Positions 1 through 64,000 of a stretch of DNA of 64,000 bases are shown here, piece by piece (positions within the stretch are counted from its first letter, which is position 1; every line of letters begins with the position of its first letter). Location: the NCBI GenBank assembly GCA_947500385.1, contig CANMSA010000012.1:124001-188000 (forward strand), read 5' to 3'. The DNA comes from an uncultured Flavobacteriaceae bacterium. Lineage in GTDB: Bacteria; Bacteroidota; Bacteroidia; Flavobacteriales; Flavobacteriaceae. The position numbers were made by a program, and so were the translations under genes. The notes beneath the pieces were generated by a model. It saw nothing but the letters and a program-made list of their open reading frames with translations. It was not told the origin of the DNA and did not search any database.

Positions 1-60
1 ATTTTGAATCGTGGGATTTTCATCCGAACTTACCGGCGATAAGAATACAACCCCTTGCTT

Positions 61-777
61 ATGCGTTATGTTGTGATAGTTGCTTTTTGTGTCTTGTTAC
101 AATCTTGTGTTGCCCAATCGAAGTCGCGTTTAATTGATGCTTCGCAAGAAACGATTACGAAGGAAGTATTTGATTACTATCTCTATTTCCCAGAGAATTA
201 TGAGGCCGATTCCGACGAAAAATTTCCACTATTGTTGTTTTTACACGGTGGGGGGGAATCGGGCGATAGCTTGATCGCCGTTAAAAGAAATGGGCCTCCA
301 AAACTAATTGCCAGGGGAAAACAGTTTCCGTTTTTAATACTGGCCCCCCAAAATCCACATAAAAGAAAATGGTGGAATACGCAGGCTTTGATACAGCTAT
401 TGGATACAATAGTGACCGAACACAAGGTAGACCCTAAAAGAGTTTATTTGACCGGACTCAGCCGGGGTGGGGGAGCTGCGTGGGAAATGGTGGTGCAATA
501 TCCTAAAAGGTTTGCAGCCTTAGCGGTTGTTTGTGGGATGACCCCTTTGCCCTATGCTTCTTGGATTGATAAAAAAATGCCCATTTGGGTGTTTCATGGA
601 GAAGAGGATAAATCAATACCTATCTCTGAGTCCCAGACCATGGTAGATCGCTTATTATCAATGGGGTATGATGTTAAATTCACCAAGTACCCCGGCGTAG
701 GACATGATTCTTGGATTCAGGCCTACAACACAGAGGAGTTATACGACTGGTTCGCCGAACAATCACGAAAAGACTAA
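61..777 (+). CDS. Secreted alpha/beta hydrolase (esterase) lipoprotein
   Basis: Alpha/beta-hydrolase of the phospholipase/carboxylesterase or PHB-depolymerase-like type, probably removing ester groups from a glycan at the cell surface. I chose ATG at 61 over the TTG two codons earlier. The N-terminus is a lipoprotein signal ending in LQSC (Cys about 16). Visible features are an oxyanion-type HGGG stretch near residue 63, the nucleophile in GLSRG (Ser134), an acid Asp183 in EEDK and His215 in GVGHD, so the triad is complete. Length, about 238 aa, fits a single catalytic domain with no carbohydrate-binding module. It lies 82 bp upstream of the GH9 gene on the same strand. The role as a polysaccharide esterase is inferred from context; a peptidase or feruloyl-esterase-like activity is also possible. 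Confidence 0.8.
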   Translation: MRYVVIVAFCVLLQSCVAQSKSRLIDASQETITKEVFDYYLYFPENYEADSDEKFPLLLFLHGGGESGDSLIAVKRNGPPKLIARGKQFPFLILAPQNPHKRKWWNTQALIQLLDTIVTEHKVDPKRVYLTGLSRGGGAAWEMVVQYPKRFAALAVVCGMTPLPYASWIDKKMPIWVFHGEEDKSIPISESQTMVDRLLSMGYDVKFTKYPGVGHDSWIQAYNTEELYDWFAEQSRKD

Positions 778-859
778 AAAAAGTGCCAAAACGATGAAAT
801 AAGAGCAAACCTCAATGGTATTTTTTTAGTAAATTCCTTGGCTAATCTAAACAAACTCC

Positions 860-2590
860 ATGCTGTTTTTCAACCGATTCTTTTTAGTTGTTCTTTGTTC
901 GTGTTCTATGTTTTTCGTTCTCAGTTGTGAGGAATCACTTCCCCCGATGACAGGGCAGTTTAGTGAGCAGATCAGGCTCAACCAAATAGGGTATTATCCG
1001 GGTTCGGAAAAGAAGGCGGTTATCGTATCACCGAAAAAAATCGATACATTTCATGTGGTCGATAGTACGACCATGACCGTTGTTTTTACGGGAAATCTAT
1101 CTCCGGTCCAGAATTGGAAATTAGCGGGAGAAGAAGTCCGTATCGCCGACTTTTCACAAGTATTGGATGAGGGAACCTATATGGTACTCGTTGGGGAACT
1201 TGGCTACTCCTATCCCTTTGAAATCAAAAAAAATGTGCTCAGAGAAGTATTCTTGGGTTCTGTAAAGGGTTTGTATTATCAAAGAACAGGAATGCCGCTA
1301 GAAAAGGAACATGCCGGCAAGTGGCATCGGCAAATGGCGCATCCGGATGATAGTATTCCTTTTCACCCCTCGAGCGGTAAAACCGAGGGATACATCGCAT
1401 CACCCGGCGGTTGGTATGATGCCGGGGATTACAATAAGTACATCGTAAACGCCACCTTTCCCCTGGGGCAATTCTATCTGTTACAAGAACAGTATCCAGA
1501 TGCTATCTTGGATAACCAGTTGAATATTCCCGAGAGTGGAAATGGGAAAAGTGATTACCTGGATGAGTTAAAATATGAAATGGATTGGGCGCTGACAATG
1601 CAAGATGCAGATGGGGGCTTGTTCCATAAGCTGACTACCAAGAACTTTGAAGGGATGGTCATGCCCAATAAAGCTATTAGTCAACGGTATATTGTAGGGA
1701 AAGGTACTACCGCCACTTTGGATTTTGCGGCCTGTGCCGCGCAGGCATATAGGGTTTTTAAGAGCGTAGACCCTGTCTATGCAAGTTCCTGTCTGTTGGC
1801 AGCAAAGAAGGCATACGATTGGGCTTTGGAGAACCCTGCCGTGGGCTTCGTCAACCCGGAGGATGTCCATACCGGTCAATACGGCGATACAAACTTTGAT
1901 GACGAGTGGTTTTGGGCGAATGCAGAACTTTTTGTTTCAACAAAAGATACCACTTATCTAAATTCTCTGAATACGAAAACAATGAATTTTGAATTTAAGG
2001 CAGGGGAAAGTTGGACCGGCTATATGCGTTTTTTAGGAATGTTTTCTTTTTTGAATCATAAGGAAAGTATTCCCGCAGCGCTCTATGCTTCCATTGCAAA
2101 AGGTATTCAAAAATCTGCGGACGATTTGGTAGTGAAATCCACAGAATTAGATTACTTTCAACCGATCGACGATTTTCATTGGGGATCTAACAGTGATGTT
2201 TTAAATGCGGCCATGATCATGGCGCAAGCATATCGTTTAAACCCAAAACCAGAGTATTTAAAGGGGGTGCAACAGGCTATGGACTATGTCTTAGGCGCCA
2301 ATGCTATGGGGGTCAGTTATCTTACGGGCTTTGGTGACAAGACCCCTATGAATATTCACCATAGACAAAGTGCCGCGGATACTATAGAACAACCGGTTCC
2401 CGGTTTGCTTTCTGGAGGGCCAAACAGCAGATTACAGGACGTTTCAGGAGGTGCCGTGTACCCCGAAAACCCTTCGCCCATGCAAAGTTGGGTGGATCAA
2501 GAACCAAGTTATGCGAGTAATGAAATCTGCTTAAATTGGAACGCTCCAATGACCTATGTTCTTGGTTTTTTGGAACAAGAATCAAACTAA
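860..2590 (+). CDS. GH9 endoglucanase lipoprotein with N-terminal Ig-like domain
   Basis: Glycoside hydrolase family 9, an inverting beta-glucanase (typically endo-beta-1,4-glucanase, sometimes exo or on mixed-linkage glucan or xyloglucan). The N-terminus is a lipoprotein signal with the lipobox at FVLSC, so it should sit on the membrane. A CelD_N-type Ig-like domain follows (about residues 35-125, starting IRLNQIGYYP). The catalytic (alpha/alpha)6 domain has the GWYDAGDYNKY motif with Asp187 and Asp190, the conserved NIHHR segment, and the general acid Glu555 in SNEICLNWN. All key residues are present and the 576 aa length is complete. It is between the esterase and the sulfatase on the same strand, 39 bp before the latter. 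The exact glucan substrate cannot be read from the sequence. Confidence 0.92.
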   Translation: MLFFNRFFLVVLCSCSMFFVLSCEESLPPMTGQFSEQIRLNQIGYYPGSEKKAVIVSPKKIDTFHVVDSTTMTVVFTGNLSPVQNWKLAGEEVRIADFSQVLDEGTYMVLVGELGYSYPFEIKKNVLREVFLGSVKGLYYQRTGMPLEKEHAGKWHRQMAHPDDSIPFHPSSGKTEGYIASPGGWYDAGDYNKYIVNATFPLGQFYLLQEQYPDAILDNQLNIPESGNGKSDYLDELKYEMDWALTMQDADGGLFHKLTTKNFEGMVMPNKAISQRYIVGKGTTATLDFAACAAQAYRVFKSVDPVYASSCLLAAKKAYDWALENPAVGFVNPEDVHTGQYGDTNFDDEWFWANAELFVSTKDTTYLNSLNTKTMNFEFKAGESWTGYMRFLGMFSFLNHKESIPAALYASIAKGIQKSADDLVVKSTELDYFQPIDDFHWGSNSDVLNAAMIMAQAYRLNPKPEYLKGVQQAMDYVLGANAMGVSYLTGFGDKTPMNIHHRQSAADTIEQPVPGLLSGGPNSRLQDVSGGAVYPENPSPMQSWVDQEPSYASNEICLNWNAPMTYVLGFLEQESN

Positions 2591-2629
2591 ACCGTCTAAT
2601 CCGTGCAAGGACCGCAAATAAGAACCACC

Positions 2630-4114
2630 ATGAGAAACGTAAAAACTTGGGGATTGCTAATCGTGTTATTAATGGGAGTTAGCTCCTTTGGAAAAAATTT
2701 GGATCCAAAACCAAAAAAGAAAAAGCCTAGAAATGTTATTTTTATTTTGACCGATGATCACCGTTTTGATTATATGGGCTTTACGGGAAAGGTACCTTGG
2801 TTAAAAACCCCGAATATGGATAAGCTCGCTGAAGAGGGGGCCTATTTGCCCAATGCCTATGTTACAACCTCATTGTGTTCCCCGAGTCGGGCGTCTATTT
2901 TGACAGGCCAATTTTCGCATTCCCATACGATTATTGACAATCAGGCACCCAATCCGGGAAATTTAAAATATTTCCCCGAGTATTTGGAAAAAGCGGGATA
3001 TCAAACCGGTTTTTTTGGAAAATGGCACATGGGAGATCACGGAGATGAGAAGCAACCCGGCTTTACCCATTGGGAGAGTTTTCCAGGGCAGGGTGTCTAT
3101 TATAACCCTACCTTGAATATCAACGGAAAGAGGATTGCTTACAAAGATTCGACCTATATAACCGACTTGTTAACCGAGCATGCGGTAGGTTGGTTAGAAA
3201 ACCGTGATAAAAAGAAGCCGTTCTTTATGTACCTGTCGCATAAGGCCGTACATGCTGCCTTTAAACCCGCTCGTCGTCATAAAGGCACCTATAAAGGAAA
3301 AAAAATTGATCTCCCCAGCACCTATGACCAAACAAAAAATGGGAAATATAAAGACCTAAAGTGGCCACAATGGGTGGCGGATCAGCGAATCAGCTGGCAC
3401 GGGGTCGATTATATGTACCACGATAATCGTGATATTCATGAGATGGTGGTAAATTATTGTGAAACATTGCTCGGCGTAGATGAAAGTATCGGTACGGTAA
3501 TGGACTACCTTAAGAAAGAAGGGTTGGATGAGTCCACTTTGGTGATTTATATGGGGGATAATGGTTTTAGCTGGGGCGAACATGGCCTGATCGATAAGCG
3601 TCATTTTTATGAGGAATCGGTTAAGGTACCTTTACTGGTTCGGTGCCCAGAGCTCTTCGAAGGTGGCATTGCGCCTGAACAAATGGTACAGAATATAGAT
3701 ATAGGGCCCACAGTATTGGCCGAAGCGGGTATAAAACAACCTGAGACAATGCCCGGGGTTTCGTTTGTGCCCATTTTAACAGGGGATACCAACGCAGTGG
3801 TCCGCAAAGAAGTTTTTTACGAATATTATTGGGAATACGATTTTCCGATGACGCCCACAGTGTACGGCATGCGAACAGATAAGTACAAACTAATGCGATA
3901 TCAGGGGATTTGGGATAGAAATGAGTTGTATGACATTCAAAATGATCCGAACGAAATGTACAATCTCATCGCTGATCCGGATAAGCAGGAAATAATCAAG
4001 TCAATGACCTCCTCGATATACGACTGGTTGGAAAAGACCGATGGAATGAACATTCCGCTAAAGCGAACCGTCAAGTATCGGTATGGAGATTATAAACATA
4101 TGAATGAGTACTGA
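2630..4114 (+). CDS. S1-family formylglycine sulfatase, secreted
   Basis: Type I (S1) sulfatase that should cleave sulfate esters from a polysaccharide. I chose ATG at 2630 because it opens directly into a signal peptide; the GTG at 2603 would add nine unneeded residues. Metal-binding Asp pair is visible in LTDDHRFD, the formylglycine site is CSPSR with Cys83 as the residue to be modified, and GKWHMGDH gives the catalytic Lys/His pair. Further metal ligands are in YMGDNGFSWGEHG. At 494 aa it is full length. Maturation needs an anaerobic or aerobic formylglycine-generating enzyme not seen here. The stop codon is one base away from the stop codon of the converging FG-GAP gene. Subfamily and the sulfated sugar are not assignable by eye. 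Confidence 0.93.
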   Translation: MRNVKTWGLLIVLLMGVSSFGKNLDPKPKKKKPRNVIFILTDDHRFDYMGFTGKVPWLKTPNMDKLAEEGAYLPNAYVTTSLCSPSRASILTGQFSHSHTIIDNQAPNPGNLKYFPEYLEKAGYQTGFFGKWHMGDHGDEKQPGFTHWESFPGQGVYYNPTLNINGKRIAYKDSTYITDLLTEHAVGWLENRDKKKPFFMYLSHKAVHAAFKPARRHKGTYKGKKIDLPSTYDQTKNGKYKDLKWPQWVADQRISWHGVDYMYHDNRDIHEMVVNYCETLLGVDESIGTVMDYLKKEGLDESTLVIYMGDNGFSWGEHGLIDKRHFYEESVKVPLLVRCPELFEGGIAPEQMVQNIDIGPTVLAEAGIKQPETMPGVSFVPILTGDTNAVVRKEVFYEYYWEYDFPMTPTVYGMRTDKYKLMRYQGIWDRNELYDIQNDPNEMYNLIADPDKQEIIKSMTSSIYDWLEKTDGMNIPLKRTVKYRYGDYKHMNEY

Positions 4115-4115
4115 T

Positions 4116-7100
4116 TTAGCGGTTTTTCTCAGGGATACTTCTTGTCTCCTTGCCTTTTCCATCAAAGAAACGCACACTCCGTATTTTCTCACTAATCGAT
4201 AGTGAACGACTTGATTGCGACTGAAAGCCATTGCCCCAGTAGTATTCACGAAGGTTTTTGCGGCCATTTTGGTATTCGATCAACGTTTTTACTTCGCTCG
4301 GCGCCAGAAGTATCGTTTCAGCGCTGTTGGTATTGTGCTCAAACACCCGAAGAGAATCGTTGTTTTGGGTGGCCACGATCAACGACTTCCCATTTCCCAA
4401 ACGAACCGATGCCAAACTCTTGCCGTTTCCAGGAACAAAAAAATGACTTTCTTCCAAAGCTGTTGCAGTAAAACCTTTATCTCCCTTGTTTTTTAGAAGA
4501 AGTCCATTGAAGGCATCTGCCTTCCCTTGTTGTACCTCCATGCCAAAATCGTTGCCGATAAGCAGTATATCTAACAGTTGGTCATCATCAACATCTATGG
4601 GGATAGTACCATATATCGGTGCCAACTGCGCTTCCATAGGAAAGGCATGTAGTTTAAATGTACCATTACCGATATTTTCGACCCATCCACTTTTCATATA
4701 ATTATAGGTCAGAATGGTGGCGTGGTTCATGGTACCTTCCGGGAATATCTCTGGCATGGTCATCGCTCCAAATTCGCCGAAAGAATTAAATTTTTTGCGA
4801 ATGCCCACAAACTGTTTGGTGACATCTTGCCAGGGGTGGTACATATACTCCCGTTTCACACCAATGCTGTCACGCAGGTAATAGGATATTAAAGGGTCAA
4901 TAGAACCATTTTTATCAAGGTCTTTCGCATAGATTCGTACGGGTTGCTCCTGCGTGCCCTTAAAATAGCTATTCATACCAAAATTCCCCACTATATAATC
5001 TGTATCCCCGTCATTATCCAGATCTGCGGGAGACAGACTGTTCCACCATCCTGAATATTCATCAATTCCCGTACTAGCGGTAATTTCTTGTAAAGTACCA
5101 CTGGTATTCTTAAAGAAACGCAAAGGCATCCATTCTGTTGCAAGAATCAAATCCGGCCAAGAATCCCCGTTAAAATCGGTCCATAAGGCATCACTGACCA
5201 AGCCTGCAAAAACAAGTTCCTTAGAAACGGTCGCGGTTACATCAACGAATTTGATCTCCCCGTTTGCGCTTTCGTTCCTAAGGATAAAACTCCGGTCTGC
5301 CAGGGGGTAGGAGAATGAAAGTACACGGCTTCCGATAAAAAGATCTAAGTCTCCGTCCTGATCAAAGTCGGCCGCCTTCACAGCAGAGGAGTTAGCCTTT
5401 ATAAGGGGTAGGGCATTTTCAGCAAGTGAAAAATTACCTGCACCGTCATTCTTAAAAAGTACATCTGTATACAGTTCCGCACCTACAGGGTACTGCCCAC
5501 AGCCACGGGCAATGTAAAGGTCCAAATCCCCATCGCCGTCAGCATCGAAGAGCAATGTACCTGCGTCTTCTTCTAGTTTACGACCTTGTTTGAAGTTGGC
5601 ATCCTTTCGCTCAAAAACACCTTCGGGGGTTTGGAACAAAAAGATTTCATCGAAAGACCGGCTTCCTGCCACCAGTATATCGTCTAACCCATCGTTGTTG
5701 AGGTCGCCGACCGAAATAGAAGGGCCAAACTGAGAGAATTTATGTGGTATGGTGGTTTGAAAATTAAAATCGATAAAATCATGGTCCCCGATAAAGTGGT
5801 CTAACAGGTATTTGGTAGTCACTTCTTTAAAGACTTCCTTCTTAAGCGTGTCGATCTTTTTTACTACCAGGTCAGGCGTAGGATGATACGCAACCATCAA
5901 AGTTGTATCTGCACTGGTTTGAAAAATATCCTGACGACTACCATTTGGCCAACGAATTTTTATACTGTCTACCTGATCGATATTGCCAAGGCCAAAGTGC
6001 AGTGCTTGCTCCGGTTGGGATAAATAACCCCGACCTGAGAGTAGTTGTTTGTTTTGGGTAAGACCTCCTGCAAAAATCTGTGCCGAAGCCCCAATGGCAT
6101 TTTTATTTTGGTCAGGGCCGATAAGTTTTAGGCGTAGATAGTGTTCGTTTGGATAAAGGGTTTCCGCATTGTTTTGCATCAACAAAACGGGTTCATTGAT
6201 GTTGTTGATTACAAGGTCTAAATCTCCATCATTGTCGAGGTCGCCGTAGGCAGCACCATTGGAATAGGTGCCGAAATCAAGCCCCCATGCCTTGGTAACA
6301 TCTTCAAAGAGCAACTCCCCTTTGTTCTTAAAAACAAAATTGGGAATCTTTATTTCGGGAATGGCGGCAATCAATTTTTCTTTGCTAAGCAATCGTTTTG
6401 CGGTAACTCTAAAGTCTCCAAAATCTCTGTCGGTCACATCTTTGGGAAAACCGTTGGTGATGAAGAGGTCTTGCCATCCATCATTGTCATAATCGGCAAA
6501 GAGCGGGGCCCAGCTCCAATCCGTTTCTTGGATTCCTGCATACATGCCCACTTCACTAAAAATGGGTAAGTCATTTTGAGGATTGGTGCCCATATTCACT
6601 TGAAGGGTATTCCTGGCATACTGAAATTCATATCCAAAACGTTTGGTAAAAACTTCCTTTTGATAGTTGCTGGGACCTTGAAACAGTTTTTTTCTCTTGT
6701 TGTAGTAGGGTTGCATTTCAGTCGTATAGATATCCATGCGGCCGTTGTTATCTACATCGGCAATATCGCTGCCCATAGAGGAAAGACTGAAATGCTTGAA
6801 GAGCTCCCCAGCTTTATTTGTAAAAGTCCCATCCTGATTATTGATATAAATAAGATCGTTACTTAGAAAATCATTCGCGACATAGATATCGGGCCAGTTG
6901 TCTTCGTTGAAATCATGTATTAGGGTACTATGGCTATACCCGTGGTACCGGATTCCAGCTTTTTTGGATATGTCTACGAAATACTGCCGTTCTAGGCTAT
7001 CATGAAAAGTATTCTCATACAAACGATCCCGACTTGGGGAAGAACCATCGTCATTTAAAGGTCTAAACTCGCCTGGGTCAATGTCATCAATACGATTAAC

Positions 7101-7703
7101 GCCAATAAAGACATCAAGGTCTCCATCCTGATCAAAATCAAAAAATTGGGCATGTGAGGAATAGCTTGCATCATCAAGACCGTACTCTTTTCCCATTTCG
7201 ATGAATTCCGGGAGTCCGTCTTCATTATTCCCTTGGTTAATGTATAACAGGTTGGCCCGCTGCTCGGTTACTTTTCGAAACGTATTACATACATAAATAT
7301 CCAACTTTCCATCAGCGTTAACATCTACCAGTGAAACACCTGAGGACCACATGAGGGAGTCCCTTTTTTGAATACCTGCTGTTTTTGAGACATCCTGGAA
7401 GGTGAGTTGTCCTCGATTAAGGAAGAGCTTATTGTCTACTTGGTTGCCTGCAAGAAAAACATCTTCGAACCCATCACCATTTACGTCACCTATTGCGACT
7501 CCCGCGCCATTGTAAACAAACTCATTGTCCAAAATATTAATACTGTCATTTTCGATCAAGTGATTATTGAAGTGTAATCCTGATTCAGATTCTTCTACGA
7601 CGGAAAACAAAGTGGGGCTTGGGTGCTCCTTGCATGAAACGACAAGGAATACTATTCCTACCACTAAAATCAAAGTAGTAAAAAGAGGGGATTTTAAATT
7701 CAT
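4116..7703 (-). CDS. FG-GAP/VCBS repeat lipoprotein with central ASPIC/UnbV domain
   Basis: Large surface lipoprotein (1195 aa; lipobox VVSC, Cys24) made of beta-propeller-like FG-GAP/VCBS repeats. About fourteen calcium-loop motifs of the D-x-D/N-x-D/N-G-x-x-D type can be counted, for example DVNGDGFED, DFDQDGDLD, DLDNDGDLD and DLDNDGDTD, arranged in two propeller-like halves. An ASPIC/UnbV domain (about residues 518-595, with ALHFGLG and IRWPNGSRQ) lies between them. Such proteins are common in Bacteroidota polysaccharide loci and are presumed to bind ligands or partners; no enzymatic motif is seen. The gene lies downstream of susD on the same strand, but a terminator (7766-7794) separates them. 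It converges on the sulfatase gene with one base between the two stop codons. Function is inferred from family only. Confidence 0.88.
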   Translation of the reverse strand: MNLKSPLFTTLILVVGIVFLVVSCKEHPSPTLFSVVEESESGLHFNNHLIENDSINILDNEFVYNGAGVAIGDVNGDGFEDVFLAGNQVDNKLFLNRGQLTFQDVSKTAGIQKRDSLMWSSGVSLVDVNADGKLDIYVCNTFRKVTEQRANLLYINQGNNEDGLPEFIEMGKEYGLDDASYSSHAQFFDFDQDGDLDVFIGVNRIDDIDPGEFRPLNDDGSSPSRDRLYENTFHDSLERQYFVDISKKAGIRYHGYSHSTLIHDFNEDNWPDIYVANDFLSNDLIYINNQDGTFTNKAGELFKHFSLSSMGSDIADVDNNGRMDIYTTEMQPYYNKRKKLFQGPSNYQKEVFTKRFGYEFQYARNTLQVNMGTNPQNDLPIFSEVGMYAGIQETDWSWAPLFADYDNDGWQDLFITNGFPKDVTDRDFGDFRVTAKRLLSKEKLIAAIPEIKIPNFVFKNKGELLFEDVTKAWGLDFGTYSNGAAYGDLDNDGDLDLVINNINEPVLLMQNNAETLYPNEHYLRLKLIGPDQNKNAIGASAQIFAGGLTQNKQLLSGRGYLSQPEQALHFGLGNIDQVDSIKIRWPNGSRQDIFQTSADTTLMVAYHPTPDLVVKKIDTLKKEVFKEVTTKYLLDHFIGDHDFIDFNFQTTIPHKFSQFGPSISVGDLNNDGLDDILVAGSRSFDEIFLFQTPEGVFERKDANFKQGRKLEEDAGTLLFDADGDGDLDLYIARGCGQYPVGAELYTDVLFKNDGAGNFSLAENALPLIKANSSAVKAADFDQDGDLDLFIGSRVLSFSYPLADRSFILRNESANGEIKFVDVTATVSKELVFAGLVSDALWTDFNGDSWPDLILATEWMPLRFFKNTSGTLQEITASTGIDEYSGWWNSLSPADLDNDGDTDYIVGNFGMNSYFKGTQEQPVRIYAKDLDKNGSIDPLISYYLRDSIGVKREYMYHPWQDVTKQFVGIRKKFNSFGEFGAMTMPEIFPEGTMNHATILTYNYMKSGWVENIGNGTFKLHAFPMEAQLAPIYGTIPIDVDDDQLLDILLIGNDFGMEVQQGKADAFNGLLLKNKGDKGFTATALEESHFFVPGNGKSLASVRLGNGKSLIVATQNNDSLRVFEHNTNSAETILLAPSEVKTLIEYQNGRKNLREYYWGNGFQSQSSRSLSISEKIRSVRFFDGKGKETRSIPEKNR

Positions 7704-7765
7704 TTTTGTTTTGAAATATGATTGAATGGCTAGCTACAAAGATGCACGAACCTTCGGAAAGACAC

Positions 7766-7794
7766 AAAAAAAAGCCGCCTAAATGGCGGCTTTT
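7766..7794 (-). terminator. Rho-independent terminator behind susD
   Basis: A perfect 9-bp GC-rich stem (7771-7779 with 7785-7793, core GCCGCC/GGCGGC) encloses a 5-base loop, and in the - direction it runs into eight consecutive T residues. It begins about 20 bases after the susD stop codon, so it should end most susC-susD transcripts before the FG-GAP gene. In the + direction only four T residues follow, so it is mainly a - strand signal. Confidence 0.85.
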
Positions 7795-7813
7795 CAATAA
7801 AATATACACTGAT

Positions 7814-9541
7814 TTAGTATCCAGGATTCTGCATTAATATGTCAGGACCTTGAATATCTATTTGTGTTTGAGGAATAGGATAGTACTCATTCTTCCCTGC
7901 GGTGAAACTTGCCCCACCAAACTTGGTTACAAGCAAGGTAGATTCGTACGCCAAATAAGCATTTAGCTCATCGGCCGCAACGCCCCATCGCACTAGGTCA
8001 AAGAAACGATGCCCTTCACCGGAAAGTTCCAATTTTCTTTCAAAGCGAACCGCATTTCTTGCAAATGCTTGGTCCGGGAAAGAAGTATACTCGGCAATCT
8101 CATAGTTCGCGGCATCCGTACCATCTTCATTTTTTACCCAATAGGTAGCATTTGCTGCACGTGCTCGTACCTGATTCACATACGCAAGCGCTTGTGTTAA
8201 GGAACCAGCCTCCACTTCCGCTTCGGCAGCCATCAACAACACATCGGCAAAACGAATAATCGTATAGTTCATCGTTGCATAACCTCTTGTCCAAGAACTG
8301 GCATCGGTAAAAGAACCATCTTGGCCCGCTCGATATACATATTTTCTAGGAGAATAGGGTCCAGCGTATGGCTGGCTACGAATCCAAGCTTTTCCTGGGT
8401 GAGGTCCCCATCCCAAGTAGGGAATATCCCTTCTACCTACAGAATGGTCTAATCGTGGATCCAAGGTTCCTGCATCAGGGGTAAATGGATCGGCGGAGTC
8501 AACATTGAAGTCGGTCACCAACGGATCGCTGTTATAGGAACCGTCTAATAATGGTAATCCTGCAGATGTTCTAAAAGAATTCGCCAACTCGAAACTTGGT
8601 TGAAAGAATCCACAACAGTTACCTGGGCCATCTTCACCAGTATTGTATGGATAGTTCAAATCATCAAAGGCATTTGAATTTTGAACACTACCGGTATTAT
8701 TAGCCGATTCTACATCCATCACGGCCTCGGCATGGTTGTCGTTTTCTGCATTGTATATAGATCCGTAGTCATCCAACAGGGCGTATGGCAATCCATTAGA
8801 GGTTGTCCCATTGGCAATGGTATCGTCGAACCAAGTCTTGGCTTGGGCGAATTTACCTTGAAACAACATGGCTTTCCCCATATAAGCCGCTGCGGCCCAT
8901 TTGTTTACTCTACCGGCTCCGTTTTCTCCAGGAAGGTTATCATATGCAAATTGGAAATCCGCCTCTATCAACGGCCAAACATCCGTATTGTTTGCGACCA
9001 GGATTACTTCTGTCGGCAATACGGTTTCATCAAATACGGGAATGTTGTTGAAGTGCTTTTTCAAATCGAAGTAAAAATGCCCTCTCAACAAGCGGGCCTC
9101 ACCAGCAATTCTGGCTGCATCACCTGCCGTTATATCGGTAGCATTGGCAAGTGCCCTTAAAACAGCATTTGCACGGTTTACCCCTTCGAAACGCCCTCTC
9201 CAGTAGTTATTGATATCTCCACTGGTAGGATCTATCTCATATCGCTGTACCGGGTTGATGGCGGAATAATCACCCGCATCGGTACCTTTATTGGCATCAC
9301 CACCAACAATGGAGCCGGTTACCCAGTGATTGGGACCTTCGAAACGGTTGCCGAACACTCCGTTCAGCGCGGCGTAGGTACCGATAAGGAGCCCTTCAAT
9401 ACCATCCTTGGTATTTACTTGGGCATCCGCTAGAGAGCCCGTAGGAGCAATCTCTAAAAATTCATCATTACAGGATACTCCTGTCATAAGGAGCGCCGCT
9501 GCAATCACGAACAACTTTTTGGAATTTAGAATTGATTTCAT
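7814..9541 (-). CDS. susD: SusD/RagB-family outer-membrane glycan-binding lipoprotein
   Basis: Glycan-binding lipoprotein that forms the lid of the SusC channel on the outer surface. Start taken as ATG at 9541, where a lipoprotein signal begins and ends in TGVSC (Cys24, followed by NDEF); the longer reading frame adds an unlikely 14-residue lysine/serine-rich stretch. The helical TPR core is recognisable (ANAVLRALAN, EARLLRGHFYFDL, WAAAAYMGKAML) as is the C-terminal SusD signature (RFADVLLMAAEAEVEAG, RKLELSGEGHRFFDLVRWG). 575 aa is typical. It follows susC after 64 bp in one transcription unit, and a strong terminator follows it. The bound glycan is unknown; the linked GH9 and sulfatase suggest a sulfated or beta-glucan-containing polysaccharide. 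Confidence 0.95.
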   Translation of the reverse strand: MKSILNSKKLFVIAAALLMTGVSCNDEFLEIAPTGSLADAQVNTKDGIEGLLIGTYAALNGVFGNRFEGPNHWVTGSIVGGDANKGTDAGDYSAINPVQRYEIDPTSGDINNYWRGRFEGVNRANAVLRALANATDITAGDAARIAGEARLLRGHFYFDLKKHFNNIPVFDETVLPTEVILVANNTDVWPLIEADFQFAYDNLPGENGAGRVNKWAAAAYMGKAMLFQGKFAQAKTWFDDTIANGTTSNGLPYALLDDYGSIYNAENDNHAEAVMDVESANNTGSVQNSNAFDDLNYPYNTGEDGPGNCCGFFQPSFELANSFRTSAGLPLLDGSYNSDPLVTDFNVDSADPFTPDAGTLDPRLDHSVGRRDIPYLGWGPHPGKAWIRSQPYAGPYSPRKYVYRAGQDGSFTDASSWTRGYATMNYTIIRFADVLLMAAEAEVEAGSLTQALAYVNQVRARAANATYWVKNEDGTDAANYEIAEYTSFPDQAFARNAVRFERKLELSGEGHRFFDLVRWGVAADELNAYLAYESTLLVTKFGGASFTAGKNEYYPIPQTQIDIQGPDILMQNPGY

Positions 9542-9605
9542 AGTTAAATTTTTGCTTAAAGATATTGATTTTTTTTTACACAAATATCACGGAATTATCA
9601 CATTA

Positions 9606-12600
9606 CTAGAGTCCTAGCTCTAAACTGATCATGTAAGATGGCGTCACGGGATAATTTCCTACATCGATACCGAAATTGGTGTCAGGTCCTGCAACTTGTG
9701 GATCCAAACCAGAGTAATCGGTAATCGTCCATACGTTGTTTGCAGAAAGACCTATGTTTAGTTTACTTAGTCCAAATCTCTCTACTAGATCCGTATCGAA
9801 GTTGTATCCCATACGTAATTGTACCAAACGAACATATGAACCGTCTTCAACATACCAAGAGTTCGAAGCACCACTGGTACTTAAGTTCGAAGCACTCTCC
9901 CAAATTGGAGCGCCGGCATTGTTTCCGAGTTCAGGTGTCCAAGAGTTGAATGCAGCAACCCCTTTTGCAGACCCTTCAAAGGTTCCGAAGAAATCTCTAA
10001 ACCACTTGGACTGGTTGAAAATTTCGTTTCCGAAAGAACCGTACCAGTAGGTCTGAAGTTCTAGGTTTTTCCATCTAAGTACTAAATCAAGACCACCCGT
10101 TACATCTGGTACAGCGCTACCGATAAAGGTTCTATCATCTGGCGTAATGGCTCCGTCACCATTGACGTCTTCATAACGGAAACGTCCCAAACCTTTCCCA
10201 TCCTGAGCAGGGGAGTTGGTGACTTCTTCTTCGGTGTTGAAGTATCCTATTACATTGTATCCAAAAAAGGATGAAATAGATTGGCCTACTTGGTTTCTTA
10301 CCGGAGTAATACCTCTAAAGTTTCCAACATCAAAGAATTCGATTCCGGGAGCCAAAGCGGTAATTTCATTATTCAAGAAAGAAGTGGTCAACGTAGCATC
10401 AAAGGTAAAATCTTCCGTGATGTTTCCTTTTCCATTGATCAGCACATCCACACCGCTATTCAACATACTGGCAATGTTTACGGCCGGAGCTGCAGCATAG
10501 TTACCTGTAACCGCCGCCAAAGGCACTTGATACAAAAGATCATCCGTTTCTTTCTTCCACCAGTCAAATTCAATAGCTAGTTTGTCATTGAATAACTTGA
10601 GGTCAAAACCAACATTGGTGGTCGTACTGGTTTCCCATTTTGCATCCGGGTTGCCAATTCTACTTTGTGCAAATCCTTCATCCGCACCACTATTTTGTCC
10701 TTGTACAGGGTAAAAAGTATTCCCTCTGTCAGATGCGAATAACGAGAATTGGTTATTGGCGTTGACATTTTGGTCATTACCCATTTGCCCCCAACCGGCA
10801 CGTATCTTAAAATCGGAAATCAAATCTTGATTCTGCAAGAAAGGCTCGTCTATCACCCTCCAAGCGGCTGAGAATGCAGGGAAGGTACCAAATCTGCTGT
10901 TCGAACCAAATTTAGAGGAACCGTCTCGACGTACAATGGCACTTACATAGTACTTCTCATCGAAATTATATTTGATTTGCCCGAACAACGAATAGTAGTT
11001 AGAGCCTTTGAACTGAAAACTATTAACATTGGGGCTCTGTACTACACTTAAGTTTTGGAAGTCTAAATCCGTGGAGAACGGGTTGATTCCGTTTCCGCTA
11101 ATTTGTCTTCCTGATCCGTCATTCAATGCTTCGATACCTCCTAGAGCAAATATCTTGTGCTTGCCGAACAGCTTTTCGTAGGTAACGGTATTGGTAAAGG
11201 TCCAAGCAAAGAAGTAACCACTTCCTTCCGCGAACGAATTACTAGCTTCTGGTTCGGAATCTCCTAAGTATCGAAAGTTGTAATCCACAAAATGGAAGTT
11301 ACCATAATTTCCGCCTAGACTAGACCGGAGCGTTAGTCCGTCTAACGGCTTCACATCCACATAGAGATTTCCAAAACCGCCAATATTATAACTTCTATCG
11401 TCTCCATTGTTTCGTACCAATCGTCTTACCGGGTTACGCGGATTGTTAAAACCGGCAGCTCGTGTACTGGCGTAGCTTCCGAATTCATCAAAAACAGGAA
11501 GAATGGTCGGCATACGATAAGCGGATAGCACTTCTGATTCTTGTAGTGCTACGTTTACACCACCCCCGCCACCGGCGAGGCCTCTCACAGAGCGATAGGT
11601 AGTTTGGAAGTTTTCCCCAATGCTCAACCAAGGCGCAATATCCCATTCAGAGTTAAAACGGGCCGTATACCGCGCGAATTCTTGTTCTAGAACAATACCG
11701 GACTGATTTTGGGCAGAAATACCCATATAATAGCGACCGCTCTCGTTTCCACCATCAAAACCGAGCGTGAATCTGCTTAACGGAGCCGTTCTGGTAATTT
11801 CCTTGTACCAATTGGTTCCTGCCAGATTAGGTCTTATAAGGAAAACCCCTTCCGGGTTTGCTTCAAAGTTGGCCTGGATTTCAGCCAAATTAATATCAGC
11901 TGCGGAAACACCGTTTTGACCATCTGCGTGCAGGAAGTCTGGAAAAGTCGGGGTGGCATTCGTACCGTATTGCGGATGTGAATATTCAACAGGTGTACCA
12001 TTCGCGGCGGCATTGTTCTCATAAGCAATATGAGTATAGCGCGCCATGTCCTGCGGGTTTAGCATTTCTGGGGAACCGGCAACATTCGGATCGAACACCC
12101 CGCTTACCACATTTAAGGTAAGGTTGGTTTTGCGTTTGCTGCGCGACCCCTGTTTTGTGGTATACACGATGACACCGTTCGCGGCCCTTGCCCCATAGAT
12201 GGAAGCTGCTGCCGCATCCTTTAATACAGAAGTACTTTCAACATCATCTGGATTGATGAAATCGATATTGAGCGTTGGTACCCCATCTACCACATACAAA
12301 GGTGCGTTACCACCAAAGGCACCAAAACCACGTACTCGAATCTGACTCGTAGTACCTGGCTGACCATTCGTTAATACGGTAACACCAGCGACACGTCCTT
12401 GAAGCTGTTGTTCAATGTTACCGGAAGGGACCGCTGCAAGATCTTCCGCCGATACGATGGATACCGCCGCAGTGGTTTCTCGTTTGGTCTCCGTTGAGTA
12501 TCCCGTAACGATTACCTCGTCTAAGGCCGCTGCATCTTCCTGCAGCGTTGCATTCACGGTCGAGTTACCGCCTACGGCCACTTCCAAGGTCTGGAAACCC

Positions 12601-12914
12601 AAGTAGCTGAAAACAAGTACCGCATCGCCTGCAGCCTCTACGGTATAATTACCGTCAAAATCGGTTTGGGTCCCGGTAGTGGTACCCTTTACTAAGACGT
12701 TGGCACCCGCAAGTGGAATACCGTCGACATCGGTGACCGTTCCTGTAATGGTAGACTGAACAATGTCACCAGTATCGGCCATAGTTAATTTGGTTTCTAA
12801 ATTTGCAAACGCAAATTGTGTTCCCAAGCAAATCATCATCGATAAAAACCCAAGCTTGATAGCGGAAAAATTCCCCTTGGGCCTTAACGAATTGTAATCA
12901 CGTTTTTGATTCAT
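9606..12914 (-). CDS. susC: SusC/RagA-family TonB-dependent glycan transporter
   Basis: Outer-membrane TonB-dependent transporter that imports oligosaccharides together with SusD. In order: signal sequence (about 1-38, ending AFA), carboxypeptidase-regulatory-like domain (about 55-125, ITGTVTDVDGIPLAGANVLVKG), TonB box-like LDEVIVTGY (131-139), plug domain with the SusC signature (RVRGFGAFGGNAPLYVVDG, then SIYGARAANGVI), and a long beta-barrel ending with a hydrophobic strand YMISLELGL. 1102 aa is usual for the family. No anti-sigma or SusR-like extension is present at the N-terminus, so regulation is probably by a separate regulator; a LacI-type palindrome lies far upstream. It is the first gene of the susC-susD unit. 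Confidence 0.96.
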   Translation of the reverse strand: MNQKRDYNSLRPKGNFSAIKLGFLSMMICLGTQFAFANLETKLTMADTGDIVQSTITGTVTDVDGIPLAGANVLVKGTTTGTQTDFDGNYTVEAAGDAVLVFSYLGFQTLEVAVGGNSTVNATLQEDAAALDEVIVTGYSTETKRETTAAVSIVSAEDLAAVPSGNIEQQLQGRVAGVTVLTNGQPGTTSQIRVRGFGAFGGNAPLYVVDGVPTLNIDFINPDDVESTSVLKDAAAASIYGARAANGVIVYTTKQGSRSKRKTNLTLNVVSGVFDPNVAGSPEMLNPQDMARYTHIAYENNAAANGTPVEYSHPQYGTNATPTFPDFLHADGQNGVSAADINLAEIQANFEANPEGVFLIRPNLAGTNWYKEITRTAPLSRFTLGFDGGNESGRYYMGISAQNQSGIVLEQEFARYTARFNSEWDIAPWLSIGENFQTTYRSVRGLAGGGGGVNVALQESEVLSAYRMPTILPVFDEFGSYASTRAAGFNNPRNPVRRLVRNNGDDRSYNIGGFGNLYVDVKPLDGLTLRSSLGGNYGNFHFVDYNFRYLGDSEPEASNSFAEGSGYFFAWTFTNTVTYEKLFGKHKIFALGGIEALNDGSGRQISGNGINPFSTDLDFQNLSVVQSPNVNSFQFKGSNYYSLFGQIKYNFDEKYYVSAIVRRDGSSKFGSNSRFGTFPAFSAAWRVIDEPFLQNQDLISDFKIRAGWGQMGNDQNVNANNQFSLFASDRGNTFYPVQGQNSGADEGFAQSRIGNPDAKWETSTTTNVGFDLKLFNDKLAIEFDWWKKETDDLLYQVPLAAVTGNYAAAPAVNIASMLNSGVDVLINGKGNITEDFTFDATLTTSFLNNEITALAPGIEFFDVGNFRGITPVRNQVGQSISSFFGYNVIGYFNTEEEVTNSPAQDGKGLGRFRYEDVNGDGAITPDDRTFIGSAVPDVTGGLDLVLRWKNLELQTYWYGSFGNEIFNQSKWFRDFFGTFEGSAKGVAAFNSWTPELGNNAGAPIWESASNLSTSGASNSWYVEDGSYVRLVQLRMGYNFDTDLVERFGLSKLNIGLSANNVWTITDYSGLDPQVAGPDTNFGIDVGNYPVTPSYMISLELGL

Positions 12915-13366
12915 AATCCTTGTTGTTTGTTAGTTTAAAAAAAAATTGATTAAGTCCGGTTTTTTCTTGACAGAATGGCAATTCATTTGTTAAAAAAAAC
13001 CAAATTCAAGATAATATTAACAAAATTATGCGAATTAAAAACAGATAACTACCAATATTTTATCATCCACTGACTTTAAAAAATGCCTTGTTTTTGTCAA
13101 TAACACTCCTGAACCCTCACTATAATTAAGAATATGTGATTTTATGGGCCTTATTTATAAGGAATCTAGATTCTCTTTAAATAACAATATGACGCCATTT
13201 TGTGACCAAAAAACTGTTAAGAAAACGTTTTCGTAAGCCGGACTACAACGTTTTCGAAGTACTTTTTTTGTGAGAATTTTATGTTAATTTAATAATAAAA
13301 GGAGGGTTATTTTTTCTTGCGCCAAAACCATGCAAAAGAACGATTTTGAGTTTGCTCACTAGCTGA
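12915..13366. other. AT-rich 452-bp regulatory spacer upstream of susC
   Basis: This non-coding stretch separates the susC start from the stop codon of the upstream - strand methyltransferase gene. I see no ORF, tRNA or insertion-sequence end. It holds a possible - strand -7 element TAATTTTG (revcomp of 13021-13028), about 107 bases before the susC ATG, without a well-spaced -33 partner, and two AACGTTTTCG motifs near 13221-13256. Runs of A and T close to the start codon (12945-12955 and around 12990) are typical of Bacteroidota translation-initiation regions. Confidence 0.5.
13221..13232. promoter_or_regulatory. LacI-family-like operator palindrome
   Basis: A perfect 12-bp palindrome, GAAAACGTTTTC, with the central CG typical of LacI/CcpA-family operators. 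A second, imperfect copy of the same core (CAACGTTTTCG) is centred 23 bp away at about 13249. The pair is about 310 bp upstream of the susC ATG. LacI-type regulators control many sugar loci, but none is encoded in this window, so the regulator is unknown. A chance palindrome in AT-rich DNA remains possible. Confidence 0.45.
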
Positions 13367-14569
13367 TTAGAGATCACGTTGGCTTGGGTATGATACTTTG
13401 CTGCAGATCAATACGATTTGCTTGCCTTTTTCATCTTTTGTGAAGAACAGGTAGTGATCACCACCGTCTGAAATATTGTGTTTTTTTCGAATAGCGGCTA
13501 CCGACTCACTAAAATTTCGGCTCACTATATTTGCTTTTGGAATCCGAAGCATTTTGAGCATGCGTTTGTTGTAATAAAACCATTGGTCGATGGTGAACGC
13601 TCGTCCGGGGAAGCTGATGAGGTGTTCCGAAGTATACAGATGCGTATGGGGATGGAGTTTATAGACTTCAAAGGCAGCGGAAATTGTTTTAAATCCACCC
13701 GATTTCATTAGGGCGGCGTTTGGTTCATACAAGTATTGCAACGGCGCGGAGAATTTGGTGACTGCCTGTTTTTCATCCCCTACATGGAAACTAAAATGGT
13801 CGTTTTCCGTTTTCTGTAGGTTGACCGTAGAAATGATAGGGTCTTCAGTAGTGTTTTTATGTAGCTCCCAAAGCAACTCTTTCACTTCGTTATCGCTAGC
13901 GATTATGTGAATTTTTTTAATAGATGAGAGTGTTTTTAACCCTTCGGTAATGTCTAAAAATGGGGAGGTTTTGATTAGAACCTTATCAGATTTTTCAAAT
14001 AACAATTCTAGATGTTCCGTCACATCCGGACTGCAATCGGATAAATGAAAAACCTTTCCTTTCGTTTTGTCCCTGCGGGAGGGGTCGAGATAGATCCAGT
14101 CAAAAGTTCCTTTATACGCTGCTAAAAACTGCAAACCATCTCTGTGTATTGATTGGATGTTTTCAGCTTTTAAAACAGTAAAATTATGGCTTGCGATTTG
14201 GGATAATTCCAAGTTCGTTTCACAATGAAAAACCGTTGGTATTTTACGACTGAAAAAGTAACTGTCAACACCCAGTCCGCCAGTGAGATCCGCCAATGAT
14301 TTTCCAGAGACAATGGCTGCTTTGTAACGTGCGGTCCGCTCGGAGGAGGTTTGTTCAATACTTAACTTGTTCGGGTAATAAATTTGAGGGGTGTGAAACC
14401 AAGTTGGGAGTTTTTTTTTACTTTTTTTTCTAGCTTCTATCTGGGTCGCCAGTTCGGCGTTCGTAACCGTGTCGAAAATCCGTTTTTTTAACAAAACTGA
14501 CACGATGTCAGTATCTATATTTTCTGATATAAAATTTTGAACACCAGTGTTTAATATATTGTTATTCAA
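13367..14569 (-). CDS. PG_1098-like class I SAM methyltransferase with THUMP-like domain
   Basis: Conserved Bacteroidota protein: ferredoxin-like N-terminal region (about 1-85), a Rossmann SAM-methyltransferase core and a THUMP-like C-terminus. The SAM-binding motif I is LADLTGGLGVDSYFF (about residues 94-108); the motif IV region is FDWIYLDPSRRDKTKG, where the DPSRR stretch resembles catalytic loops of nucleic-acid methyltransferases. This points to RNA modification, but the target is unknown. No ATG exists near the N-terminus in this frame; the start shown is TTG at 14569, seven bases after the AI-2E gene, so the two are co-transcribed. 400 aa is near the family length. Assignment to the family is good; the biochemical role is inferred. 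Confidence 0.82.
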   Translation of the reverse strand: MNNNILNTGVQNFISENIDTDIVSVLLKKRIFDTVTNAELATQIEARKKSKKKLPTWFHTPQIYYPNKLSIEQTSSERTARYKAAIVSGKSLADLTGGLGVDSYFFSRKIPTVFHCETNLELSQIASHNFTVLKAENIQSIHRDGLQFLAAYKGTFDWIYLDPSRRDKTKGKVFHLSDCSPDVTEHLELLFEKSDKVLIKTSPFLDITEGLKTLSSIKKIHIIASDNEVKELLWELHKNTTEDPIISTVNLQKTENDHFSFHVGDEKQAVTKFSAPLQYLYEPNAALMKSGGFKTISAAFEVYKLHPHTHLYTSEHLISFPGRAFTIDQWFYYNKRMLKMLRIPKANIVSRNFSESVAAIRKKHNISDGGDHYLFFTKDEKGKQIVLICSKVSYPSQRDL

Positions 14570-14576
14570 AGTTTTT

Positions 14577-15677
14577 CTATAGATTTTGAGTCAATGATTT
14601 TACAAGCTTGTTTTCTGCTAAAAACTCTTTTAAAATTACCTTAATGGCCGTGTAGCCAGGCACTGCAACGATCATGCCTACAACACCAAAAAGTAATCCC
14701 GCGATGATAATGACCAGGAAAATTTCGAGCGGGTGAGACTTTACGCTGTTAGAGAAAATGATGGGTTGTGAAACAAAATTATCTACTAACTGGCCGACCA
14801 CCAAACCGATCAGTACATAGCCCGCCTTCGGTAAGATAACAGTGCTAAAATCCATACCCAAAAAACTGGTCATAGTCAGGACGATCATGAGCACCCCGCC
14901 GATGATCGGACCCACATACGGTATTACATTAAAAAGGGCGCATAAAAAGGCAATGACAATGGCGTTTTCTACTCCCACGATGAACAACGTGACCATATAT
15001 ATAAGAAACAAGACAAATAGCTGTAAAAGGAGACCCACAAAGTACCTCGAAAGCAGGTTATTTATTTTGTCGATAGATTTTACCGTACCTTTCTCCTTAT
15101 CGTTCGGAACGAACATCAACAATCCATTTTGAAAGAGCTTACTATCCTTGAGAAAGAAGAAGGAAATAAAAAGTACCGAAAACAAACCAATACTTGCACT
15201 GCTCAATACATTTAAAAACGAATTTAGAAAATTAGGGATGAACCCAACGTCTAACTTTTCTAAGACACTTTTCCCCAAATCGGACGTGGTTAACATCTCA
15301 TTGACGGAAGCTGGTGAGGCCCCAAAATAACGGGTAATTTCAATGTACAACGCATTAATTTTTTGTTGGAGGGCTTCAAGGTTTAGCAAGGATAAGTTCT
15401 TTCCCTGTTCAGATATCAAAGGGACGAACAAGGCGATTACCCCGATAAGAAGCCCTATCATAATTACCATGGTCAGGGCTACTGCCAAAAGATTCGGAAA
15501 TTTGAGTTTTCTTCGAAGGAACAGCACGATCGGCCTGCCGATCAGGGCTACCACGGCCGCAATGGCCAAGTAGGCGAGTACCGATTGTATTTTGAACAAA
15601 AAATAAAGAAGGAGTACGATTCCGATCAAAATACCAACCGATCGTAGGATGCCTTGTGAGATAGTCTTTGCGGTCAT
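14577..15677 (-). CDS. AI-2E family transporter (PerM-like permease)
   Basis: Integral membrane protein of the AI-2E transporter/PerM family (PF01594), 366 aa, with about eight hydrophobic segments: three near the N-terminus, then a polar periplasmic or cytosolic stretch (about 90-160), then the conserved C-terminal set with the signature NVIPYVGPIIGG near residue 250 and the final VGMIVAVPGYTAIKVILKEF. Members export varied substrates, including the AI-2 signal, or act as Na+/H+ antiporters; the substrate here cannot be predicted. It starts 14 bp after the DUF4159 gene on the same strand and precedes the PG_1098-like methyltransferase gene by seven bp, giving a likely three-gene unit. Confidence 0.9.
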   Translation of the reverse strand: MTAKTISQGILRSVGILIGIVLLLYFLFKIQSVLAYLAIAAVVALIGRPIVLFLRRKLKFPNLLAVALTMVIMIGLLIGVIALFVPLISEQGKNLSLLNLEALQQKINALYIEITRYFGASPASVNEMLTTSDLGKSVLEKLDVGFIPNFLNSFLNVLSSASIGLFSVLFISFFFLKDSKLFQNGLLMFVPNDKEKGTVKSIDKINNLLSRYFVGLLLQLFVLFLIYMVTLFIVGVENAIVIAFLCALFNVIPYVGPIIGGVLMIVLTMTSFLGMDFSTVILPKAGYVLIGLVVGQLVDNFVSQPIIFSNSVKSHPLEIFLVIIIAGLLFGVVGMIVAVPGYTAIKVILKEFLAENKLVKSLTQNL

Positions 15678-15691
15678 TTTAAAAAAATGGA

Positions 15692-16342
15692 TTAGTTCTT
15701 AAAAACGTAGGAAATAATGTTCGCTCCCATTTGCAGGGCTTTGGTACGTACTTCTTGGGAGTTGTTGTGAACTTCGATATCCTCCCAACCATCGCCTAGG
15801 TCGCTTTCGAAAGTAAATAGTAAAAGCAGTCGGTTTTCATGAAATATGCCAAAAGCCTGTGGTCTTTTGCCATCGTGCTCATGTATTTTTGGGAGTCCGT
15901 CGGGAAAGGCGTACTCCTGTTTGAATATCGGGTGGTCATGCCCGAGTTCTATGAGGTCTTTGTCGGGAAACACCTTGGTCAATTCTTTTCGTAAATACGG
16001 TTCCATGCCATAGTTGTCATCAATATGCAAAAACCCCCCGGATAACAGATAGGTACGTAAATTTGCCGCCTCTTCCTCTGAAAACACTACATTTCCATGT
16101 CCGGTCATATAGAGAAAAGGGTATTGAAAGATGGTGCTACTTTCCACTTCTATGGGGTCTATCTTTTCATCGATGCCCGTGCCGATGGTGGTGTTGCAAA
16201 AACGTATGAGATTGGGGAGCGCCGTAGGGTTTGAATACCAATCTCCACCACCTTTGTATTTAAGTATGGCCACTTCTTGCGAAAACAGTAGCATGTTGTT
16301 AAAAAAAACACAAATGAGGAAGAAGCGCGTAAGTTGTTTCAT
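15692..16342 (-). CDS. DUF4159 secreted protein
   Basis: Small secreted protein with the DUF4159 domain, a class I glutamine-amidotransferase-like fold. I placed the start at ATG 16342, where a signal peptide opens (MKQLTRFFLICVFFNNMLLFSQ); a non-ATG start ten codons earlier would bury it. Conserved elements are KYKGGGDWYSNPTALPNLIRF near the mature N-terminus, the FLYMTGHGNVVFSEEEAANLRTYLLSGGFLHIDD core and the Gly-His-rich EHDGKRPQAFGI region. No amidotransferase cysteine nucleophile is evident, so it probably binds rather than hydrolyses. It is divergent from the DUF1223 gene with 44 bp between the two ATG codons and leads into the AI-2E gene. Cellular role unknown. Confidence 0.85.
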   Translation of the reverse strand: MKQLTRFFLICVFFNNMLLFSQEVAILKYKGGGDWYSNPTALPNLIRFCNTTIGTGIDEKIDPIEVESSTIFQYPFLYMTGHGNVVFSEEEAANLRTYLLSGGFLHIDDNYGMEPYLRKELTKVFPDKDLIELGHDHPIFKQEYAFPDGLPKIHEHDGKRPQAFGIFHENRLLLLFTFESDLGDGWEDIEVHNNSQEVRTKALQMGANIISYVFKN

Positions 16343-16386
16343 TTCAAGACGTACTAAAGGTATAGTTCTCAAAAATACTAATTATC

Positions 16387-17169
16387 ATGTTTAAAAAGAT
16401 TTTTATTGTTCTCATTATATTTGCCGCGTTGTCGGTAATGGCGTTTACACTACCGGCAGCGACCAAGGTAGCGGAGAAAACAACCGAAAAATCGATGGAA
16501 GAAGGGTATAGCCCCATTGTGGTTTTGGAGCTTTTCACCTCTCAAGGTTGCTCTAGTTGCCCTTCGGCCGATGCTTTGCTCGAAAAGGTGAAAAAAGAAC
16601 ATTCCGAGGGCGTGTTTACCTTATCCTATCATGTTGACTATTGGAACTATATTGGGTGGAAAGACCCTTTCAGCAAGTCGGAATATACCCAGATACAGAG
16701 GGCTTACAATACGAAATTACGTTATAATGGTAATTATACACCAGAAGTTGTTGTAAACGGAAAGGCCCATTTCGTTGGCTCTGATGCGTCTAAAATGAAC
16801 ATTGCGTTGGATGCCTTTGGGAAGGAACGTGTTGAGAACGCCATCGAAATTAGCAATGTAAAGAGAGACAACGGAAAAGTGACCTATGATTACCAGATCA
16901 AAGGCGCCATTAACAACAAAAATCTACGGGCGGTACTGGTGGTAGACGAGCGTATTACCAGTGTAAAGCGCGGTGAGAATCGAAACCGTACCATTAAGAA
17001 TAGTAATATTGTTGTGGCAGAGACTAAAACATACATTAAGATGCCCAGCGCGACTGGGAGCATTGAAATCCCAAAATTGGTGAGATCGAAAGACCAGCTA
17101 CACCTGATCTTATTGGTGGAGAATGTTGCCAAGGATTTGACCGCAGCCACAAAAAAAAGTTTGAATTGA
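16387..17169 (+). CDS. DUF1223 thioredoxin-like secreted protein
   Basis: Exported or membrane-anchored DUF1223 protein (260 aa) with a thioredoxin-like fold. A hydrophobic N-terminal segment (about 4-24) precedes the conserved VLELFTSQGCSSCPSAD motif, where Cys55 and Cys58 form a CxxC redox pair. HVDYWNYIGWKDPF and YTPEVVVNG (the cis-proline region of thioredoxin folds) are also family hallmarks. The C-terminal half is a beta-sandwich-like extension typical of the family. It probably takes part in periplasmic thiol-disulfide chemistry, but no substrate is known. It is divergent from DUF4159 and is followed by a clear terminator shared in position with the end of rsmE. Confidence 0.87.
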   Translation: MFKKIFIVLIIFAALSVMAFTLPAATKVAEKTTEKSMEEGYSPIVVLELFTSQGCSSCPSADALLEKVKKEHSEGVFTLSYHVDYWNYIGWKDPFSKSEYTQIQRAYNTKLRYNGNYTPEVVVNGKAHFVGSDASKMNIALDAFGKERVENAIEISNVKRDNGKVTYDYQIKGAINNKNLRAVLVVDERITSVKRGENRNRTIKNSNIVVAETKTYIKMPSATGSIEIPKLVRSKDQLHLILLVENVAKDLTAATKKSLN

Positions 17170-17192
17170 AAATAGTGTTTGGTGTTTTTAGT

Positions 17193-17233
17193 ACCGCACC
17201 TTCTTTGTTAGTTTAGGAGGGTGCGGTTTTTTT
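17193..17233 (+). terminator. Rho-independent terminator after the DUF1223 gene
   Basis: An 8-bp perfect stem (17193-17200 ACCGCACC with 17220-17227 GGTGCGGT), a 19-base loop and a run of seven T residues. It begins 23 bases after the DUF1223 stop codon. The stop codon of the converging rsmE gene lies inside the T run, so the two genes are packed tail to tail. In the reverse direction no T run follows. Confidence 0.85.
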
Positions 17234-17939
17234 AAGTGTCATCGTTCATATTCACCAAAGTGCAAGCGACAATCGCTGCGGTTTCCGTTCGCAATCTACT
17301 GTTCCCGAGCGACACCGGGGAAAAACCCTTTTCATAGGCTGCCGTTATTTCTCTTGGGGAAAAATCCCCTTCGGGACCAATCAAAATCGTCACATTTGAA
17401 CCCGCTGTTAATCGTGTTCGAAGCGTGGTCTTTTCTCCGGCTTCGCAATGTGCTATAAATCGATTGCCCTCCATGGCAGTTTTTAGGAATTCTTCATACG
17501 GGATGGCTTCGTTTAATTTGGGCAAGTAAGTCCGTAGACTCTGTTTCATGGCTGCGCTCAACACCTTTGCCATGCGTTCCCTTTTAATGACTTTTCGTTC
17601 AGAACGTTCACATATAATGGGGGTGATTTCTTGAATACCGATTTCGGTGGCCTTTTCCAAGAACCATTCAAATCGGTCGTTCATTTTGGTCGGTGCAACG
17701 GCCATATGCAAGGAGTTTTTTGGACGTTTTTCTATGGACCAACTGATGATTTCAACTGCGCATTTTTTTACATTAGATGCTATTATTTTACCAATCAACA
17801 TCAGCCCTTGTCCATTGGTTATTTGAAGCACATCCCCTTCTTTTTTCCGCAATACCCCTACAATGTGCCTACTTTCCTCTTTTGAAAAAGTAAAACGTTC
17901 ATCATATTCGTTTATTTCGGAGTTGTAAAATAATTGCAT
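17232..17939 (-). CDS. rsmE: 16S rRNA (uracil-1498-N3)-methyltransferase RsmE
   Basis: SPOUT-class RNA methyltransferase that methylates N3 of U1498 in 16S rRNA. The N-terminal PUA-like domain (about 1-75) contains HIVGVLRKKEGDVLQITNG; the C-terminal knotted SPOUT domain contains KMNDRFEWFLEKATEIG, KRERMAKVLSAAMKQS, and the SAM-binding knot TILIGPEGDFSPREI followed by LGNSRLRTETAA. 235 aa matches the family. It is the last gene of the tsaD-tfoX-rsmE unit, 19 bp after the TfoX-like gene. All signature motifs are intact. Confidence 0.95.
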   Translation of the reverse strand: MQLFYNSEINEYDERFTFSKEESRHIVGVLRKKEGDVLQITNGQGLMLIGKIIASNVKKCAVEIISWSIEKRPKNSLHMAVAPTKMNDRFEWFLEKATEIGIQEITPIICERSERKVIKRERMAKVLSAAMKQSLRTYLPKLNEAIPYEEFLKTAMEGNRFIAHCEAGEKTTLRTRLTAGSNVTILIGPEGDFSPREITAAYEKGFSPVSLGNSRLRTETAAIVACTLVNMNDDT

Positions 17940-17958
17940 GGTGATTTGTGAAAAAATA

Positions 17959-18309
17959 TTACGCGATTTCTTTTAATTTTTTTTGGGCATGTTCCAGGCC
18001 TAAATTCACCCAATATTGCATTTGTTGGCCAGTTTCGAAGGCGATAGGCGATACGAACAAAAACTCTTTCATGGGTTTTTTTGTGAAATCCATGGGGCGC
18101 ACCCCCTCTATTTGTGACACTTCCTGCATTTTTTCTTGAATCACCCGAACCATCAAACCGTCTTTTACAATGCCTACCGTCATCTTTCCTTTGTATAGGA
18201 AGGCAAGTCCGCCGAACATTTGTTTTTCGGAGAATTCATTGGTGATTCCAGGAGGGAGTTGCACAAGTGCCGTACTAATTCTCTCCGCTAATTCCCTATC
18301 AAATGCCAT
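17959..18309 (-). CDS. TfoX/Sxy N-terminal domain protein
   Basis: Short (116 aa) protein with the TfoX N-terminal domain only. The signature stretch is EKQMFGGLAFLYKGKMTVGIVKDGLMVRV in outline (residues about 24-52: MFGGLAF and GIVKDGLMVRV). Full-length TfoX/Sxy of gammaproteobacteria controls competence with CRP-S promoters; stand-alone N-terminal proteins are widespread and have no proven role, so a competence function should not be assumed. Its ATG abuts the tsaD stop codon without a spacer, which implies translational coupling, and rsmE follows after 19 bp. Confidence 0.85.
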   Translation of the reverse strand: MAFDRELAERISTALVQLPPGITNEFSEKQMFGGLAFLYKGKMTVGIVKDGLMVRVIQEKMQEVSQIEGVRPMDFTKKPMKEFLFVSPIAFETGQQMQYWVNLGLEHAQKKLKEIA

Positions 18310-19353
18310 TTACTTTTGTTTAAGGGTCCGTTCAATTGCGTATCGTGCTTTTACACCAATATCCTGGGTTGAAAAATCATTCTCTCTATATTTTAAGTAG
18401 CCTACTATTCCTATCATGGCAGCATTGTCGGTACAATATTCGAATTTTGGAATATAAGTATTCCATTGATCGGTGGTTTCCTTTTGCTTCAATGCATGGC
18501 GTATACCCGAATTGGCGGAGACCCCCCCGCCAATGGCAATTTGTGAAATTCGGGTCTGGGCAACGGCTTTTTCAAGTTTGTCCATTAAAATACCGATAAT
18601 GCTGTGTTGAATGGAGGCACAAATATCGTTTAGGTGTTTTGATACAAATTCCGGGTCTTTTTTGGTTTCCTTTTGTAAAAAATATAGAATGCTGGTTTTC
18701 AGTCCACTAAAGCTAAAATTAAGACCTGCAACCTTTGGTCTCGGGAACTTAAAAGCTTTTGGGTTGCCGAGCTTCGCATATTTATCGACCAAGGGACCTC
18801 CGGGATAGGGGAGCCCCATCAATTTAGCGCTCTTGTCAAAAGCTTCCCCAACCGCATCGTCCAGCGTTTCACCTAAAATTTCCATATCAAAATAATCACG
18901 CACCAAAACAATTTGTGTATGCCCTCCGCTAATGGTCATCGCGAGAAATGGAAAACTTGGTGTTTGATTCGCTTCGTCTGCAATAAAATGGGCCAATATA
19001 TGGGCTTGCATATGGTTCACCGCTATCAGAGGAACTTTCAGGCCCAGCGCTAAAGATTTTGCAAAAGATGTTCCGACCAATAAGGAGCCCATTAAACCAG
19101 GACCTCTTGTAAAAGCTATGGCCGATACTAGTTTTTTATCGATATTTGCCTGGGCTAACGCTTGGTGCACCACGGGTACAATATTTTGTTGGTGTGCCCT
19201 AGAGGCAAGCTCGGGTACGACACCCCCGTATTCCTCATGGATTTTTTGGGTGGATACAACATTGCTCAGCACGCTGTTATTGCATAAGACGGCCGCAGAG
19301 GTATCGTCACACGACGATTCGATAGCAAGAATATAGATATTTTCGTTTGACAC
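18310..19353 (-). CDS. tsaD: tRNA N6-threonylcarbamoyladenosine transferase TsaD
   Basis: Kae1/Qri7-family subunit that, with TsaB and TsaE, transfers the threonylcarbamoyl group to A37 of ANN-decoding tRNAs. ILAIESSCDDTSAAV opens the ASKHA fold; the metal-binding histidines are His114 and His118 in NHMQAH; the third ligand is the Asp in YCTDNAAMIG near the C-terminus; GGGVSANSG is the nucleotide loop. The start is GTG at 19353 (MSNENIYIL in translation), with no alternative ATG nearby. 347 aa is normal. First gene of tsaD-tfoX-rsmE, divergent from tamB with 57 bp between starts. Confidence 0.97.
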   Translation of the reverse strand: MSNENIYILAIESSCDDTSAAVLCNNSVLSNVVSTQKIHEEYGGVVPELASRAHQQNIVPVVHQALAQANIDKKLVSAIAFTRGPGLMGSLLVGTSFAKSLALGLKVPLIAVNHMQAHILAHFIADEANQTPSFPFLAMTISGGHTQIVLVRDYFDMEILGETLDDAVGEAFDKSAKLMGLPYPGGPLVDKYAKLGNPKAFKFPRPKVAGLNFSFSGLKTSILYFLQKETKKDPEFVSKHLNDICASIQHSIIGILMDKLEKAVAQTRISQIAIGGGVSANSGIRHALKQKETTDQWNTYIPKFEYCTDNAAMIGIVGYLKYRENDFSTQDIGVKARYAIERTLKQK

Positions 19354-19379
19354 CCTGTTTGGAATAAAAATTGAATACC

Positions 19380-19407
19380 CAAAGGTAAAACATACCGTCC
19401 TATCAAA
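19380..19407 (-). promoter_or_regulatory. Candidate promoter for tsaD
   Basis: On the - strand, TACCTTTG (19387 down to 19380) fits the Bacteroidota -7 consensus TAnnTTTG exactly, and a TTTG lies upstream (19407-19404) after a 16-base spacer, shorter than the usual 19-22. The predicted transcript start is about 20 bases before the GTG of tsaD. It overlaps the 5' flank of tamB. Confidence 0.35.
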
Positions 19408-19410
19408 AAA

Positions 19411-22400
19411 TTGAAAAAAATATTGATTCGAACACTGCTGGTGTTTTTGCTCATCTGCGTGTTGGGGACCTTGGTACTTTCCTTACCGATCGTACAAACA
19501 CAATTGGCGCAGTTCGCTACCAAAACGATCAACGATGAGTTTGGGACAAAAATCAATATAAACAAGCTACGTATCTCCTTGATCTCGTGGGATACCGCTT
19601 TAAAGGGGGTGTATGTGGAAGATTTTAGAAAAGACACCCTTTTTTATGTCAATGAACTAACTACCTCTATCCTGAACGCCCGAAACCTGGCAAAAGGCAA
19701 ATTGGAATTCGGCGATATCGATGTAGACGAACTCGACTTCAAGCTTATTACCTATAAAGACAGCATTGCAACCAATTTGGAAATTTTCATCGACAAGCTA
19801 GATGATGGAAAACCTAGAAAACCGGGAACGCCACCCTTCTTTTTTTCATCCTCAAAAATGACCGTTGAGAATAGTAACTTTAAGATGATCGATGAGAACC
19901 TCGAACGTCCTGAAGCCCTGAATTTTAAGGATTTGGAAATCTTGGCTTCCGATTTTCAAATTTTAGGCCCGGAAGTGACCACCGGTATCGAGACCATGTC
20001 TTTTAGCAGTAGTAGGGGCATTCGAGTAGATTCGCTTACGACCGATTTTAAATATACCAAGCAACAAATGCGTTTCGATTCGCTCGCGATTCGCACAAAG
20101 GGGTCTAAGTTAAAAGGGAATCTCATTTTTAATTATGACCGAAAAGACTTTGGCGATTTTTTAAACAAGGTGAAAGTAGATGCTTCGTTTACCGAGTCCA
20201 GGGTAGCCTTCGATGAGGTGAACTTACTTTATAATCAGTTCGGTAGCGGGAAAGAGGTATCGTTTTCATCAAATGTCAATGGTGTTTTAAATGATCTGAA
20301 CCTCGAGGACCTATTTCTACAATCCGACAATACGGGGATACGGGGCGATTTTAACTTTAAAAATCTTTTTAGTAGAACAAGACCATTCGTAATGGTAGGG
20401 AGAATGAAAAATGTGACCTCGAGCTACTACCAGTTGAACGCGCTAATGCCGAACATCTTGGGGCAATCGTTACCATCCTCCTTTAAAAAATTTGGCCAGT
20501 TTACCATTCGTGGAACTACCGAGGTGACCGAAACCTCTATCAACGCAAAGGTGAACATTAATACGGCCATCGGAAGCTGTTATGCCGATTTGGCCCTTGG
20601 AAATATTGATAACATTGACAATGCCACTTACAAAGGTTTTGTTTCCTTGATCGATTTTGATTTGGGGAATTTTGCAGAAAATGAGCGTTTGGGCAAGACC
20701 TCACTTGATATTAATGTAGAAGGCCAGGGACTTTTGGTACAGGAAAATTTAAATACCGAAGTAATTGGGGAAGTGTACAGTATTTACTTTAACGATTATA
20801 AATACCAAGATTTAAAAGTTTCAGGAATCATAAAAGAACAGCTTTTCGATGGAAGTTTGATCAGCAATGATGAGAATATCAAATTTAGCTTCAAGGGGCT
20901 GGCAGATTTTGGCTCGGCCAGAAACAACTTTAACTTTATCGCTTCGGTAGATTACGCAGATCTTAAAAAACTTAATTTTATTCGGGACAGTGTTTCCATT
21001 TTTAGGGGGAATGTAAATATGGATATCAGTGGTAACACACTTGATAACATTGTGGGAGATATTACCTTTACCAAAACGAACTTTCAAAATAAAAACGACA
21101 CCTACTACTTTGACGATTTCAAGATAACATCGACCTTTGAAAACGATTCTACTCGGGTGGTCGACATTAATTCGCCCGATATCATAACCGGTTACCTAAG
21201 AGGTAACTTCAAGGTAAAGGAGCTCGGAAAGTTAGTACAGAATTCACTGGGGAGCGTTTATACCAACTACAGACCGTTCCAAATTTCCGATGGCCAAACA
21301 CTGGCCTTTAATTTTAAAATCTACAATAAGATCGTAGGGGTGTTTTTTCCCGAGGTCAAGTTCGACCCGAATACTTTTATAAAAGGAAATATTATTGCCG
21401 ATGAAGGGGACTTTAAGCTCACATTCAAATCTCCAAGTATAGAGGCTTTTAATTCAAAGGCCGATAATATAGATGTAAAGGTCGATAATAAAAATCCGCT
21501 CTACAATACGTATGTTTCCGTTGGAAACCTATCGAACCCCTATTACGATGTAAAGGATTTCAATATCATCAATACTACCCTAAAGGACACGCTATTCTTT
21601 CGTGCGGAATTCAATGGAGGAAGCGAATACAATGATATTTATAACATTAACTTCTACCACACGTTCAATAAAGAGAACAAGTCGGTCATAGGCCTCAAAA
21701 AGTCCGATATTAGTTTTAAGGAAAATACATGGATCCTCAATAAAGACGGTAACAATAAGAATAAGGTAATCGTAAATCGCACCTTGGATAGTATTAATAT
21801 CCAAGAAATCGTGATGAACAATAACCAGCAAGAACAGATTCGCCTGAAAGGGCAATTGGCCGATTCTACTTTCAAGGATTTACAGCTGGAGTTCAAAATA
21901 GTATCGCTTGATAAAATTACGCCTGCGATTGACAGTTTGCGTTTGGAAGGCGAGGTGAACGGTACCTTGAATGTATTTCAGAAAGACGGGGTATACCTGC
22001 CCTCATCAAATTTAAATGTGGCAGATTTTTCCGTAAACGATATGCGTTTAGGGGATTTGGCCGTCAGCATCGCCGGAAATCGTGATTTAACCGATTTTGT
22101 GGTGAACTCTCAGTTGACCGATAATGGCATCGAAAAATTAGGAATCGTAGGGAATGTAAAGAACAAGGGAGACATGCCGACCGCCGACCTTTTGGTAAAT
22201 TTCAATGGTTTTGATATTGCACCCTTTAACCCCTTAGGGGAGGGGGTCATCGATCGAATTAGAGGGCGTCTCAGCGGAAATGCACGTATAAAAGGAGAAG
22301 TAGATAATCCCGATTTTAATGGCATCCTCACCTTGGACGACGCGGGAATTGCGATTCCCTATTTGAATGTCGACTATAGTTTTGCACCAAATTCGAGGGT

Positions 22401-23880
22401 TAACTTGGTAAGACAAACCTTTGATTTTGACAATATTGCGATAACCGATGTTGCTGAAAATACGAGGGCAACCTTAGATGGTACCATTAGTCACCGGTAT
22501 TTTGGCGATTGGACGCTTAATTTAAATGTGAATACGAATAATAACCGTCTCCTTATCCTCAATACGCCTAAAGATAACGAAGAGCTCTACTACGGCACCG
22601 GCTTTTTAACGGGTACTGGGCGTATTTATGGCCCCACCAAAGCCTTGAATATAGACGTAAAGGGCGCAACTGCTCGCGGTACTTCGATAAAGATTCCCCT
22701 GAACGATGTGGCCACCGTCGGGGATTATTCGTTCATAAATTTTATCAATAAAAGTGAAGCAAGCGAATCTAAGGAGGAAAGAACCCTGGATGAAGTACAG
22801 GGATTACAATTAGAGTTTGATTTAGATATTACGCCAGACGCCGAAGTGCAAATTGTTACCGATACGGAAACCGGAAGTACCTTAAAGGGCACTGGTGGAG
22901 GCCCTATCCTGATGCGTATCAATACCCTTGGCGATTTTCAGATGTGGGGAGACTTTGTGGTGGTTACCGGGGAGTATAACTATAAATTTGGAGGCATAGT
23001 CGACAAAACCTTTTCTGTAAAACCAGGAGGAACCATTAACTGGCTGGGAGACCCCTTGGGGGCCCGTTTGAATTTAGAAGCGGTCTATAGCTTACAGGCA
23101 AACCCTTCTCCCTTGTTGGATAACTCGTATAGTCGACAAATACCGGTAGATGTGGTCATTAAACTAACTGATGAACTGCAAAGTCCCGGTATTGATTTTA
23201 ACATTGAATTTCCACAAACCAATTCGATCGTAAAATCGGAGTTGGAGTATCGTCTTCAAGATCCGACCATCGAAGAAACGAATGCCATCTTTTTATTGGC
23301 TCAAGGGTCTTTTGTAAACGAGCAAACGGGGATTAATGGGCAAGCGGTTACCGGAAACTTGCTGCAATCGGGTTTTGGTATTCTAAACTCGGCGCTTAAT
23401 GGCGATAATGACAAGGTAAATTTAGGATTGTCCTATGTGCAGGGCAATAACTTTGCGGATGTACAGTCTCAGGATCGTTTGGGTGTTACCGTGTCGACCA
23501 AGCTCAGCGATCGTTTATTGTTTAATGGGAAAGTAGGGGTGCCAGTAGGGGCGGAAGGGACCACGGTGGTTGCCGGCGATTTCGAAATTCAGTTGTTGTT
23601 AAATGAGGAGGGTACGTTGAGTGCCAAGTTTTTTAGCCGCGAGAGCGAGATACAACAGTTTGTGGGGGAACGTATCGGTTCCACCCAGGGTGTGGGTTTA
23701 TCCTATGAAGTAGATTTTGATAGTTTTGAAGAGCTTTTAGCAAAGGTATTCAGGAAAGGGAGGGAACAAGAGGAAAAGCTGGAAAAAGAACCGCCAAAAA
23801 GTGAAGTGCCATCTCCGGGAGCATTCATTCAAAACGATAGTTTGCTGCGTTTTTCTTCGAAAACCAAAGGCCGGGATTAG
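19411..23880 (+). CDS. tamB: TamB-like translocation and assembly module protein
   Basis: AsmA-like bridge protein of the TamB family, thought to span the periplasm and aid outer-membrane protein or lipid traffic. It has one N-terminal membrane anchor (about 5-27), then more than 1000 residues of repeated beta-strand segments forming a lipid-groove-like filament, and the C-terminal TamB (DUF490) domain from about residue 1080 on, including GGGPILMRINTLGDFQMWGDF, GEYNYKFGGIVDKTF and LLQSGFGILNSAL. A Glu/Lys/Pro-rich tail (about 1450-1489) is not part of the domain. The only usable start is TTG at 19411: an in-frame TGA lies at 19372 and no ATG or GTG falls between. Partner TamA/BamA is not in the window. 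1489 aa is usual for Bacteroidota. Confidence 0.93.
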   Translation: MKKILIRTLLVFLLICVLGTLVLSLPIVQTQLAQFATKTINDEFGTKININKLRISLISWDTALKGVYVEDFRKDTLFYVNELTTSILNARNLAKGKLEFGDIDVDELDFKLITYKDSIATNLEIFIDKLDDGKPRKPGTPPFFFSSSKMTVENSNFKMIDENLERPEALNFKDLEILASDFQILGPEVTTGIETMSFSSSRGIRVDSLTTDFKYTKQQMRFDSLAIRTKGSKLKGNLIFNYDRKDFGDFLNKVKVDASFTESRVAFDEVNLLYNQFGSGKEVSFSSNVNGVLNDLNLEDLFLQSDNTGIRGDFNFKNLFSRTRPFVMVGRMKNVTSSYYQLNALMPNILGQSLPSSFKKFGQFTIRGTTEVTETSINAKVNINTAIGSCYADLALGNIDNIDNATYKGFVSLIDFDLGNFAENERLGKTSLDINVEGQGLLVQENLNTEVIGEVYSIYFNDYKYQDLKVSGIIKEQLFDGSLISNDENIKFSFKGLADFGSARNNFNFIASVDYADLKKLNFIRDSVSIFRGNVNMDISGNTLDNIVGDITFTKTNFQNKNDTYYFDDFKITSTFENDSTRVVDINSPDIITGYLRGNFKVKELGKLVQNSLGSVYTNYRPFQISDGQTLAFNFKIYNKIVGVFFPEVKFDPNTFIKGNIIADEGDFKLTFKSPSIEAFNSKADNIDVKVDNKNPLYNTYVSVGNLSNPYYDVKDFNIINTTLKDTLFFRAEFNGGSEYNDIYNINFYHTFNKENKSVIGLKKSDISFKENTWILNKDGNNKNKVIVNRTLDSINIQEIVMNNNQQEQIRLKGQLADSTFKDLQLEFKIVSLDKITPAIDSLRLEGEVNGTLNVFQKDGVYLPSSNLNVADFSVNDMRLGDLAVSIAGNRDLTDFVVNSQLTDNGIEKLGIVGNVKNKGDMPTADLLVNFNGFDIAPFNPLGEGVIDRIRGRLSGNARIKGEVDNPDFNGILTLDDAGIAIPYLNVDYSFAPNSRVNLVRQTFDFDNIAITDVAENTRATLDGTISHRYFGDWTLNLNVNTNNNRLLILNTPKDNEELYYGTGFLTGTGRIYGPTKALNIDVKGATARGTSIKIPLNDVATVGDYSFINFINKSEASESKEERTLDEVQGLQLEFDLDITPDAEVQIVTDTETGSTLKGTGGGPILMRINTLGDFQMWGDFVVVTGEYNYKFGGIVDKTFSVKPGGTINWLGDPLGARLNLEAVYSLQANPSPLLDNSYSRQIPVDVVIKLTDELQSPGIDFNIEFPQTNSIVKSELEYRLQDPTIEETNAIFLLAQGSFVNEQTGINGQAVTGNLLQSGFGILNSALNGDNDKVNLGLSYVQGNNFADVQSQDRLGVTVSTKLSDRLLFNGKVGVPVGAEGTTVVAGDFEIQLLLNEEGTLSAKFFSRESEIQQFVGERIGSTQGVGLSYEVDFDSFEELLAKVFRKGREQEEKLEKEPPKSEVPSPGAFIQNDSLLRFSSKTKGRD

Positions 23881-24012
23881 AATTGAAACAAAACCCGATA
23901 TGATTGTTGTATTTGTATTCTTTACATAAAGATAACGCAAACGTTTGAGAGGTGTTTCAAAACCAAGTTTACGAGCATCCCTGATGTGGGGAAGCAGTGT
24001 ATTTTTAGATTG

Positions 24013-24037
24013 TAACTATTTGATTTTAAAATAGTTA
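24013..24037. repeat. AT-rich inverted repeat between tamB and pfkA
   Basis: A perfect 9-bp inverted repeat (24013-24021 TAACTATTT with 24029-24037 AAATAGTTA) and a 7-base loop, followed by a T-rich stretch. It could be a weak terminator for tamB, whose stop is about 130 bases upstream, or an operator for pfkA-gapA. The stem has no GC core, so termination strength would be low. Confidence 0.4.
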
Positions 24038-24130
24038 TTTTGCATTTTTCTTTTAAAAAAGCCGGTTCTTTCCATGCTTTTCCAAATCGACCTTTAGCTC
24101 GCTGGCCCTTGTAAAATTACTTGCTAACAA

Positions 24131-24161
24131 TTCGCTATGTGAAATAAGTTCGTTAGTTTTG
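24131..24161 (+). promoter_or_regulatory. pfkA: Candidate promoter for pfkA-gapA
   Basis: TAGTTTTG at 24154-24161 matches the Bacteroidota -7 consensus TAnnTTTG, and TTCG at 24131-24134 (one mismatch to TTTG) lies upstream with 19 bases between. The predicted transcript start is roughly ten bases before the ATG at 24179, giving a very short leader. Confidence 0.5.
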
Positions 24162-24178
24162 CAGCTTACATTTTTTTG

Positions 24179-26190
<2,012 letters not shown>

Positions 26191-26212
26191 TACGTATACA
26201 TCACTATAAAAT

Positions 26213-26255
26213 TCCTGAAAATAGGCGCATTTTGCTTATTTTCAGGATTCTTTAT
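26213..26255 (+). terminator. Rho-independent terminator after gapA
   Basis: An 11-bp perfect stem (26213-26223 with 26237-26247, TCCTGAAAATA paired with TATTTTCAGGA) that can be extended inward by three more pairs including one G-T, leaving a 7-base loop. A T-rich stretch follows. It lies between gapA and the BadF-type kinase gene, whose ATG is only 23 bases further on. Confidence 0.8.
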
Positions 26256-26270
26256 TTAAACAGGTAGGTT

Positions 26271-27122
26271 ATGATATTGATTGTGGATAGTGGAGCGACC
26301 AAATCGGATTGGATTGCTTTGGATGAAAAAGGAAATCAGTTGTTTTTGACGCAGACACTTGGGTTGAGTCCTGAGGTGCTTACACGGGAAGTTATTGAAG
26401 ATCGCTTGGCGAATAACTTCGAGATTTCTAAAAACAAGGAAAAGGTATCACGATTATACTTTTATGGTGCAGGCTGTGGAACCGATCGGATGAAGCGTTT
26501 TTTGAGAGAAATCTTTAAGGACTTTTTCCCCAATGCAAAAGCGGAGGTAAAGGAGGATACGTATGCGGCAATTTTTGCAACTACTAAAATTGGGCACCAG
26601 GGCATTGTTTGCATCTTGGGAACAGGATCTAACTGCAGTTATTACGATGGTCACCAGCTTTTTCAGAAGGTTACCTCTTTGGGGTATATCCCAATGGATG
26701 ACGGCAGCGGCAACTTTTTTGGTCGAAAGCTAATACGCGATTATTACTTTCATAAAATGCCCCAGGATCTGGGTATGAAATTTGCAAAAGGCTACAACCT
26801 CGATGCCGATGTCATTAAGGAAAACCTATACAAACAACCGAACCCAAATACCTATTTGGCCACGTTTGCCCGTTTTCTGGTGGAAAACAAAGATCATCCG
26901 TATTGCAAAGGGGTGATTGATAAAGGGTTTCAGCAATTTGTAAACAATTATATCATGCAATTTGAGTTGGCCACCAAGGTGCCCATTAATTTTGTAGGGA
27001 GTATCGCCCATTACCTTCGGGAAGAACTGACTACGGTACTTGAACGTAATGATTTGATCGTTGGAGTGATTCGGCAACGCCCTATAGACGGCTTGGTGGA
27101 GTTCCATAAATCGAACCTGTAG
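26271..27122 (+). CDS. BadF/BadG-type ATPase, probable N-acetylglucosamine kinase
   Basis: ASKHA-fold kinase of the BadF/BadG/BcrA/BcrD family; related Bacteroidota proteins are annotated as N-acetylglucosamine kinase. The phosphate-1 loop is LIVDSGATKSDWIALDEKG at the N-terminus, and GIVCILGTGSNCSYYDG (about 107-123) is the phosphate-2 region with the sugar-binding GTGSN. GYIPMDDGSGNFFGRKLI follows. 283 aa fits a single-domain sugar kinase. It may feed amino sugars from peptidoglycan recycling or chitin into metabolism; the GH3/NagZ-like enzyme at 36 kb would be a plausible source (inference). It lies just after the gapA terminator and converges with ridA. Confidence 0.8.
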   Translation: MILIVDSGATKSDWIALDEKGNQLFLTQTLGLSPEVLTREVIEDRLANNFEISKNKEKVSRLYFYGAGCGTDRMKRFLREIFKDFFPNAKAEVKEDTYAAIFATTKIGHQGIVCILGTGSNCSYYDGHQLFQKVTSLGYIPMDDGSGNFFGRKLIRDYYFHKMPQDLGMKFAKGYNLDADVIKENLYKQPNPNTYLATFARFLVENKDHPYCKGVIDKGFQQFVNNYIMQFELATKVPINFVGSIAHYLREELTTVLERNDLIVGVIRQRPIDGLVEFHKSNL

Positions 27123-27189
27123 CGAGTCGTTGTGAAAGTCCTGGGCATTTCTATTCAGAGAAGCTTAATGGCATTTCCTTTCAGATACG

Positions 27190-27570
27190 CTAGAGTACGG
27201 CGATCATGGATATTTCTACATTCACAAATTTAGGAAGATTGGCTACCTCCACGGTTTCCCTGGCAGGCGCCGAATCAGTATCAAAATAGGCGCCATATAC
27301 TTCATTGATCGCTGCAAACTGGTGCATGTCTTTTACAAAGATACTGGCCTTTACTACATTTAAGAACGTGGCGCCCGCTGCTTCGAGAATGGCTTTTAAA
27401 TTTTCCATCGACTGCTGCGTTTCGGCCTTGATATCCCCCTCGATCAAATTTCCGGTCTTAGGGTCCATTGGGATTTGACCGGAGATATACAAAGTATTTC
27501 CCGTGAGTACTGCCTGATTGTAAGGGCCTATTGGGGCAGGGGCATGGGGTGTATTGATTATTTTTTTCAT
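27190..27570 (-). CDS. ridA: RidA-family enamine/imine deaminase
   Basis: Cytosolic YjgF/YER057c/UK114-family protein that hydrolyses reactive 2-aminoacrylate and related imines from PLP enzymes. The signature is complete: PIGPYNQAV near the N-terminus, LYISGQIPMDP, and the catalytic Arg104 in ARETVEVANLPK with Glu119 in VNVEISMIAVL. 126 aa is normal for the trimeric enzyme. It is downstream of lptD on the - strand after a 100-bp gap and converges with the BadF-type kinase. Confidence 0.95.
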   Translation of the reverse strand: MKKIINTPHAPAPIGPYNQAVLTGNTLYISGQIPMDPKTGNLIEGDIKAETQQSMENLKAILEAAGATFLNVVKASIFVKDMHQFAAINEVYGAYFDTDSAPARETVEVANLPKFVNVEISMIAVL

Positions 27571-27670
27571 CGCGTGTTATTTATGATTGAATTTGTTGCT
27601 TGTTTCCCTACTGGTCGTTCAAAGGTTTTTAATGAAATTTAAAACGATCTGCTCCTGCGAACCATTGCCC

Positions 27671-30418
27671 TTATCTACGGACGGGCTGACTTCTGTTTTC
27701 CCATTTAAGATCTTTTAACACAGAACTCTTGATTCCAATAAAGAAAAACCAACTTTCAAAACGGCCAAAGGGCGTCCAATTAAAGCGCAAGACAAAACTT
27801 TTCAAATCCCGTTCAATACGAAGGTTCGTATTGGCGAATCCCTTATTTCTAAAATCATAACCCGAGTTTCCACCAATTTTCCATCGGGGTGAAAGTGATA
27901 TATCCCCGGAGAACATCAAGGAATGGGCGCTGAACTCATTTTGTCTAGCGGGGTTCGAATACGTGGCGGAATACGCCAATCGAAGGTTCCAGGGAATTTT
28001 GGTCGCATATAGGGGATTTTCAACATTCTCCGAATCACGGTCGGGGTCGTTAAAACCTCCTTGGTCCCCATAAAGGCTTTCGGCATTTCCGAACAAGTCG
28101 TCGTCGCGACCGCCACTTTGGGCCACATAATCATATGGATCGGGCTCCTCCTCCTCTTCACCATCTTCCTCTTTTCTGCCAAAGGTCTTACTGTCAATTG
28201 AATATCCTACCGTTAGCCTTGCAGTGGTAAGCCTAAAAAGACTCCCACCGTTATTAATGTTCCAAGTATCTATTTTTCGACCATTGTTATCAATCGCGTA
28301 GGGATCAAGAACCCCCCCGAAATCAATCTTCATTTTGTTGTCCAAGATGGAAGTTCCGCCATTGATGGTCAAGGGGCTTAGTTTGAGCGAATCAGCTTCG
28401 AAATTATAACCGGTTCCGATATTAAAATTAGAGAGTATGGGCACTTTTTTGGGCTCCAGGGCGGTGGAGTCCTTGTCGCGCACCTTTGCCTCCAGCGTAT
28501 TGGCCAACGAAAAATTCAAACTACTCGATTTGCCAAGACTTGGAGCGCCGTTCAGGGTTCCTTGAAATCGGGTGTATTGAACAATCTCGTCCGTATCGGT
28601 ATTGGTATACTCATCAAAAAATTGGTCGAACGACGGGGTGTAACCATAACTAAGAGAGGGGCGCATTACGTGCCGGATTGCCTGTATTTTTTTGTCCTCC
28701 CCCCGAATGAAGGTACCGTACAATGTGGTTCCGATACTGGTGCTTAAGCCGTATTTATTAAAGCGATCAAACCCTTTCACCGTATCTATTACTACCGAGC
28801 CCCTGGCCCCGTCCACTCCTGGTGCATAGCTCCGGTTGTAGGTTTCCAAAGCCCAAATATCCTCATAGGTACCACCCATGGTAACACTGAAAAATTTGGC
28901 AATTTTGAAGTTGGTACTAAGAGGAATACGGTGCCTGGCACCAATTTGGGCATTGTCGAACATACGACCGGTCAAGAAATCATCGTCATTGGTAGCCAAT
29001 CTATTTTGGGCGTTTACATCATATTGCAAGTTGATGTTCTGTATCGCCCCTTTTTTGATGCCATCTTTTTTTGCGAACGGAAAGATACGCTCCAGGCTTC
29101 CTTGAAAGGTAGGTAAGGTCATCTGAATGTTATCTACGCCCTCGGCCGCGGTAGTATTCTGACTATGGGTCATGGTAAGGCTCATATTCACCGAGGGGTA
29201 CTCTGGGAATGTTTTGGAATAACTGATCGATGAACTCAAGTTGTTGTTCAATCGGTTTGCTTGGTTCACCTGGTTCAAAGAGTTCTGGTAGTACGAACTA
29301 CTCCCTAGGTTTACCGATGCCGAAAAACGGGAATTTGGGCTCGCCTTAGGGTCTTGGGAGTGAGAAATTTGAATATTATAAATCGTATTTCGTGCATAAT
29401 CACTAAAACCTCGTTGACTTGTAACTAGGTTCTCAAACCTGAAATTCACGTTTCCACGGTATTTATATCGCTTCGAATACACCGATTGTGTACGAAAACC
29501 GTAACTCCCATTGGTATAGAAATCCCCGGTAAGGGTCAAATCTGCATACTCACCGAACGGAAAATAGTAACCGCCATTTTGTAAAAAATAACCTCGATTC
29601 GGGTCATTCCCAAAGGCGGGCATCATTAAACCTGCGGTACGCCCAACGGTTAGCGGAAAATAGGCGAAGGGGAGGGCAATGGGGGTGGGAACATCGGCTA
29701 TATATAGATTACTGTAGCCGGCGATGACCTTCTTTTTCGGAACAAACTTGGCCCTGCGCACCCGAATGTAATAATCAGGATTGATGGTGTCTCCGGAGGT
29801 GGTGAGTTTCCCTTCGCTCAAAAAGTAGACCGAATCGTTTTCTTTCTTGGTTATTTCGGCATAAACTTTCATGGCATCACTACCCAGGCCGGCCGCCCCA
29901 ACATCTGCCTGTTGCTCTGTTCGGGAATTCCAGATAAGCGCTTTTTGGGTGTCAAAATTAAACCGGATCGAATCGGGACGTACCTCTTGGCTTCCTTGTT
30001 TGAAAAAAGGCAATTGGGAATAATTGCCCAGGGAGTCTTGTAAACGGCCGGCGTAGACCTCATTCTTAACATAATCCATGACAATAATACCGGCCTTTAA
30101 CTCGGTATCCTGATAGTAAATTTCAGCCTCGTTGTAGAGGTATATCTTTTGGTCTTTCTGGCTCAAACGCACATAATCTTTGGCCTTATATTTGATTTTA
30201 TCCAAAAGAACACCGGGTTTGTTGTTCAATGAATCGGTCTGGGTAGAATCGACCGCTGTAGTATCCCGTATGGCGGAAAGGGGCATTAACGGGGCAACGA
30301 TCGTATCTTGTTGCGCCTTAATAGGCATAGAGATAATTTTGTCTTCTTGAGAAGATACGGCGAACGTACCGAACAAAAGTAGGAATAGGAAAAGTAAATG
30401 ATGTTTATTTGATTGCAA
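27671..30418 (-). CDS. lptD: LptD-like LPS-assembly outer-membrane protein
   Basis: Bacteroidota-type LptD, which inserts lipopolysaccharide into the outer leaflet. A signal peptide (about 1-23, ending VSSQ) is followed by a low-complexity stretch, an OstA/LptA-like beta-jellyroll (about 60-210, AEIYYQDTELKAGIIVMDYVKNEVYAG) and a large beta-barrel with alternating aromatic strands to the C-terminus; VPTPIALPFAYFPL is a typical transition into the barrel. A Glu/Asp-rich loop occurs near residue 755. No upstream ATG is available; the start is TTG at 30418, directly before the signal peptide. It is divergent from the amidase gene. Confidence 0.9.
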   Translation of the reverse strand: MQSNKHHLLFLFLLLFGTFAVSSQEDKIISMPIKAQQDTIVAPLMPLSAIRDTTAVDSTQTDSLNNKPGVLLDKIKYKAKDYVRLSQKDQKIYLYNEAEIYYQDTELKAGIIVMDYVKNEVYAGRLQDSLGNYSQLPFFKQGSQEVRPDSIRFNFDTQKALIWNSRTEQQADVGAAGLGSDAMKVYAEITKKENDSVYFLSEGKLTTSGDTINPDYYIRVRRAKFVPKKKVIAGYSNLYIADVPTPIALPFAYFPLTVGRTAGLMMPAFGNDPNRGYFLQNGGYYFPFGEYADLTLTGDFYTNGSYGFRTQSVYSKRYKYRGNVNFRFENLVTSQRGFSDYARNTIYNIQISHSQDPKASPNSRFSASVNLGSSSYYQNSLNQVNQANRLNNNLSSSISYSKTFPEYPSVNMSLTMTHSQNTTAAEGVDNIQMTLPTFQGSLERIFPFAKKDGIKKGAIQNINLQYDVNAQNRLATNDDDFLTGRMFDNAQIGARHRIPLSTNFKIAKFFSVTMGGTYEDIWALETYNRSYAPGVDGARGSVVIDTVKGFDRFNKYGLSTSIGTTLYGTFIRGEDKKIQAIRHVMRPSLSYGYTPSFDQFFDEYTNTDTDEIVQYTRFQGTLNGAPSLGKSSSLNFSLANTLEAKVRDKDSTALEPKKVPILSNFNIGTGYNFEADSLKLSPLTINGGTSILDNKMKIDFGGVLDPYAIDNNGRKIDTWNINNGGSLFRLTTARLTVGYSIDSKTFGRKEEDGEEEEEPDPYDYVAQSGGRDDDLFGNAESLYGDQGGFNDPDRDSENVENPLYATKIPWNLRLAYSATYSNPARQNEFSAHSLMFSGDISLSPRWKIGGNSGYDFRNKGFANTNLRIERDLKSFVLRFNWTPFGRFESWFFFIGIKSSVLKDLKWENRSQPVRR

Positions 30419-30476
30419 GGCTATATATCCTATTTTTGTAACCGTTTGGCGACCCGTGGTTATCGGGATTTGAGAT

Positions 30477-30484
30477 CAAACTTA
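30477..30484 (-). promoter_or_regulatory. Possible -7 element for lptD
   Basis: On the - strand this reads TAAGTTTG, an exact match to the Bacteroidota -7 consensus TAnnTTTG, about 60 bases before the lptD TTG start. I could not find a TTTG -33 element at the usual distance, so the call rests on one box only. Confidence 0.3.
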
Positions 30485-30493
30485 CATATATTT

Positions 30494-30527
30494 TTTGTTC
30501 CCTTCATCGGTCATTACAATAAATTTA
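30494..30527 (+). promoter_or_regulatory. Candidate promoter for the amidase-mlaD operon
   Basis: TTTG at 30494-30497 and TAAATTTA at 30520-30527 (one mismatch to TAnnTTTG) are separated by 22 bases, within the range seen for Flavobacteria. The predicted transcript begins about 25 bases before the ATG at 30561. Confidence 0.4.
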
Positions 30528-30560
30528 ACCATATTGAAGGCACAGTAATTCTTTAGTTAA

Positions 30561-31985
30561 ATGAAGTTGAAGTTATTTGTTTTAGGTGGAATCTTCCTAT
30601 CCGCGCTGATATTGTCTTCTTTTAAGGAAGGGAAATCGGTTGAAAGTAAGGACGGTACTTTCGTGGTGGTACTCGATGCCGGGCACGGCGGTCATGATCC
30701 TGGAAATTTAGGGAACGGGTATTTTGAGAAAAACATCGCGCTGAACATAGTTTTGAAAATTGGAAAGATTTTGGAACAGGACCCCGGTATTAAGGTGATA
30801 TACACCAGAAAGGACGATACCTTCGTTGATTTATATGTACGCGGCGAAATTGCAAACAAGGCCAATGCCGATTTGTTCGTTTCGGTACATTGCGATTCGC
30901 ATTCTTCCAATGCCCATGGCGCGGGCACCTTTGTCTTAGGACTTCATGCGAACAAACAAAATTTCGAAATTGCTAAAAAAGAGAACTCGGTAATTTATTT
31001 AGAGGACAACTATGAAAACAGGTATGCGAATTACGATATAAATTCTCCTGAATCGGTAATTGGCCTCACCATCATGCAAGAGGAATTTTTAGATCAGAGT
31101 ATTACATTGGCCAAGGGGATACAGGATAATTTTTCGAATAAACTAAAGCGCAACAACCGAAAAGTAAAGCAAGCGGGTTTTATCGTGTTGCATCAAACCT
31201 TCATGCCGAGTGTGCTCGTTGAAACCGGGTTTCTTACCAACGATGAGGAGGGCGCGTATTTAAACTCTAAAAAAGGCCAAGCGGAAATGGGTACTGCCAT
31301 AGCGCAGGCTATTATAGGGTATAAAAATGGGGTGCCTTCGGGATCACTATCCAACGATCCCATCGGTACAACACTGGAGAATACTCCTGAGATAGTGGAA
31401 GAACCCACAAAAGAGGTACCAACAACCTCTAAACAAATTGCAACCATTCCCGATGAAGTGTTGGAGAAACCCGATACGGACGTCGTAGCCAACCCTGTTC
31501 CGGAGAAGATTGTAGAGGAAAAGCTGCCAGAGACGCAACTACCCGATGAGCCCGTTACCGAGATTTCGAAACCCAAAGAGGAAGAAGTTAAGGATGTCGT
31601 GAAAGAAGTGCCAACGGTCGTTGAAAAACCAGAAGAACCCATAACAACGGTGAAAAAAGACGTGGAAACCCCTAAAGAAGTGACCACTGCCCCCAAAAAA
31701 GACGCACGCAAGGCTGCCGACATAATTTTCAAAGTTCAGATTCTTGCCAGTACAAAAGATATAGATTTGAAGTCGAGTAATTTTAGAGGATTGAGCAAAT
31801 TGTCGCGTGAACCTTATAAAAACCTGCTTCGTTATATGTATGGCAGTGTAGGTTCTATGGAAGAAGCAGAATTGCTAAAAACGAACGCCGATGTTAAAGG
31901 CTATGTCACCTCTTTTATAGTCGCTTATAAAGATGGCAAACGAATTCCGATCAAAGAGGCTATGAAATACGTTTCCGATAAATGA
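30561..31985 (+). CDS. N-acetylmuramoyl-L-alanine amidase (Amidase_3) with SPOR-like C-terminus
   Basis: Zinc amidase that cuts the peptide stem from peptidoglycan, active in the periplasm during cell separation. A signal peptide (about 1-20) precedes the Amidase_3 domain (about 34-255) with zinc ligands His42 (DAGHGGHDPG), Glu56 (FEKNIAL) and His110 (SVHCDSH), plus catalytic Glu221 (LVETGFLTN). A Pro/Glu/Thr/Val-rich linker of about 120 residues (260-390) leads to a C-terminal SPOR-like domain (about 391-465, VQILASTKDIDL and YMYGSVGSMEEAELL) that should bind denuded glycan strands at the septum. 474 aa. It is first in a run with mlaD and the Fe-S pair. An inhibitory helix could not be recognised. 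Confidence 0.92.
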   Translation: MKLKLFVLGGIFLSALILSSFKEGKSVESKDGTFVVVLDAGHGGHDPGNLGNGYFEKNIALNIVLKIGKILEQDPGIKVIYTRKDDTFVDLYVRGEIANKANADLFVSVHCDSHSSNAHGAGTFVLGLHANKQNFEIAKKENSVIYLEDNYENRYANYDINSPESVIGLTIMQEEFLDQSITLAKGIQDNFSNKLKRNNRKVKQAGFIVLHQTFMPSVLVETGFLTNDEEGAYLNSKKGQAEMGTAIAQAIIGYKNGVPSGSLSNDPIGTTLENTPEIVEEPTKEVPTTSKQIATIPDEVLEKPDTDVVANPVPEKIVEEKLPETQLPDEPVTEISKPKEEEVKDVVKEVPTVVEKPEEPITTVKKDVETPKEVTTAPKKDARKAADIIFKVQILASTKDIDLKSSNFRGLSKLSREPYKNLLRYMYGSVGSMEEAELLKTNADVKGYVTSFIVAYKDGKRIPIKEAMKYVSDK

Positions 31986-32037
31986 TCCTCTTCTTAAATT
32001 TATTTCTAATTTTGTTAGGAACCCAAAAACAAACCTT

Positions 32038-33006
32038 TTGAGACTATCCCGGGAAATTAAAACGGCAATTATTGTCATTGGTGGTATTTTTCTCTTCATC
32101 CTAGGCTTTAGCTACCTTAAATCTTCACCCTTATTCGATAATAGTAGACAGCTATTTGCCGTTTACGCCAATGTTGGAGGACTTCAACCGGGTACTGCGG
32201 TGTCTATTAACGGTCTGAACGTAGGGAAGGTAAACGACATTCGTTTTCTAGATGATAAAGGAAATTTGTTAGTGAGCTTTACGGTAAGTAGTGACTTTGC
32301 ATTTTCAAAGAACAGCTCCGTAGAGCTATATGACACGGGTATTATTGGCGGTAAGGGCCTGCAGATTGCCCCGATTTTTGATGGGGAGCGCAATGCCCGA
32401 TCAAATGATACGTTGCGAACGGATACCCGCCCAGGCCTTACGGAGCTGGCACAAGAAAAACTCACTCCGCTTTTTAAGAAATTCGAGTCTGCCGTGACCG
32501 ATGCGGATTCCCTACTGTTAAATGTAAACGAGGTGCTGGACAGCAAGACCAAAAACGACCTGCGAGGGGCTATTTCAGGTCTTAGCCAATTGATCAATAG
32601 CCTGCAGGGAAGCGCAAGCTCTTTGAATACAATATTGAAGACGAATGAGGGAAAGCTCGATAGTTCCCTGACCAATTTCCAAAATTTAACGGCTAGTTTT
32701 TCCAAACTGGGTGACTCTTTAAACAACGCTGGCCTACCGGCAACTTTGCGCAGTCTAGAGTCCACCGTGGCCAATTTAGATAGGGTGTTGGCGAAAATCA
32801 ATGCGAACGATGGTACCCTGGGTAAATTGGTGAACGATCAGGAGTTGTATGAAAACCTTAACAATGCGTCAAGAGAGTTGGATCTATTATTACAAGATTT
32901 TAGATTGAACCCGAAGCGCTACGTAAATGTTTCCGTCTTTGGCAAGAAACAAAAAGAATATGAATTGCCCGAAGACGACCCCGCAGCCAATACAGAAGAC
33001 CAATAA
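32038..33006 (+). CDS. MlaD/MCE-domain lipid transport protein
   Basis: Inner-membrane-anchored MCE protein expected to bind phospholipids between the membranes with an MlaFE-type ABC transporter, which is not in this window. An N-terminal helix (about 9-28) anchors it; the MCE domain runs about residues 38-115 (VYANVGGLQPGTAVSINGLNVGKV, then DTGIIGGKGLQIAP); a long helical region (about 130-285) follows, rich in Leu/Ser/Asn repeats and probably coiled coil. The start is TTG at 32038: no in-frame ATG exists between it and the end of the amidase gene 52 bp upstream. Homologs begin at the same place relative to the anchor helix. Confidence 0.88.
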   Translation: MRLSREIKTAIIVIGGIFLFILGFSYLKSSPLFDNSRQLFAVYANVGGLQPGTAVSINGLNVGKVNDIRFLDDKGNLLVSFTVSSDFAFSKNSSVELYDTGIIGGKGLQIAPIFDGERNARSNDTLRTDTRPGLTELAQEKLTPLFKKFESAVTDADSLLLNVNEVLDSKTKNDLRGAISGLSQLINSLQGSASSLNTILKTNEGKLDSSLTNFQNLTASFSKLGDSLNNAGLPATLRSLESTVANLDRVLAKINANDGTLGKLVNDQELYENLNNASRELDLLLQDFRLNPKRYVNVSVFGKKQKEYELPEDDPAANTEDQ

Positions 33007-33009
33007 ACC

Positions 33010-34353
33010 ATGATGGACTACCTTCCCAATATACTTTTTGCCATTGTTTTAATCGTTGGCATCGGTTTTTTTACCAAGAACGTACAGCGACTTGTTCGCA
33101 ATATAAAGCTCGGCAAGGATACGGACGTATCGGACAACCAGTCTCAGCGTTGGAGCAATATGGCACGCATAGCACTAGGGCAGACCAAAATGGTCGTTCG
33201 CCCCATAGCCGGCTTGCTGCATATTGTGGTGTATGTGGGGTTTATTATTATCAATATCGAGGTTTTGGAGATTATTTTGGACGGTCTCTTGGGCACACAC
33301 CGCTTGTTTTCAGCACCCTTGGGAGCGGTTTACGATTTTCTTATCGGGTCTTTTGAAATACTCGCTTTTCTGGTCATTGTGGCGGTCGTAATTTTTTGGA
33401 TAAGAAGAAATGTGATTCGGTTACAACGTTTTATAAAACCAGAAATGACCGGATGGCCCAAAAAAGACGGAAACTTGATTCTCTACATAGAGCTGGTCTT
33501 GATGTTTCTGTTCCTGACTATGAACGGTGCAGACTATCAACTTCAACAAATGGGAGCGGCACACTATGCAAGTGAGGCCGGTATTATGGGGTCTTTTCCC
33601 GTAAGTCAGTTCCTAAGTCCCTTATTTGAAGGGATGTCAATTTCGACCTTGGTTATCATAGAACGCGCCGCTTGGTGGTTGCATATTGTGGGCATTCTTT
33701 TCTTTTTAAATTATCTGTACTATTCAAAGCATCTTCATATTCTGTTGGCATTTCCAAATACCTTTTACGGGAGCTTAAAACCCAAAGGGCAGTTTAAGAA
33801 TTTAGCGGCGGTCACCAATGAAGTGAAATTGATGATGGATCCGTCGGCCGACCCTTTTGCGGCCCCGACGGAAGATGCCCCGGAACCCGAAAAGTTCGGA
33901 GCCTCCGACGTAGCGGATTTGAACTGGGTTCAATTGCTCAATGCCTATACCTGTACCGAATGCGGACGCTGCACTAGCGAATGTCCGGCGAACCAAACCG
34001 GTAAAAAACTGTCACCTAGAAAAATAATGATGGATACTAGGGACCGGCTGCAGGAAGTAGGTGAAAATATAGAGAAGAACAAAGGAAGTTTTGTAGACGA
34101 TGGAAAGCAGTTGTTAGATGACTATATCTCTAGGGAAGAATTATGGGCCTGTACATCTTGTAACGCTTGTGTAGAGGCATGCCCCGTAAGCATCGACCCA
34201 TTATCGATTATTATGGACATGCGACAATACTTGGTCATGGAACAATCTGCCGCTCCCTCGGATTTGAACAATATGATGGGGAATATCGAGAACAACGGTG
34301 CGCCTTGGCCATTTAATCAAATGGATCGCCTTAATTGGGCACAGGAATCCTAA
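33010..34353 (+). CDS. Membrane-bound 4Fe-4S dicluster protein (HdrD/GlpC N-terminal-like)
   Basis: Quinone-linked electron carrier-like protein. Five predicted membrane helices in the first about 250 residues (for example ILFAIVLIVGIGFF and AWWLHIVGILFFLNYLYY) resemble a nitrate-reductase-gamma/HdrE-type heme or quinone module. The C-terminal cytosolic part holds two 4Fe-4S sites, CTECGRCTSECP (about residue 315) and CTSCNACVEACP (about 380). The next gene, 30 bp later, encodes the cysteine-rich CCG half, so together they equal a HdrE-HdrD or GlpC-like unit split over two genes. It starts three bases after the mlaD stop. No partner dehydrogenase is adjacent, so donor and acceptor are unknown. 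Confidence 0.87.
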   Translation: MMDYLPNILFAIVLIVGIGFFTKNVQRLVRNIKLGKDTDVSDNQSQRWSNMARIALGQTKMVVRPIAGLLHIVVYVGFIIINIEVLEIILDGLLGTHRLFSAPLGAVYDFLIGSFEILAFLVIVAVVIFWIRRNVIRLQRFIKPEMTGWPKKDGNLILYIELVLMFLFLTMNGADYQLQQMGAAHYASEAGIMGSFPVSQFLSPLFEGMSISTLVIIERAAWWLHIVGILFFLNYLYYSKHLHILLAFPNTFYGSLKPKGQFKNLAAVTNEVKLMMDPSADPFAAPTEDAPEPEKFGASDVADLNWVQLLNAYTCTECGRCTSECPANQTGKKLSPRKIMMDTRDRLQEVGENIEKNKGSFVDDGKQLLDDYISREELWACTSCNACVEACPVSIDPLSIIMDMRQYLVMEQSAAPSDLNNMMGNIENNGAPWPFNQMDRLNWAQES

Positions 34354-34383
34354 GTATAACTAGTATTAGAACAGAAACGGTTT

Positions 34384-35175
34384 ATGGGAAGTGAGTTAAA
34401 AGTACCTACAATGGCAGAAATGTTTGCCGCAGGCCAACAACCAGAAGTATTGTTTTGGGTAGGCTGCGCCGGTAGTTTTGATGATAGGGCAAAAAAGATT
34501 ACCAAAGCTTTTATCAAGATTCTAAACAGTGCGAATGTTTCTTTTGCGGTACTGGGAACCGAAGAGAGCTGTACAGGTGACCCTGCCAAACGCGCAGGGA
34601 ACGAGTTTCTTTTTCAAATGCAGGCAGTGACCAATATTGAAGTGATGAATGCCTATGACATAAAGAAGGTAGTTACCGCTTGCCCGCATTGTTTCAATAC
34701 ACTAAAGAATGAATACCCGGGACTTGGAGGAAACTATGAGGTGGTACACCATACACAGTTTTTAAAACAATTGTTGAATGATGGTAAGATTACCCTGGAA
34801 GGTGGCACCTATAAGGGAAAACGGATTACCTATCACGACCCTTGTTATTTGGGACGGGCGAATGACGTCTATGAGGCCCCTAGGGAGCTGATCCGGAAGT
34901 TGGACGCCGAACTTGTGGAAATGAAGAACTGCAAGAAAAAAGGCCTTTGCTGTGGTGCAGGGGGCGCCCAAATGTTTAAGGAACCGGAAAAAGGTGATAA
35001 AGATGTGAACATAGAGCGCACCGAACAGGCGATGGAAACACAACCTGAAATCATTGCCGCTGCCTGTCCGTTTTGTAACACCATGATGACCGACGGCGTT
35101 AAGAATAAGGAAAAAGAAGCATCCGTGGCCGTGATGGATATTGCAGAGTTGATAGCCACTGCCGGAGATCTTTAA
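34384..35175 (+). CDS. CCG-domain (Fe-S) oxidoreductase subunit
   Basis: Cysteine-rich protein of the HdrB/GlpC/LutA type (263 aa) with two CCG-like repeats. The first has CPHCFNTLKNEYP with YHDPCYLGR and the hallmark GLCCGAGGAQMF; the second has AACPFCNTMM. An additional Cys pair lies near the N-terminus (WVGCAGSFD, EESCTGD). These domains bind a non-cubane or 4Fe-4S cluster and often reduce disulfides or accept electrons from flavoproteins. It follows the membrane 4Fe-4S gene by 30 bp and almost surely forms a complex with its product. Specific substrate unknown. Confidence 0.88.
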   Translation: MGSELKVPTMAEMFAAGQQPEVLFWVGCAGSFDDRAKKITKAFIKILNSANVSFAVLGTEESCTGDPAKRAGNEFLFQMQAVTNIEVMNAYDIKKVVTACPHCFNTLKNEYPGLGGNYEVVHHTQFLKQLLNDGKITLEGGTYKGKRITYHDPCYLGRANDVYEAPRELIRKLDAELVEMKNCKKKGLCCGAGGAQMFKEPEKGDKDVNIERTEQAMETQPEIIAAACPFCNTMMTDGVKNKEKEASVAVMDIAELIATAGDL

Positions 35176-35275
35176 GCTCCATTACACGTCACTTACCCCA
35201 AAAAAGTTCCCTGTTTTCAGGGATGGCCTTCACCATTTTTAAGTTGAATTTTGAACCAGAACTTGAACGTTAAGT

Positions 35276-35758
35276 ATGTTAGTAGCATTTGAAAGCCTTC
35301 CAGAAACGGCTAGAATCTGGATATACCAATCAAATAGGAGTTTTTCCAAAGAAGAACTTGGGGGAATCGATGAGGCCTTATCGGCCTTTCTGACGGAATG
35401 GACTGCCCACGGACAGGACCTGAAAGCCGGCTATGAAATTCGATACAACCGATTTATAATATTGGCACTAGACCAAACACAAGCAGCTGCTTCTGGCTGT
35501 TCGATAGATGCGTCGGTACATTTTATACAACGCTTGGAACAAATGTATGGGGTTACCTTGCTAGATAAAATGAACGTTTCCTTTAAGCAAGGGGAATACG
35601 TCGCCTACAAACCCCTATTGGATTTTAAGAAAATGGCCAAGGCGAAATCGGTATCTTCCAAGACCATCGTATTCAACAATTTGGTTACCAATAAAGGAGA
35701 ATACCTTTCCCATTGGGAAGTACCCGCTTCAGAAAGTTGGCATTCCCGTTTTATGTAG
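35276..35758 (+). CDS. Conserved Bacteroidota protein of unknown function
   Basis: 160-aa cytosolic protein without signal peptide or membrane segment. Homologs in Flavobacteria are often labelled 'ABC transporter ATPase', but there is no Walker A, Walker B or LSGGQ motif here, so that label is unsupported. The sequence contains a conserved-looking IWIYQSNRSFSKEE start, a central ILALDQTQAAASGCSIDASVHFI (one Cys) and a C-terminal VVTNKGEYLSHWEVPASESWHS-like tail. It is 100 bp downstream of the Fe-S pair on the same strand and may be co-transcribed. I do not recognise a biochemical role. Confidence 0.8.
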   Translation: MLVAFESLPETARIWIYQSNRSFSKEELGGIDEALSAFLTEWTAHGQDLKAGYEIRYNRFIILALDQTQAAASGCSIDASVHFIQRLEQMYGVTLLDKMNVSFKQGEYVAYKPLLDFKKMAKAKSVSSKTIVFNNLVTNKGEYLSHWEVPASESWHSRFM

Positions 35759-35890
35759 GCTTTCTATTGATTTCTTTCTTGCCTTTTCCCGATGGTACGG
35801 TATTTGAAGATAGTTCATTAGTATTTTTTATAAGATCGATGAAATGCAATAAATTCAGTTGTTTTCAGTTATTTCCATAGAAGTTTTGAT

Positions 35891-38803
35891 ATGCGATTTT
35901 TAAGTGTTCTCCCATTGTTTTTACTGTGCTTTCTGAGCGGTCATGCCCAGAAGCATCCATTGCGGACAAAAGACAGTATAGCACAACAAAAATGGGTGGA
36001 CCGGCAGTATGAAAATATGACCATCGATGAGCGAATTGGGCAGTTGTTCATGGTAATGGTAGCCTCCGATGGGGATGATGCCAGTAAAAATCGACTAAAA
36101 AAGCTTATAGAAGAGCAACATATTGGCGGGGTTATATTTTCTACCGGTGGCCCTGTACGCCAGGCAAAGCTTACGAACACCTATCAGCAGCTTGCCAAGA
36201 CTCCTTTGTTAATCGGAATGGACGCCGAATGGGGGTTGGCAATGCGGCTAGACTCTACCTATGCCTTTCCATGGAATATGACCTTGGGGGCGATCCGTGA
36301 TAGTTCAATTGTTGAGAAAGTTGGTTATCGCATAGGGTCGCATGCAAAACGATTGGGCGTACATATCAATTTTGCACCCGATATCGATATCAATACCAAT
36401 CCAGCGAACCCGATCATTGGCAACCGTTCTTTTGGGGAAGACCGTGAAAATGTGGCTCAAAAAGGAATCGCATTCATGAAAGGGATGGAAAGAGCCGGTG
36501 TACTATCGAGTGGAAAACATTTTCCGGGCCATGGGGATACCGCGAGCGATTCCCATCATACCTTGCCCACCATAAGCTTTAACAGAACGCGACTCGATAG
36601 TATTGAACTCTATCCGTATAGAAAATTAATCGAAGCGGGCCTTAGCAGTGTCATGGTAGCACACCTAAATGTCCCGGCAATGGAATTGAAAAAGAACCTG
36701 CCTTCTTCACTTTCCGAACAAATTATTTCTGAAATCCTAAAACACCAGATGCAGTTCAAAGGCTTGGTATTCACCGATGCATTGAATATGAAAGGAGCAA
36801 CGGAACACGGGAAAAATGGAGATGTAGCGCTCAAAGCATTTAGAGCAGGAAACGATATTTTGTTAATGCCAACAGATGTTGTACAGGCAAAGGAAAAACT
36901 TTTAAAAGCCTATGAGAAAGGCAAAATCACAGAAAACCGGCTCTCTTATTCAGTAAAAAAAATATTGATGGCCAAGTACAAGGCCGGTCTACATACCTAC
37001 CGCCCGATTGCCATACAAAACCTTTACAAGGACCTGAATACACTGGCCGACGACCTTTTGTACGAGGAGGCAATTGAAAATGCCTTGACAGTGGTAAAGA
37101 ACGACTTTTACCTGATGGGCATTAAAAAACTTGAGAACAAGAAAATCGCCTATGTGAAATTTGGGGATGCAAACAGCGACCCCTTTATGGAGGAATTAAA
37201 CAAATACGCGACCGTGACCCAAGTAAACGCAGGTGATATCGGTACATTAAAAAACAAATTAGCTGAGTACAATTTGGTGATTGTAGGACTGCACAGGAGC
37301 AACGATAGCCCCTGGAAAGCCTACAAATTTAAAAAGAATGAACTTTCATGGTTAAAGGAGATAGCGGCTTCGAGGACGTCTAACACTATTTTGACGGTCT
37401 TTGCAAAACCGTACGCCCTGTTAGATATAGATACATTCAAAGGTATTGATGGGGTAGTGGTGGGATATCAAAATAGCCCCCTGGCGCAACGGAAAACCGC
37501 ACAATTGCTATTTGGGGCCTTGCCGGCCAAAGGAGTATTGCCCGTAAGTTCTCATCCCAAGTTCCCGGTAAATACTTCCATAAAACTCAAGTCCTTATTA
37601 CGATTGGGGTATAGTGTTCCCGAACGTGTTGGTCTAGATTCACGAAAACTGGCCCAAGTAGATACGTTGATGAAAAATGGAATGGATTCTTTGATGTTCC
37701 CGGGTGCGCAGGTGCTGATCGCCAGAAAAGGAAAGGTGATTTACAATAAAGCCTTTGGCAAACCCACCTATGATTCCAAAGATAGCGTTACGAAAGACCA
37801 TTTGTATGATTTGGCCTCTATGACCAAGATATTGGCAACCTTGCCCATGGTCATGAAGATGGAGGAAAAACAGGAAATTAAACTCAGTGATACCTTCGGG
37901 GAACTTATTCCTGCATATGACACCACTAAATTAAAAGATGTTACGGTGCTTAAGGCCTTATCTCATTACGGCCGTTTACCCGCCTGGATCGCTTTTTATG
38001 TAAGTACTTTGGATGAAAAGCGAAAACCTTCCCAGGAATTTTATAGAAAGGCGCCCACAGATGGTTTTTCGATCAAGGTAAGTGACCAATTATACCTGAC
38101 CGATGCATACAATGATTCGATCTACAACCGCATTGGTCGCCAAGACCTTAAGAGCAATCGGTATCGTTACAGTGATGTTGCGTACTATGTGATGAAAAAA
38201 TACATAGAAGATACGAACGGGAAGCGTTTGGATATATTGGCGAATGACTTTCTTTACAAACGTATAGGAGCATTTACAACTACTTACAATCCGCTTGAAA
38301 AATTTCCTAAAAACCGTATTATTCCATCCGAAGAAGATAAGTATTACAGGTATCAGCGGGTGCAAGGATATGTTCATGATATGGGGGCGGCAATGCAAGG
38401 AGGTGTCGGGGGCCATGCGGGATTGTTCAGCAATGCCAATGATGTGGCAAAAATTATGCAAATGTACCTGCAGGGAGGGTTTTATGGCGGAGATCAGTTT
38501 TTTCAATCCCGTACGGTTAAAAAATTTAATACCTGCTATTTCTGCGACAAAAAGGTTCGCAGGGGCGTAGGGTTTGACAAACCTGAGAGTAGGGGAGGCG
38601 GACCTGCCTGTGATTGTGTTTCTAGGAAGAGTTTTGGACATAGCGGGTTTACGGGCACCTATACCTGGGCAGATCCGGAGAAAGACCTGGTGTATGTTTT
38701 TCTTTCCAATCGCACTTACCCTTCCGCAACCAATCGACTACTGGTCAAATCGGGTCTAAGAACCCGTATTCAAGGGGCCATCTATGACGCACTTACTGAT
38801 TGA
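35891..38803 (+). CDS. GH3 beta-N-acetylglucosaminidase-like / serine beta-lactamase-family fusion
   Basis: Two-enzyme secreted protein (970 aa; signal peptide about 1-20). The GH3 part (about 40-590) has the NagZ-type loop GKHFPGHGDTASDSH (208-222), where the Asp-His pair acts as general acid, and the nucleophile Asp296 in VFTDALNMKGA, pointing to N-acetylglucosaminidase activity on peptidoglycan or chitin fragments. The C-terminal serine-hydrolase domain (about 620-960) has Ser643-x-x-Lys646 in ASMTK, a Tyr-Ser-Asp motif (YRYSDVAYY) and HSGFTG in place of the KTG triad, so it is penicillin-binding-protein-like and may cut peptide stems or esters. Such fusions are known in Bacteroidetes. It lies 132 bp after the unknown gene and before bshA. 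Confidence 0.93.
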   Translation: MRFLSVLPLFLLCFLSGHAQKHPLRTKDSIAQQKWVDRQYENMTIDERIGQLFMVMVASDGDDASKNRLKKLIEEQHIGGVIFSTGGPVRQAKLTNTYQQLAKTPLLIGMDAEWGLAMRLDSTYAFPWNMTLGAIRDSSIVEKVGYRIGSHAKRLGVHINFAPDIDINTNPANPIIGNRSFGEDRENVAQKGIAFMKGMERAGVLSSGKHFPGHGDTASDSHHTLPTISFNRTRLDSIELYPYRKLIEAGLSSVMVAHLNVPAMELKKNLPSSLSEQIISEILKHQMQFKGLVFTDALNMKGATEHGKNGDVALKAFRAGNDILLMPTDVVQAKEKLLKAYEKGKITENRLSYSVKKILMAKYKAGLHTYRPIAIQNLYKDLNTLADDLLYEEAIENALTVVKNDFYLMGIKKLENKKIAYVKFGDANSDPFMEELNKYATVTQVNAGDIGTLKNKLAEYNLVIVGLHRSNDSPWKAYKFKKNELSWLKEIAASRTSNTILTVFAKPYALLDIDTFKGIDGVVVGYQNSPLAQRKTAQLLFGALPAKGVLPVSSHPKFPVNTSIKLKSLLRLGYSVPERVGLDSRKLAQVDTLMKNGMDSLMFPGAQVLIARKGKVIYNKAFGKPTYDSKDSVTKDHLYDLASMTKILATLPMVMKMEEKQEIKLSDTFGELIPAYDTTKLKDVTVLKALSHYGRLPAWIAFYVSTLDEKRKPSQEFYRKAPTDGFSIKVSDQLYLTDAYNDSIYNRIGRQDLKSNRYRYSDVAYYVMKKYIEDTNGKRLDILANDFLYKRIGAFTTTYNPLEKFPKNRIIPSEEDKYYRYQRVQGYVHDMGAAMQGGVGGHAGLFSNANDVAKIMQMYLQGGFYGGDQFFQSRTVKKFNTCYFCDKKVRRGVGFDKPESRGGGPACDCVSRKSFGHSGFTGTYTWADPEKDLVYVFLSNRTYPSATNRLLVKSGLRTRIQGAIYDALTD

Positions 38804-38965
38804 CCGCTTTGGTATACACCCCTCTTTTGCATTAAGGGGAAGAACACGTTTCATGCTTTTGTAGGCCGCCGTTCTAGGTTCTGCGGTGCTGTGTTTCGAT
38901 CAACGTGCCTGTAATATTAGGTTAAGAAGACCGACAGAGTATATGGATTTCACTAAATTTGAGGA

Positions 38966-40111
38966 ATGAAAATAGCAATTGTATGTTACCCTACCTTCGG
39001 AGGTAGTGGTGTTGTAGCAACAGAGTTGGGAATCGCTTTGGCCAATAGGGGGCATGAGGTACATTTTGTTACATATCGTCAACCGGTTCGTTTAGAATTG
39101 CTCGGTAATAATATTCACTTTCACGAGGTACATGTTCCAGAGTACCCGTTATTCCAATACCAGCCCTACGAGTTGGCATTATCTAGCAAATTGGTAGACA
39201 CTATTAAACTGTATGGCATTGAACTACTGCATGTTCACTATGCCATTCCCCACGCATATGCCGGGTATATGACAAAGAAAATGTTGGAGGAGGAGAACAT
39301 TTATATTCCAATGATCACCACTTTGCACGGTACCGACATTACGCTGGTGGGTAAACACCCTTTCTATAAACCGGCGGTTACCTTCAGTATTAATCAATCG
39401 GATGTGGTAACCTCGGTTTCGGAAAATCTAAAACAGCGCACCTTGGAGTTTTTTGATATCAAAAAAGAAATAGAGGTGGTTCCGAATTTTATTGATAAAA
39501 AGAAATACAGTACCTCGTTTACCGATTGCCAGCGGTCCTTAATGGCGACTGACGAGGAAAAGATAATTACACACATCAGTAATTTTAGGAAGGTAAAGCG
39601 TATTCCCGATATCATTAATGTGTTCTTTAAGGTACAACAAAAAATACCCGCGAAGTTGGTCATGGTAGGCGAAGGGCCCGAAAAGGAGAATGCCGAACAA
39701 CTTTGTGAACAGTTGGGAATTGGTGAAAAAGTAATTTTCTTGGGAAATAGTAATGAAATAGATCGTATTCTATGTTTTTCGGATTTATTTTTACTCCCGT
39801 CCGAATCCGAGAGTTTTGGTTTGGCGGCTTTGGAAGCGATGATCAATAAAGTTCCGGTAATATCGAGCAACGCCGGTGGTATCCCTGAAGTAAACAGACA
39901 TGGTATTACAGGCTATTTAAGTGATATTGGCGATATTGAGGATATGGCCCATAACGCATTGCGGATTTTAGGGGAAGAGACAACGCTTGAAACGTTTAAG
40001 GAAAATGCCCAAAAGGTGGCCCTTGAGTTTGATATATTAAACATATTACCCTTGTATGAAACGATCTATAAAAAAGCATATGAAGCACGGTTCAATAACA
40101 CCTTTAATTAA
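38966..40111 (+). CDS. bshA: N-acetyl-alpha-D-glucosaminyl L-malate synthase BshA
   Basis: GT4 glycosyltransferase catalysing the first step of bacillithiol synthesis: UDP-GlcNAc plus L-malate. The N-terminal CYPTFGGSGVVATELG loop, HEVHFVTYRQPVRL, LLHVHYAIPHAYAGYM and LHGTDITLVGKHP are strongly BshA-like, and the donor-site motif is ESESFGLAALEAM with the E-x7-E pair. 381 aa is normal. BshB and BshC are not in the window. The start of the following small lipoprotein gene lies inside the last 32 bases. Presence implies bacillithiol as a low-molecular-weight thiol in this organism. Confidence 0.95.
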   Translation: MKIAIVCYPTFGGSGVVATELGIALANRGHEVHFVTYRQPVRLELLGNNIHFHEVHVPEYPLFQYQPYELALSSKLVDTIKLYGIELLHVHYAIPHAYAGYMTKKMLEEENIYIPMITTLHGTDITLVGKHPFYKPAVTFSINQSDVVTSVSENLKQRTLEFFDIKKEIEVVPNFIDKKKYSTSFTDCQRSLMATDEEKIITHISNFRKVKRIPDIINVFFKVQQKIPAKLVMVGEGPEKENAEQLCEQLGIGEKVIFLGNSNEIDRILCFSDLFLLPSESESFGLAALEAMINKVPVISSNAGGIPEVNRHGITGYLSDIGDIEDMAHNALRILGEETTLETFKENAQKVALEFDILNILPLYETIYKKAYEARFNNTFN

Positions 40112-40583
40112 TGTAAGGCTTTGGATGGGTATCTTATCGATTACCCTTCTTTCTTGCAATGGACAAAAAAAACCGGCTATGGAGCAAGGGGAGACCAAAT
40201 CCCAGACTATGGTAAACAATCCTTTGACCTTCATACTTGATGATAGTTATGCGGGGACCGATACCGAAGAAACCCTCGTCATTAGGAATGAAAAATCGCT
40301 TCGGAGTTTCTTTTCAAAGATTAATAGCACCCGAAAACCAGGTATACCGGTCCCTAATGTTGATTTCTCGACCGAAATGATCGTCGTATATTGTTCGGGA
40401 ACACAACAAGGAAATGGAATGCCACGTTTGGAAATGTTGCAAGAGACCGATACCGAAATGATTCTCCAAATGAGTAGCGAAGTAACTGAAAAGTCGAAAA
40501 AAAGTACCGCAACGATCAGTCCTTTCAGTGTCTATAAAATACCTCTTACCACAAAATCCGTTGTGTTTAAGGCAATCAAATAG
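40080..40583 (+). CDS. Small lipoprotein, PrcB_C-like, overlapping bshA
   Basis: Predicted lipoprotein of about 167 aa. I placed the start at ATG 40080, where the sequence gives a plausible signal (charged start, hydrophobic ILSITLL, lipobox LLSC with Cys26); the ATG eight codons earlier adds a lysine-rich stretch and a second upstream overlap. The mature part is mostly beta: FILDDSYAGTDTEETLVIRNEKSLRSFF, then STEMIVVYCSGTQQGNGMPRLEML, ending VYKIP-like. The layout is similar to PrcB C-terminal-domain proteins, but the match is by pattern only. It overlaps the 3' end of bshA by 32 bases and is likely co-translated. Function unknown. Confidence 0.7.
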   Translation: MKHGSITPLINVRLWMGILSITLLSCNGQKKPAMEQGETKSQTMVNNPLTFILDDSYAGTDTEETLVIRNEKSLRSFFSKINSTRKPGIPVPNVDFSTEMIVVYCSGTQQGNGMPRLEMLQETDTEMILQMSSEVTEKSKKSTATISPFSVYKIPLTTKSVVFKAIK

Positions 40584-40717
40584 ATGGCTGTTTCCGCAAG
40601 GTGGAGCTGTTCTATGGTCTCTTTTTTCCGATAACTTACCGGCTTGTTCTTGTTTTTTTTCAAGAGTATCTTTTTTTGGAACCTTCCATCGATTAAAATG
40701 ACGTTTCAGAGTACTAT

Positions 40718-40750
40718 TTTGAAGGGGACTCCCCCCAGGTTTATCTTTGT
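40718..40750 (+). promoter_or_regulatory. Bacteroidota-type promoter for the OmpA-like gene
   Basis: TTTG at 40718-40721 and TATCTTTG at 40743-40750 are separated by 21 bases and match the -33/-7 consensus (TTTG, TAnnTTTG) without mismatch. The predicted transcript begins about 20 bases before the ATG at 40777. It is the cleanest promoter in the window. Confidence 0.7.
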
Positions 40751-40776
40751 AGTACGGAATCCCAAATTTTGTACTT

Positions 40777-41955
40777 ATGAAAAGCCTCACCATACGCCTA
40801 TGTGCTTTAACCTTGTTTTTTTTTGGTAAAAACTATGCGCAAGAACCGATAGCACTGACAGCAAAGGACAGTGTTGTCCAAAGCGCTGCCATTATTGGTT
40901 TGGGCTATAATATTGTAGACGATTCCGGTAATGTGCTTGATGAGTTTTTTGATATAAACGCTGAATGGAATGCAGTGGCATTTCCTTCTAGAGTAAGTAT
41001 TGGACGCTATTTCAAGAGTGGAATTGGTTTAGAGGCAATTGCCACCTACAACAAATATAGGGTTGGGAAAACAGTGGATGGGGTAATTAACATGCAAGAA
41101 TCGGATTATTTCGGTTTTGATTCCCGGGTAACGTATGACGTCAACAAGTTGATAGGACAAACCGCTTGGTTCGACCCTTATATTGGAGCGGGTTTAGGAT
41201 ATACCGAGGCCAATAACATTTCTCGTGGTACCTATAACGCAATTCTCGGGTTCAGGGTCTGGTTTTCCGATAGATGGGGCCTGGATCTGAACTCCACTGG
41301 TAAATGGGCCATGGGCGATAAGGGCGCTTCAAATCATATTCAGCATGGAGCGGGTGTGGTATATCAATTTGCGATTGAAAAAGGATTGTCCAAGAAAGGA
41401 GCGGAAAAACTAGCCCAAATTCAGGCTATTGAGAAAGAGAATCAGCGTGTGCAGGATTCTATTGCAGCTGCGGATAGGGCTAGGGAAGATGCACTACTGG
41501 CCGAACGTTTGGCTGCGGAGAGAGAACAGGCGAGGTTGGCGGCCGCCGAAAAAGCAAAGACCGATGCTGAAAATCAACGAAAATTGGCCCTTGAGAATAA
41601 GATCAAGGCACTTGGGTTCGTCTATTTTGATTTAAACTCGTCCTATTTGAATGCAGACTCTAAAAAGGTGTTGGATGCGCTTGCCCAAATCCTAGCGGAA
41701 ACTCCTGAAGTTACCTTAAGAATTGCTTCCCATACCGATTCGCGCGGTACGGATAAGTACAACAAATGGCTATCGGAAAGAAGGGTACAGCGCACTATAG
41801 GGTATCTGATCAACAAAGGCATTGCTGCGCAACGGTTAGAGGCCGAAGGGCTGGGCGAAAGTAAGTTGTTGAACGAATGTGATGACACCATTTACTGCCC
41901 GGAGGAGAAACATAAAATTAATAGAAGATCCGAGTTTATACTAACGAATTACTAA
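40777..41955 (+). CDS. OmpA-family outer-membrane protein
   Basis: Outer-membrane barrel tethered to peptidoglycan. A signal peptide (about 1-21, ending NYAQ) leads into an eight-strand-type beta-barrel (about 35-205), then a highly charged helical linker (about 210-270, repeated Ala/Glu/Arg/Lys such as ERLAAEREQARLAAAEKAK) and a C-terminal OmpA domain (about 275-392) with FDLNSSYLNADSKKVLDALA, RIASHTDSRGTDKYNKWLSERRVQ and NRRSEF, including the Asp and Arg that hold diaminopimelate. Two Cys near the end (NECDDTIYC) may form a disulfide. A strong promoter precedes it and a terminator follows, so it is a single-gene unit. Confidence 0.93.
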   Translation: MKSLTIRLCALTLFFFGKNYAQEPIALTAKDSVVQSAAIIGLGYNIVDDSGNVLDEFFDINAEWNAVAFPSRVSIGRYFKSGIGLEAIATYNKYRVGKTVDGVINMQESDYFGFDSRVTYDVNKLIGQTAWFDPYIGAGLGYTEANNISRGTYNAILGFRVWFSDRWGLDLNSTGKWAMGDKGASNHIQHGAGVVYQFAIEKGLSKKGAEKLAQIQAIEKENQRVQDSIAAADRAREDALLAERLAAEREQARLAAAEKAKTDAENQRKLALENKIKALGFVYFDLNSSYLNADSKKVLDALAQILAETPEVTLRIASHTDSRGTDKYNKWLSERRVQRTIGYLINKGIAAQRLEAEGLGESKLLNECDDTIYCPEEKHKINRRSEFILTNY

Positions 41956-41978
41956 ATGACCCTTCCAAAAATGGAAAG

Positions 41979-42007
41979 ACCCTGACGATACTGTTAGGGT
42001 TTTTTTA
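41979..42007 (+). terminator. Rho-independent terminator after the OmpA-like gene
   Basis: An 8-bp stem (41979-41986 ACCCTGAC with 41993-42000 GTTAGGGT, one G-T pair), a 6-base loop and a run of eight T residues. It lies 24 bases after the stop codon and 12 bases before the stop of the converging WecA-like gene. Confidence 0.8.
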
Positions 42008-42018
42008 TTCCTTTTTTA

Positions 42019-42996
42019 TTAGGAGACCACCCTTTGGTCAACTTTCCTATAGATCATCAAATATAGTAAGCCCAAGATAACAAGGCAGCCTATAAATACG
42101 GTTTGCTGTATGAAGAGCGAGTGATTTTTAAATACGACCACAGGCACCACCATTAAAAGCTGAATACCACTAAAAATACCGGAAACCTGTAAATGCGATA
42201 AACTTGTTTTTTGCACCAATCGCTGGTAGAGATGGGAGCGGTGTGGCTTTAAGATATTCTCTTTGTTCAAAAGCCTTCGCAGTACGGTGAACCCACCATC
42301 AATACCATACACCAATACAAGCAATAGTGGTAGCGGTGATAATGTTGCTTGCACAAACTTAAGTACTAAAAAAGCAATCACCAACGCAATGGAAATACTT
42401 CCAACATCCCCGGCAAAAAAGCGGGCTTTTTTTCGAAAGTTAAAAAACCCAAAAACAAGTATCGAAAGTATGGGATAGATAATAAAGTCGTCTGGTACTA
42501 GTTTGTCGCTTTTGTTGAGCAGGAAAAACCCTAACAAGGTGGCTAGGCTACAAAGTCCGGTTATCCCATTGATACCGTCCATAAAATTATAGACGTTCGT
42601 AAACCCAATTACCAATATCAAGAGGCCAAATGTTGCCAGGTAGGGAGCACTAACGAAACCTAGTTGATATAGTAAAAGCCCAAGGGCAACGAATTGGAAT
42701 ATAAGCCGAAATTTTGCACCTAGGGTGACCAGGTCATCCATAAAACTAATGAACGCAATTAATGAAAGTCCAACGATAAAAAAAGGATATTGAAAACCGG
42801 ATACGGCAAAATAGAGCAACATTGAAACAAAGAAAAGGATACCTCCGCCGCGAATGGTGGGTACGGTATGCGAACTTCGTTCATTTGGTTTGTCTATGAT
42901 GTTAAACCTCGTTGCGATACGCAGGTATAGAAAAGCCATCAATACCAATAAAATGGTTATGATCGAGTAATGCGCAATTGGCGGTAAGGTTGTCAT
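42019..42996 (-). CDS. WecA/WbpL-type undecaprenyl-phosphate glycosyl-1-phosphate transferase
   Basis: Polytopic (about ten helices) MraY/WecA-family enzyme that moves a HexNAc-1-phosphate from UDP-sugar to undecaprenyl phosphate and starts repeat-unit synthesis. Motifs: DKPNERSSHTVPTIRGGG after helix 1, SFMDDLVTLGAKFR with the Asp pair binding Mg2+, NVYNFMDGINGITG, FFAGDVGSISIA, and the cytosolic loop PHRSHLYQRLV that shapes nucleotide-sugar choice. 325 aa fits. It is the last - strand gene of the polysaccharide locus, 90 bp after the carbamoyltransferase. The sugar may be GlcNAc, QuiNAc or FucNAc; this cannot be decided by sequence reading. Confidence 0.9.
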   Translation of the reverse strand: MTTLPPIAHYSIITILLVLMAFLYLRIATRFNIIDKPNERSSHTVPTIRGGGILFFVSMLLYFAVSGFQYPFFIVGLSLIAFISFMDDLVTLGAKFRLIFQFVALGLLLYQLGFVSAPYLATFGLLILVIGFTNVYNFMDGINGITGLCSLATLLGFFLLNKSDKLVPDDFIIYPILSILVFGFFNFRKKARFFAGDVGSISIALVIAFLVLKFVQATLSPLPLLLVLVYGIDGGFTVLRRLLNKENILKPHRSHLYQRLVQKTSLSHLQVSGIFSGIQLLMVVPVVVFKNHSLFIQQTVFIGCLVILGLLYLMIYRKVDQRVVS

Positions 42997-43086
42997 ACAA
43001 AATTGCTAGGAGCGAAGGTCCGTACCTTATTTTCTTGTTTTTTACTGTTGGTCTTATGTGACCTTCGGCTTTTTTAAAACCGTTAC

Positions 43087-44802
43087 TCAACGCTCAATGA
43101 CACAATTCTCCAATACCAATACATCCATCTGGGTGCGGTCAAAACAGGCATATGCCTCTTGTGGAGTGTTAACGATCGGTTCATTTTCGTTGAAGGAGGT
43201 ATTCAATAAAATGGGGACATTGGTCTTTGCCCTAAAAGCATCTATTAGGCCATAATAGCGTGGCGATACCTCTTTATCGACACTTTGTAAGCGTCCCGTT
43301 CCATCCACATGGGTAACAGCCGGAATATCGGCATGTTTTTCTTCTTTTATGGGGAATACTTTTTCCATAAAAGGTACTTCGTCGTTGTAAACAAAATACT
43401 CATCTACGTATTCCTTAAGAATTGAAGGTGCGAAAGGCCTAAAGCTCTCACGTCTTTTGATTTTCAAGTTAAGCAGTTCTTTTGCTTTTTCATTTCGCGG
43501 GTCTGCTATGATAGAGCGATTTCCCAAAGCCCTTGGGCCAAATTCCGCTTTGCCCTGGAACCAACCCACAACACTTGGTACGATCAACTTGTCGCTGATG
43601 TAGTCGAACAGGGCTTCGTCCTCCATTTTTTTGTATGGAATGTTATTCTCTTTCAAGAAAGCCTCTACTTCTTCATTGGTAAAGGAAGAACCGGTGCTTG
43701 CTGTCTTTATACCCGCGGTTCTCGGCATTTTTAGGTTCTGATGGTAATGATACAGTCCTGATCCCATAGAGATACCTGCGTCATGGCCGGCGGAGGGGAT
43801 ATATAAGTTTTCAAAAGATGTATTGGCAATAATCTTCCCATTGGCCACTGAATTTTGCGCTACCCCGCCCGCGATGCAAACGTTCTTGCTTCCCGTGCGT
43901 TTCTGCAAATGGTTCAGCATATGGAATATGACATTTTCGGTAAATACCTGTACCGACTTCGCTAAATCTTTGTGGTATTGGGTAAGTTCTTCATCTTTCT
44001 TTCTTGGGGCACCAAACTCTTTATCAAACTTTTTGGAGAAGAAAGAGGGCACTACCGGTTGATTATTTTCATATAACACTTTGATCTCATCAAAATAAGA
44101 GGAATCCCATGACCAAAGACCGTTGTCCTTCAGTTTCACGATCTTCATTATTTTATCAACATATTTAGGCTCTCCGTAAGGGGCCAATCCCATTACCTTG
44201 TATTCATCCCCATAATGCGGAAAACCCAGGAAATGCGTAAAGGCGGTATAAATGAATCCCAAGGAAACTGGAAAATCGATTGAATCCAAAACTTCGAACT
44301 GATTGCCCTTCCCATACGCAATCATGGTCGTAGTGAAATCACCGGAACCGTCAATTGAAATAATGGCCGATTCCTCAAAAGGAGAGGCGAAAAATGTGGA
44401 CGCTAAATGCGCCCTATGGTGCTCTATGTTACGTAGTTTTTTATTGATAGATTCTTCCGAAACATCAAAAGCCTTTGCAAAATACTCTGCCATCGAGGTG
44501 ATATGCTTCCGATTTGAAAGCCGATCTTTTAACAAGGAGGAAATTTTGCCTACATTTTTCAAAACATACAGCATTTTTCGATCCATTTTTGCACTTGTAT
44601 CCCGACCTATGGTGATATGGTCAACCTCTTCTAAGGTTATATTTGCTTCTTCCAGGCAAAAACGAATGGCTTGTTCGGGAAAACCTGCCCAGTGTTTTAC
44701 TCGTGTAAAGCGCTCTTCCTCTGTTGCTGCGATCAGTTTTCCGTTCACAAAGATTGCCGCTGAAGAGTCGGCATGGTGGGTATTAAGTCCTAATACAATC
44801 AT
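43087..44802 (-). CDS. NodU/CmcH-family carbamoyltransferase
   Basis: O-carbamoyltransferase that puts a carbamoyl group from carbamoyl phosphate onto a sugar hydroxyl. I chose ATG at 44802 (MIVLGLNTHHADSSAAI); a TTG seven codons earlier adds a charged tail. The Kae1-like N-terminal domain shows NTHHADSSAAIFVNG, EEERFTRVKH, EHHRAHLASTFFASPF and IDGSGDFTTT; CIAGGVAQNSVANGK is the ATP/metal loop; the C-terminal domain has GWFQGKAEFGPRALGNRSII and FRPFAPSIL. 571 aa is standard. Upstream is a 282-bp gap with a possible promoter, so it and the WecA-like gene may form their own unit. It probably decorates the polysaccharide made here. Confidence 0.92.
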   Translation of the reverse strand: MIVLGLNTHHADSSAAIFVNGKLIAATEEERFTRVKHWAGFPEQAIRFCLEEANITLEEVDHITIGRDTSAKMDRKMLYVLKNVGKISSLLKDRLSNRKHITSMAEYFAKAFDVSEESINKKLRNIEHHRAHLASTFFASPFEESAIISIDGSGDFTTTMIAYGKGNQFEVLDSIDFPVSLGFIYTAFTHFLGFPHYGDEYKVMGLAPYGEPKYVDKIMKIVKLKDNGLWSWDSSYFDEIKVLYENNQPVVPSFFSKKFDKEFGAPRKKDEELTQYHKDLAKSVQVFTENVIFHMLNHLQKRTGSKNVCIAGGVAQNSVANGKIIANTSFENLYIPSAGHDAGISMGSGLYHYHQNLKMPRTAGIKTASTGSSFTNEEVEAFLKENNIPYKKMEDEALFDYISDKLIVPSVVGWFQGKAEFGPRALGNRSIIADPRNEKAKELLNLKIKRRESFRPFAPSILKEYVDEYFVYNDEVPFMEKVFPIKEEKHADIPAVTHVDGTGRLQSVDKEVSPRYYGLIDAFRAKTNVPILLNTSFNENEPIVNTPQEAYACFDRTQMDVLVLENCVIER

Positions 44803-44863
44803 TTTTAGTCTGGTTTTAATCAACTTTTATTCCTAATAATATGTCATGCCCTTGTAAAGGGCG

Positions 44864-44871
44864 CAAAAATA
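44864..44871 (-). promoter_or_regulatory. Possible -7 element for the carbamoyltransferase-wecA unit
   Basis: On the - strand this reads TATTTTTG, an exact TAnnTTTG match, about 62 bases before the ATG at 44802, in a 282-bp gap (44803-45084) that holds no gene. A GCCCTT/AAGGGC hairpin at 44848-44862 lies just downstream, in the leader. No convincing -33 element was found. Confidence 0.3.
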
Positions 44872-45084
44872 AGGGGATTTGATGAATAGTGGGGAAAATG
44901 TTCGTTTAACCGACCATAAAAAGAGGTCAAAAATAAGAAATGAGACTATAAATTCGATGGATATTTTAAAAAACTATTCCCTTCTTTGCTGCGCACGTCA
45001 AATCATCCCTGTATCTAACGTTTTCTATGGTCAATTATTATGAGCCGATTCTTTTCTTACATCTGTTAAAATCAATAGCAAAAA

Positions 45085-45828
45085 TCAAAAGTATTGCTTT
45101 AGTTTTGGGATCAACCGGATGAAGGGATACAAAATGGTTACGGGTAAATTATTTTTTTTAAAAGCCCTATAACATTCCTTGTTTCCGGTAATCATGTTTT
45201 TCACACTTTTATTACTGGCTCCTCCAAGGCGCATGCGTACCATGGGTTCATTGATATAGGCCGATTTTAGTTGGTGTTTTTCTAGAAATCGAAGCATTAG
45301 TTCAAAATCGCCGGCAAGGGAAAATTCCAAATCAAAATAGCCATATTTTTCATAAACCCTTTTTCGAACAAAGAAAGCGGGGTGTGCCGGGTGCCAACCT
45401 TTCATGAAACTTCCTTTTAAGTAAGGGCCACTGCTCCAAGTACGCACCACCTTATCGGTATTTTGTTGATGTACGTAATAGAGGTCTCCAAAAACGATAT
45501 CTACCGATTCATCCATGAATTGATCCACCACTTTCTGAATTATATTCTTCGAATTGTAAAAATCATCTGAATTAAGGATGCCGATAACTTCTCCCGTGGC
45601 AAGTTTAAGGCCTTTGTTCATCGCATCGTAGATACCGTTGTCTTTTTCCGATATCAATTGCGTTACCCTGCTAGCGGCATCTTTTATTTTGGAAACGGTG
45701 GTATCTTTTGAGGCGCCATCAATGATAATATGTTCTATATTCCCATAGGTTTGATTGTTAACACTTGCAATGCAATCACCCACAAATTCTTCACTATTAT
45801 AGGTGCCGGTAACGATACTAACTTTCAT
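45085..45828 (-). CDS. GT2-family glycosyltransferase
   Basis: Inverting GT-A-fold transferase of about 247 aa, similar in layout to WcaA/PGL-type family 2 enzymes. It shows VSIVTGTYNSEEFVGDCIASVNNQTY at the N-terminus, HIIIDGASKDTT, LISEKDNGIYDAMNKGLKLATGEVIGILNSDD with the Asp pair that binds metal and nucleotide, and GDFELMLRFLEK further on (the ED/GDF acceptor-base region). No membrane helix is present, so it acts at the inner face of the membrane. It is 72 bp after the GT4 gene. Donor and linkage unknown. Confidence 0.88.
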   Translation of the reverse strand: MKVSIVTGTYNSEEFVGDCIASVNNQTYGNIEHIIIDGASKDTTVSKIKDAASRVTQLISEKDNGIYDAMNKGLKLATGEVIGILNSDDFYNSKNIIQKVVDQFMDESVDIVFGDLYYVHQQNTDKVVRTWSSGPYLKGSFMKGWHPAHPAFFVRKRVYEKYGYFDLEFSLAGDFELMLRFLEKHQLKSAYINEPMVRMRLGGASNKSVKNMITGNKECYRAFKKNNLPVTILYPFIRLIPKLKQYF

Positions 45829-45900
45829 ATATTTCTTTTGACGGTATCGGAAACTTAAAACATAAGAAAAACAAAAATAGTATACTTCTTGCCCTACAAT

Positions 45901-47004
45901 TTATAAAATCGCATATTTTTTTTCGAGAACCTCTTTGTAAAAAGCGATGGTTTCATCGAACGTGCGCTCCCAAGAATAGCGTTTAACATTTTTGTCTCCT
46001 TTTGCAATCATGTCTTTTCGAAAAGAAACGTCATTTAACCGACGCATAGCCTTGGCAAAGGCCTTCGCAGAATCGTCTTTCACCAATACCCCGCTGTCGC
46101 CTACCACCTCCGGAATGGAGGAGGCGCTGTACGCCACTACCGGGCAGCCCGCTCTCTGGGCCTCGACCGGCGGTATACCAAAACCTTCATAAATGGACGG
46201 ATATAGCAGGCAAAAGGCAAAATTATAAAGTGCGTTCAACTGTTCCGCGTTGATATTGTTATAATGGCGATATCCTATATCTTTTAACTCCTTGTTTAAA
46301 AGAGCACTTTCTTTGGATGTTAATTCACCACCACCAACAAATATGAGGGGTCTATTGACGAGCTTGGATGATTTTACGGCAATTTTAAAGTTTTTATAAC
46401 TTGAGCTTCTGTCTCCCACATAAATAGTATAGGAAAAGCATTGGAATGGGATATCGTTTTTTTCGAATTCCTCGACAGGAAGCTTACAAAAGGTTTGCCC
46501 CACCCCGTTGTAAATAACTTTGATGTTTTTATTGGCAGCCTCAGGAATAAACTTTAGAAGGTCCGCCTTCGTATTTTCAGAAATACAGATAATACCATCG
46601 GACTTTAGAATGGCTTTCTTTTTTTGATAGCTGTGCACCAATCGTTTTAGACCAGAAGAGAAGTTTTCATAGGTAAAATCATGAATGGTGGTAATGTTTA
46701 AATGATTGGGGTTTTTAGAAACTCGGTAATAACTAGAATGAAAGATACTTTCTTCGTTAAGGTTGGGTAGTTGTAGATTCAAATACCTTCCAAAAACCGG
46801 AATGGAATTTGTTTCAATAAGGGTACCGCTACCTTCAAAAGAAATTTTGTCATTAAAAATATTTTTCGATCTCGCGCTTTCTTCTATGTAAGACAGCTCA
46901 AAGTTTTTATTCTCTTTAAGTCTATTTAGCAAATGATACCAATAAACCGAAATACCTCCCGACTGTTGCAGCGAGAAGATTACATTGTCTAGGATAACGT
47001 TCAT
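45901..47004 (-). CDS. GT4-family glycosyltransferase (mannosyltransferase-like)
   Basis: Retaining GT-B transferase, 367 aa, using ATG at 47004 (a TTG precedes it). The N-terminal acceptor domain starts with VILDNVIFSLQQSGGISVYWYHLL, where QSGGIS is the glycine-rich loop; TTIHDFTYE and ICISENTKADLLKF follow. The donor domain has YVGDRSSSYKNF, LIFVGGGEL and PSIYEGFGIPPVEAQRAGCPVV with the E-x7-E pair. The pattern is like mannosyl- or rhamnosyltransferases of O-antigen loci. A 116-bp spacer without a gene separates it from the upstream GT4 gene. Exact sugar unknown. Confidence 0.87.
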   Translation of the reverse strand: MNVILDNVIFSLQQSGGISVYWYHLLNRLKENKNFELSYIEESARSKNIFNDKISFEGSGTLIETNSIPVFGRYLNLQLPNLNEESIFHSSYYRVSKNPNHLNITTIHDFTYENFSSGLKRLVHSYQKKKAILKSDGIICISENTKADLLKFIPEAANKNIKVIYNGVGQTFCKLPVEEFEKNDIPFQCFSYTIYVGDRSSSYKNFKIAVKSSKLVNRPLIFVGGGELTSKESALLNKELKDIGYRHYNNINAEQLNALYNFAFCLLYPSIYEGFGIPPVEAQRAGCPVVAYSASSIPEVVGDSGVLVKDDSAKAFAKAMRRLNDVSFRKDMIAKGDKNVKRYSWERTFDETIAFYKEVLEKKYAIL

Positions 47005-47123
47005 CAATTTCTGGGGGTGTAAAGAATTTAGGGCTCTAATTAAATATGGGTCGCAATTTCTGGTACTTGTTTTATTTACGTTAGGGAGGTTGGGTTAGAT
47101 GTTAAAAGTAGTACATTGTGATA

Positions 47124-48341
47124 CTATTTTATCAATTTGGTATAAAGATCGAGATATTTTACGAAATTCTCATCTTTTGCATAAAGAGAAACGGCACGTT
47201 CGCGACATGCGGTGCTGTAAAAGGCTTTCCCCTTTTGTTTTATTTGTTGAACGCTCTTGTAAAGGGTATGGACATCGTTTTTAGGGTTTACGAACCCAAC
47301 TTCCGGGCTTACCATTTCGGGACACGCGGTTGCATTATATACAACGACCGGTGTTCCACACGCCAGCGCTTCGGCAGTGGTCAGGCCGAATGACTCCTCT
47401 AAGGACGTATTGACATATGCGTCTGAAGTGGCGTACCAAGCTGCAAGTTCCTCAATACTATCGGTACGTTCAATACCAAGAATGTTTTTGGGAAGGGTGG
47501 CTATTTGTTTTTTAGTCAGGCCGATGAGGACGATAGTTTCGTCCTTTTGCAGGTACTGTGCCAGTGCCAAAAAGTCTGCAAGTCCCTTGTTGGAGCTCCA
47601 AACGCTGGCCACTCCTAAAATAACAAACTTATTTTCGATTTGAAACTTTTCACGGAGCGCTTTAAAAGATGTTGGTGTGAAAGTAGTAGTATCGATACCA
47701 TTCAATATTACTTCACATCGTACCTCGGAGAGGAAGGATTTTTGAACTGTTTTGCGCAGCCAATTCGAGACCGTTACGATGGTTAGGTTTTGTAATTCCG
47801 AAAAAGCACTTTTTTTCTGAAGATGGTTTTTTTTCGAGCGATCGACCCCCCAGCTAGAAGGATACACTTGTAACTGTGGACATTTTTCGCAAGTAGTCTG
47901 CCATTTTTCACAAGCTACATGTTCGAAATGGGTGCAATGCCCCGTCATTGGCCAGCAATCATGAAAGGTCCATACCACGGGAATCCCCTTTTGTTTAAGA
48001 TAATCGAACAGGAGTTCAAAATTGATATAATATCCGTGAATATTATGCAGGTGTATTAGCGTGGGGGCTATTTGTTCAATTTGATCGATAAAACGACGGG
48101 TAACTCGTTTTGAGGCAAGTCCGTGCTTATCGAACAAACGGGTTTGTAACAAGTGAAAAAGATGATCCCATTTATTACCAATTGGGATTAGCGTGGAAGC
48201 GCTGTTTCTTTTTTTGCGGCCATAGGCGATATAGCTTTTCCAGCCACTTTCCATTGCCAACTTTCCGATGTCCTCCGCAATTCTTCCTGTAGAACCGAAG
48301 TTGACTTCCACGTTGATTTGTAACAAGGTACCCATATCCAT
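47124..48341 (-). CDS. GT4-family glycosyltransferase (WcaC-like)
   Basis: GT-B transferase, about 405 aa, with the NVEVNFGSTGRIAEDIG N-terminus seen in colanic-acid WcaC-like and Bacteroides capsular GT4 enzymes. I start it at ATG 48341, which overlaps the stop of the upstream GT4 gene by one base (TAATG) and implies translational coupling; an alternative ATG is two codons later. A cysteine-rich segment CEKWQTTCEKCPQLQ (about residues 140-155) is unusual and could bind zinc. The donor domain shows LGVASVWSSNKGLADFL and TSLEESFGLTTAEALACGTPVV (E-x7-E). Part of the - strand polysaccharide run. Confidence 0.87.
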   Translation of the reverse strand: MDMGTLLQINVEVNFGSTGRIAEDIGKLAMESGWKSYIAYGRKKRNSASTLIPIGNKWDHLFHLLQTRLFDKHGLASKRVTRRFIDQIEQIAPTLIHLHNIHGYYINFELLFDYLKQKGIPVVWTFHDCWPMTGHCTHFEHVACEKWQTTCEKCPQLQVYPSSWGVDRSKKNHLQKKSAFSELQNLTIVTVSNWLRKTVQKSFLSEVRCEVILNGIDTTTFTPTSFKALREKFQIENKFVILGVASVWSSNKGLADFLALAQYLQKDETIVLIGLTKKQIATLPKNILGIERTDSIEELAAWYATSDAYVNTSLEESFGLTTAEALACGTPVVVYNATACPEMVSPEVGFVNPKNDVHTLYKSVQQIKQKGKAFYSTACRERAVSLYAKDENFVKYLDLYTKLIK

Positions 48342-49501
48342 TAAATCATGGCCTTGCCGTCGTTGACAAGGTTGGCGATTACTTTTTCCTGATAATACGG
48401 ATTGTAGTAATCGTCGATTACTTGAAAACATACGTTCCGAATTTCAGCTTTGTTTTTCTTACCAGATTGTATCCATTCATTTAGGCGGTGAATCATATCC
48501 TCTAAATCGTTTTCTTTGAAAAAGACTCCCGATTTGCCTTCTTCCAAAGCTTCCACTTCGGGCATTTGATTTTCAAAACTGCTATGGGTACATACTGGGG
48601 TGCCCGAACTTAAGCTATGAATGGCAGTGAGACCCACGTTCCCCGGGGAAACACATAAATCGGATGTGGCGAGATATTTTCCGAGCTCATTTTCGTCGTA
48701 GCAAGCCCCAAAAAAGTGATAATATCCTTCGGTTAAGATGTTTGAGGCGAGAATTTCCAGTGATTCTTTTTCGGTACCGTCGCCGATCAACAGAAGGTTT
48801 ACGGTATGTCCTTTTTCCTTAAGACCTGCAACTGCCTTGATCAGCATATCTATTTTTTTTACCTTGGTAAGTCGGCCCACAAAGACGAAGTTGAGCAATT
48901 CGGGTTCCGTAAAAAATGGAAAGACGATTTTCTTGTCTAGATGCTCATTGACTTTACGCAATGCCTTATGGGTATCGTAATCCAAACTATTAAAGTAGAC
49001 ATGCAGGTTGTCTTTCTTGAATCCTTGTTCGATCATTATTTTTTTTGATCGTCTTTCATATAACAAATGGGCATTTGCCAAGCGGTAATAGGTTTTTCTA
49101 AGAAATAGTTTTAACGGTCTTTCATTGCCATACATTCCGTGACCCCTAAACACAAGCTTAATACCCCGTGCCCTACAAACTAGTGCCACCAGCCAGTTTG
49201 AGACGACGATAAATTCACCTAGAATGATAACCATATCTACCTTATCGAACAATACCCGGCGCAATACGCCGCTTTGCCAGATCAAATACTTTCCCTTCAC
49301 CCATCGGTTCTTGATTGGTCGCAGCTTTGAACTTTTCTCCTGGAATACTTTCTGGTCAAAATCGATTGTCTTAATACCCGAACGATTGTTCTTGCCAAAG
49401 AAATTGATAAAATCAAAAGCATTGCTTTGCAGCAAGGTTTCCCATAGCTTTTTCCGGTACAACGGAGCGATATTGGTAAAGTGATAAATTACGGGCTTCA
49501 T
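48341..49501 (-). CDS. GT4-like glycosyltransferase with altered donor motif
   Basis: GT-B protein of 386 aa. The N-terminal half has HFTNIAPLYRKKLWETLL and KLVFRGHGMYGNERP; the C-terminal half has FVFVGRLTKVKKIDMLIKAV, LLLIGDGTEKESLE and FFGACYDENELGKYLA, so the donor domain is intact. In the usual E-x7-E position the sequence reads CVSPGNVGLTAIHSLSSGTPV, with Gly/Asn instead of the first Glu and His/Ser in place of the second, which is a known minor variant but not typical GT4. It overlaps the next upstream gene by four bases (ATGA) and the downstream gene by one, so the three are tightly coupled. Confidence 0.83.
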   Translation of the reverse strand: MKPVIYHFTNIAPLYRKKLWETLLQSNAFDFINFFGKNNRSGIKTIDFDQKVFQEKSSKLRPIKNRWVKGKYLIWQSGVLRRVLFDKVDMVIILGEFIVVSNWLVALVCRARGIKLVFRGHGMYGNERPLKLFLRKTYYRLANAHLLYERRSKKIMIEQGFKKDNLHVYFNSLDYDTHKALRKVNEHLDKKIVFPFFTEPELLNFVFVGRLTKVKKIDMLIKAVAGLKEKGHTVNLLLIGDGTEKESLEILASNILTEGYYHFFGACYDENELGKYLATSDLCVSPGNVGLTAIHSLSSGTPVCTHSSFENQMPEVEALEEGKSGVFFKENDLEDMIHRLNEWIQSGKKNKAEIRNVCFQVIDDYYNPYYQEKVIANLVNDGKAMI

Positions 49502-50532
49502 TTACCGACAATCTTTAATGCACGCAGCAGTGAGTTCATTTTGCTTTTAAAAACCTTGTAGTAATCCAACTTATGGTTAGAGGCCAAAAGAAGACTGTCC
49601 CTCAATAATTTGGTATACTGCAATTCTTCCATTTGCTGTAAACTTTCCCCATTTTTAATTAATCCGAACAAAAATTCGATGCCAACACGCTTCTCATTGG
49701 GCAAGTGCCAAATAGTACGTTCATGATCAGTGGGTTCTATGTTTCTAAAATAATTTCGATTGGTCCACATTCGTTTAATGTCTTGGTCCATGCCTCCCAT
49801 GACCGCTCCCAATTTATAGTAATAATAACTTAAGACGTGGGCTTCCTCATTAAACTTAATCCGTTGTTGTTGATGGCGCTCTATGAGATTGTCGTACAAT
49901 GATTTAAAATCATCGGCCACATGTTTAAAAAAAGTACCTTTTGCAAATAGCAATTCACCACCCGAATAATAGGGGTTACTAGGAAGTTCTAACCCTAAAT
50001 CAGCCGATATCTGCCGCATGTCATTTCCGGTAACTCCATGCATTTCGTAGTCTTCTTCGTGTTTCACTACGTACGTAAGTGCGGGTGCGGTACTTTGGTG
50101 AAGTCTGTCAAAAGCTGGTTGCAGCGACTTTGAAAAAACACAATCAGAGTCTAATAGTATCAGAATGTCATCATCGCTCATAATCTTAGATAGATGATCG
50201 ATAATCGAAAACTCGAAAAATTGATTCCTAAAACTTCCGAAATAATTCGGGGGTAGTGGATATAGGTTTTTCAGTGGAACCACTTCAATCTTATTTTTTT
50301 TAAAAAAATCAGCAATTTCCAAACCATCTACCTGGGGGAGCTCCCTGGTGTTTGTAAAGAACAAATGTGTTTTATCTCTATGGAAACGCAGAGAGGTTTC
50401 ATAGAACAGCACGATACAACGCCAGTATACAGCTTGAAACTCGGGTGAAGTAGAATCTCCCCCCGTATTTGGATATTTGCTTTTTTCTTCGGGTGAATCC
50501 AAATACACCCAAGTGGCTATGTAGTTTTTCAT
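49498..50532 (-). CDS. Uncharacterised protein, possible nucleotide-diphospho-sugar transferase
   Basis: 344-aa protein with no signal peptide or membrane helix and no family I can name with confidence. A GT-A-like pattern is visible: an N-terminal beta-alpha region, then the DDDILILLDSDCVF stretch (about residues 133-146), where DSD could be the metal-binding DxD, followed by PALTYVVKHEEDYEMHG and a C-terminal helical part. It also has a PNTGGDSTSPEFQAVYWRC start. Its position between a GT2 and a GT4, with a four-base overlap into the GT4, supports a role in repeat-unit assembly. Other possibilities are a modifying or regulatory protein of the locus. Confidence 0.6.
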   Translation of the reverse strand: MKNYIATWVYLDSPEEKSKYPNTGGDSTSPEFQAVYWRCIVLFYETSLRFHRDKTHLFFTNTRELPQVDGLEIADFFKKNKIEVVPLKNLYPLPPNYFGSFRNQFFEFSIIDHLSKIMSDDDILILLDSDCVFSKSLQPAFDRLHQSTAPALTYVVKHEEDYEMHGVTGNDMRQISADLGLELPSNPYYSGGELLFAKGTFFKHVADDFKSLYDNLIERHQQQRIKFNEEAHVLSYYYYKLGAVMGGMDQDIKRMWTNRNYFRNIEPTDHERTIWHLPNEKRVGIEFLFGLIKNGESLQQMEELQYTKLLRDSLLLASNHKLDYYKVFKSKMNSLLRALKIVGK

Positions 50533-50587
50533 ATGAATTGTTTCACTTTCTTTTTTTATGATGCATTGGTTTTTACAACCAACACTT

Positions 50588-51457
50588 TTACCCTTTGCCC
50601 CTACCTTTTACGTATATTTTGGGAAAAATCACTTTTAATACGGCAGCTCCAACGACAAATGGAACCCGCACTGGAAAATGTTTTCGCATCAATAATAAGT
50701 TCGAATTAAAATCGAGACCTAAGGGATGTCTTAAAAGGCGAAAACGCTCTTTTAAGGTTTTTTGGGGGAAAGTTTGGTAAATATCACTATGATCATGTGA
50801 GCAAGTGCCACAATACAAAGGTGGTACCAATAAAGGGATTTTTTTGTTCAAAGCTTTAAGCGTATAATCGTAATCTGCCACTCCATGCCGATATCCTTTT
50901 GAAAGGGTTCCTACTTTTGCAACAGTATGTTTAGAGACAAGCATGATGTTTGCATTTCCAAGTTCACAGGATTGTACGGATCCATTGGGCTCTAAAAACG
51001 AATATTTAAATAAGAAACGATTTTGAAATGAGGCACCACCATAGGTGAACTTACCCGATTGGGCGTCTTTGGTAGATCCGATATAGATACCTCCCGTACC
51101 AAATCTGTCCAAACATTCGTCATGTGTCCCTAGCAGTTGGTCGAACACATTCTCAAACACGTTGGTGTCATCATTTAAAAGCAGGAAACCGTCATAGTCT
51201 TTTTTGTTTGCTTCTTCCCAAGAATTGCGCATACCTCCGGCCCAAAACAGTTCTCCGTTCCCTTGAAGGATTATCACTTCAGGGAAGTTTTTTTTCACTT
51301 CCTCGGAAGTGCCATCCGTAGAACCATCATCAGTGAGATAAACGACCAACTCCAAACCTGGGTGGGTAGACTTTTGCGCATCAAATAGGTGCCGCAAGGC
51401 CGAAAGGGTCTTATCTTTTCTGTTAAAGCAAGTAAGCAGGGCAGCTATTTTTTTCAA
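50588..51457 (-). CDS. GT2-family glycosyltransferase (rhamnosyltransferase-like)
   Basis: GT-A inverting transferase of 289 aa. Landmarks are ALLTCFNRKDKTLSALRHLF, LVVYLTDDGSTDGTSEEV, LQGNGELFWAGGMRNSWEEA, FLLLNDDTNVFE with the metal-binding Asp pair, and RHGVADYDYTLKALNKK, where GVADYD takes the place of the ED motif. This set is typical of rhamnosyl- and related GT2 enzymes. The only start compatible with the conserved N-terminus is TTG at 51457. It follows the Wzy-like gene by 58 bp. Confidence 0.87.
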   Translation of the reverse strand: MKKIAALLTCFNRKDKTLSALRHLFDAQKSTHPGLELVVYLTDDGSTDGTSEEVKKNFPEVIILQGNGELFWAGGMRNSWEEANKKDYDGFLLLNDDTNVFENVFDQLLGTHDECLDRFGTGGIYIGSTKDAQSGKFTYGGASFQNRFLFKYSFLEPNGSVQSCELGNANIMLVSKHTVAKVGTLSKGYRHGVADYDYTLKALNKKIPLLVPPLYCGTCSHDHSDIYQTFPQKTLKERFRLLRHPLGLDFNSNLLLMRKHFPVRVPFVVGAAVLKVIFPKIYVKGRGKG

Positions 51458-51515
51458 TACAAACGGTTTAGGCGAATTTGGTTTAGATTCATGGTCAAGG
51501 GTAGGGGCGGCATCT

Positions 51516-52712
51516 TCAAGTCTTCATCGGTTTTAATACAAACTTTTTAGCATATCCATTGATTACTCCCTGGAGCAGGCAAAAGAAAACAAATAAGTGA
51601 TAGATACCATCAAAAATGGGCTCTACAAGAAACTGTAAAAAAATAGCCAACATGTACACCAAAAATAGATTACTGATGGCCACGTTATTGGGATTGGCCG
51701 TTATCGCTCTTTTAGTATTTAGAATAGAACGAACACTAAAAATCACCAAAAGAAAGAACGGAATTATCCCGGTTACCCGTAGCACATCGAACCAAAGGTT
51801 ATGTGCATATCCAAACTCGTCCAAAGACCAACCGAAAGGTTTCTCCACCAAATTGTTCAATGATTTTGCCCAACGTTCGGTTCTACCGCCCGCTGTACCC
51901 GCACCATATTTTTTACTGTCCATTCGACTTGCATATGAAGTCATTAAATCTGATTTGGAATCTAGATTCACATAATTTAAACCTATGTTCAGGAGGATAA
52001 AAAGGCCCCCAAAGAGTACAATATTTCTTCTTGCCGATTGCTTGGTTACTATGAAAAGTACCGATGCCGCAAGGGTAAACAAGGTAATTAATAATTGGGT
52101 CCTACTACCCAACCGAAGTACGCAATACACTGAGATTAGAAAAATCACCAACAGCAGTACTTTAACGAAATTGTTCATTTCCTTTGTTCTTGATACCAAA
52201 ACTGCCGGAATACACATGTTGAAAAGAAAATAAGTGGCCATGGCGGTCGCTGCCGGAGGAGCTCCCCCCCATAGCATAGGCACATCCCTTTCAAGTTGCA
52301 CAAATCCGCCTTCAAGAATATTAAGTACCACAGATAACAGGGCTACCAGCGAAAATACGAACCCTATTGCAACCATTAAGTTGAACAGACTACTTGGACT
52401 GTTCGCCTTTTCTACCAAAAACTTGCCTAACAAGTAAAAACCTAACGGGAAGAATATGTAGATCACGATATACTGGGAACCCAGGTACAAGTTAAAGCTA
52501 TAAAAAAGGGCATAGGTTACGGAAAAAAATGCCAATAGCAGAAAGTTACCGTCTAGTTGTCTGAGCAAAAAGTTTTTCTTAAGAAAAACAAAAGCCGTTA
52601 GCATATAGCCGAAGAGGTAATCGGTATGAAAAGGGTCTATCAAATACAACACTAAAAGCCCTACGACCAAAGGCCCCAAACGTTTCAGATATTCTACTAA
52701 TTGTAACATCAT
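51516..52712 (-). CDS. Wzy-like O-antigen polymerase / O-antigen ligase-family membrane protein
   Basis: 398-aa polytopic protein with about eleven hydrophobic segments and one large polar loop (about 260-315, containing RMDSKKYGAGTAGGRTERW and the WSLDEFGYAHNLWFDVL stretch), the layout of O-antigen polymerase Wzy and WaaL ligase. HNLWFD after the loop is the conserved histidine region of the Wzy_C family. In a Wzx locus the polymerase reading is preferred; a ligase cannot be excluded. It starts at ATG 52712 (a second ATG is next). Upstream is a 294-bp gap and a divergent methyltransferase gene, so this is the first gene of its own - strand unit. Confidence 0.82.
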   Translation of the reverse strand: MMLQLVEYLKRLGPLVVGLLVLYLIDPFHTDYLFGYMLTAFVFLKKNFLLRQLDGNFLLLAFFSVTYALFYSFNLYLGSQYIVIYIFFPLGFYLLGKFLVEKANSPSSLFNLMVAIGFVFSLVALLSVVLNILEGGFVQLERDVPMLWGGAPPAATAMATYFLFNMCIPAVLVSRTKEMNNFVKVLLLVIFLISVYCVLRLGSRTQLLITLFTLAASVLFIVTKQSARRNIVLFGGLFILLNIGLNYVNLDSKSDLMTSYASRMDSKKYGAGTAGGRTERWAKSLNNLVEKPFGWSLDEFGYAHNLWFDVLRVTGIIPFFLLVIFSVRSILNTKRAITANPNNVAISNLFLVYMLAIFLQFLVEPIFDGIYHLFVFFCLLQGVINGYAKKFVLKPMKT

Positions 52713-52934
52713 ATATTTAGCGAAGATACTAATTTGGAAAGCGCGTTAACAGAAAAAAAATTCGAAAATTATCCTGTTAATGGTGCTTCTCCCTTTGGCG
52801 CCCTGGTATAAACGTTTTTTTTGGGAAGTTAGTGTATGTAGGACCTGTGAAGCTTTTATTACAACTTCTTAAGAAAGAAAAAGGCCCTTGTATTTTAGAA
52901 ATATACCCAATTTGTGTATATTTAATGTATATCA

Positions 52935-52977
52935 GTTCTCCGTTTTTTTGTTCCTCCGCTTTTTTTTGTTCCTCCGC
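52935..52977. repeat. Short imperfect tandem repeat, about 2.5 copies of an 18-bp unit
   Basis: Unit GTTCCTCCGC plus seven or eight T. Copies start at 52935 (shortened, one base missing and GC changed), 52950 and 52968 (cut after the GC-rich part). It lies in the gap 52713-53006, which carries no gene I can support, and ends about 30 bases before the methyltransferase ATG at 53007. Poly-T runs of 7 and 8 bases are included, so slipped-strand length change is possible. Confidence 0.6.
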
Positions 52978-53006
52978 AATTATTTGATGTTCTAATTCTT
53001 TGCGAA

Positions 53007-53645
53007 ATGAAAAATAGCTATGTACAGTATGGTTGTGGGTTATCTGCACCCGAGCAGTGGATCAATTTTGATGTTTCCCCCACCTTAAGGATACAAAAAA
53101 TACCATTGTTTGGTAAGTGGATTGTAAAAAGAACCGGAACCGTTTTTCCAAACAATGTTAAGTATGGTGATATTATAAAGGGGCTGCCTATTAAGGAAAA
53201 TAGTTGCTCTGGCGTTTATTCCTCTCATACTTTGGAGCACCTTTCCCTAAATGGCTTCAGGGAAGCGTTAAGAAATACCTACAAAATTTTACGTCCAGGA
53301 GGAATTTTCCGCTGTATTGTTCCAGATTTAGAACCTGCCGCCAGAAAGTATATCAAAGATTTAGACAACGGGAATACTACTGCAAGCATTGGTTTTGTTG
53401 GCGGAGATACCCTTCTAGGTACGGTGGCGCGTTCAAAAAGTTTGAGAGGAATTTTTAGGCATTATCTGGGAAATTCGAAACACCTATGGATGTGGGATCA
53501 CGAATCAATGGCCTATGAACTCAAACAAGCCGGTTTTGAAAACGTTCGCCGATGTTCATTCAACGACTCTTCGGATGAAATGTTTACCTATGTAGAGGAA
53601 AAGAAAAGATTTGTAAGTGCAGTGGCAATTGAGTGTATTAAGTAG
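53007..53645 (+). CDS. Class I SAM-dependent methyltransferase on the opposite strand
   Basis: 212-aa methyltransferase of the type-11 group. The N-terminal YGCGLSAPEQWINFDVSP contains the glycine-rich SAM loop, VYSSHTLEHLSLNGFREALRNTYKILRPGGIFRCIVPDLE is the core, and LKQAGFENVRRCSFNDS ends the fold. SAM-dependent methyl transfer to a sugar of the locus is likely but unproven. It is the only + strand gene between 42 and 64 kb: it diverges from the Wzy-like gene across 294 bp and converges with the acyltransferase gene with four bases between stops. It therefore needs its own promoter, and it may be a later insertion. Confidence 0.85.
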   Translation: MKNSYVQYGCGLSAPEQWINFDVSPTLRIQKIPLFGKWIVKRTGTVFPNNVKYGDIIKGLPIKENSCSGVYSSHTLEHLSLNGFREALRNTYKILRPGGIFRCIVPDLEPAARKYIKDLDNGNTTASIGFVGGDTLLGTVARSKSLRGIFRHYLGNSKHLWMWDHESMAYELKQAGFENVRRCSFNDSSDEMFTYVEEKKRFVSAVAIECIK

Positions 53646-53649
53646 CGTT

Positions 53650-54231
53650 TTACTGCATCTTTTTAATGAACTTGGCCGGGTTGCCGGCCCAAATTTCATT
53701 CTCAGGTATCGACTTGGAGACAACCGAACCGGCCCCAACTATAGCATTAAGCCCTATATGAACCCCTTTCAGAATGATGCTGTGGGCACCAATGAAAGCA
53801 CCGTCTGAGATATAGACTGGAGCGGTTTTTGGTACATCATGCTCCCTGCTTACCCTAGTATCGACATTCAGTGAATGAAAATCGGAATCATAGATTTTAA
53901 CTCCTCCGCCGATATAGACATTTTTGCCTATGTATATGTTTTCCTTGCATACCAAAGCACTATTTGAAATACCGGTATGGTCCCCTATTTGCATTAGGGC
54001 ATTTTCCGAAACGGATAATATTATTCTAGAATCGCCTCCAATAGGGTTGGCAGCAAGACAGGAATTTAATCGTACCTTTTTACCCAATTTTAAAGTTCCT
54101 CCCCCGGCAACAAACAATTTTCCGGAGATTCTGGGGTAGGTTTCATATTGAACCTTTCGATACTTTAACAAAAGCCAGTTGTAGATGGCAAACCTTAAAA
54201 CAAGTCTATTTCGAATGATGTATTTAAACAT
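53650..54231 (-). CDS. Hexapeptide-repeat O-acetyltransferase
   Basis: Left-handed beta-helix acyltransferase of 193 aa, of the LbH/xenobiotic-acetyltransferase-like group (WbbJ, Maa-like). Hexapeptide repeats run from about residue 40 to 180 (for example NIYIGKNVYIGGGVKIYD, PVYISDGAFIGAHSIILKGVHIGLNAIVGAGSVV); the catalytic His is most likely in YDSDFHSLN (about residue 110). The C-terminal motif VVSKSIPENEIWAGNPAKFI is a family hallmark. It probably acetylates a sugar of the repeat unit. It is the last gene of the - strand run that begins with fcl, 42 bp after the upstream GT4 gene. Confidence 0.9.
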   Translation of the reverse strand: MFKYIIRNRLVLRFAIYNWLLLKYRKVQYETYPRISGKLFVAGGGTLKLGKKVRLNSCLAANPIGGDSRIILSVSENALMQIGDHTGISNSALVCKENIYIGKNVYIGGGVKIYDSDFHSLNVDTRVSREHDVPKTAPVYISDGAFIGAHSIILKGVHIGLNAIVGAGSVVSKSIPENEIWAGNPAKFIKKMQ

Positions 54232-54272
54232 GTACTACTTTTAGGTTATTTTATTTGGATCTAAGTTTTAAA

Positions 54273-55514
54273 TCACGAAACAATCTCTTCGTAAATAGCC
54301 AATGTTCGCATCACATTGGTTTCCTCTCGGTGCCTTTCTTCCGCGATCTTTATTCCGTTACTTGATAGTTTCATGGCCAAATCATCGTTTCTAAAAAGCT
54401 CTTTTATGCTATATGAAAGCATTTCGATTTCTTCGTGTCGATACAAGAGGCCATTGGTTCTATGGGTAACCATATCGGGTACACCACCCACATATGCCGC
54501 AATTGAAGGTACCCCTAAGAGTTGTGCCTCCGCCAAAGAGTTTGGACTGTTTTCGATGCTAGATGGACAAATGAATATATGGGACCTTAAATATTCTTTT
54601 AGCATTTGATCCGCTTTCAAAGGTCCCAAAAAAGTAACATTCTTGCTTAGATCATACTTTTTTATCAAACTTTTAAGGTACTTCCCATATCCGTTTAGCT
54701 TCAGGGAGCTTCTATTTACAATGGCATCCCCGGCAACTCGAATCTCGATGTTTTCGAATTCCTCCTTGATCAGCGGTAGCGCCTTTAATACTTGATGCAG
54801 TCCTTTCAAGGGGTAACCGGCTTGACTTAAGAAAATTGAAAAACTCTTTTTAGTGTTAATATCCCATTTGGGGCTTTTATAGAAAATTGTGCGTAATGAT
54901 TCATTGCAGAAGAAATAGTTGCGGTTTGGATGTATGGCCATGGTATGGTGTCTGTCCCATGAAGTGCGGCCTATCACATTCTGCGCTAGTCTTAAATACT
55001 TTTTTTCAAAAGAACCTCTTTTTTGAAATTTTTTGGTTGCTTGAAATATGGTATCCCTTCGAAGAATATCTCTCATTGTAATATTAAAGAATATCTCTCT
55101 AAACGACATATTTCCGTGATAGTAACGTGCGATAATACTAACCAGCCCTTGAATCGAAACTACATATTTTTCATTTGGGCAAGCGTTTAGCAGGGCTAGA
55201 CCCGGGGCGTACTCCGTTCCATGAATATGAATAACGTTTGGTTTCACTTCAGAAATCAACGTTCTCCACTGCGGTTCCAAGCTTTTATCGTAGATCTGTT
55301 TTGGGGTGGCGCTTTTGAGAAGTACGTAGTCGATATTATTTACACGACTTTGGTATGCCCTGGTACTATCGGTCGTTGCCACTACAAGTTCAACCCCTTT
55401 GGCCGTCAAACTTCTCGCAAGTCCGTACATCCATCCACCGACCACTGGGATTTGTCCTCCCAAATGTTCCGCTAAATCGGGGAAAATGTTATTGGTAACC
55501 CAAAGTACTCTCAT
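54273..55514 (-). CDS. GT4-family glycosyltransferase
   Basis: GT-B retaining transferase, 413 aa. The N-terminus VLWVTNNIFPDLAEHLGGQIPVVGGWMYGLARSL contains the glycine-rich acceptor loop, then VIHIHGTEYAPGLALL. The donor domain has FLSQAGYPLKGLHQVLKAL, NIEIRVAGDAI, NVTFLGPLKADQM and CPSSIENSPNSLAEAQLLGVPSIAAYVGGVPDMV, with the E-x7-E pair in IENSPNSLAE. Three bases separate it from the upstream GT4 gene, so they are probably translated together. Sugar specificity unknown. Confidence 0.88.
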   Translation of the reverse strand: MRVLWVTNNIFPDLAEHLGGQIPVVGGWMYGLARSLTAKGVELVVATTDSTRAYQSRVNNIDYVLLKSATPKQIYDKSLEPQWRTLISEVKPNVIHIHGTEYAPGLALLNACPNEKYVVSIQGLVSIIARYYHGNMSFREIFFNITMRDILRRDTIFQATKKFQKRGSFEKKYLRLAQNVIGRTSWDRHHTMAIHPNRNYFFCNESLRTIFYKSPKWDINTKKSFSIFLSQAGYPLKGLHQVLKALPLIKEEFENIEIRVAGDAIVNRSSLKLNGYGKYLKSLIKKYDLSKNVTFLGPLKADQMLKEYLRSHIFICPSSIENSPNSLAEAQLLGVPSIAAYVGGVPDMVTHRTNGLLYRHEEIEMLSYSIKELFRNDDLAMKLSSNGIKIAEERHREETNVMRTLAIYEEIVS

Positions 55515-55517
55515 AAG

Positions 55518-56681
55518 CTACTGTTTAAACCAATTTTTGGGCATTGGCTTTGCGATACTACATGGCCCCTCCTCAATTTCCAACGCTTTGTTGTTCAATA
55601 GTGCATCGCTTCTTTTAATAAAATTCTCTACAGCATTTTTGGGAGACCATGTATGCATAATCAACTCATAGGCGGCCTTCCCTAACGCCGTGCATCTTTC
55701 TCGATTTTCCGCCAAATAGGCAACTTTCGCGTTAAAGTCGTGCTGATCTTCAGATTTGAAAACCATTCCGGTAACATCGTTTTTGATTAGAAACGGTACC
55801 GAGCCTATTTTACTGCCCGCAACTACCGTACAACCATTGCTCATCGCCTCATTTATTACTGCTCCCCAGCCTTCGTTTTGATCACTGGTAAAAACGAGCA
55901 TATTTGAAAGTCGCATTTTTTCAAGTACTTCGGGGTTTGATAAATTACCGACGAAAATCACATGTCTATCCAACTTTTTGGTCGTAACCTCTTTTCGCAA
56001 CTTGGCTTCCAAAGGACCACTTCCAACAATGTCGAGTTGAAATTCAATCCCTTTTTTCATCAACATTTCTGCGACTCCTATGACCAACTCCGGGTGTTTC
56101 AATTTAATGAGTCTGGCCACGAAGAGAATCCTAGTTTTTCCTGAAGCTTTTGCGCTAAGCACCCCGTCAATATCAATAGGTTTGAATTTGGTGAAATATC
56201 CCCATTTGAACATTTTATTCGGGTAGGCCCTCACCCAACTAAAGTCGTTTGCCGCAAAAGCACTGGCACATAAAAGGTACACATTTTTTGATCGATACTT
56301 TGTATGATATTTGATTAGATGAAACAGGATTCTATAATCGTATTTTTGATAGAGGCCCTTTTTGAAAAACCGTTCTGAATAGCGAAAGGTATGCTTGTTT
56401 GCATCCATCCTATCTAAAACAAAATCTCGGTTTGCAGAACCAAAAATTACTATATCGGACGTATCTCCCAATTCCTTCGCATAGGCATATTTTTTTTCGT
56501 TTTCAAAGGCGGTGACATTGTATTCAACCTTTGTCAAATCTTCATATCCTCCCTTGCTGAAACTTTCCGGCATTTGAACACAGGAGACAAATTTGAAATC
56601 CTCACCCAACCTTTTATGTAGTAGATCACAGAAAGGCTTCTGATGATGGTTGAGAAAATTTGAAAAAAATGTAATGGTCAT
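55518..56681 (-). CDS. GT4-family glycosyltransferase
   Basis: GT-B retaining transferase, 387 aa. It starts TITFFSNFLNHHQKPFCDLL, which is typical of GT4 enzymes with an N-terminal acceptor loop lacking the GG pair; the donor domain carries ILFVARLIKLKHPELVIGVAEML, LDIVGSGPLEAKLRK, HVIFVGNLSNPEV and TSDQNEGWGAVINEAMSNGCTVVAG, with E-x7-E in NEGWGAVINE. It is three bases upstream of the next GT4 gene and 27 bases after the sialyltransferase-like gene. Linkage unknown. Confidence 0.88.
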   Translation of the reverse strand: MTITFFSNFLNHHQKPFCDLLHKRLGEDFKFVSCVQMPESFSKGGYEDLTKVEYNVTAFENEKKYAYAKELGDTSDIVIFGSANRDFVLDRMDANKHTFRYSERFFKKGLYQKYDYRILFHLIKYHTKYRSKNVYLLCASAFAANDFSWVRAYPNKMFKWGYFTKFKPIDIDGVLSAKASGKTRILFVARLIKLKHPELVIGVAEMLMKKGIEFQLDIVGSGPLEAKLRKEVTTKKLDRHVIFVGNLSNPEVLEKMRLSNMLVFTSDQNEGWGAVINEAMSNGCTVVAGSKIGSVPFLIKNDVTGMVFKSEDQHDFNAKVAYLAENRERCTALGKAAYELIMHTWSPKNAVENFIKRSDALLNNKALEIEEGPCSIAKPMPKNWFKQ

Positions 56682-56708
56682 GACTGTTGTATAAATCCTT
56701 GCTAAGGG

Positions 56709-57830
56709 TTATTCAAGAAGGGGCATTAACGCTTCAAAGGTTTGTGGGACATGTATGTTGATCGCCTTAAAAAAATCATAGGCTTTCGTGTTTTTTACAC
56801 CAACAATATCAGCGATACAGATAACCTCAAATCCTATTTTTTTGGCAACTATTAAAGAAGTTGATAAATTTCCGATCACTGTTACGTTTTTCCCTTCCAG
56901 ATCGGAAATCAACTTCTCGCTGGGAATTAGTTTATTTATCTCTGTGCAAAGGCTTGACACGCTTAACTGCTGGTACGTTCCTACCTCTCTTGGATGATAT
57001 TTGAAAAGTACTTTTGCCCCCAACGTGCTTGACCAGGCGAGTACCTTTTCAAGGAAATTACTAAAATTCAACTCTTTGGGTACTCTATCGATCAAATCTA
57101 AAAAAATTACTATGACCCGATCACCTTCAATAGCGCCGCTATCTGAAGATCCGTACAAATTTTCAATTCCGCTCAACAGGGTCTTTTTTTGAATCTCAAT
57201 GAGTTTGGTGTGAGCTAATTCTTTTCGAGCATTCCCTGGGAACAACACATGCGATGAAACAAAATTCTTGTTCATACCATAGCAATACTTCGGTTCGTAG
57301 TACTTGTTACTGCCATATACGAGGTTGCGGAACATGCTCAGCGATTTTTGAAGTACACTTCTTTTTTGTAGTCGTTCTTGCTGTTGCTTTGTAAATGTTT
57401 CAATATCAAGTTCGTTCAACGCTGGATTGATAGAAAAATAGGCATCCACCCCGTCCTCGATATAGGTCATTTTTGTCGGACCATTTTTATGTATATCCCT
57501 TGCGATCAAGGTATCGATCATATCTTCTTGTGAAATGAATACCTGATCATAAACATTTTTGGATATTGGTTTGAATTTTTTAAAATGGCGATATTTTTTG
57601 TAGAGTTGCCGCTCTATTTTTACCATAGCATCGCGTAACTGATATGTTGACTGTAGTATGAGTACTTGATCAAAGGTTGCATCAATTGACTTTTTAAGAG
57701 CCGTATTCAACTCAAATTCCGCGTTCAAAATTAAATCGTTCCTTTGATTTGAAAATTGATTTTTAATAAGACCAGTCGCCAAGATGAGGTTATACTGCGT
57801 ATGTAATACAAAGAGGTTATTCTTTTCCAC
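56709..57830 (-). CDS. Putative sialyltransferase-like (polyST/GT52-type) glycosyltransferase
   Basis: About 373 aa. The N-terminus NNLFVLHTQYNLILATGL resembles the beta-1 strand and acceptor loop of GT52 and polysialyltransferase-like proteins. The three short motifs shared by bacterial GT-B sialyltransferases can be found in order: EDG (125-127 in YIEDGVDAYF), HP (279-280 in FKYHPREV) and a Ser/Thr pair (STS, 323-325 in GNLSTSLI), which in those enzymes serve as base, CMP-binding and phosphate-binding sites. With the NeuB- and NeuA-like genes nearby this is a good candidate for the nonulosonate transferase (inference). Start set at GTG 57830, 14 bases inside the wzx stop; a TTG at 57872 would overlap by 56 bases. 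No ATG is available. Confidence 0.6.
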   Translation of the reverse strand: MEKNNLFVLHTQYNLILATGLIKNQFSNQRNDLILNAEFELNTALKKSIDATFDQVLILQSTYQLRDAMVKIERQLYKKYRHFKKFKPISKNVYDQVFISQEDMIDTLIARDIHKNGPTKMTYIEDGVDAYFSINPALNELDIETFTKQQQERLQKRSVLQKSLSMFRNLVYGSNKYYEPKYCYGMNKNFVSSHVLFPGNARKELAHTKLIEIQKKTLLSGIENLYGSSDSGAIEGDRVIVIFLDLIDRVPKELNFSNFLEKVLAWSSTLGAKVLFKYHPREVGTYQQLSVSSLCTEINKLIPSEKLISDLEGKNVTVIGNLSTSLIVAKKIGFEVICIADIVGVKNTKAYDFFKAINIHVPQTFEALMPLLE

Positions 57831-59247
57831 GATTGCGTATTTTCGCAAAAACGGTGGAATTCGCGTAGTCAAACATCTTTTTAATAAACTTATAGTTCAT
57901 ATAGAGGGCAATAAGTGTAAAAACGGCGGCCGATATTATATTAACTAAACTATTCCCGAGATAATATATTGTGAGGGCCACCATGACCAAGAAAGCTAAA
58001 AATATGATATTCTGTATATTAAGTACAACACCCATCTCCTTTTTTAGGGTTTTGTGACGCACTATCCAAATCGCCAAATTGGCAAGGGTCATCCCTAACA
58101 CCGGGGCGTAAAGTCCTATATAATGAATTCCGATAAGGGTAATGACCACGTTTACAATGACCCCATAGATAGTCGTCCACATTGATTGTATGGTCTTTTT
58201 AGAGGCTAAATATCCAGCGCCATAAAAACCGGTCATCGCACCAAATGCGGCGCTCAACATTAGCACGGGAGCATATTCCAAAGACTCATAGTACTTGGGG
58301 TCTATCATTTCTGGCATCAAAAACTTAATTACCGGTATGAGCACAATGGCAGCGGAAAAAAGTACCTTGATAAAAAGATTGGTAATCTCGGAATAGAATT
58401 GGGTCTTGTCCTTGGATTCGTTTTCCATGATAACAGATTCTTGCCAGGCCGTTAAAAAAACACTCGAAACCATTGCTATGATACCAGCGAATTTATTGGC
58501 CACAGCATAGATGCCATTGGCGTTGATTCCTATTACAAAACTAATGATATAGGTGTTTAAGGAAGAAACTGTCCACCACAGCAATGAATTTGGAATCAAA
58601 GGAGCAGAAAAGGTTATCATTTCTTTTGCCACCTTTTTGTTCAAAAGACGAAAATTAAAGTAGTTTCTAAGACGCACCTTGTATTCGGCAAAGAGCATCC
58701 CTAAAACGGTGGACGCAATGGCAGAAATAAAGAGACTTTCCAATCCGAGGCCAAATCCTACCAGCAAAATAATTTGAAATATGATGTAACTGAATGCCCT
58801 TATGAAGTTGCTTTTGACAAAAACAAGGTTATGCCCCAAACTTCGGATTACTTTCTGATATAGAATAAACACCACCGAGGAAACGAAATAACCAATAACG
58901 AGTGGCAGCAAGATGACATCGTTAAAGAAAAAGTCGAACAGCACGGTGCCTACCACTGCCACGATAATCCCGGTCCCAATGACCGATACGCCGTTGGTGA
59001 AATAGGTGGCCTTTTCACGCTCGTCGCTATCAAAGAAGAACCGAAAAACCGCATCTGTTACCTGTAGGGTAACAATTGGCGTAAGCAAAATTGCGGTCGT
59101 TACCACCAAATCAAAATACCCGTAGTCGTCGGGGTCAAGAATATTGGTGATAATGGGTAATAACAAAAACTGCAAAAAGGTCGTGGCCGTATTTCCTATA
59201 AAGTAGATTATAGTGCCATCAAATAGTTTTTGTTTGGAAGTTTTCAA
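57817..59247 (-). CDS. Wzx-type lipid-linked oligosaccharide flippase
   Basis: Polysaccharide biosynthesis protein of the MOP superfamily, 476 aa with about twelve to fourteen helices, moving undecaprenyl-diphosphate repeat units across the inner membrane. The first helix pair FDGTIIYFIGNTATTFLQFLLLPIITNILDPDDYGYFDLV is a classical Wzx start; ISFVIGINANGIYAVANKFAGIIAMVSSVFLTAWQESVI is the conserved middle. The only usable start is TTG at 59247. It lies 45 bp after the nonulosonate-synthase fusion. Together with the Wzy-like protein this defines a Wzx/Wzy-dependent pathway. Confidence 0.92.
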   Translation of the reverse strand: MKTSKQKLFDGTIIYFIGNTATTFLQFLLLPIITNILDPDDYGYFDLVVTTAILLTPIVTLQVTDAVFRFFFDSDEREKATYFTNGVSVIGTGIIVAVVGTVLFDFFFNDVILLPLVIGYFVSSVVFILYQKVIRSLGHNLVFVKSNFIRAFSYIIFQIILLVGFGLGLESLFISAIASTVLGMLFAEYKVRLRNYFNFRLLNKKVAKEMITFSAPLIPNSLLWWTVSSLNTYIISFVIGINANGIYAVANKFAGIIAMVSSVFLTAWQESVIMENESKDKTQFYSEITNLFIKVLFSAAIVLIPVIKFLMPEMIDPKYYESLEYAPVLMLSAAFGAMTGFYGAGYLASKKTIQSMWTTIYGVIVNVVITLIGIHYIGLYAPVLGMTLANLAIWIVRHKTLKKEMGVVLNIQNIIFLAFLVMVALTIYYLGNSLVNIISAAVFTLIALYMNYKFIKKMFDYANSTVFAKIRNRGKE

Positions 59248-59292
59248 AGTTGTTAAGCTAAAATTGCCCTAATTGGTTCAAAGCGTCAAAGC

Positions 59293-60855
59293 TTAGTTGT
59301 TGAATTTGTTCACCTTGTATTTGTGATGTTCTTTGTCGTGAATTTCTTTGGTCTTACTACCTTTTATAGTAGTAGCCAATTTAACATCGTTTACATACTT
59401 GTTAAATTCGTTTTTGCTGATATCGAGTGCGACTCCATCAAAATGTACCCAATCAAGATTTCCTAATTTTACATGCTTCTCTAGCATAAGGGCTCCCGCA
59501 CCTATGGCTATTTGACTGGCCAAAGCACCTACGTCGTGACTCGAGTATCCCGGCACCAAATTGGTATAGGTTTTACGAAGTTCACTGTAGTGATGAATTA
59601 CGCCAATGTTACAGGAATCTGGTGGGGCAGGGTAGGAGGAAGTACATTGTAATAAGAACAGTCGGTAATCTCCCGAAAATAGGTCTAACACAAATTGTTC
59701 ATATTCTTGATCGGTAAATCCGGTAGAAACCACCACGTCTCCTTTGAATGTTTCGGCTACATGTTTCAGGTAATTTCTATGATTCGAAATTGTACTTGGA
59801 AGTTTGATAAGCGGAAGATCGAACTTCAGCATATATTCGTACGAATTCTTATCAAGCACGGATGCAAACCAGAAAATTTCGTTTCTTTTACACTCCTCTA
59901 TTAGAACATCGAATAGGTGCTCGGTCAACTCTACGTTTTCCCGATAGTCTTTTAAGGTATCACCAAAGGGAGATTTATAAGGTGATTTAAGCTCTTCGGG
60001 TGTATAAAAAGTAGCTACATCTCTTTTTTGAACTTTGATGGCATCGGCTCCCTGTTCTTTGCTCATGCGAATCATTTTTCGCAATCTTCTTTCATCACCG
60101 ATGTGATTGTTTGTGAGTTCTGCTACAAAAATGGGCAAGTCTTTTTCCAACTTTAACATCAGCTCTTGATAGAGTTGGTTATTGTCTTTAAGATTCTTAT
60201 TCGGTGCCAAACTCCCCCTGTTGAACTGCCCAAGTGATATATCGCTATATTCCTTTTCGCCGACGTGTGTAATACTAACGGTATCGAGATGATCTTCAAC
60301 GTAGGTTTTCAACCTCACAAAAATATCTTCTTGGGTTTTAAACATCACGTTCGTAAATTCCGAAGTATACCCAGAAAAATCTTCAACGCCTCCCTTTCCC
60401 TTAATAGAACCAAAATCAAAGCCGATAAACACCACTTCCATTTTTTTTCCAGCAGCATCGGCAATCAGCATTCCTAGTTTCAAAGCACTGATAAACAGAA
60501 AGTCGGAGATATACAATCCTTGATTTTCGAGGTCGCCAAAACTGTCGAAATGGCCTAAATTGTGTGGGATAAATGGTATTTTATCGTTGGCTACATCAGA
60601 CGACATTTCCCTATCGGTTAAGTAAAACCCAGCTTTAAAACCATTTTTTTCAACGCTATGGTGTGCCCAGAAACTATGAAGTATGCCGATATGGCCCGCA
60701 TAGAACCTCTCTGAGTCATTTAGGTTTATAACTATGCCCTCTTTTAGTAGATCCTTATCTAATTTGTTTAAGCTTGGGCCTTTACCGACTACATAGATTT
60801 TATTGTCCTTGCTGTTTTCAACAAGCTCTTTGATTTTTGAAAGCGTTTTTTCCAT
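59293..60855 (-). CDS. Fusion: GxGPSL-type N-terminal domain plus NeuB-like nonulosonic-acid synthase without SAF domain
   Basis: 520 aa in two parts. Residues about 1-215 form a Rossmann-like domain with VVGKGPSLNKLD (22-33), LNDSERFYAG, and VVFIGFDFG (141-149), the pattern of the DUF115/Maf (MptE-like) group and, more distantly, GT42 sialyltransferases. Residues about 238-495 are a NeuB TIM barrel: FVAELTNNHIGD (Glu246), GADAIKVQK (Lys274, Lys277), KLPS (351-354), VVSTGF, LLQCTSSYPAPP, GYSSHDVG (His440) and LEKH (458-461). The site that is His in Neu5Ac synthases (LLHCT) is Gln403, as in some other nonulosonate synthases. The usual C-terminal SAF/antifreeze-like domain is missing; the protein ends in a short lysine-rich tail. 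It is 24 bp after the phosphatase gene. Barrel call is firm; the N-terminal role is inferred. Confidence 0.85.
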   Translation of the reverse strand: MEKTLSKIKELVENSKDNKIYVVGKGPSLNKLDKDLLKEGIVINLNDSERFYAGHIGILHSFWAHHSVEKNGFKAGFYLTDREMSSDVANDKIPFIPHNLGHFDSFGDLENQGLYISDFLFISALKLGMLIADAAGKKMEVVFIGFDFGSIKGKGGVEDFSGYTSEFTNVMFKTQEDIFVRLKTYVEDHLDTVSITHVGEKEYSDISLGQFNRGSLAPNKNLKDNNQLYQELMLKLEKDLPIFVAELTNNHIGDERRLRKMIRMSKEQGADAIKVQKRDVATFYTPEELKSPYKSPFGDTLKDYRENVELTEHLFDVLIEECKRNEIFWFASVLDKNSYEYMLKFDLPLIKLPSTISNHRNYLKHVAETFKGDVVVSTGFTDQEYEQFVLDLFSGDYRLFLLQCTSSYPAPPDSCNIGVIHHYSELRKTYTNLVPGYSSHDVGALASQIAIGAGALMLEKHVKLGNLDWVHFDGVALDISKNEFNKYVNDVKLATTIKGSKTKEIHDKEHHKYKVNKFNN

Positions 60856-60879
60856 GGTACTTGCTTTATAATACGAGGG

Positions 60880-61557
60880 CTAGTTAGATACTTTAAATAT
60901 ATATTTTTCGCTAGGGTCTAGAAGTTCTCCGGTATACGGTTTTCCATTTACCGAAACCGATAAGTTATGTTCTAAGGCTAAGTTTAAGCCGGGGATAATA
61001 TCCCATACATAGGCTCCTTTGGGGTTTTCAAATGAAAAATAAGAGCCTTTGACAACGTTGTACATATTGTAAACGCAACAGCCAATAATGCGATATTCAA
61101 AACCAGGTTCAAGTTTTAAAATATCCTCCTTTGTCAAACTTGAAGAAATTCCACAGATTCGCGATTGGAACCGCTCTGTAGGCTCTCCTGTTTTTAAATG
61201 GCCATACAGCTCTGGCATCAACAACATTGATTGCTGATGTACCCCATTTTCGTAATAGCACATTGCTACGCCCCATTCTTTTAATCCGGAAACAAAATTT
61301 TCGGTGCCGTCAATAGGGTCTAAAATGAAAACCTTGTCTTTTTTGAAGTTTTTCACATTCTCTAATGGGCTCTCTTCTGAAACTAGGGCAACATCAGGGT
61401 AGTTGTTGGCCAGAAAGTCCTTGATAAGCTGTTCGCATAGTAGATCTCCTTTAGAGACATAACTATTATCTTCTTTTAGAATTTTTTCGTTTCGAAGCGC
61501 CAATATTTCAGGAAGTTTCTCCTCTATTTTTTCTTTGATTTGTCCGCAAAGGTCCAT
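60880..61557 (-). CDS. Inositol-monophosphatase/CysQ-family phosphatase
   Basis: Mg2+-dependent phosphatase fold, 225 aa. YVSKGDLLCEQLI provides the N-terminal loop, LVSEES carries the metal-binding Glu61, and ILDPIDGTENFVSG (78-91) holds Asp80 and Asp83 of the classical DPIDGT motif. YVWDIIPGLNLALEHN near the C-terminus corresponds to WDxxAG with Pro in place of Ala. Family members act on inositol phosphate, 3'-phosphoadenosine or sugar phosphates. Its position, 22 bp after a cytidylyltransferase gene and 24 bp before the NeuB-like gene, suggests a sugar-phosphate substrate of the nonulosonate pathway, but this is inference. Confidence 0.88.
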   Translation of the reverse strand: MDLCGQIKEKIEEKLPEILALRNEKILKEDNSYVSKGDLLCEQLIKDFLANNYPDVALVSEESPLENVKNFKKDKVFILDPIDGTENFVSGLKEWGVAMCYYENGVHQQSMLLMPELYGHLKTGEPTERFQSRICGISSSLTKEDILKLEPGFEYRIIGCCVYNMYNVVKGSYFSFENPKGAYVWDIIPGLNLALEHNLSVSVNGKPYTGELLDPSEKYIFKVSN

Positions 61558-61578
61558 TTGTCCGTTTTTATTCGTTGG

Positions 61579-62331
61579 TTAAAGGAGGCCATTCGATTGG
61601 TAGGCAGCTTCAATTCGGTTTTCGGTTATCCAATCTTCCGTTTTCTTTAAATCTTCTAAATCGTGCACGTCAAAGCACCCTTCGGTTTCAAAAGGCACAA
61701 TAGTACTACCCATAACAGGCCATGGTTCTTGCCCGTTTACCGCTTTTACCCCCTTTTCTACATCCAATACCCAAAAAGAATGGTCAAAAAACAAACAAGT
61801 CGGTAATTCCTGTCTATTGGCACTGATTTTGTCCGTAGGTTTCCCAACATAGGGTTCCATAGTGCCATCTGAATTTAATTTCCTTGCTCTAAGCGGATGG
61901 TATTCATCTTTTCTATGAGATGGAATAACAGCGCTGATGTCCTTGTTTGAATTTTTAATTGCGATACAGCTGTCTATCAAATCTGAGCTAATGGTACCCA
62001 CATTGGCATGAATAACAATCAAGGTCTCGATTTCGCCTTCTTTGGCAATGACCTCATAGGCATGTTTAACCGCATCGGCACTTTGCGAATCGGGTAGTGC
62101 CAAATAGTCCGGTCTTTTAATTTTTACAAAATCTACCGCTGCTCCCGCTTCAAGGATCTTATCACAGTCACTACTAATGTAATAACGCCCTATATGTTCG
62201 GAGTTTTTGGCTGCCAAGGCACCCCATTGAAGCAGGGGTCTGCCGTGTACCTTGAGGATGTTTTTATTTTCAAGGGTATTGTTGCCTCTTCCAATGATCA
62301 AGGCCGCTATTTTATTGGATTTACTTGACAT
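61579..62331 (-). CDS. CMP-sugar cytidylyltransferase, divergent N-terminal loop
   Basis: 250-aa nucleotidyltransferase of the acylneuraminate cytidylyltransferase family. The nucleotide loop reads IIGRGNNTLENKNILKVHGRPLL, altered from the usual IPARGGSKxIxxKNI: the KNI and GRPLL parts are kept. YYISSDCDKIL, the ALPDSQSADAV stretch and VIHANVGTISSDLI are typical; the SANRQELPTCLFFDHSFWVLD segment is like that of legionaminate-type enzymes in Bacteroidota. It should activate a nonulosonic acid with CTP. It starts 101 bp after the other cytidylyltransferase gene, and the phosphatase gene follows after 21 bp. Confidence 0.85.
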   Translation of the reverse strand: MSSKSNKIAALIIGRGNNTLENKNILKVHGRPLLQWGALAAKNSEHIGRYYISSDCDKILEAGAAVDFVKIKRPDYLALPDSQSADAVKHAYEVIAKEGEIETLIVIHANVGTISSDLIDSCIAIKNSNKDISAVIPSHRKDEYHPLRARKLNSDGTMEPYVGKPTDKISANRQELPTCLFFDHSFWVLDVEKGVKAVNGQEPWPVMGSTIVPFETEGCFDVHDLEDLKKTEDWITENRIEAAYQSNGLL

Positions 62332-62432
62332 TTGCAGCTGTTTTTGGTATCATTTTGATGTTTGAACTAGTTGTCCGGTTCTAAAAAACGGTACAATCCA
62401 CCCCGTTCCTTATACTTATGGCTGTGGTAAGA

Positions 62433-63137
62433 TCAAGTAAAATAAGGGTCTTCATCAATAACCTTTTCATCCAGGTCTAACCAGGCTCTTGCGATTTCAA
62501 TATCCAAGCGATCATCAATATCACAACTTGCTCTTTTTTCCATTTCAAACTTGTAGGGGTTTGTTCCATGAAAATAGGACCATTCGATCATTTTTTCCCG
62601 CGGCGCCAACAGAATGCCGTCTGTAATGAAGTAATACTTGGGCAATTCTTGGGAAGGCACATGTTTAAGCCCCAATTCATAGTTAATAGGACCTTTATCA
62701 TCCCACATGTACCTTTGAAATGGTTGCACGGAAATTAAAGAATCATACTCACTTTTGTTTACTACAATTTCAAAGTAATCCTTGATCGCTTTCGAATACA
62801 GTTTAGGAAATACCAGCGGGGCAGTGCATGGCGCCCATAGAATGTGATCACCCTCCACACTTTCCGCAATATGCCGCACCACTTCTCCGAAAGATTTTGT
62901 TTTTTCATCACAATACTCCGGTGCTCTTTTGTGTGTGGCCATACCCGAATCTTTTGCAAATTTCAACATTTTGTCGCTGTCCGAGGAAACAACAATGGTA
63001 TCGATATCTCGAACTCTTTTTAGTTGGTTTATTTTGAACAGCAACAAGTTCGTACCGGCAAAAGGGGATATGTTTTTATTCTTTAATCTTCTACTTCCGG
63101 CCCTTACAGGGATAATTGCGGTAACTTTACTTTTCAT
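62433..63137 (-). CDS. CMP-nonulosonate cytidylyltransferase (NeuA-like)
   Basis: 234-aa acylneuraminate cytidylyltransferase with the standard loop IIPVRAGSRRLKNKNISPFAGTNLL, DTIVVSSDSDKMLKFAKDSG, HKRAPEYCDEKTKSFGEVVRHI, ILWAPCTAPLVFPKLY and the C-terminal ASCDIDDRLDIEIARAWL. Residues for CTP and metal binding seem intact. No GDSL or HAD domain is fused behind it. It is 42 bp downstream of the fcl gene and is the second complete enzyme of its family in the locus; which of the two serves the NeuB-like product cannot be read from sequence. Confidence 0.9.
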   Translation of the reverse strand: MKSKVTAIIPVRAGSRRLKNKNISPFAGTNLLLFKINQLKRVRDIDTIVVSSDSDKMLKFAKDSGMATHKRAPEYCDEKTKSFGEVVRHIAESVEGDHILWAPCTAPLVFPKLYSKAIKDYFEIVVNKSEYDSLISVQPFQRYMWDDKGPINYELGLKHVPSQELPKYYFITDGILLAPREKMIEWSYFHGTNPYKFEMEKRASCDIDDRLDIEIARAWLDLDEKVIDEDPYFT

Positions 63138-63179
63138 AACTATTGTTTAGTTGACAGATAAATAGTAACTGTATCTACA

Positions 63180-64000
63180 CTATCTTGATAAATACCAGTC
63201 ATACATGCGCTGAATTCCATTTTCCAAATCAACCTCGTGTTTCCATCCTAGGTTGTTTAGTTTGGAAACGTCCGTCAACTTTTTGAGCGTGCCATCGGGT
63301 TTGTCCGTGTTAAAAGAAAAGTTCCCTTTAAAACCTACTTTCTTCTTAATGAGTGTTGCTAGTTCAGCAATGGAAATATCTACTCCGGTACCAATGTTAA
63401 TATGTGTATTCCTGATTTCAGTACTACCTGGCTCATAGCAATCGTTAAAATCCCTGTTCTCCATTAGGAATACGCAGGCATCCGCCATGTCTTCAGACCA
63501 TAAAAACTCACGCATTGGCCGGCCGCTGCCCCAAATTTCTACTTGTACCTCCCCGTTTTTCAAAGAAATACCATATTGATTTAGTTTGGCCAGAATATCA
63601 GATTCGGTGGCTTTCCCTGTAACCCCCTCAATAGGCAGTTTATCAAGGTCCGCTCTGATCAAATCCCATTTTTTCGTCATGAGCGCACTACCTAAATGTA
63701 TTTTTCGAATGAGTGCGGGCAACACATGCGATTTTTCAAGGTCAAAATTATCGTTCGGTCCATATAGATTGGTAGGCATTACTGAAATATAGTTCGTGCC
63801 ATATTGCAGGTTGTAACTTTCACACATTTTAATTCCGGCAATTTTTGAAATGGCATATGGCTCGTTCGTATATTCCAACGTATCGGTCAGGAGGTATTCC
63901 TCCTTCATTGGCTGTGGACACTTCTTAGGATAAATACATGTACTCCCTAGAAACATTAGCTTTGCTACATTGTTCAAGTAGCTTTGATGAATAACATTGT
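63180..64000 (-). CDS. fcl: GDP-L-fucose synthase, 5' end beyond the window
   Basis: C-terminal about 270 residues of an extended SDR enzyme that makes GDP-L-fucose from GDP-4-keto-6-deoxymannose by epimerisation and reduction. The reading frame stays open to the window edge (VIHQSYLNNVAKLMFLG just inside), so roughly 90 residues, including the GxxGxxG NADP loop, are missing. Visible are GSTCIYP with the catalytic Ser/Cys, YAISKIAG with the catalytic Tyr-x3-Lys, NLYGPNDNFD, the Bacteroidota-type insert around LPIEGVTGKATESDILAKL, and GSGRPMREFLWSEDMADAC. Fucose or a related deoxysugar is therefore expected in the glycan. gmd is probably the next gene outside the window. Confidence 0.92.
   Translation of the reverse strand, partial: NVIHQSYLNNVAKLMFLGSTCIYPKKCPQPMKEEYLLTDTLEYTNEPYAISKIAGIKMCESYNLQYGTNYISVMPTNLYGPNDNFDLEKSHVLPALIRKIHLGSALMTKKWDLIRADLDKLPIEGVTGKATESDILAKLNQYGISLKNGEVQVEIWGSGRPMREFLWSEDMADACVFLMENRDFNDCYEPGSTEIRNTHINIGTGVDISIAELATLIKKKVGFKGNFSFNTDKPDGTLKKLTDVSKLNNLGWKHEVDLENGIQRMYDWYLSR

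Follow-up and report, generated by a model that had tools for sequence, protein, structure and literature searches.

A SAF-less NeuB-type synthase fused to a Rossmann-like domain, a candidate bifunctional enzyme of ulosonic acid metabolism in Bacteroidota and Enterobacteriaceae

Why is a NeuB-type synthase joined to a second domain in a single chain, and which sugar would the resulting protein handle? The question arises from an open reading frame of the window, the whole stretch of 64,000 nucleotides analysed here (uncultured Flavobacteriaceae bacterium, contig CANMSA010000012.1, positions 124,001 to 188,000). The ORF 59293-60855, located on the minus strand, starts with ATG, counts 520 codons and codes for a single intact protein of 520 residues. 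Its N-terminal domain (residues 1-215; 60211..60855, minus strand) is predicted to be Rossmann-like, carries the motifs GKGPSL (residues 24-29), NDSE and GFDF, the last within VFIGFDF (residues 142-148), and is considered below as a candidate ulosonate transferase. The NeuB-type, PEP-condensing TIM barrel covers residues 238-505 (59341..60144, minus strand) and was recognised by Pfam PF03102 at residues 261-502 (E 8.4e-40, 137.2 bits for a cut-off of 22.1). The C-terminal end is marked by an EHHKY motif (residues 509-513; 59317..59331, minus strand), beyond which the SAF domain begins in SAF-bearing relatives. Besides PF03102, the single Pfam match at E <= 0.1 in the fusion protein was MptE-like PF01973 at residues 6-38, whose 17.5 bits are about half of the gathering cut-off of 34.6. 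In the full-length model compared by VIA-align, the barrel is close to PseI 8h2c (Z 26.2) and to the SAF-less protein 6ncs (Z 25.0, rmsd 2.9). The preliminary description, a NeuB-like barrel and a GxGPSL Rossmann-like domain without SAF in one ORF, is borne out by Pfam, by the model and by the 12 loci in which the fusion was found.

A frameshift or an assembly join of two genes could produce such an ORF, but this explanation has a negligible probability and is refuted by conservation, the identical two-domain architecture and a common C-terminal end being present in 12 loci of separate records. A sequencing error could also have hidden a SAF domain encoded downstream in another frame. No SAF-like continuation was visible by eye in the three minus-strand frames 3' of the fusion ORF, and the flippase ORF starts 45 bases past its end. 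All 13 aligned relatives terminate at or just past EHHKY, which is invariant in 13 of 13 proteins, the phage protein described below included, and SAF (PF08666) had no match in the 6.03-Mb source genome (99.86% complete), with matches in 8 of 14 control genomes. A frameshifted SAF is therefore excluded, since the downstream frames, the shared EHHKY end and the genome scan are all devoid of it. Likewise, SAF was found in none of the 13 proteins of the fusion alignment and in no fusion.

The lack of SAF had been regarded as unusual in itself, and this is not borne out. The SAF scan was carried out on 30 proteins, namely the best 27 non-fusion loci of the family search, two fusions and the second NeuB of the source genome, without L002 and L005, the copies that belong to the window itself. 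SAF was detected at E <= 0.01 in three of them, so that 25 of 28 non-fusions are devoid of it; judged by length, the carriers are L010, L029 and L033, which extend 64-67 residues beyond the cropped barrel versus 16-21 for the other non-fusions. The second NeuB of the source genome (L001) is also SAF-less, as is 6ncs, the solved 290-aa member from Leptospira borgpetersenii. The missing SAF is thus ordinary and the unusual part is the fusion. In N. meningitidis NeuB, residues of the antifreeze-like (SAF) domain reach the site of the partner subunit, according to the accessible part of the source (PMC7591256), and the whole SAF-less class must therefore manage without that contact. On this ground, the earlier statement that the enzyme needs another way to close its site is sensible, but it holds for the whole class and not for the fusion in particular. 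In the fusions, part of the site closure ensured elsewhere by SAF may be provided by the invariant EHHKY tail.

In a barrel tree (42 rows) rooted at its midpoint only, the fusions and the phage protein form their own clade (support 100/100), and the SAF-less NeuB proteins of about 290 residues appear as a separate one. The latter (6ncs, L001) resemble the fusion by their barrel without SAF and by an adjoining cytidylyltransferase gene in 5 of 5 loci inspected, fusion clusters having a cytidylyltransferase-like gene too. They differ from it by the absence of the N-terminal domain and of the EHHKY tail, and their phosphatase is of the HAD kind and not IMPase-like, being carried as a domain on the cytidylyltransferase in the three long forms scanned (L004, L056 and L059). 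Both kinds of SAF-less synthase can therefore have a phosphatase companion, which fits a phosphorylated product. On contig C9 of the source genome (L004:6999-10151), a GT52 transferase gene and a cytidylyltransferase+HAD fusion are followed by the second SAF-less NeuB. Another NeuB fusion was noticed at L010:709-2508, where a 600-aa frame has a cytidylyltransferase-like part preceding a NeuB with a C-terminal part of SAF length.

The same fusion was searched for in other Bacteroidota and found. The 12 loci, window included, belong to Bacteroidota (nine), E. coli (two) and Enterobacter (one). They comprise genome contigs of Arenibacter sp. F26102 (L035), of two Flavobacteriaceae MAGs (L036, L037) and of Flavobacterium sp. 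LC2016-01 (L038), further genomes from the phylum and the class of the window (L054, L055; L052, L053), and plasmid records of E. coli KE47 (L060, a record of 4.9 Mb yet filed as plasmid), Enterobacter roggenkampii (L061) and E. coli S1-ZIM-01-A (L062); L006 and L007, being contigs of L035 and L036, were counted once. The L035 contig is also among the genomes of the window's family, on which basis the window is taken to be Bacteroidota. The fusion is rare. In the family search, 133 of 249 genomes match the fusion protein at E <= 0.001 and, among the matches listed, three are near full-length, own genome included, all others starting at residue 218 or later. The class search detected it in 3 of 395 genomes at E <= 1e-40, again with the own genome, and DNA similarity to the KE47 gene was found in 15 of 5426 E. 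coli genomes (12 chromosomal, 3 plasmid).

The three enterobacterial loci are interpreted as kps capsule clusters, in which ABC-transporter and rml genes are present, and insertion sequences lie near the fusion clusters of L061 and L062. They are in this respect like the E. coli group 3 capsule clusters, and the L061 plasmid appears in Table 1 of the corresponding paper; in its accessible text, the possible precursors for seven new clusters include CMP-sialic acid and "myco-inositol", and no fusion is mentioned (PMC10433991). The identification of L060 with the TBA_3 cluster of that paper was dropped, TBA_3 having udg and none being recognised in L060 (PMC10433991). No published account of a synthase joined to such an N-terminal domain was found in a literature search that covered few subscription journals; its parts are known in print, as a K15 Kdo transferase recognised by a Maf/CstII fold and as Kdn synthesis via Kdn-9-P, and the fusion was not found in the accessible portions of these two papers (PMC7387560, PMC6200933).

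The genes around the fusion may inform on the sugar. Directly upstream, the gene at 60880..61557 (minus strand) codes for an inositol-monophosphatase-like phosphatase of 225 residues (PF00459, E 1.3e-16, 61.3 bits for a cut-off of 27). An IMPase-like gene occupies this place at each of the 12 fusion loci and also precedes the phage NeuB; eleven fusion loci and the phage were aligned, that of L053 was found by motif, and the Pfam test was made on the window, L039 and L060. All 12 aligned proteins contain DPIDGT and WD, the metal-binding motifs of the inositol monophosphatase superfamily. Two cytidylyltransferase-like genes lie further upstream on the minus strand: they code for a divergent 250-aa protein at 61579..62331 (PF02348, E 3.1e-4, 21 bits for a cut-off of 22.6), 67% identical to the product of the sole cytidylyltransferase-like gene seen in the L055 stretch, and for a CMP-sugar synthetase-like protein of 234 residues at 62433..63137 (PF02348, E 4.9e-15). 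A cytidylyltransferase-like gene is present in every fusion cluster, with Pfam tests in five of which one falls just below cut-off. These proteins differ strongly, some pairs being as low as 12% identical, and the sugar may therefore differ between clusters. On the other side, a polysaccharide flippase (57817..59247, minus strand; PF01943, E 1.8e-21) adjoins the fusion gene and places it in a surface-polysaccharide context.

An ordinary synthase of Neu5Ac, pseudaminic or legionaminic acid bearing an irrelevant extra domain would agree with the name "N-acetylneuraminate synthase family protein", given by RefSeq to the relatives in E. coli and Enterobacter, and with PseI and NeuB being the solved relatives, but it is quite improbable. 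The scores of the fusion protein are far below the equivalog cut-offs of NeuB_NnaB (TIGR03569, 120.5 of 399.65 bits) and PseI (TIGR03586, 114.7 of 340.25 bits), SAF is missing, and the L035 locus contains a separate 342-aa synthase with a C-terminal extension of SAF length among genes read as a nonulosonate pathway. Furthermore, among the possible routes to ManNAc (another being ManNAc-6-P epimerase), the two kinds of gene covered by the search, NeuC_NnaA and GlcNAc 2-epimerase, had no match in the source genome. This argument is weaker for the E. coli KE47 record, where NeuC_NnaA was matched twice below cut-off.

A phosphomannose isomerase is present in the source genome (the C-terminal PMI family PF01238 had no match). 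In the accessible text of PMC6200933, Kdn is made from Man-6-P via Kdn-9-P and a phosphatase, and our leading guess is that the barrel would likewise use Man-6-P and yield Kdn-9-P.

The N-terminal domain alone gave no Pfam match above cut-off, no NCBIfam family and nothing above threshold in a PDB sequence search; PF01973 reached 19.5 bits and matched 2 of 5 members at E <= 1. Among 395 genomes of the phylum, it had three strong matches, all fused, and two weak ones (E 3e-4 and 9e-4). The possibility that it is a known common partner of NeuB, envisaged at the outset, does not apply, the domain matching no Pfam family above cut-off and no NCBIfam family and being found solely fused. An AlphaFold model was obtained with five sequences as input (pLDDT 71.4, pTM 0.75). 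Foldseek comparison of this model with the PDB returned nothing at E <= 0.001, the best entry being TPK (E 0.005), followed mainly by dehydrogenases; among viral models, five unnamed or uncharacterised viral proteins were found at E <= 0.001. The candidates of Foldseek were submitted to VIA-align, a tool which states that Z 7-8 is typical of unmatched models. Against this usual range, the best row was Maf 5mu5 (Z 9.8, 176 residues, rmsd 3.9), followed by CstII 1ro8 (Z 9.6; CstII rows 8.6-9.6), a C. jejuni alpha-2,3-sialyltransferase (9.2), M. jannaschii HPPK 8sd5 (9.2), a Pasteurella sialyltransferase (8.8), ST8SiaIII (8.8) and TPK 2hh9 (8.6). The 18 rows at Z >= 6.7 consist of 11 sialyl- or nonulosonate transferases, five proteins labelled pyrophosphokinases (HPPK, TPK), one SteA and one unlabelled Lactobacillus protein; the dehydrogenases come below, starting at Z 5.3. 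The model therefore appears to group with the Maf, CstII, GT29 and MptE/TPK folds, on evidence that is fair but not conclusive because Z 7-8 is common by the tool's own warning, and the predicted fold cannot decide between a transferase and a kinase. The likeness to Maf/DUF115 or GT42 put forward in the preliminary description is thus retained for the model, nearest to Maf 5mu5 and CstII 1ro8, but not for the family assignment, PF01973 being below cut-off and GT42 without Pfam match. The two parts of the protein have distinct neighbours, Maf and CstII (Z 9.8 and 9.6) for the model of the N-terminal domain and PseI 8h2c (Z 26.2) for the barrel of the full-length model.

Alignment of the 12 fusions revealed 21 invariant N-terminal residues: G24, K25, G26, I43, N46, D47, S48, E49, W63, Y78, P97, A124, G145, F146, D147, F148, Q175, H197, G199, S204 and S207. 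In the model, G24-K25-G26, N46 to E49, G145 to F148 and H197 would be located at or just past the ends of predicted strands. Compared with the window protein, the relatives are 29-44% identical in the N-terminal domain and 50-75% in the barrel, indicating that the former diverges faster; between Bacteroidota and Enterobacteriaceae proteins, the N-terminal domains are 28-36% identical. Profile comparison of this domain with three cluster ORFs, each GxGPSL-type or transferase-like, aligned 41 columns around GxGPSL with 58% probability for that of L054, 32 columns at 4% for that of L055 and 142 columns at 1% for that of L053.

A relative from a phage helps to separate the functions. In the IMG/VR contig 3300001847_000530 (L039), the genes coding for an IMPase (1678-2391), a SAF-less NeuB of 286 residues (2381-3241) and a cytidylyltransferase (3147-3905) lie in a row, between a 450-aa ORF without Pfam or NCBIfam match, which precedes them, and a C5 DNA methylase gene. 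A use of this module in DNA or glycan modification is possible (IMGVR_UViG_3300001847_000530, L039:296-5164). In the barrel tree (42 rows, rooted at midpoint), the phage NeuB branches within the fusion clade, where L053 is its sister (support 100/98), and it has no N-terminal domain, for which the overlap of the NeuB and IMPase genes leaves no room; the simplest reading of the sequences is that the domain was probably lost. Elsewhere, 3 of 50,697 phage records match the barrel, with 24-30% identity, and none matches the N-terminal domain at E <= 0.1. Five barrel loci were found in viral contigs, L039 alone being close (51%) and L040-L043 showing 24-30% identity; a second scan returned the L039 contig again. 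Phosphatase, barrel and cytidylyltransferase would thus form a core, to which the N-terminal domain appears as an add-on separable from synthesis. This bears on a reading in which the domain would act as a phosphotransferase (MptE/thiamin-pyrophosphokinase type) and phosphorylate the aldose for the barrel, the neighbour phosphatase later taking the phosphate off, as happens in sialic acid synthesis in animals. HPPK 8sd5 (Z 9.2) and TPK 2hh9 (Z 8.6) are close behind Maf and CstII, and a phosphatase gene always adjoins the fusion gene. However, no kinase family matches the domain, and the phage keeps the phosphatase without it, so that the phosphorylated substrate seems available in its absence. 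This reading is therefore unlikely and, as the core is kept in the phage, a transferase or a control domain is preferred to a substrate kinase.

Between these two, the CMP-binding motif (K/R)XHP was considered. It is conserved in sialyltransferases of GT29, 38, 42, 52 and 80 and in Kdo transferases of GT99 and 107, according to the accessible text of PMC12887879. Of the 12 fusions, 11 have no such motif in their N-terminal part, and the sole match (L054) lies at an unconserved place. Separate ORFs with (K/R)XHP occur in four fusion clusters, those of the window (KYHP), L035 (two), L036 (two) and L038. The one of the window, at 56709..57872 (minus strand), codes for a polysialyltransferase-like protein (PF07388, E 3.2e-8, 33.9 bits for a cut-off of 23.3) and is a rival candidate transferase; with those of L035 and the first of L036, PF07388 is matched in three clusters. 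The separate (K/R)XHP ORFs may code for the real transferases of their clusters. The N-terminal domain could instead have no catalytic activity, or act as a sensor: it would bind CMP-sugar, CMP or a different ligand and control the synthase or serve it as a scaffold, with a separate protein, such as that of 56709-57872, transferring the sugar. The lack of KXHP in the domain and its presence in separate ORFs, the weak tie to known families, the faster divergence and the phage barrel devoid of the domain all agree with such a role, which we regard as somewhat unlikely. Indeed, 21 invariant residues over 28-36% identity exceed what is expected for a scaffold, and no ORF scanned in the E. coli and Enterobacter clusters matches the polysialyltransferase family. 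Other clusters may have further transferases too, since L055 contains an MptE-like ORF, and ORFs that match no Pfam family are present in L053, L054 and L060-L062. The GT52 protein of the second NeuB operon also has the motif. As for the motif itself, it is short and is also present in non-transferase ORFs (an IMPase of the fusion clusters, the L052 barrel), and it does not seem to occur in CstII either. For these reasons its absence is a warning rather than a disproof for a transferase.

We tentatively favour, at somewhat less than even confidence, that the fusion is a bifunctional enzyme of surface-polysaccharide synthesis, in which the core module would turn a phosphorylated aldose into a CMP-ulosonic acid, whose sugar would then be transferred by the fused domain. 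The SAF-less barrel would condense PEP with a phosphorylated aldose devoid of N-acetyl group, the IMPase-like neighbour would strip the phosphate from the product, the cytidylyltransferase would convert it into CMP-ulosonic acid, and the N-terminal domain of Maf/GT42 fold would pass the ulosonic acid to the growing glycan, the fusion tying the first and the last steps of one sugar's route. This bifunctional enzyme is favoured because 11 of the 18 top fold rows are sialyl- or nonulosonate transferases, because many of the invariant residues sit by predicted strand ends although the domain diverges faster than the barrel, because all 12 loci have the phosphatase gene directly upstream and a cytidylyltransferase-like gene in the cluster, and because a parallel operon (GT52, cytidylyltransferase+HAD, SAF-less NeuB) exists in the same genome, which has a phosphomannose isomerase but no match to NeuC_NnaA, GlcNAc 2-epimerase or SAF. 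The published precedents, as far as their accessible text goes, are the K15 Kdo transferase prediction (PMC7387560) and the Kdn-9-P route (PMC6200933). It is weakened by the missing (K/R)XHP with separate (K/R)XHP ORFs in four clusters, by the lack of any family above threshold and of a Foldseek match, by modest Z values that HPPK and TPK nearly equal, and by the CMP step between the two fused activities being a separate protein. A more far-reaching version is doubtful: a synthase and transferase in one chain, with a new glycosyltransferase family of Maf/GT42 fold whose NDSE/Q/H site would replace KXHP, a SAF-free ulosonate-phosphate synthase barrel whose EHHKY would replace SAF, and a module mobile among Bacteroidota, Enterobacteriaceae capsule plasmids and phage.

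Each known system resembles a part of this arrangement. The Maf flagellin nonulosonate transferases (PF01973 central domain, 5mu5), of which the GxGPSL motif is typical, have the predicted fold of the N-terminal domain (Z 9.8); unlike them, the fusion is far below the PF01973 cut-off, lacks the flanking Maf domains, is joined to a synthase and belongs to a polysaccharide and not to a flagellar context. CstII of GT42 is also alike by the modelled fold (rows at Z 8.6-9.6), but the domain has no GT42 Pfam match and no KXHP and, by motif reading against the CstII sequence, the catalytic His does not appear to be at an equivalent place. The Kdn-9-P pathway of Bacteroides thetaiotaomicron and Prymnesium parvum follows the logic proposed for the fusion, i.e. 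PEP and a sugar phosphate, a phosphatase and a CMP-synthetase, with another kind of phosphatase and no fused transferase-like domain mentioned in the accessible text (PMC6200933). In the E. coli K15 capsule, matches to Maf and CstII led to the prediction of ORF4 as the Kdo transferase, and like the N-terminal domain it is a capsule-cluster protein without family match, recognised by this fold; ORF4 is not joined to a synthase, and the likeness is one of description (PMC7387560, accessible part). The K15 Kdo linkage is given as alpha in that paper and as beta in a later one (PMC12887879), in the portions available.

If the favoured reading is true, rare E. coli capsules and Bacteroidota glycans would contain an ulosonic acid with a sugar phosphate as starting material, the gene called "inositol monophosphatase" would code for the phosphatase of that pathway, and the extra domain would be either its transferase, the first of a glycosyltransferase family of its own, or a control domain of a new type. 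The RefSeq label of the E. coli relatives goes no further than "N-acetylneuraminate synthase family protein".

Some minor features were noticed around the fusion genes. Directly 3' of them, BNR-repeat, sialidase-like ORFs are present at L055:6525-7793 and L038:11599-12903, the BNR_2 score of the L038 ORF being 25.3 bits, below the cut-off of 31.4, and the L055 ORF being judged by eye. Similar hexapeptide-repeat (acetyltransferase-like) ORFs were seen by eye at L054:4929-5750 in Bacteroidota and at L060:12435-13319 in E. coli, with a Pfam test on L060 only. In the window, a short tandem repeat of 18 bp occupies 52938-52986, just upstream of a methyltransferase ORF starting at 53007.
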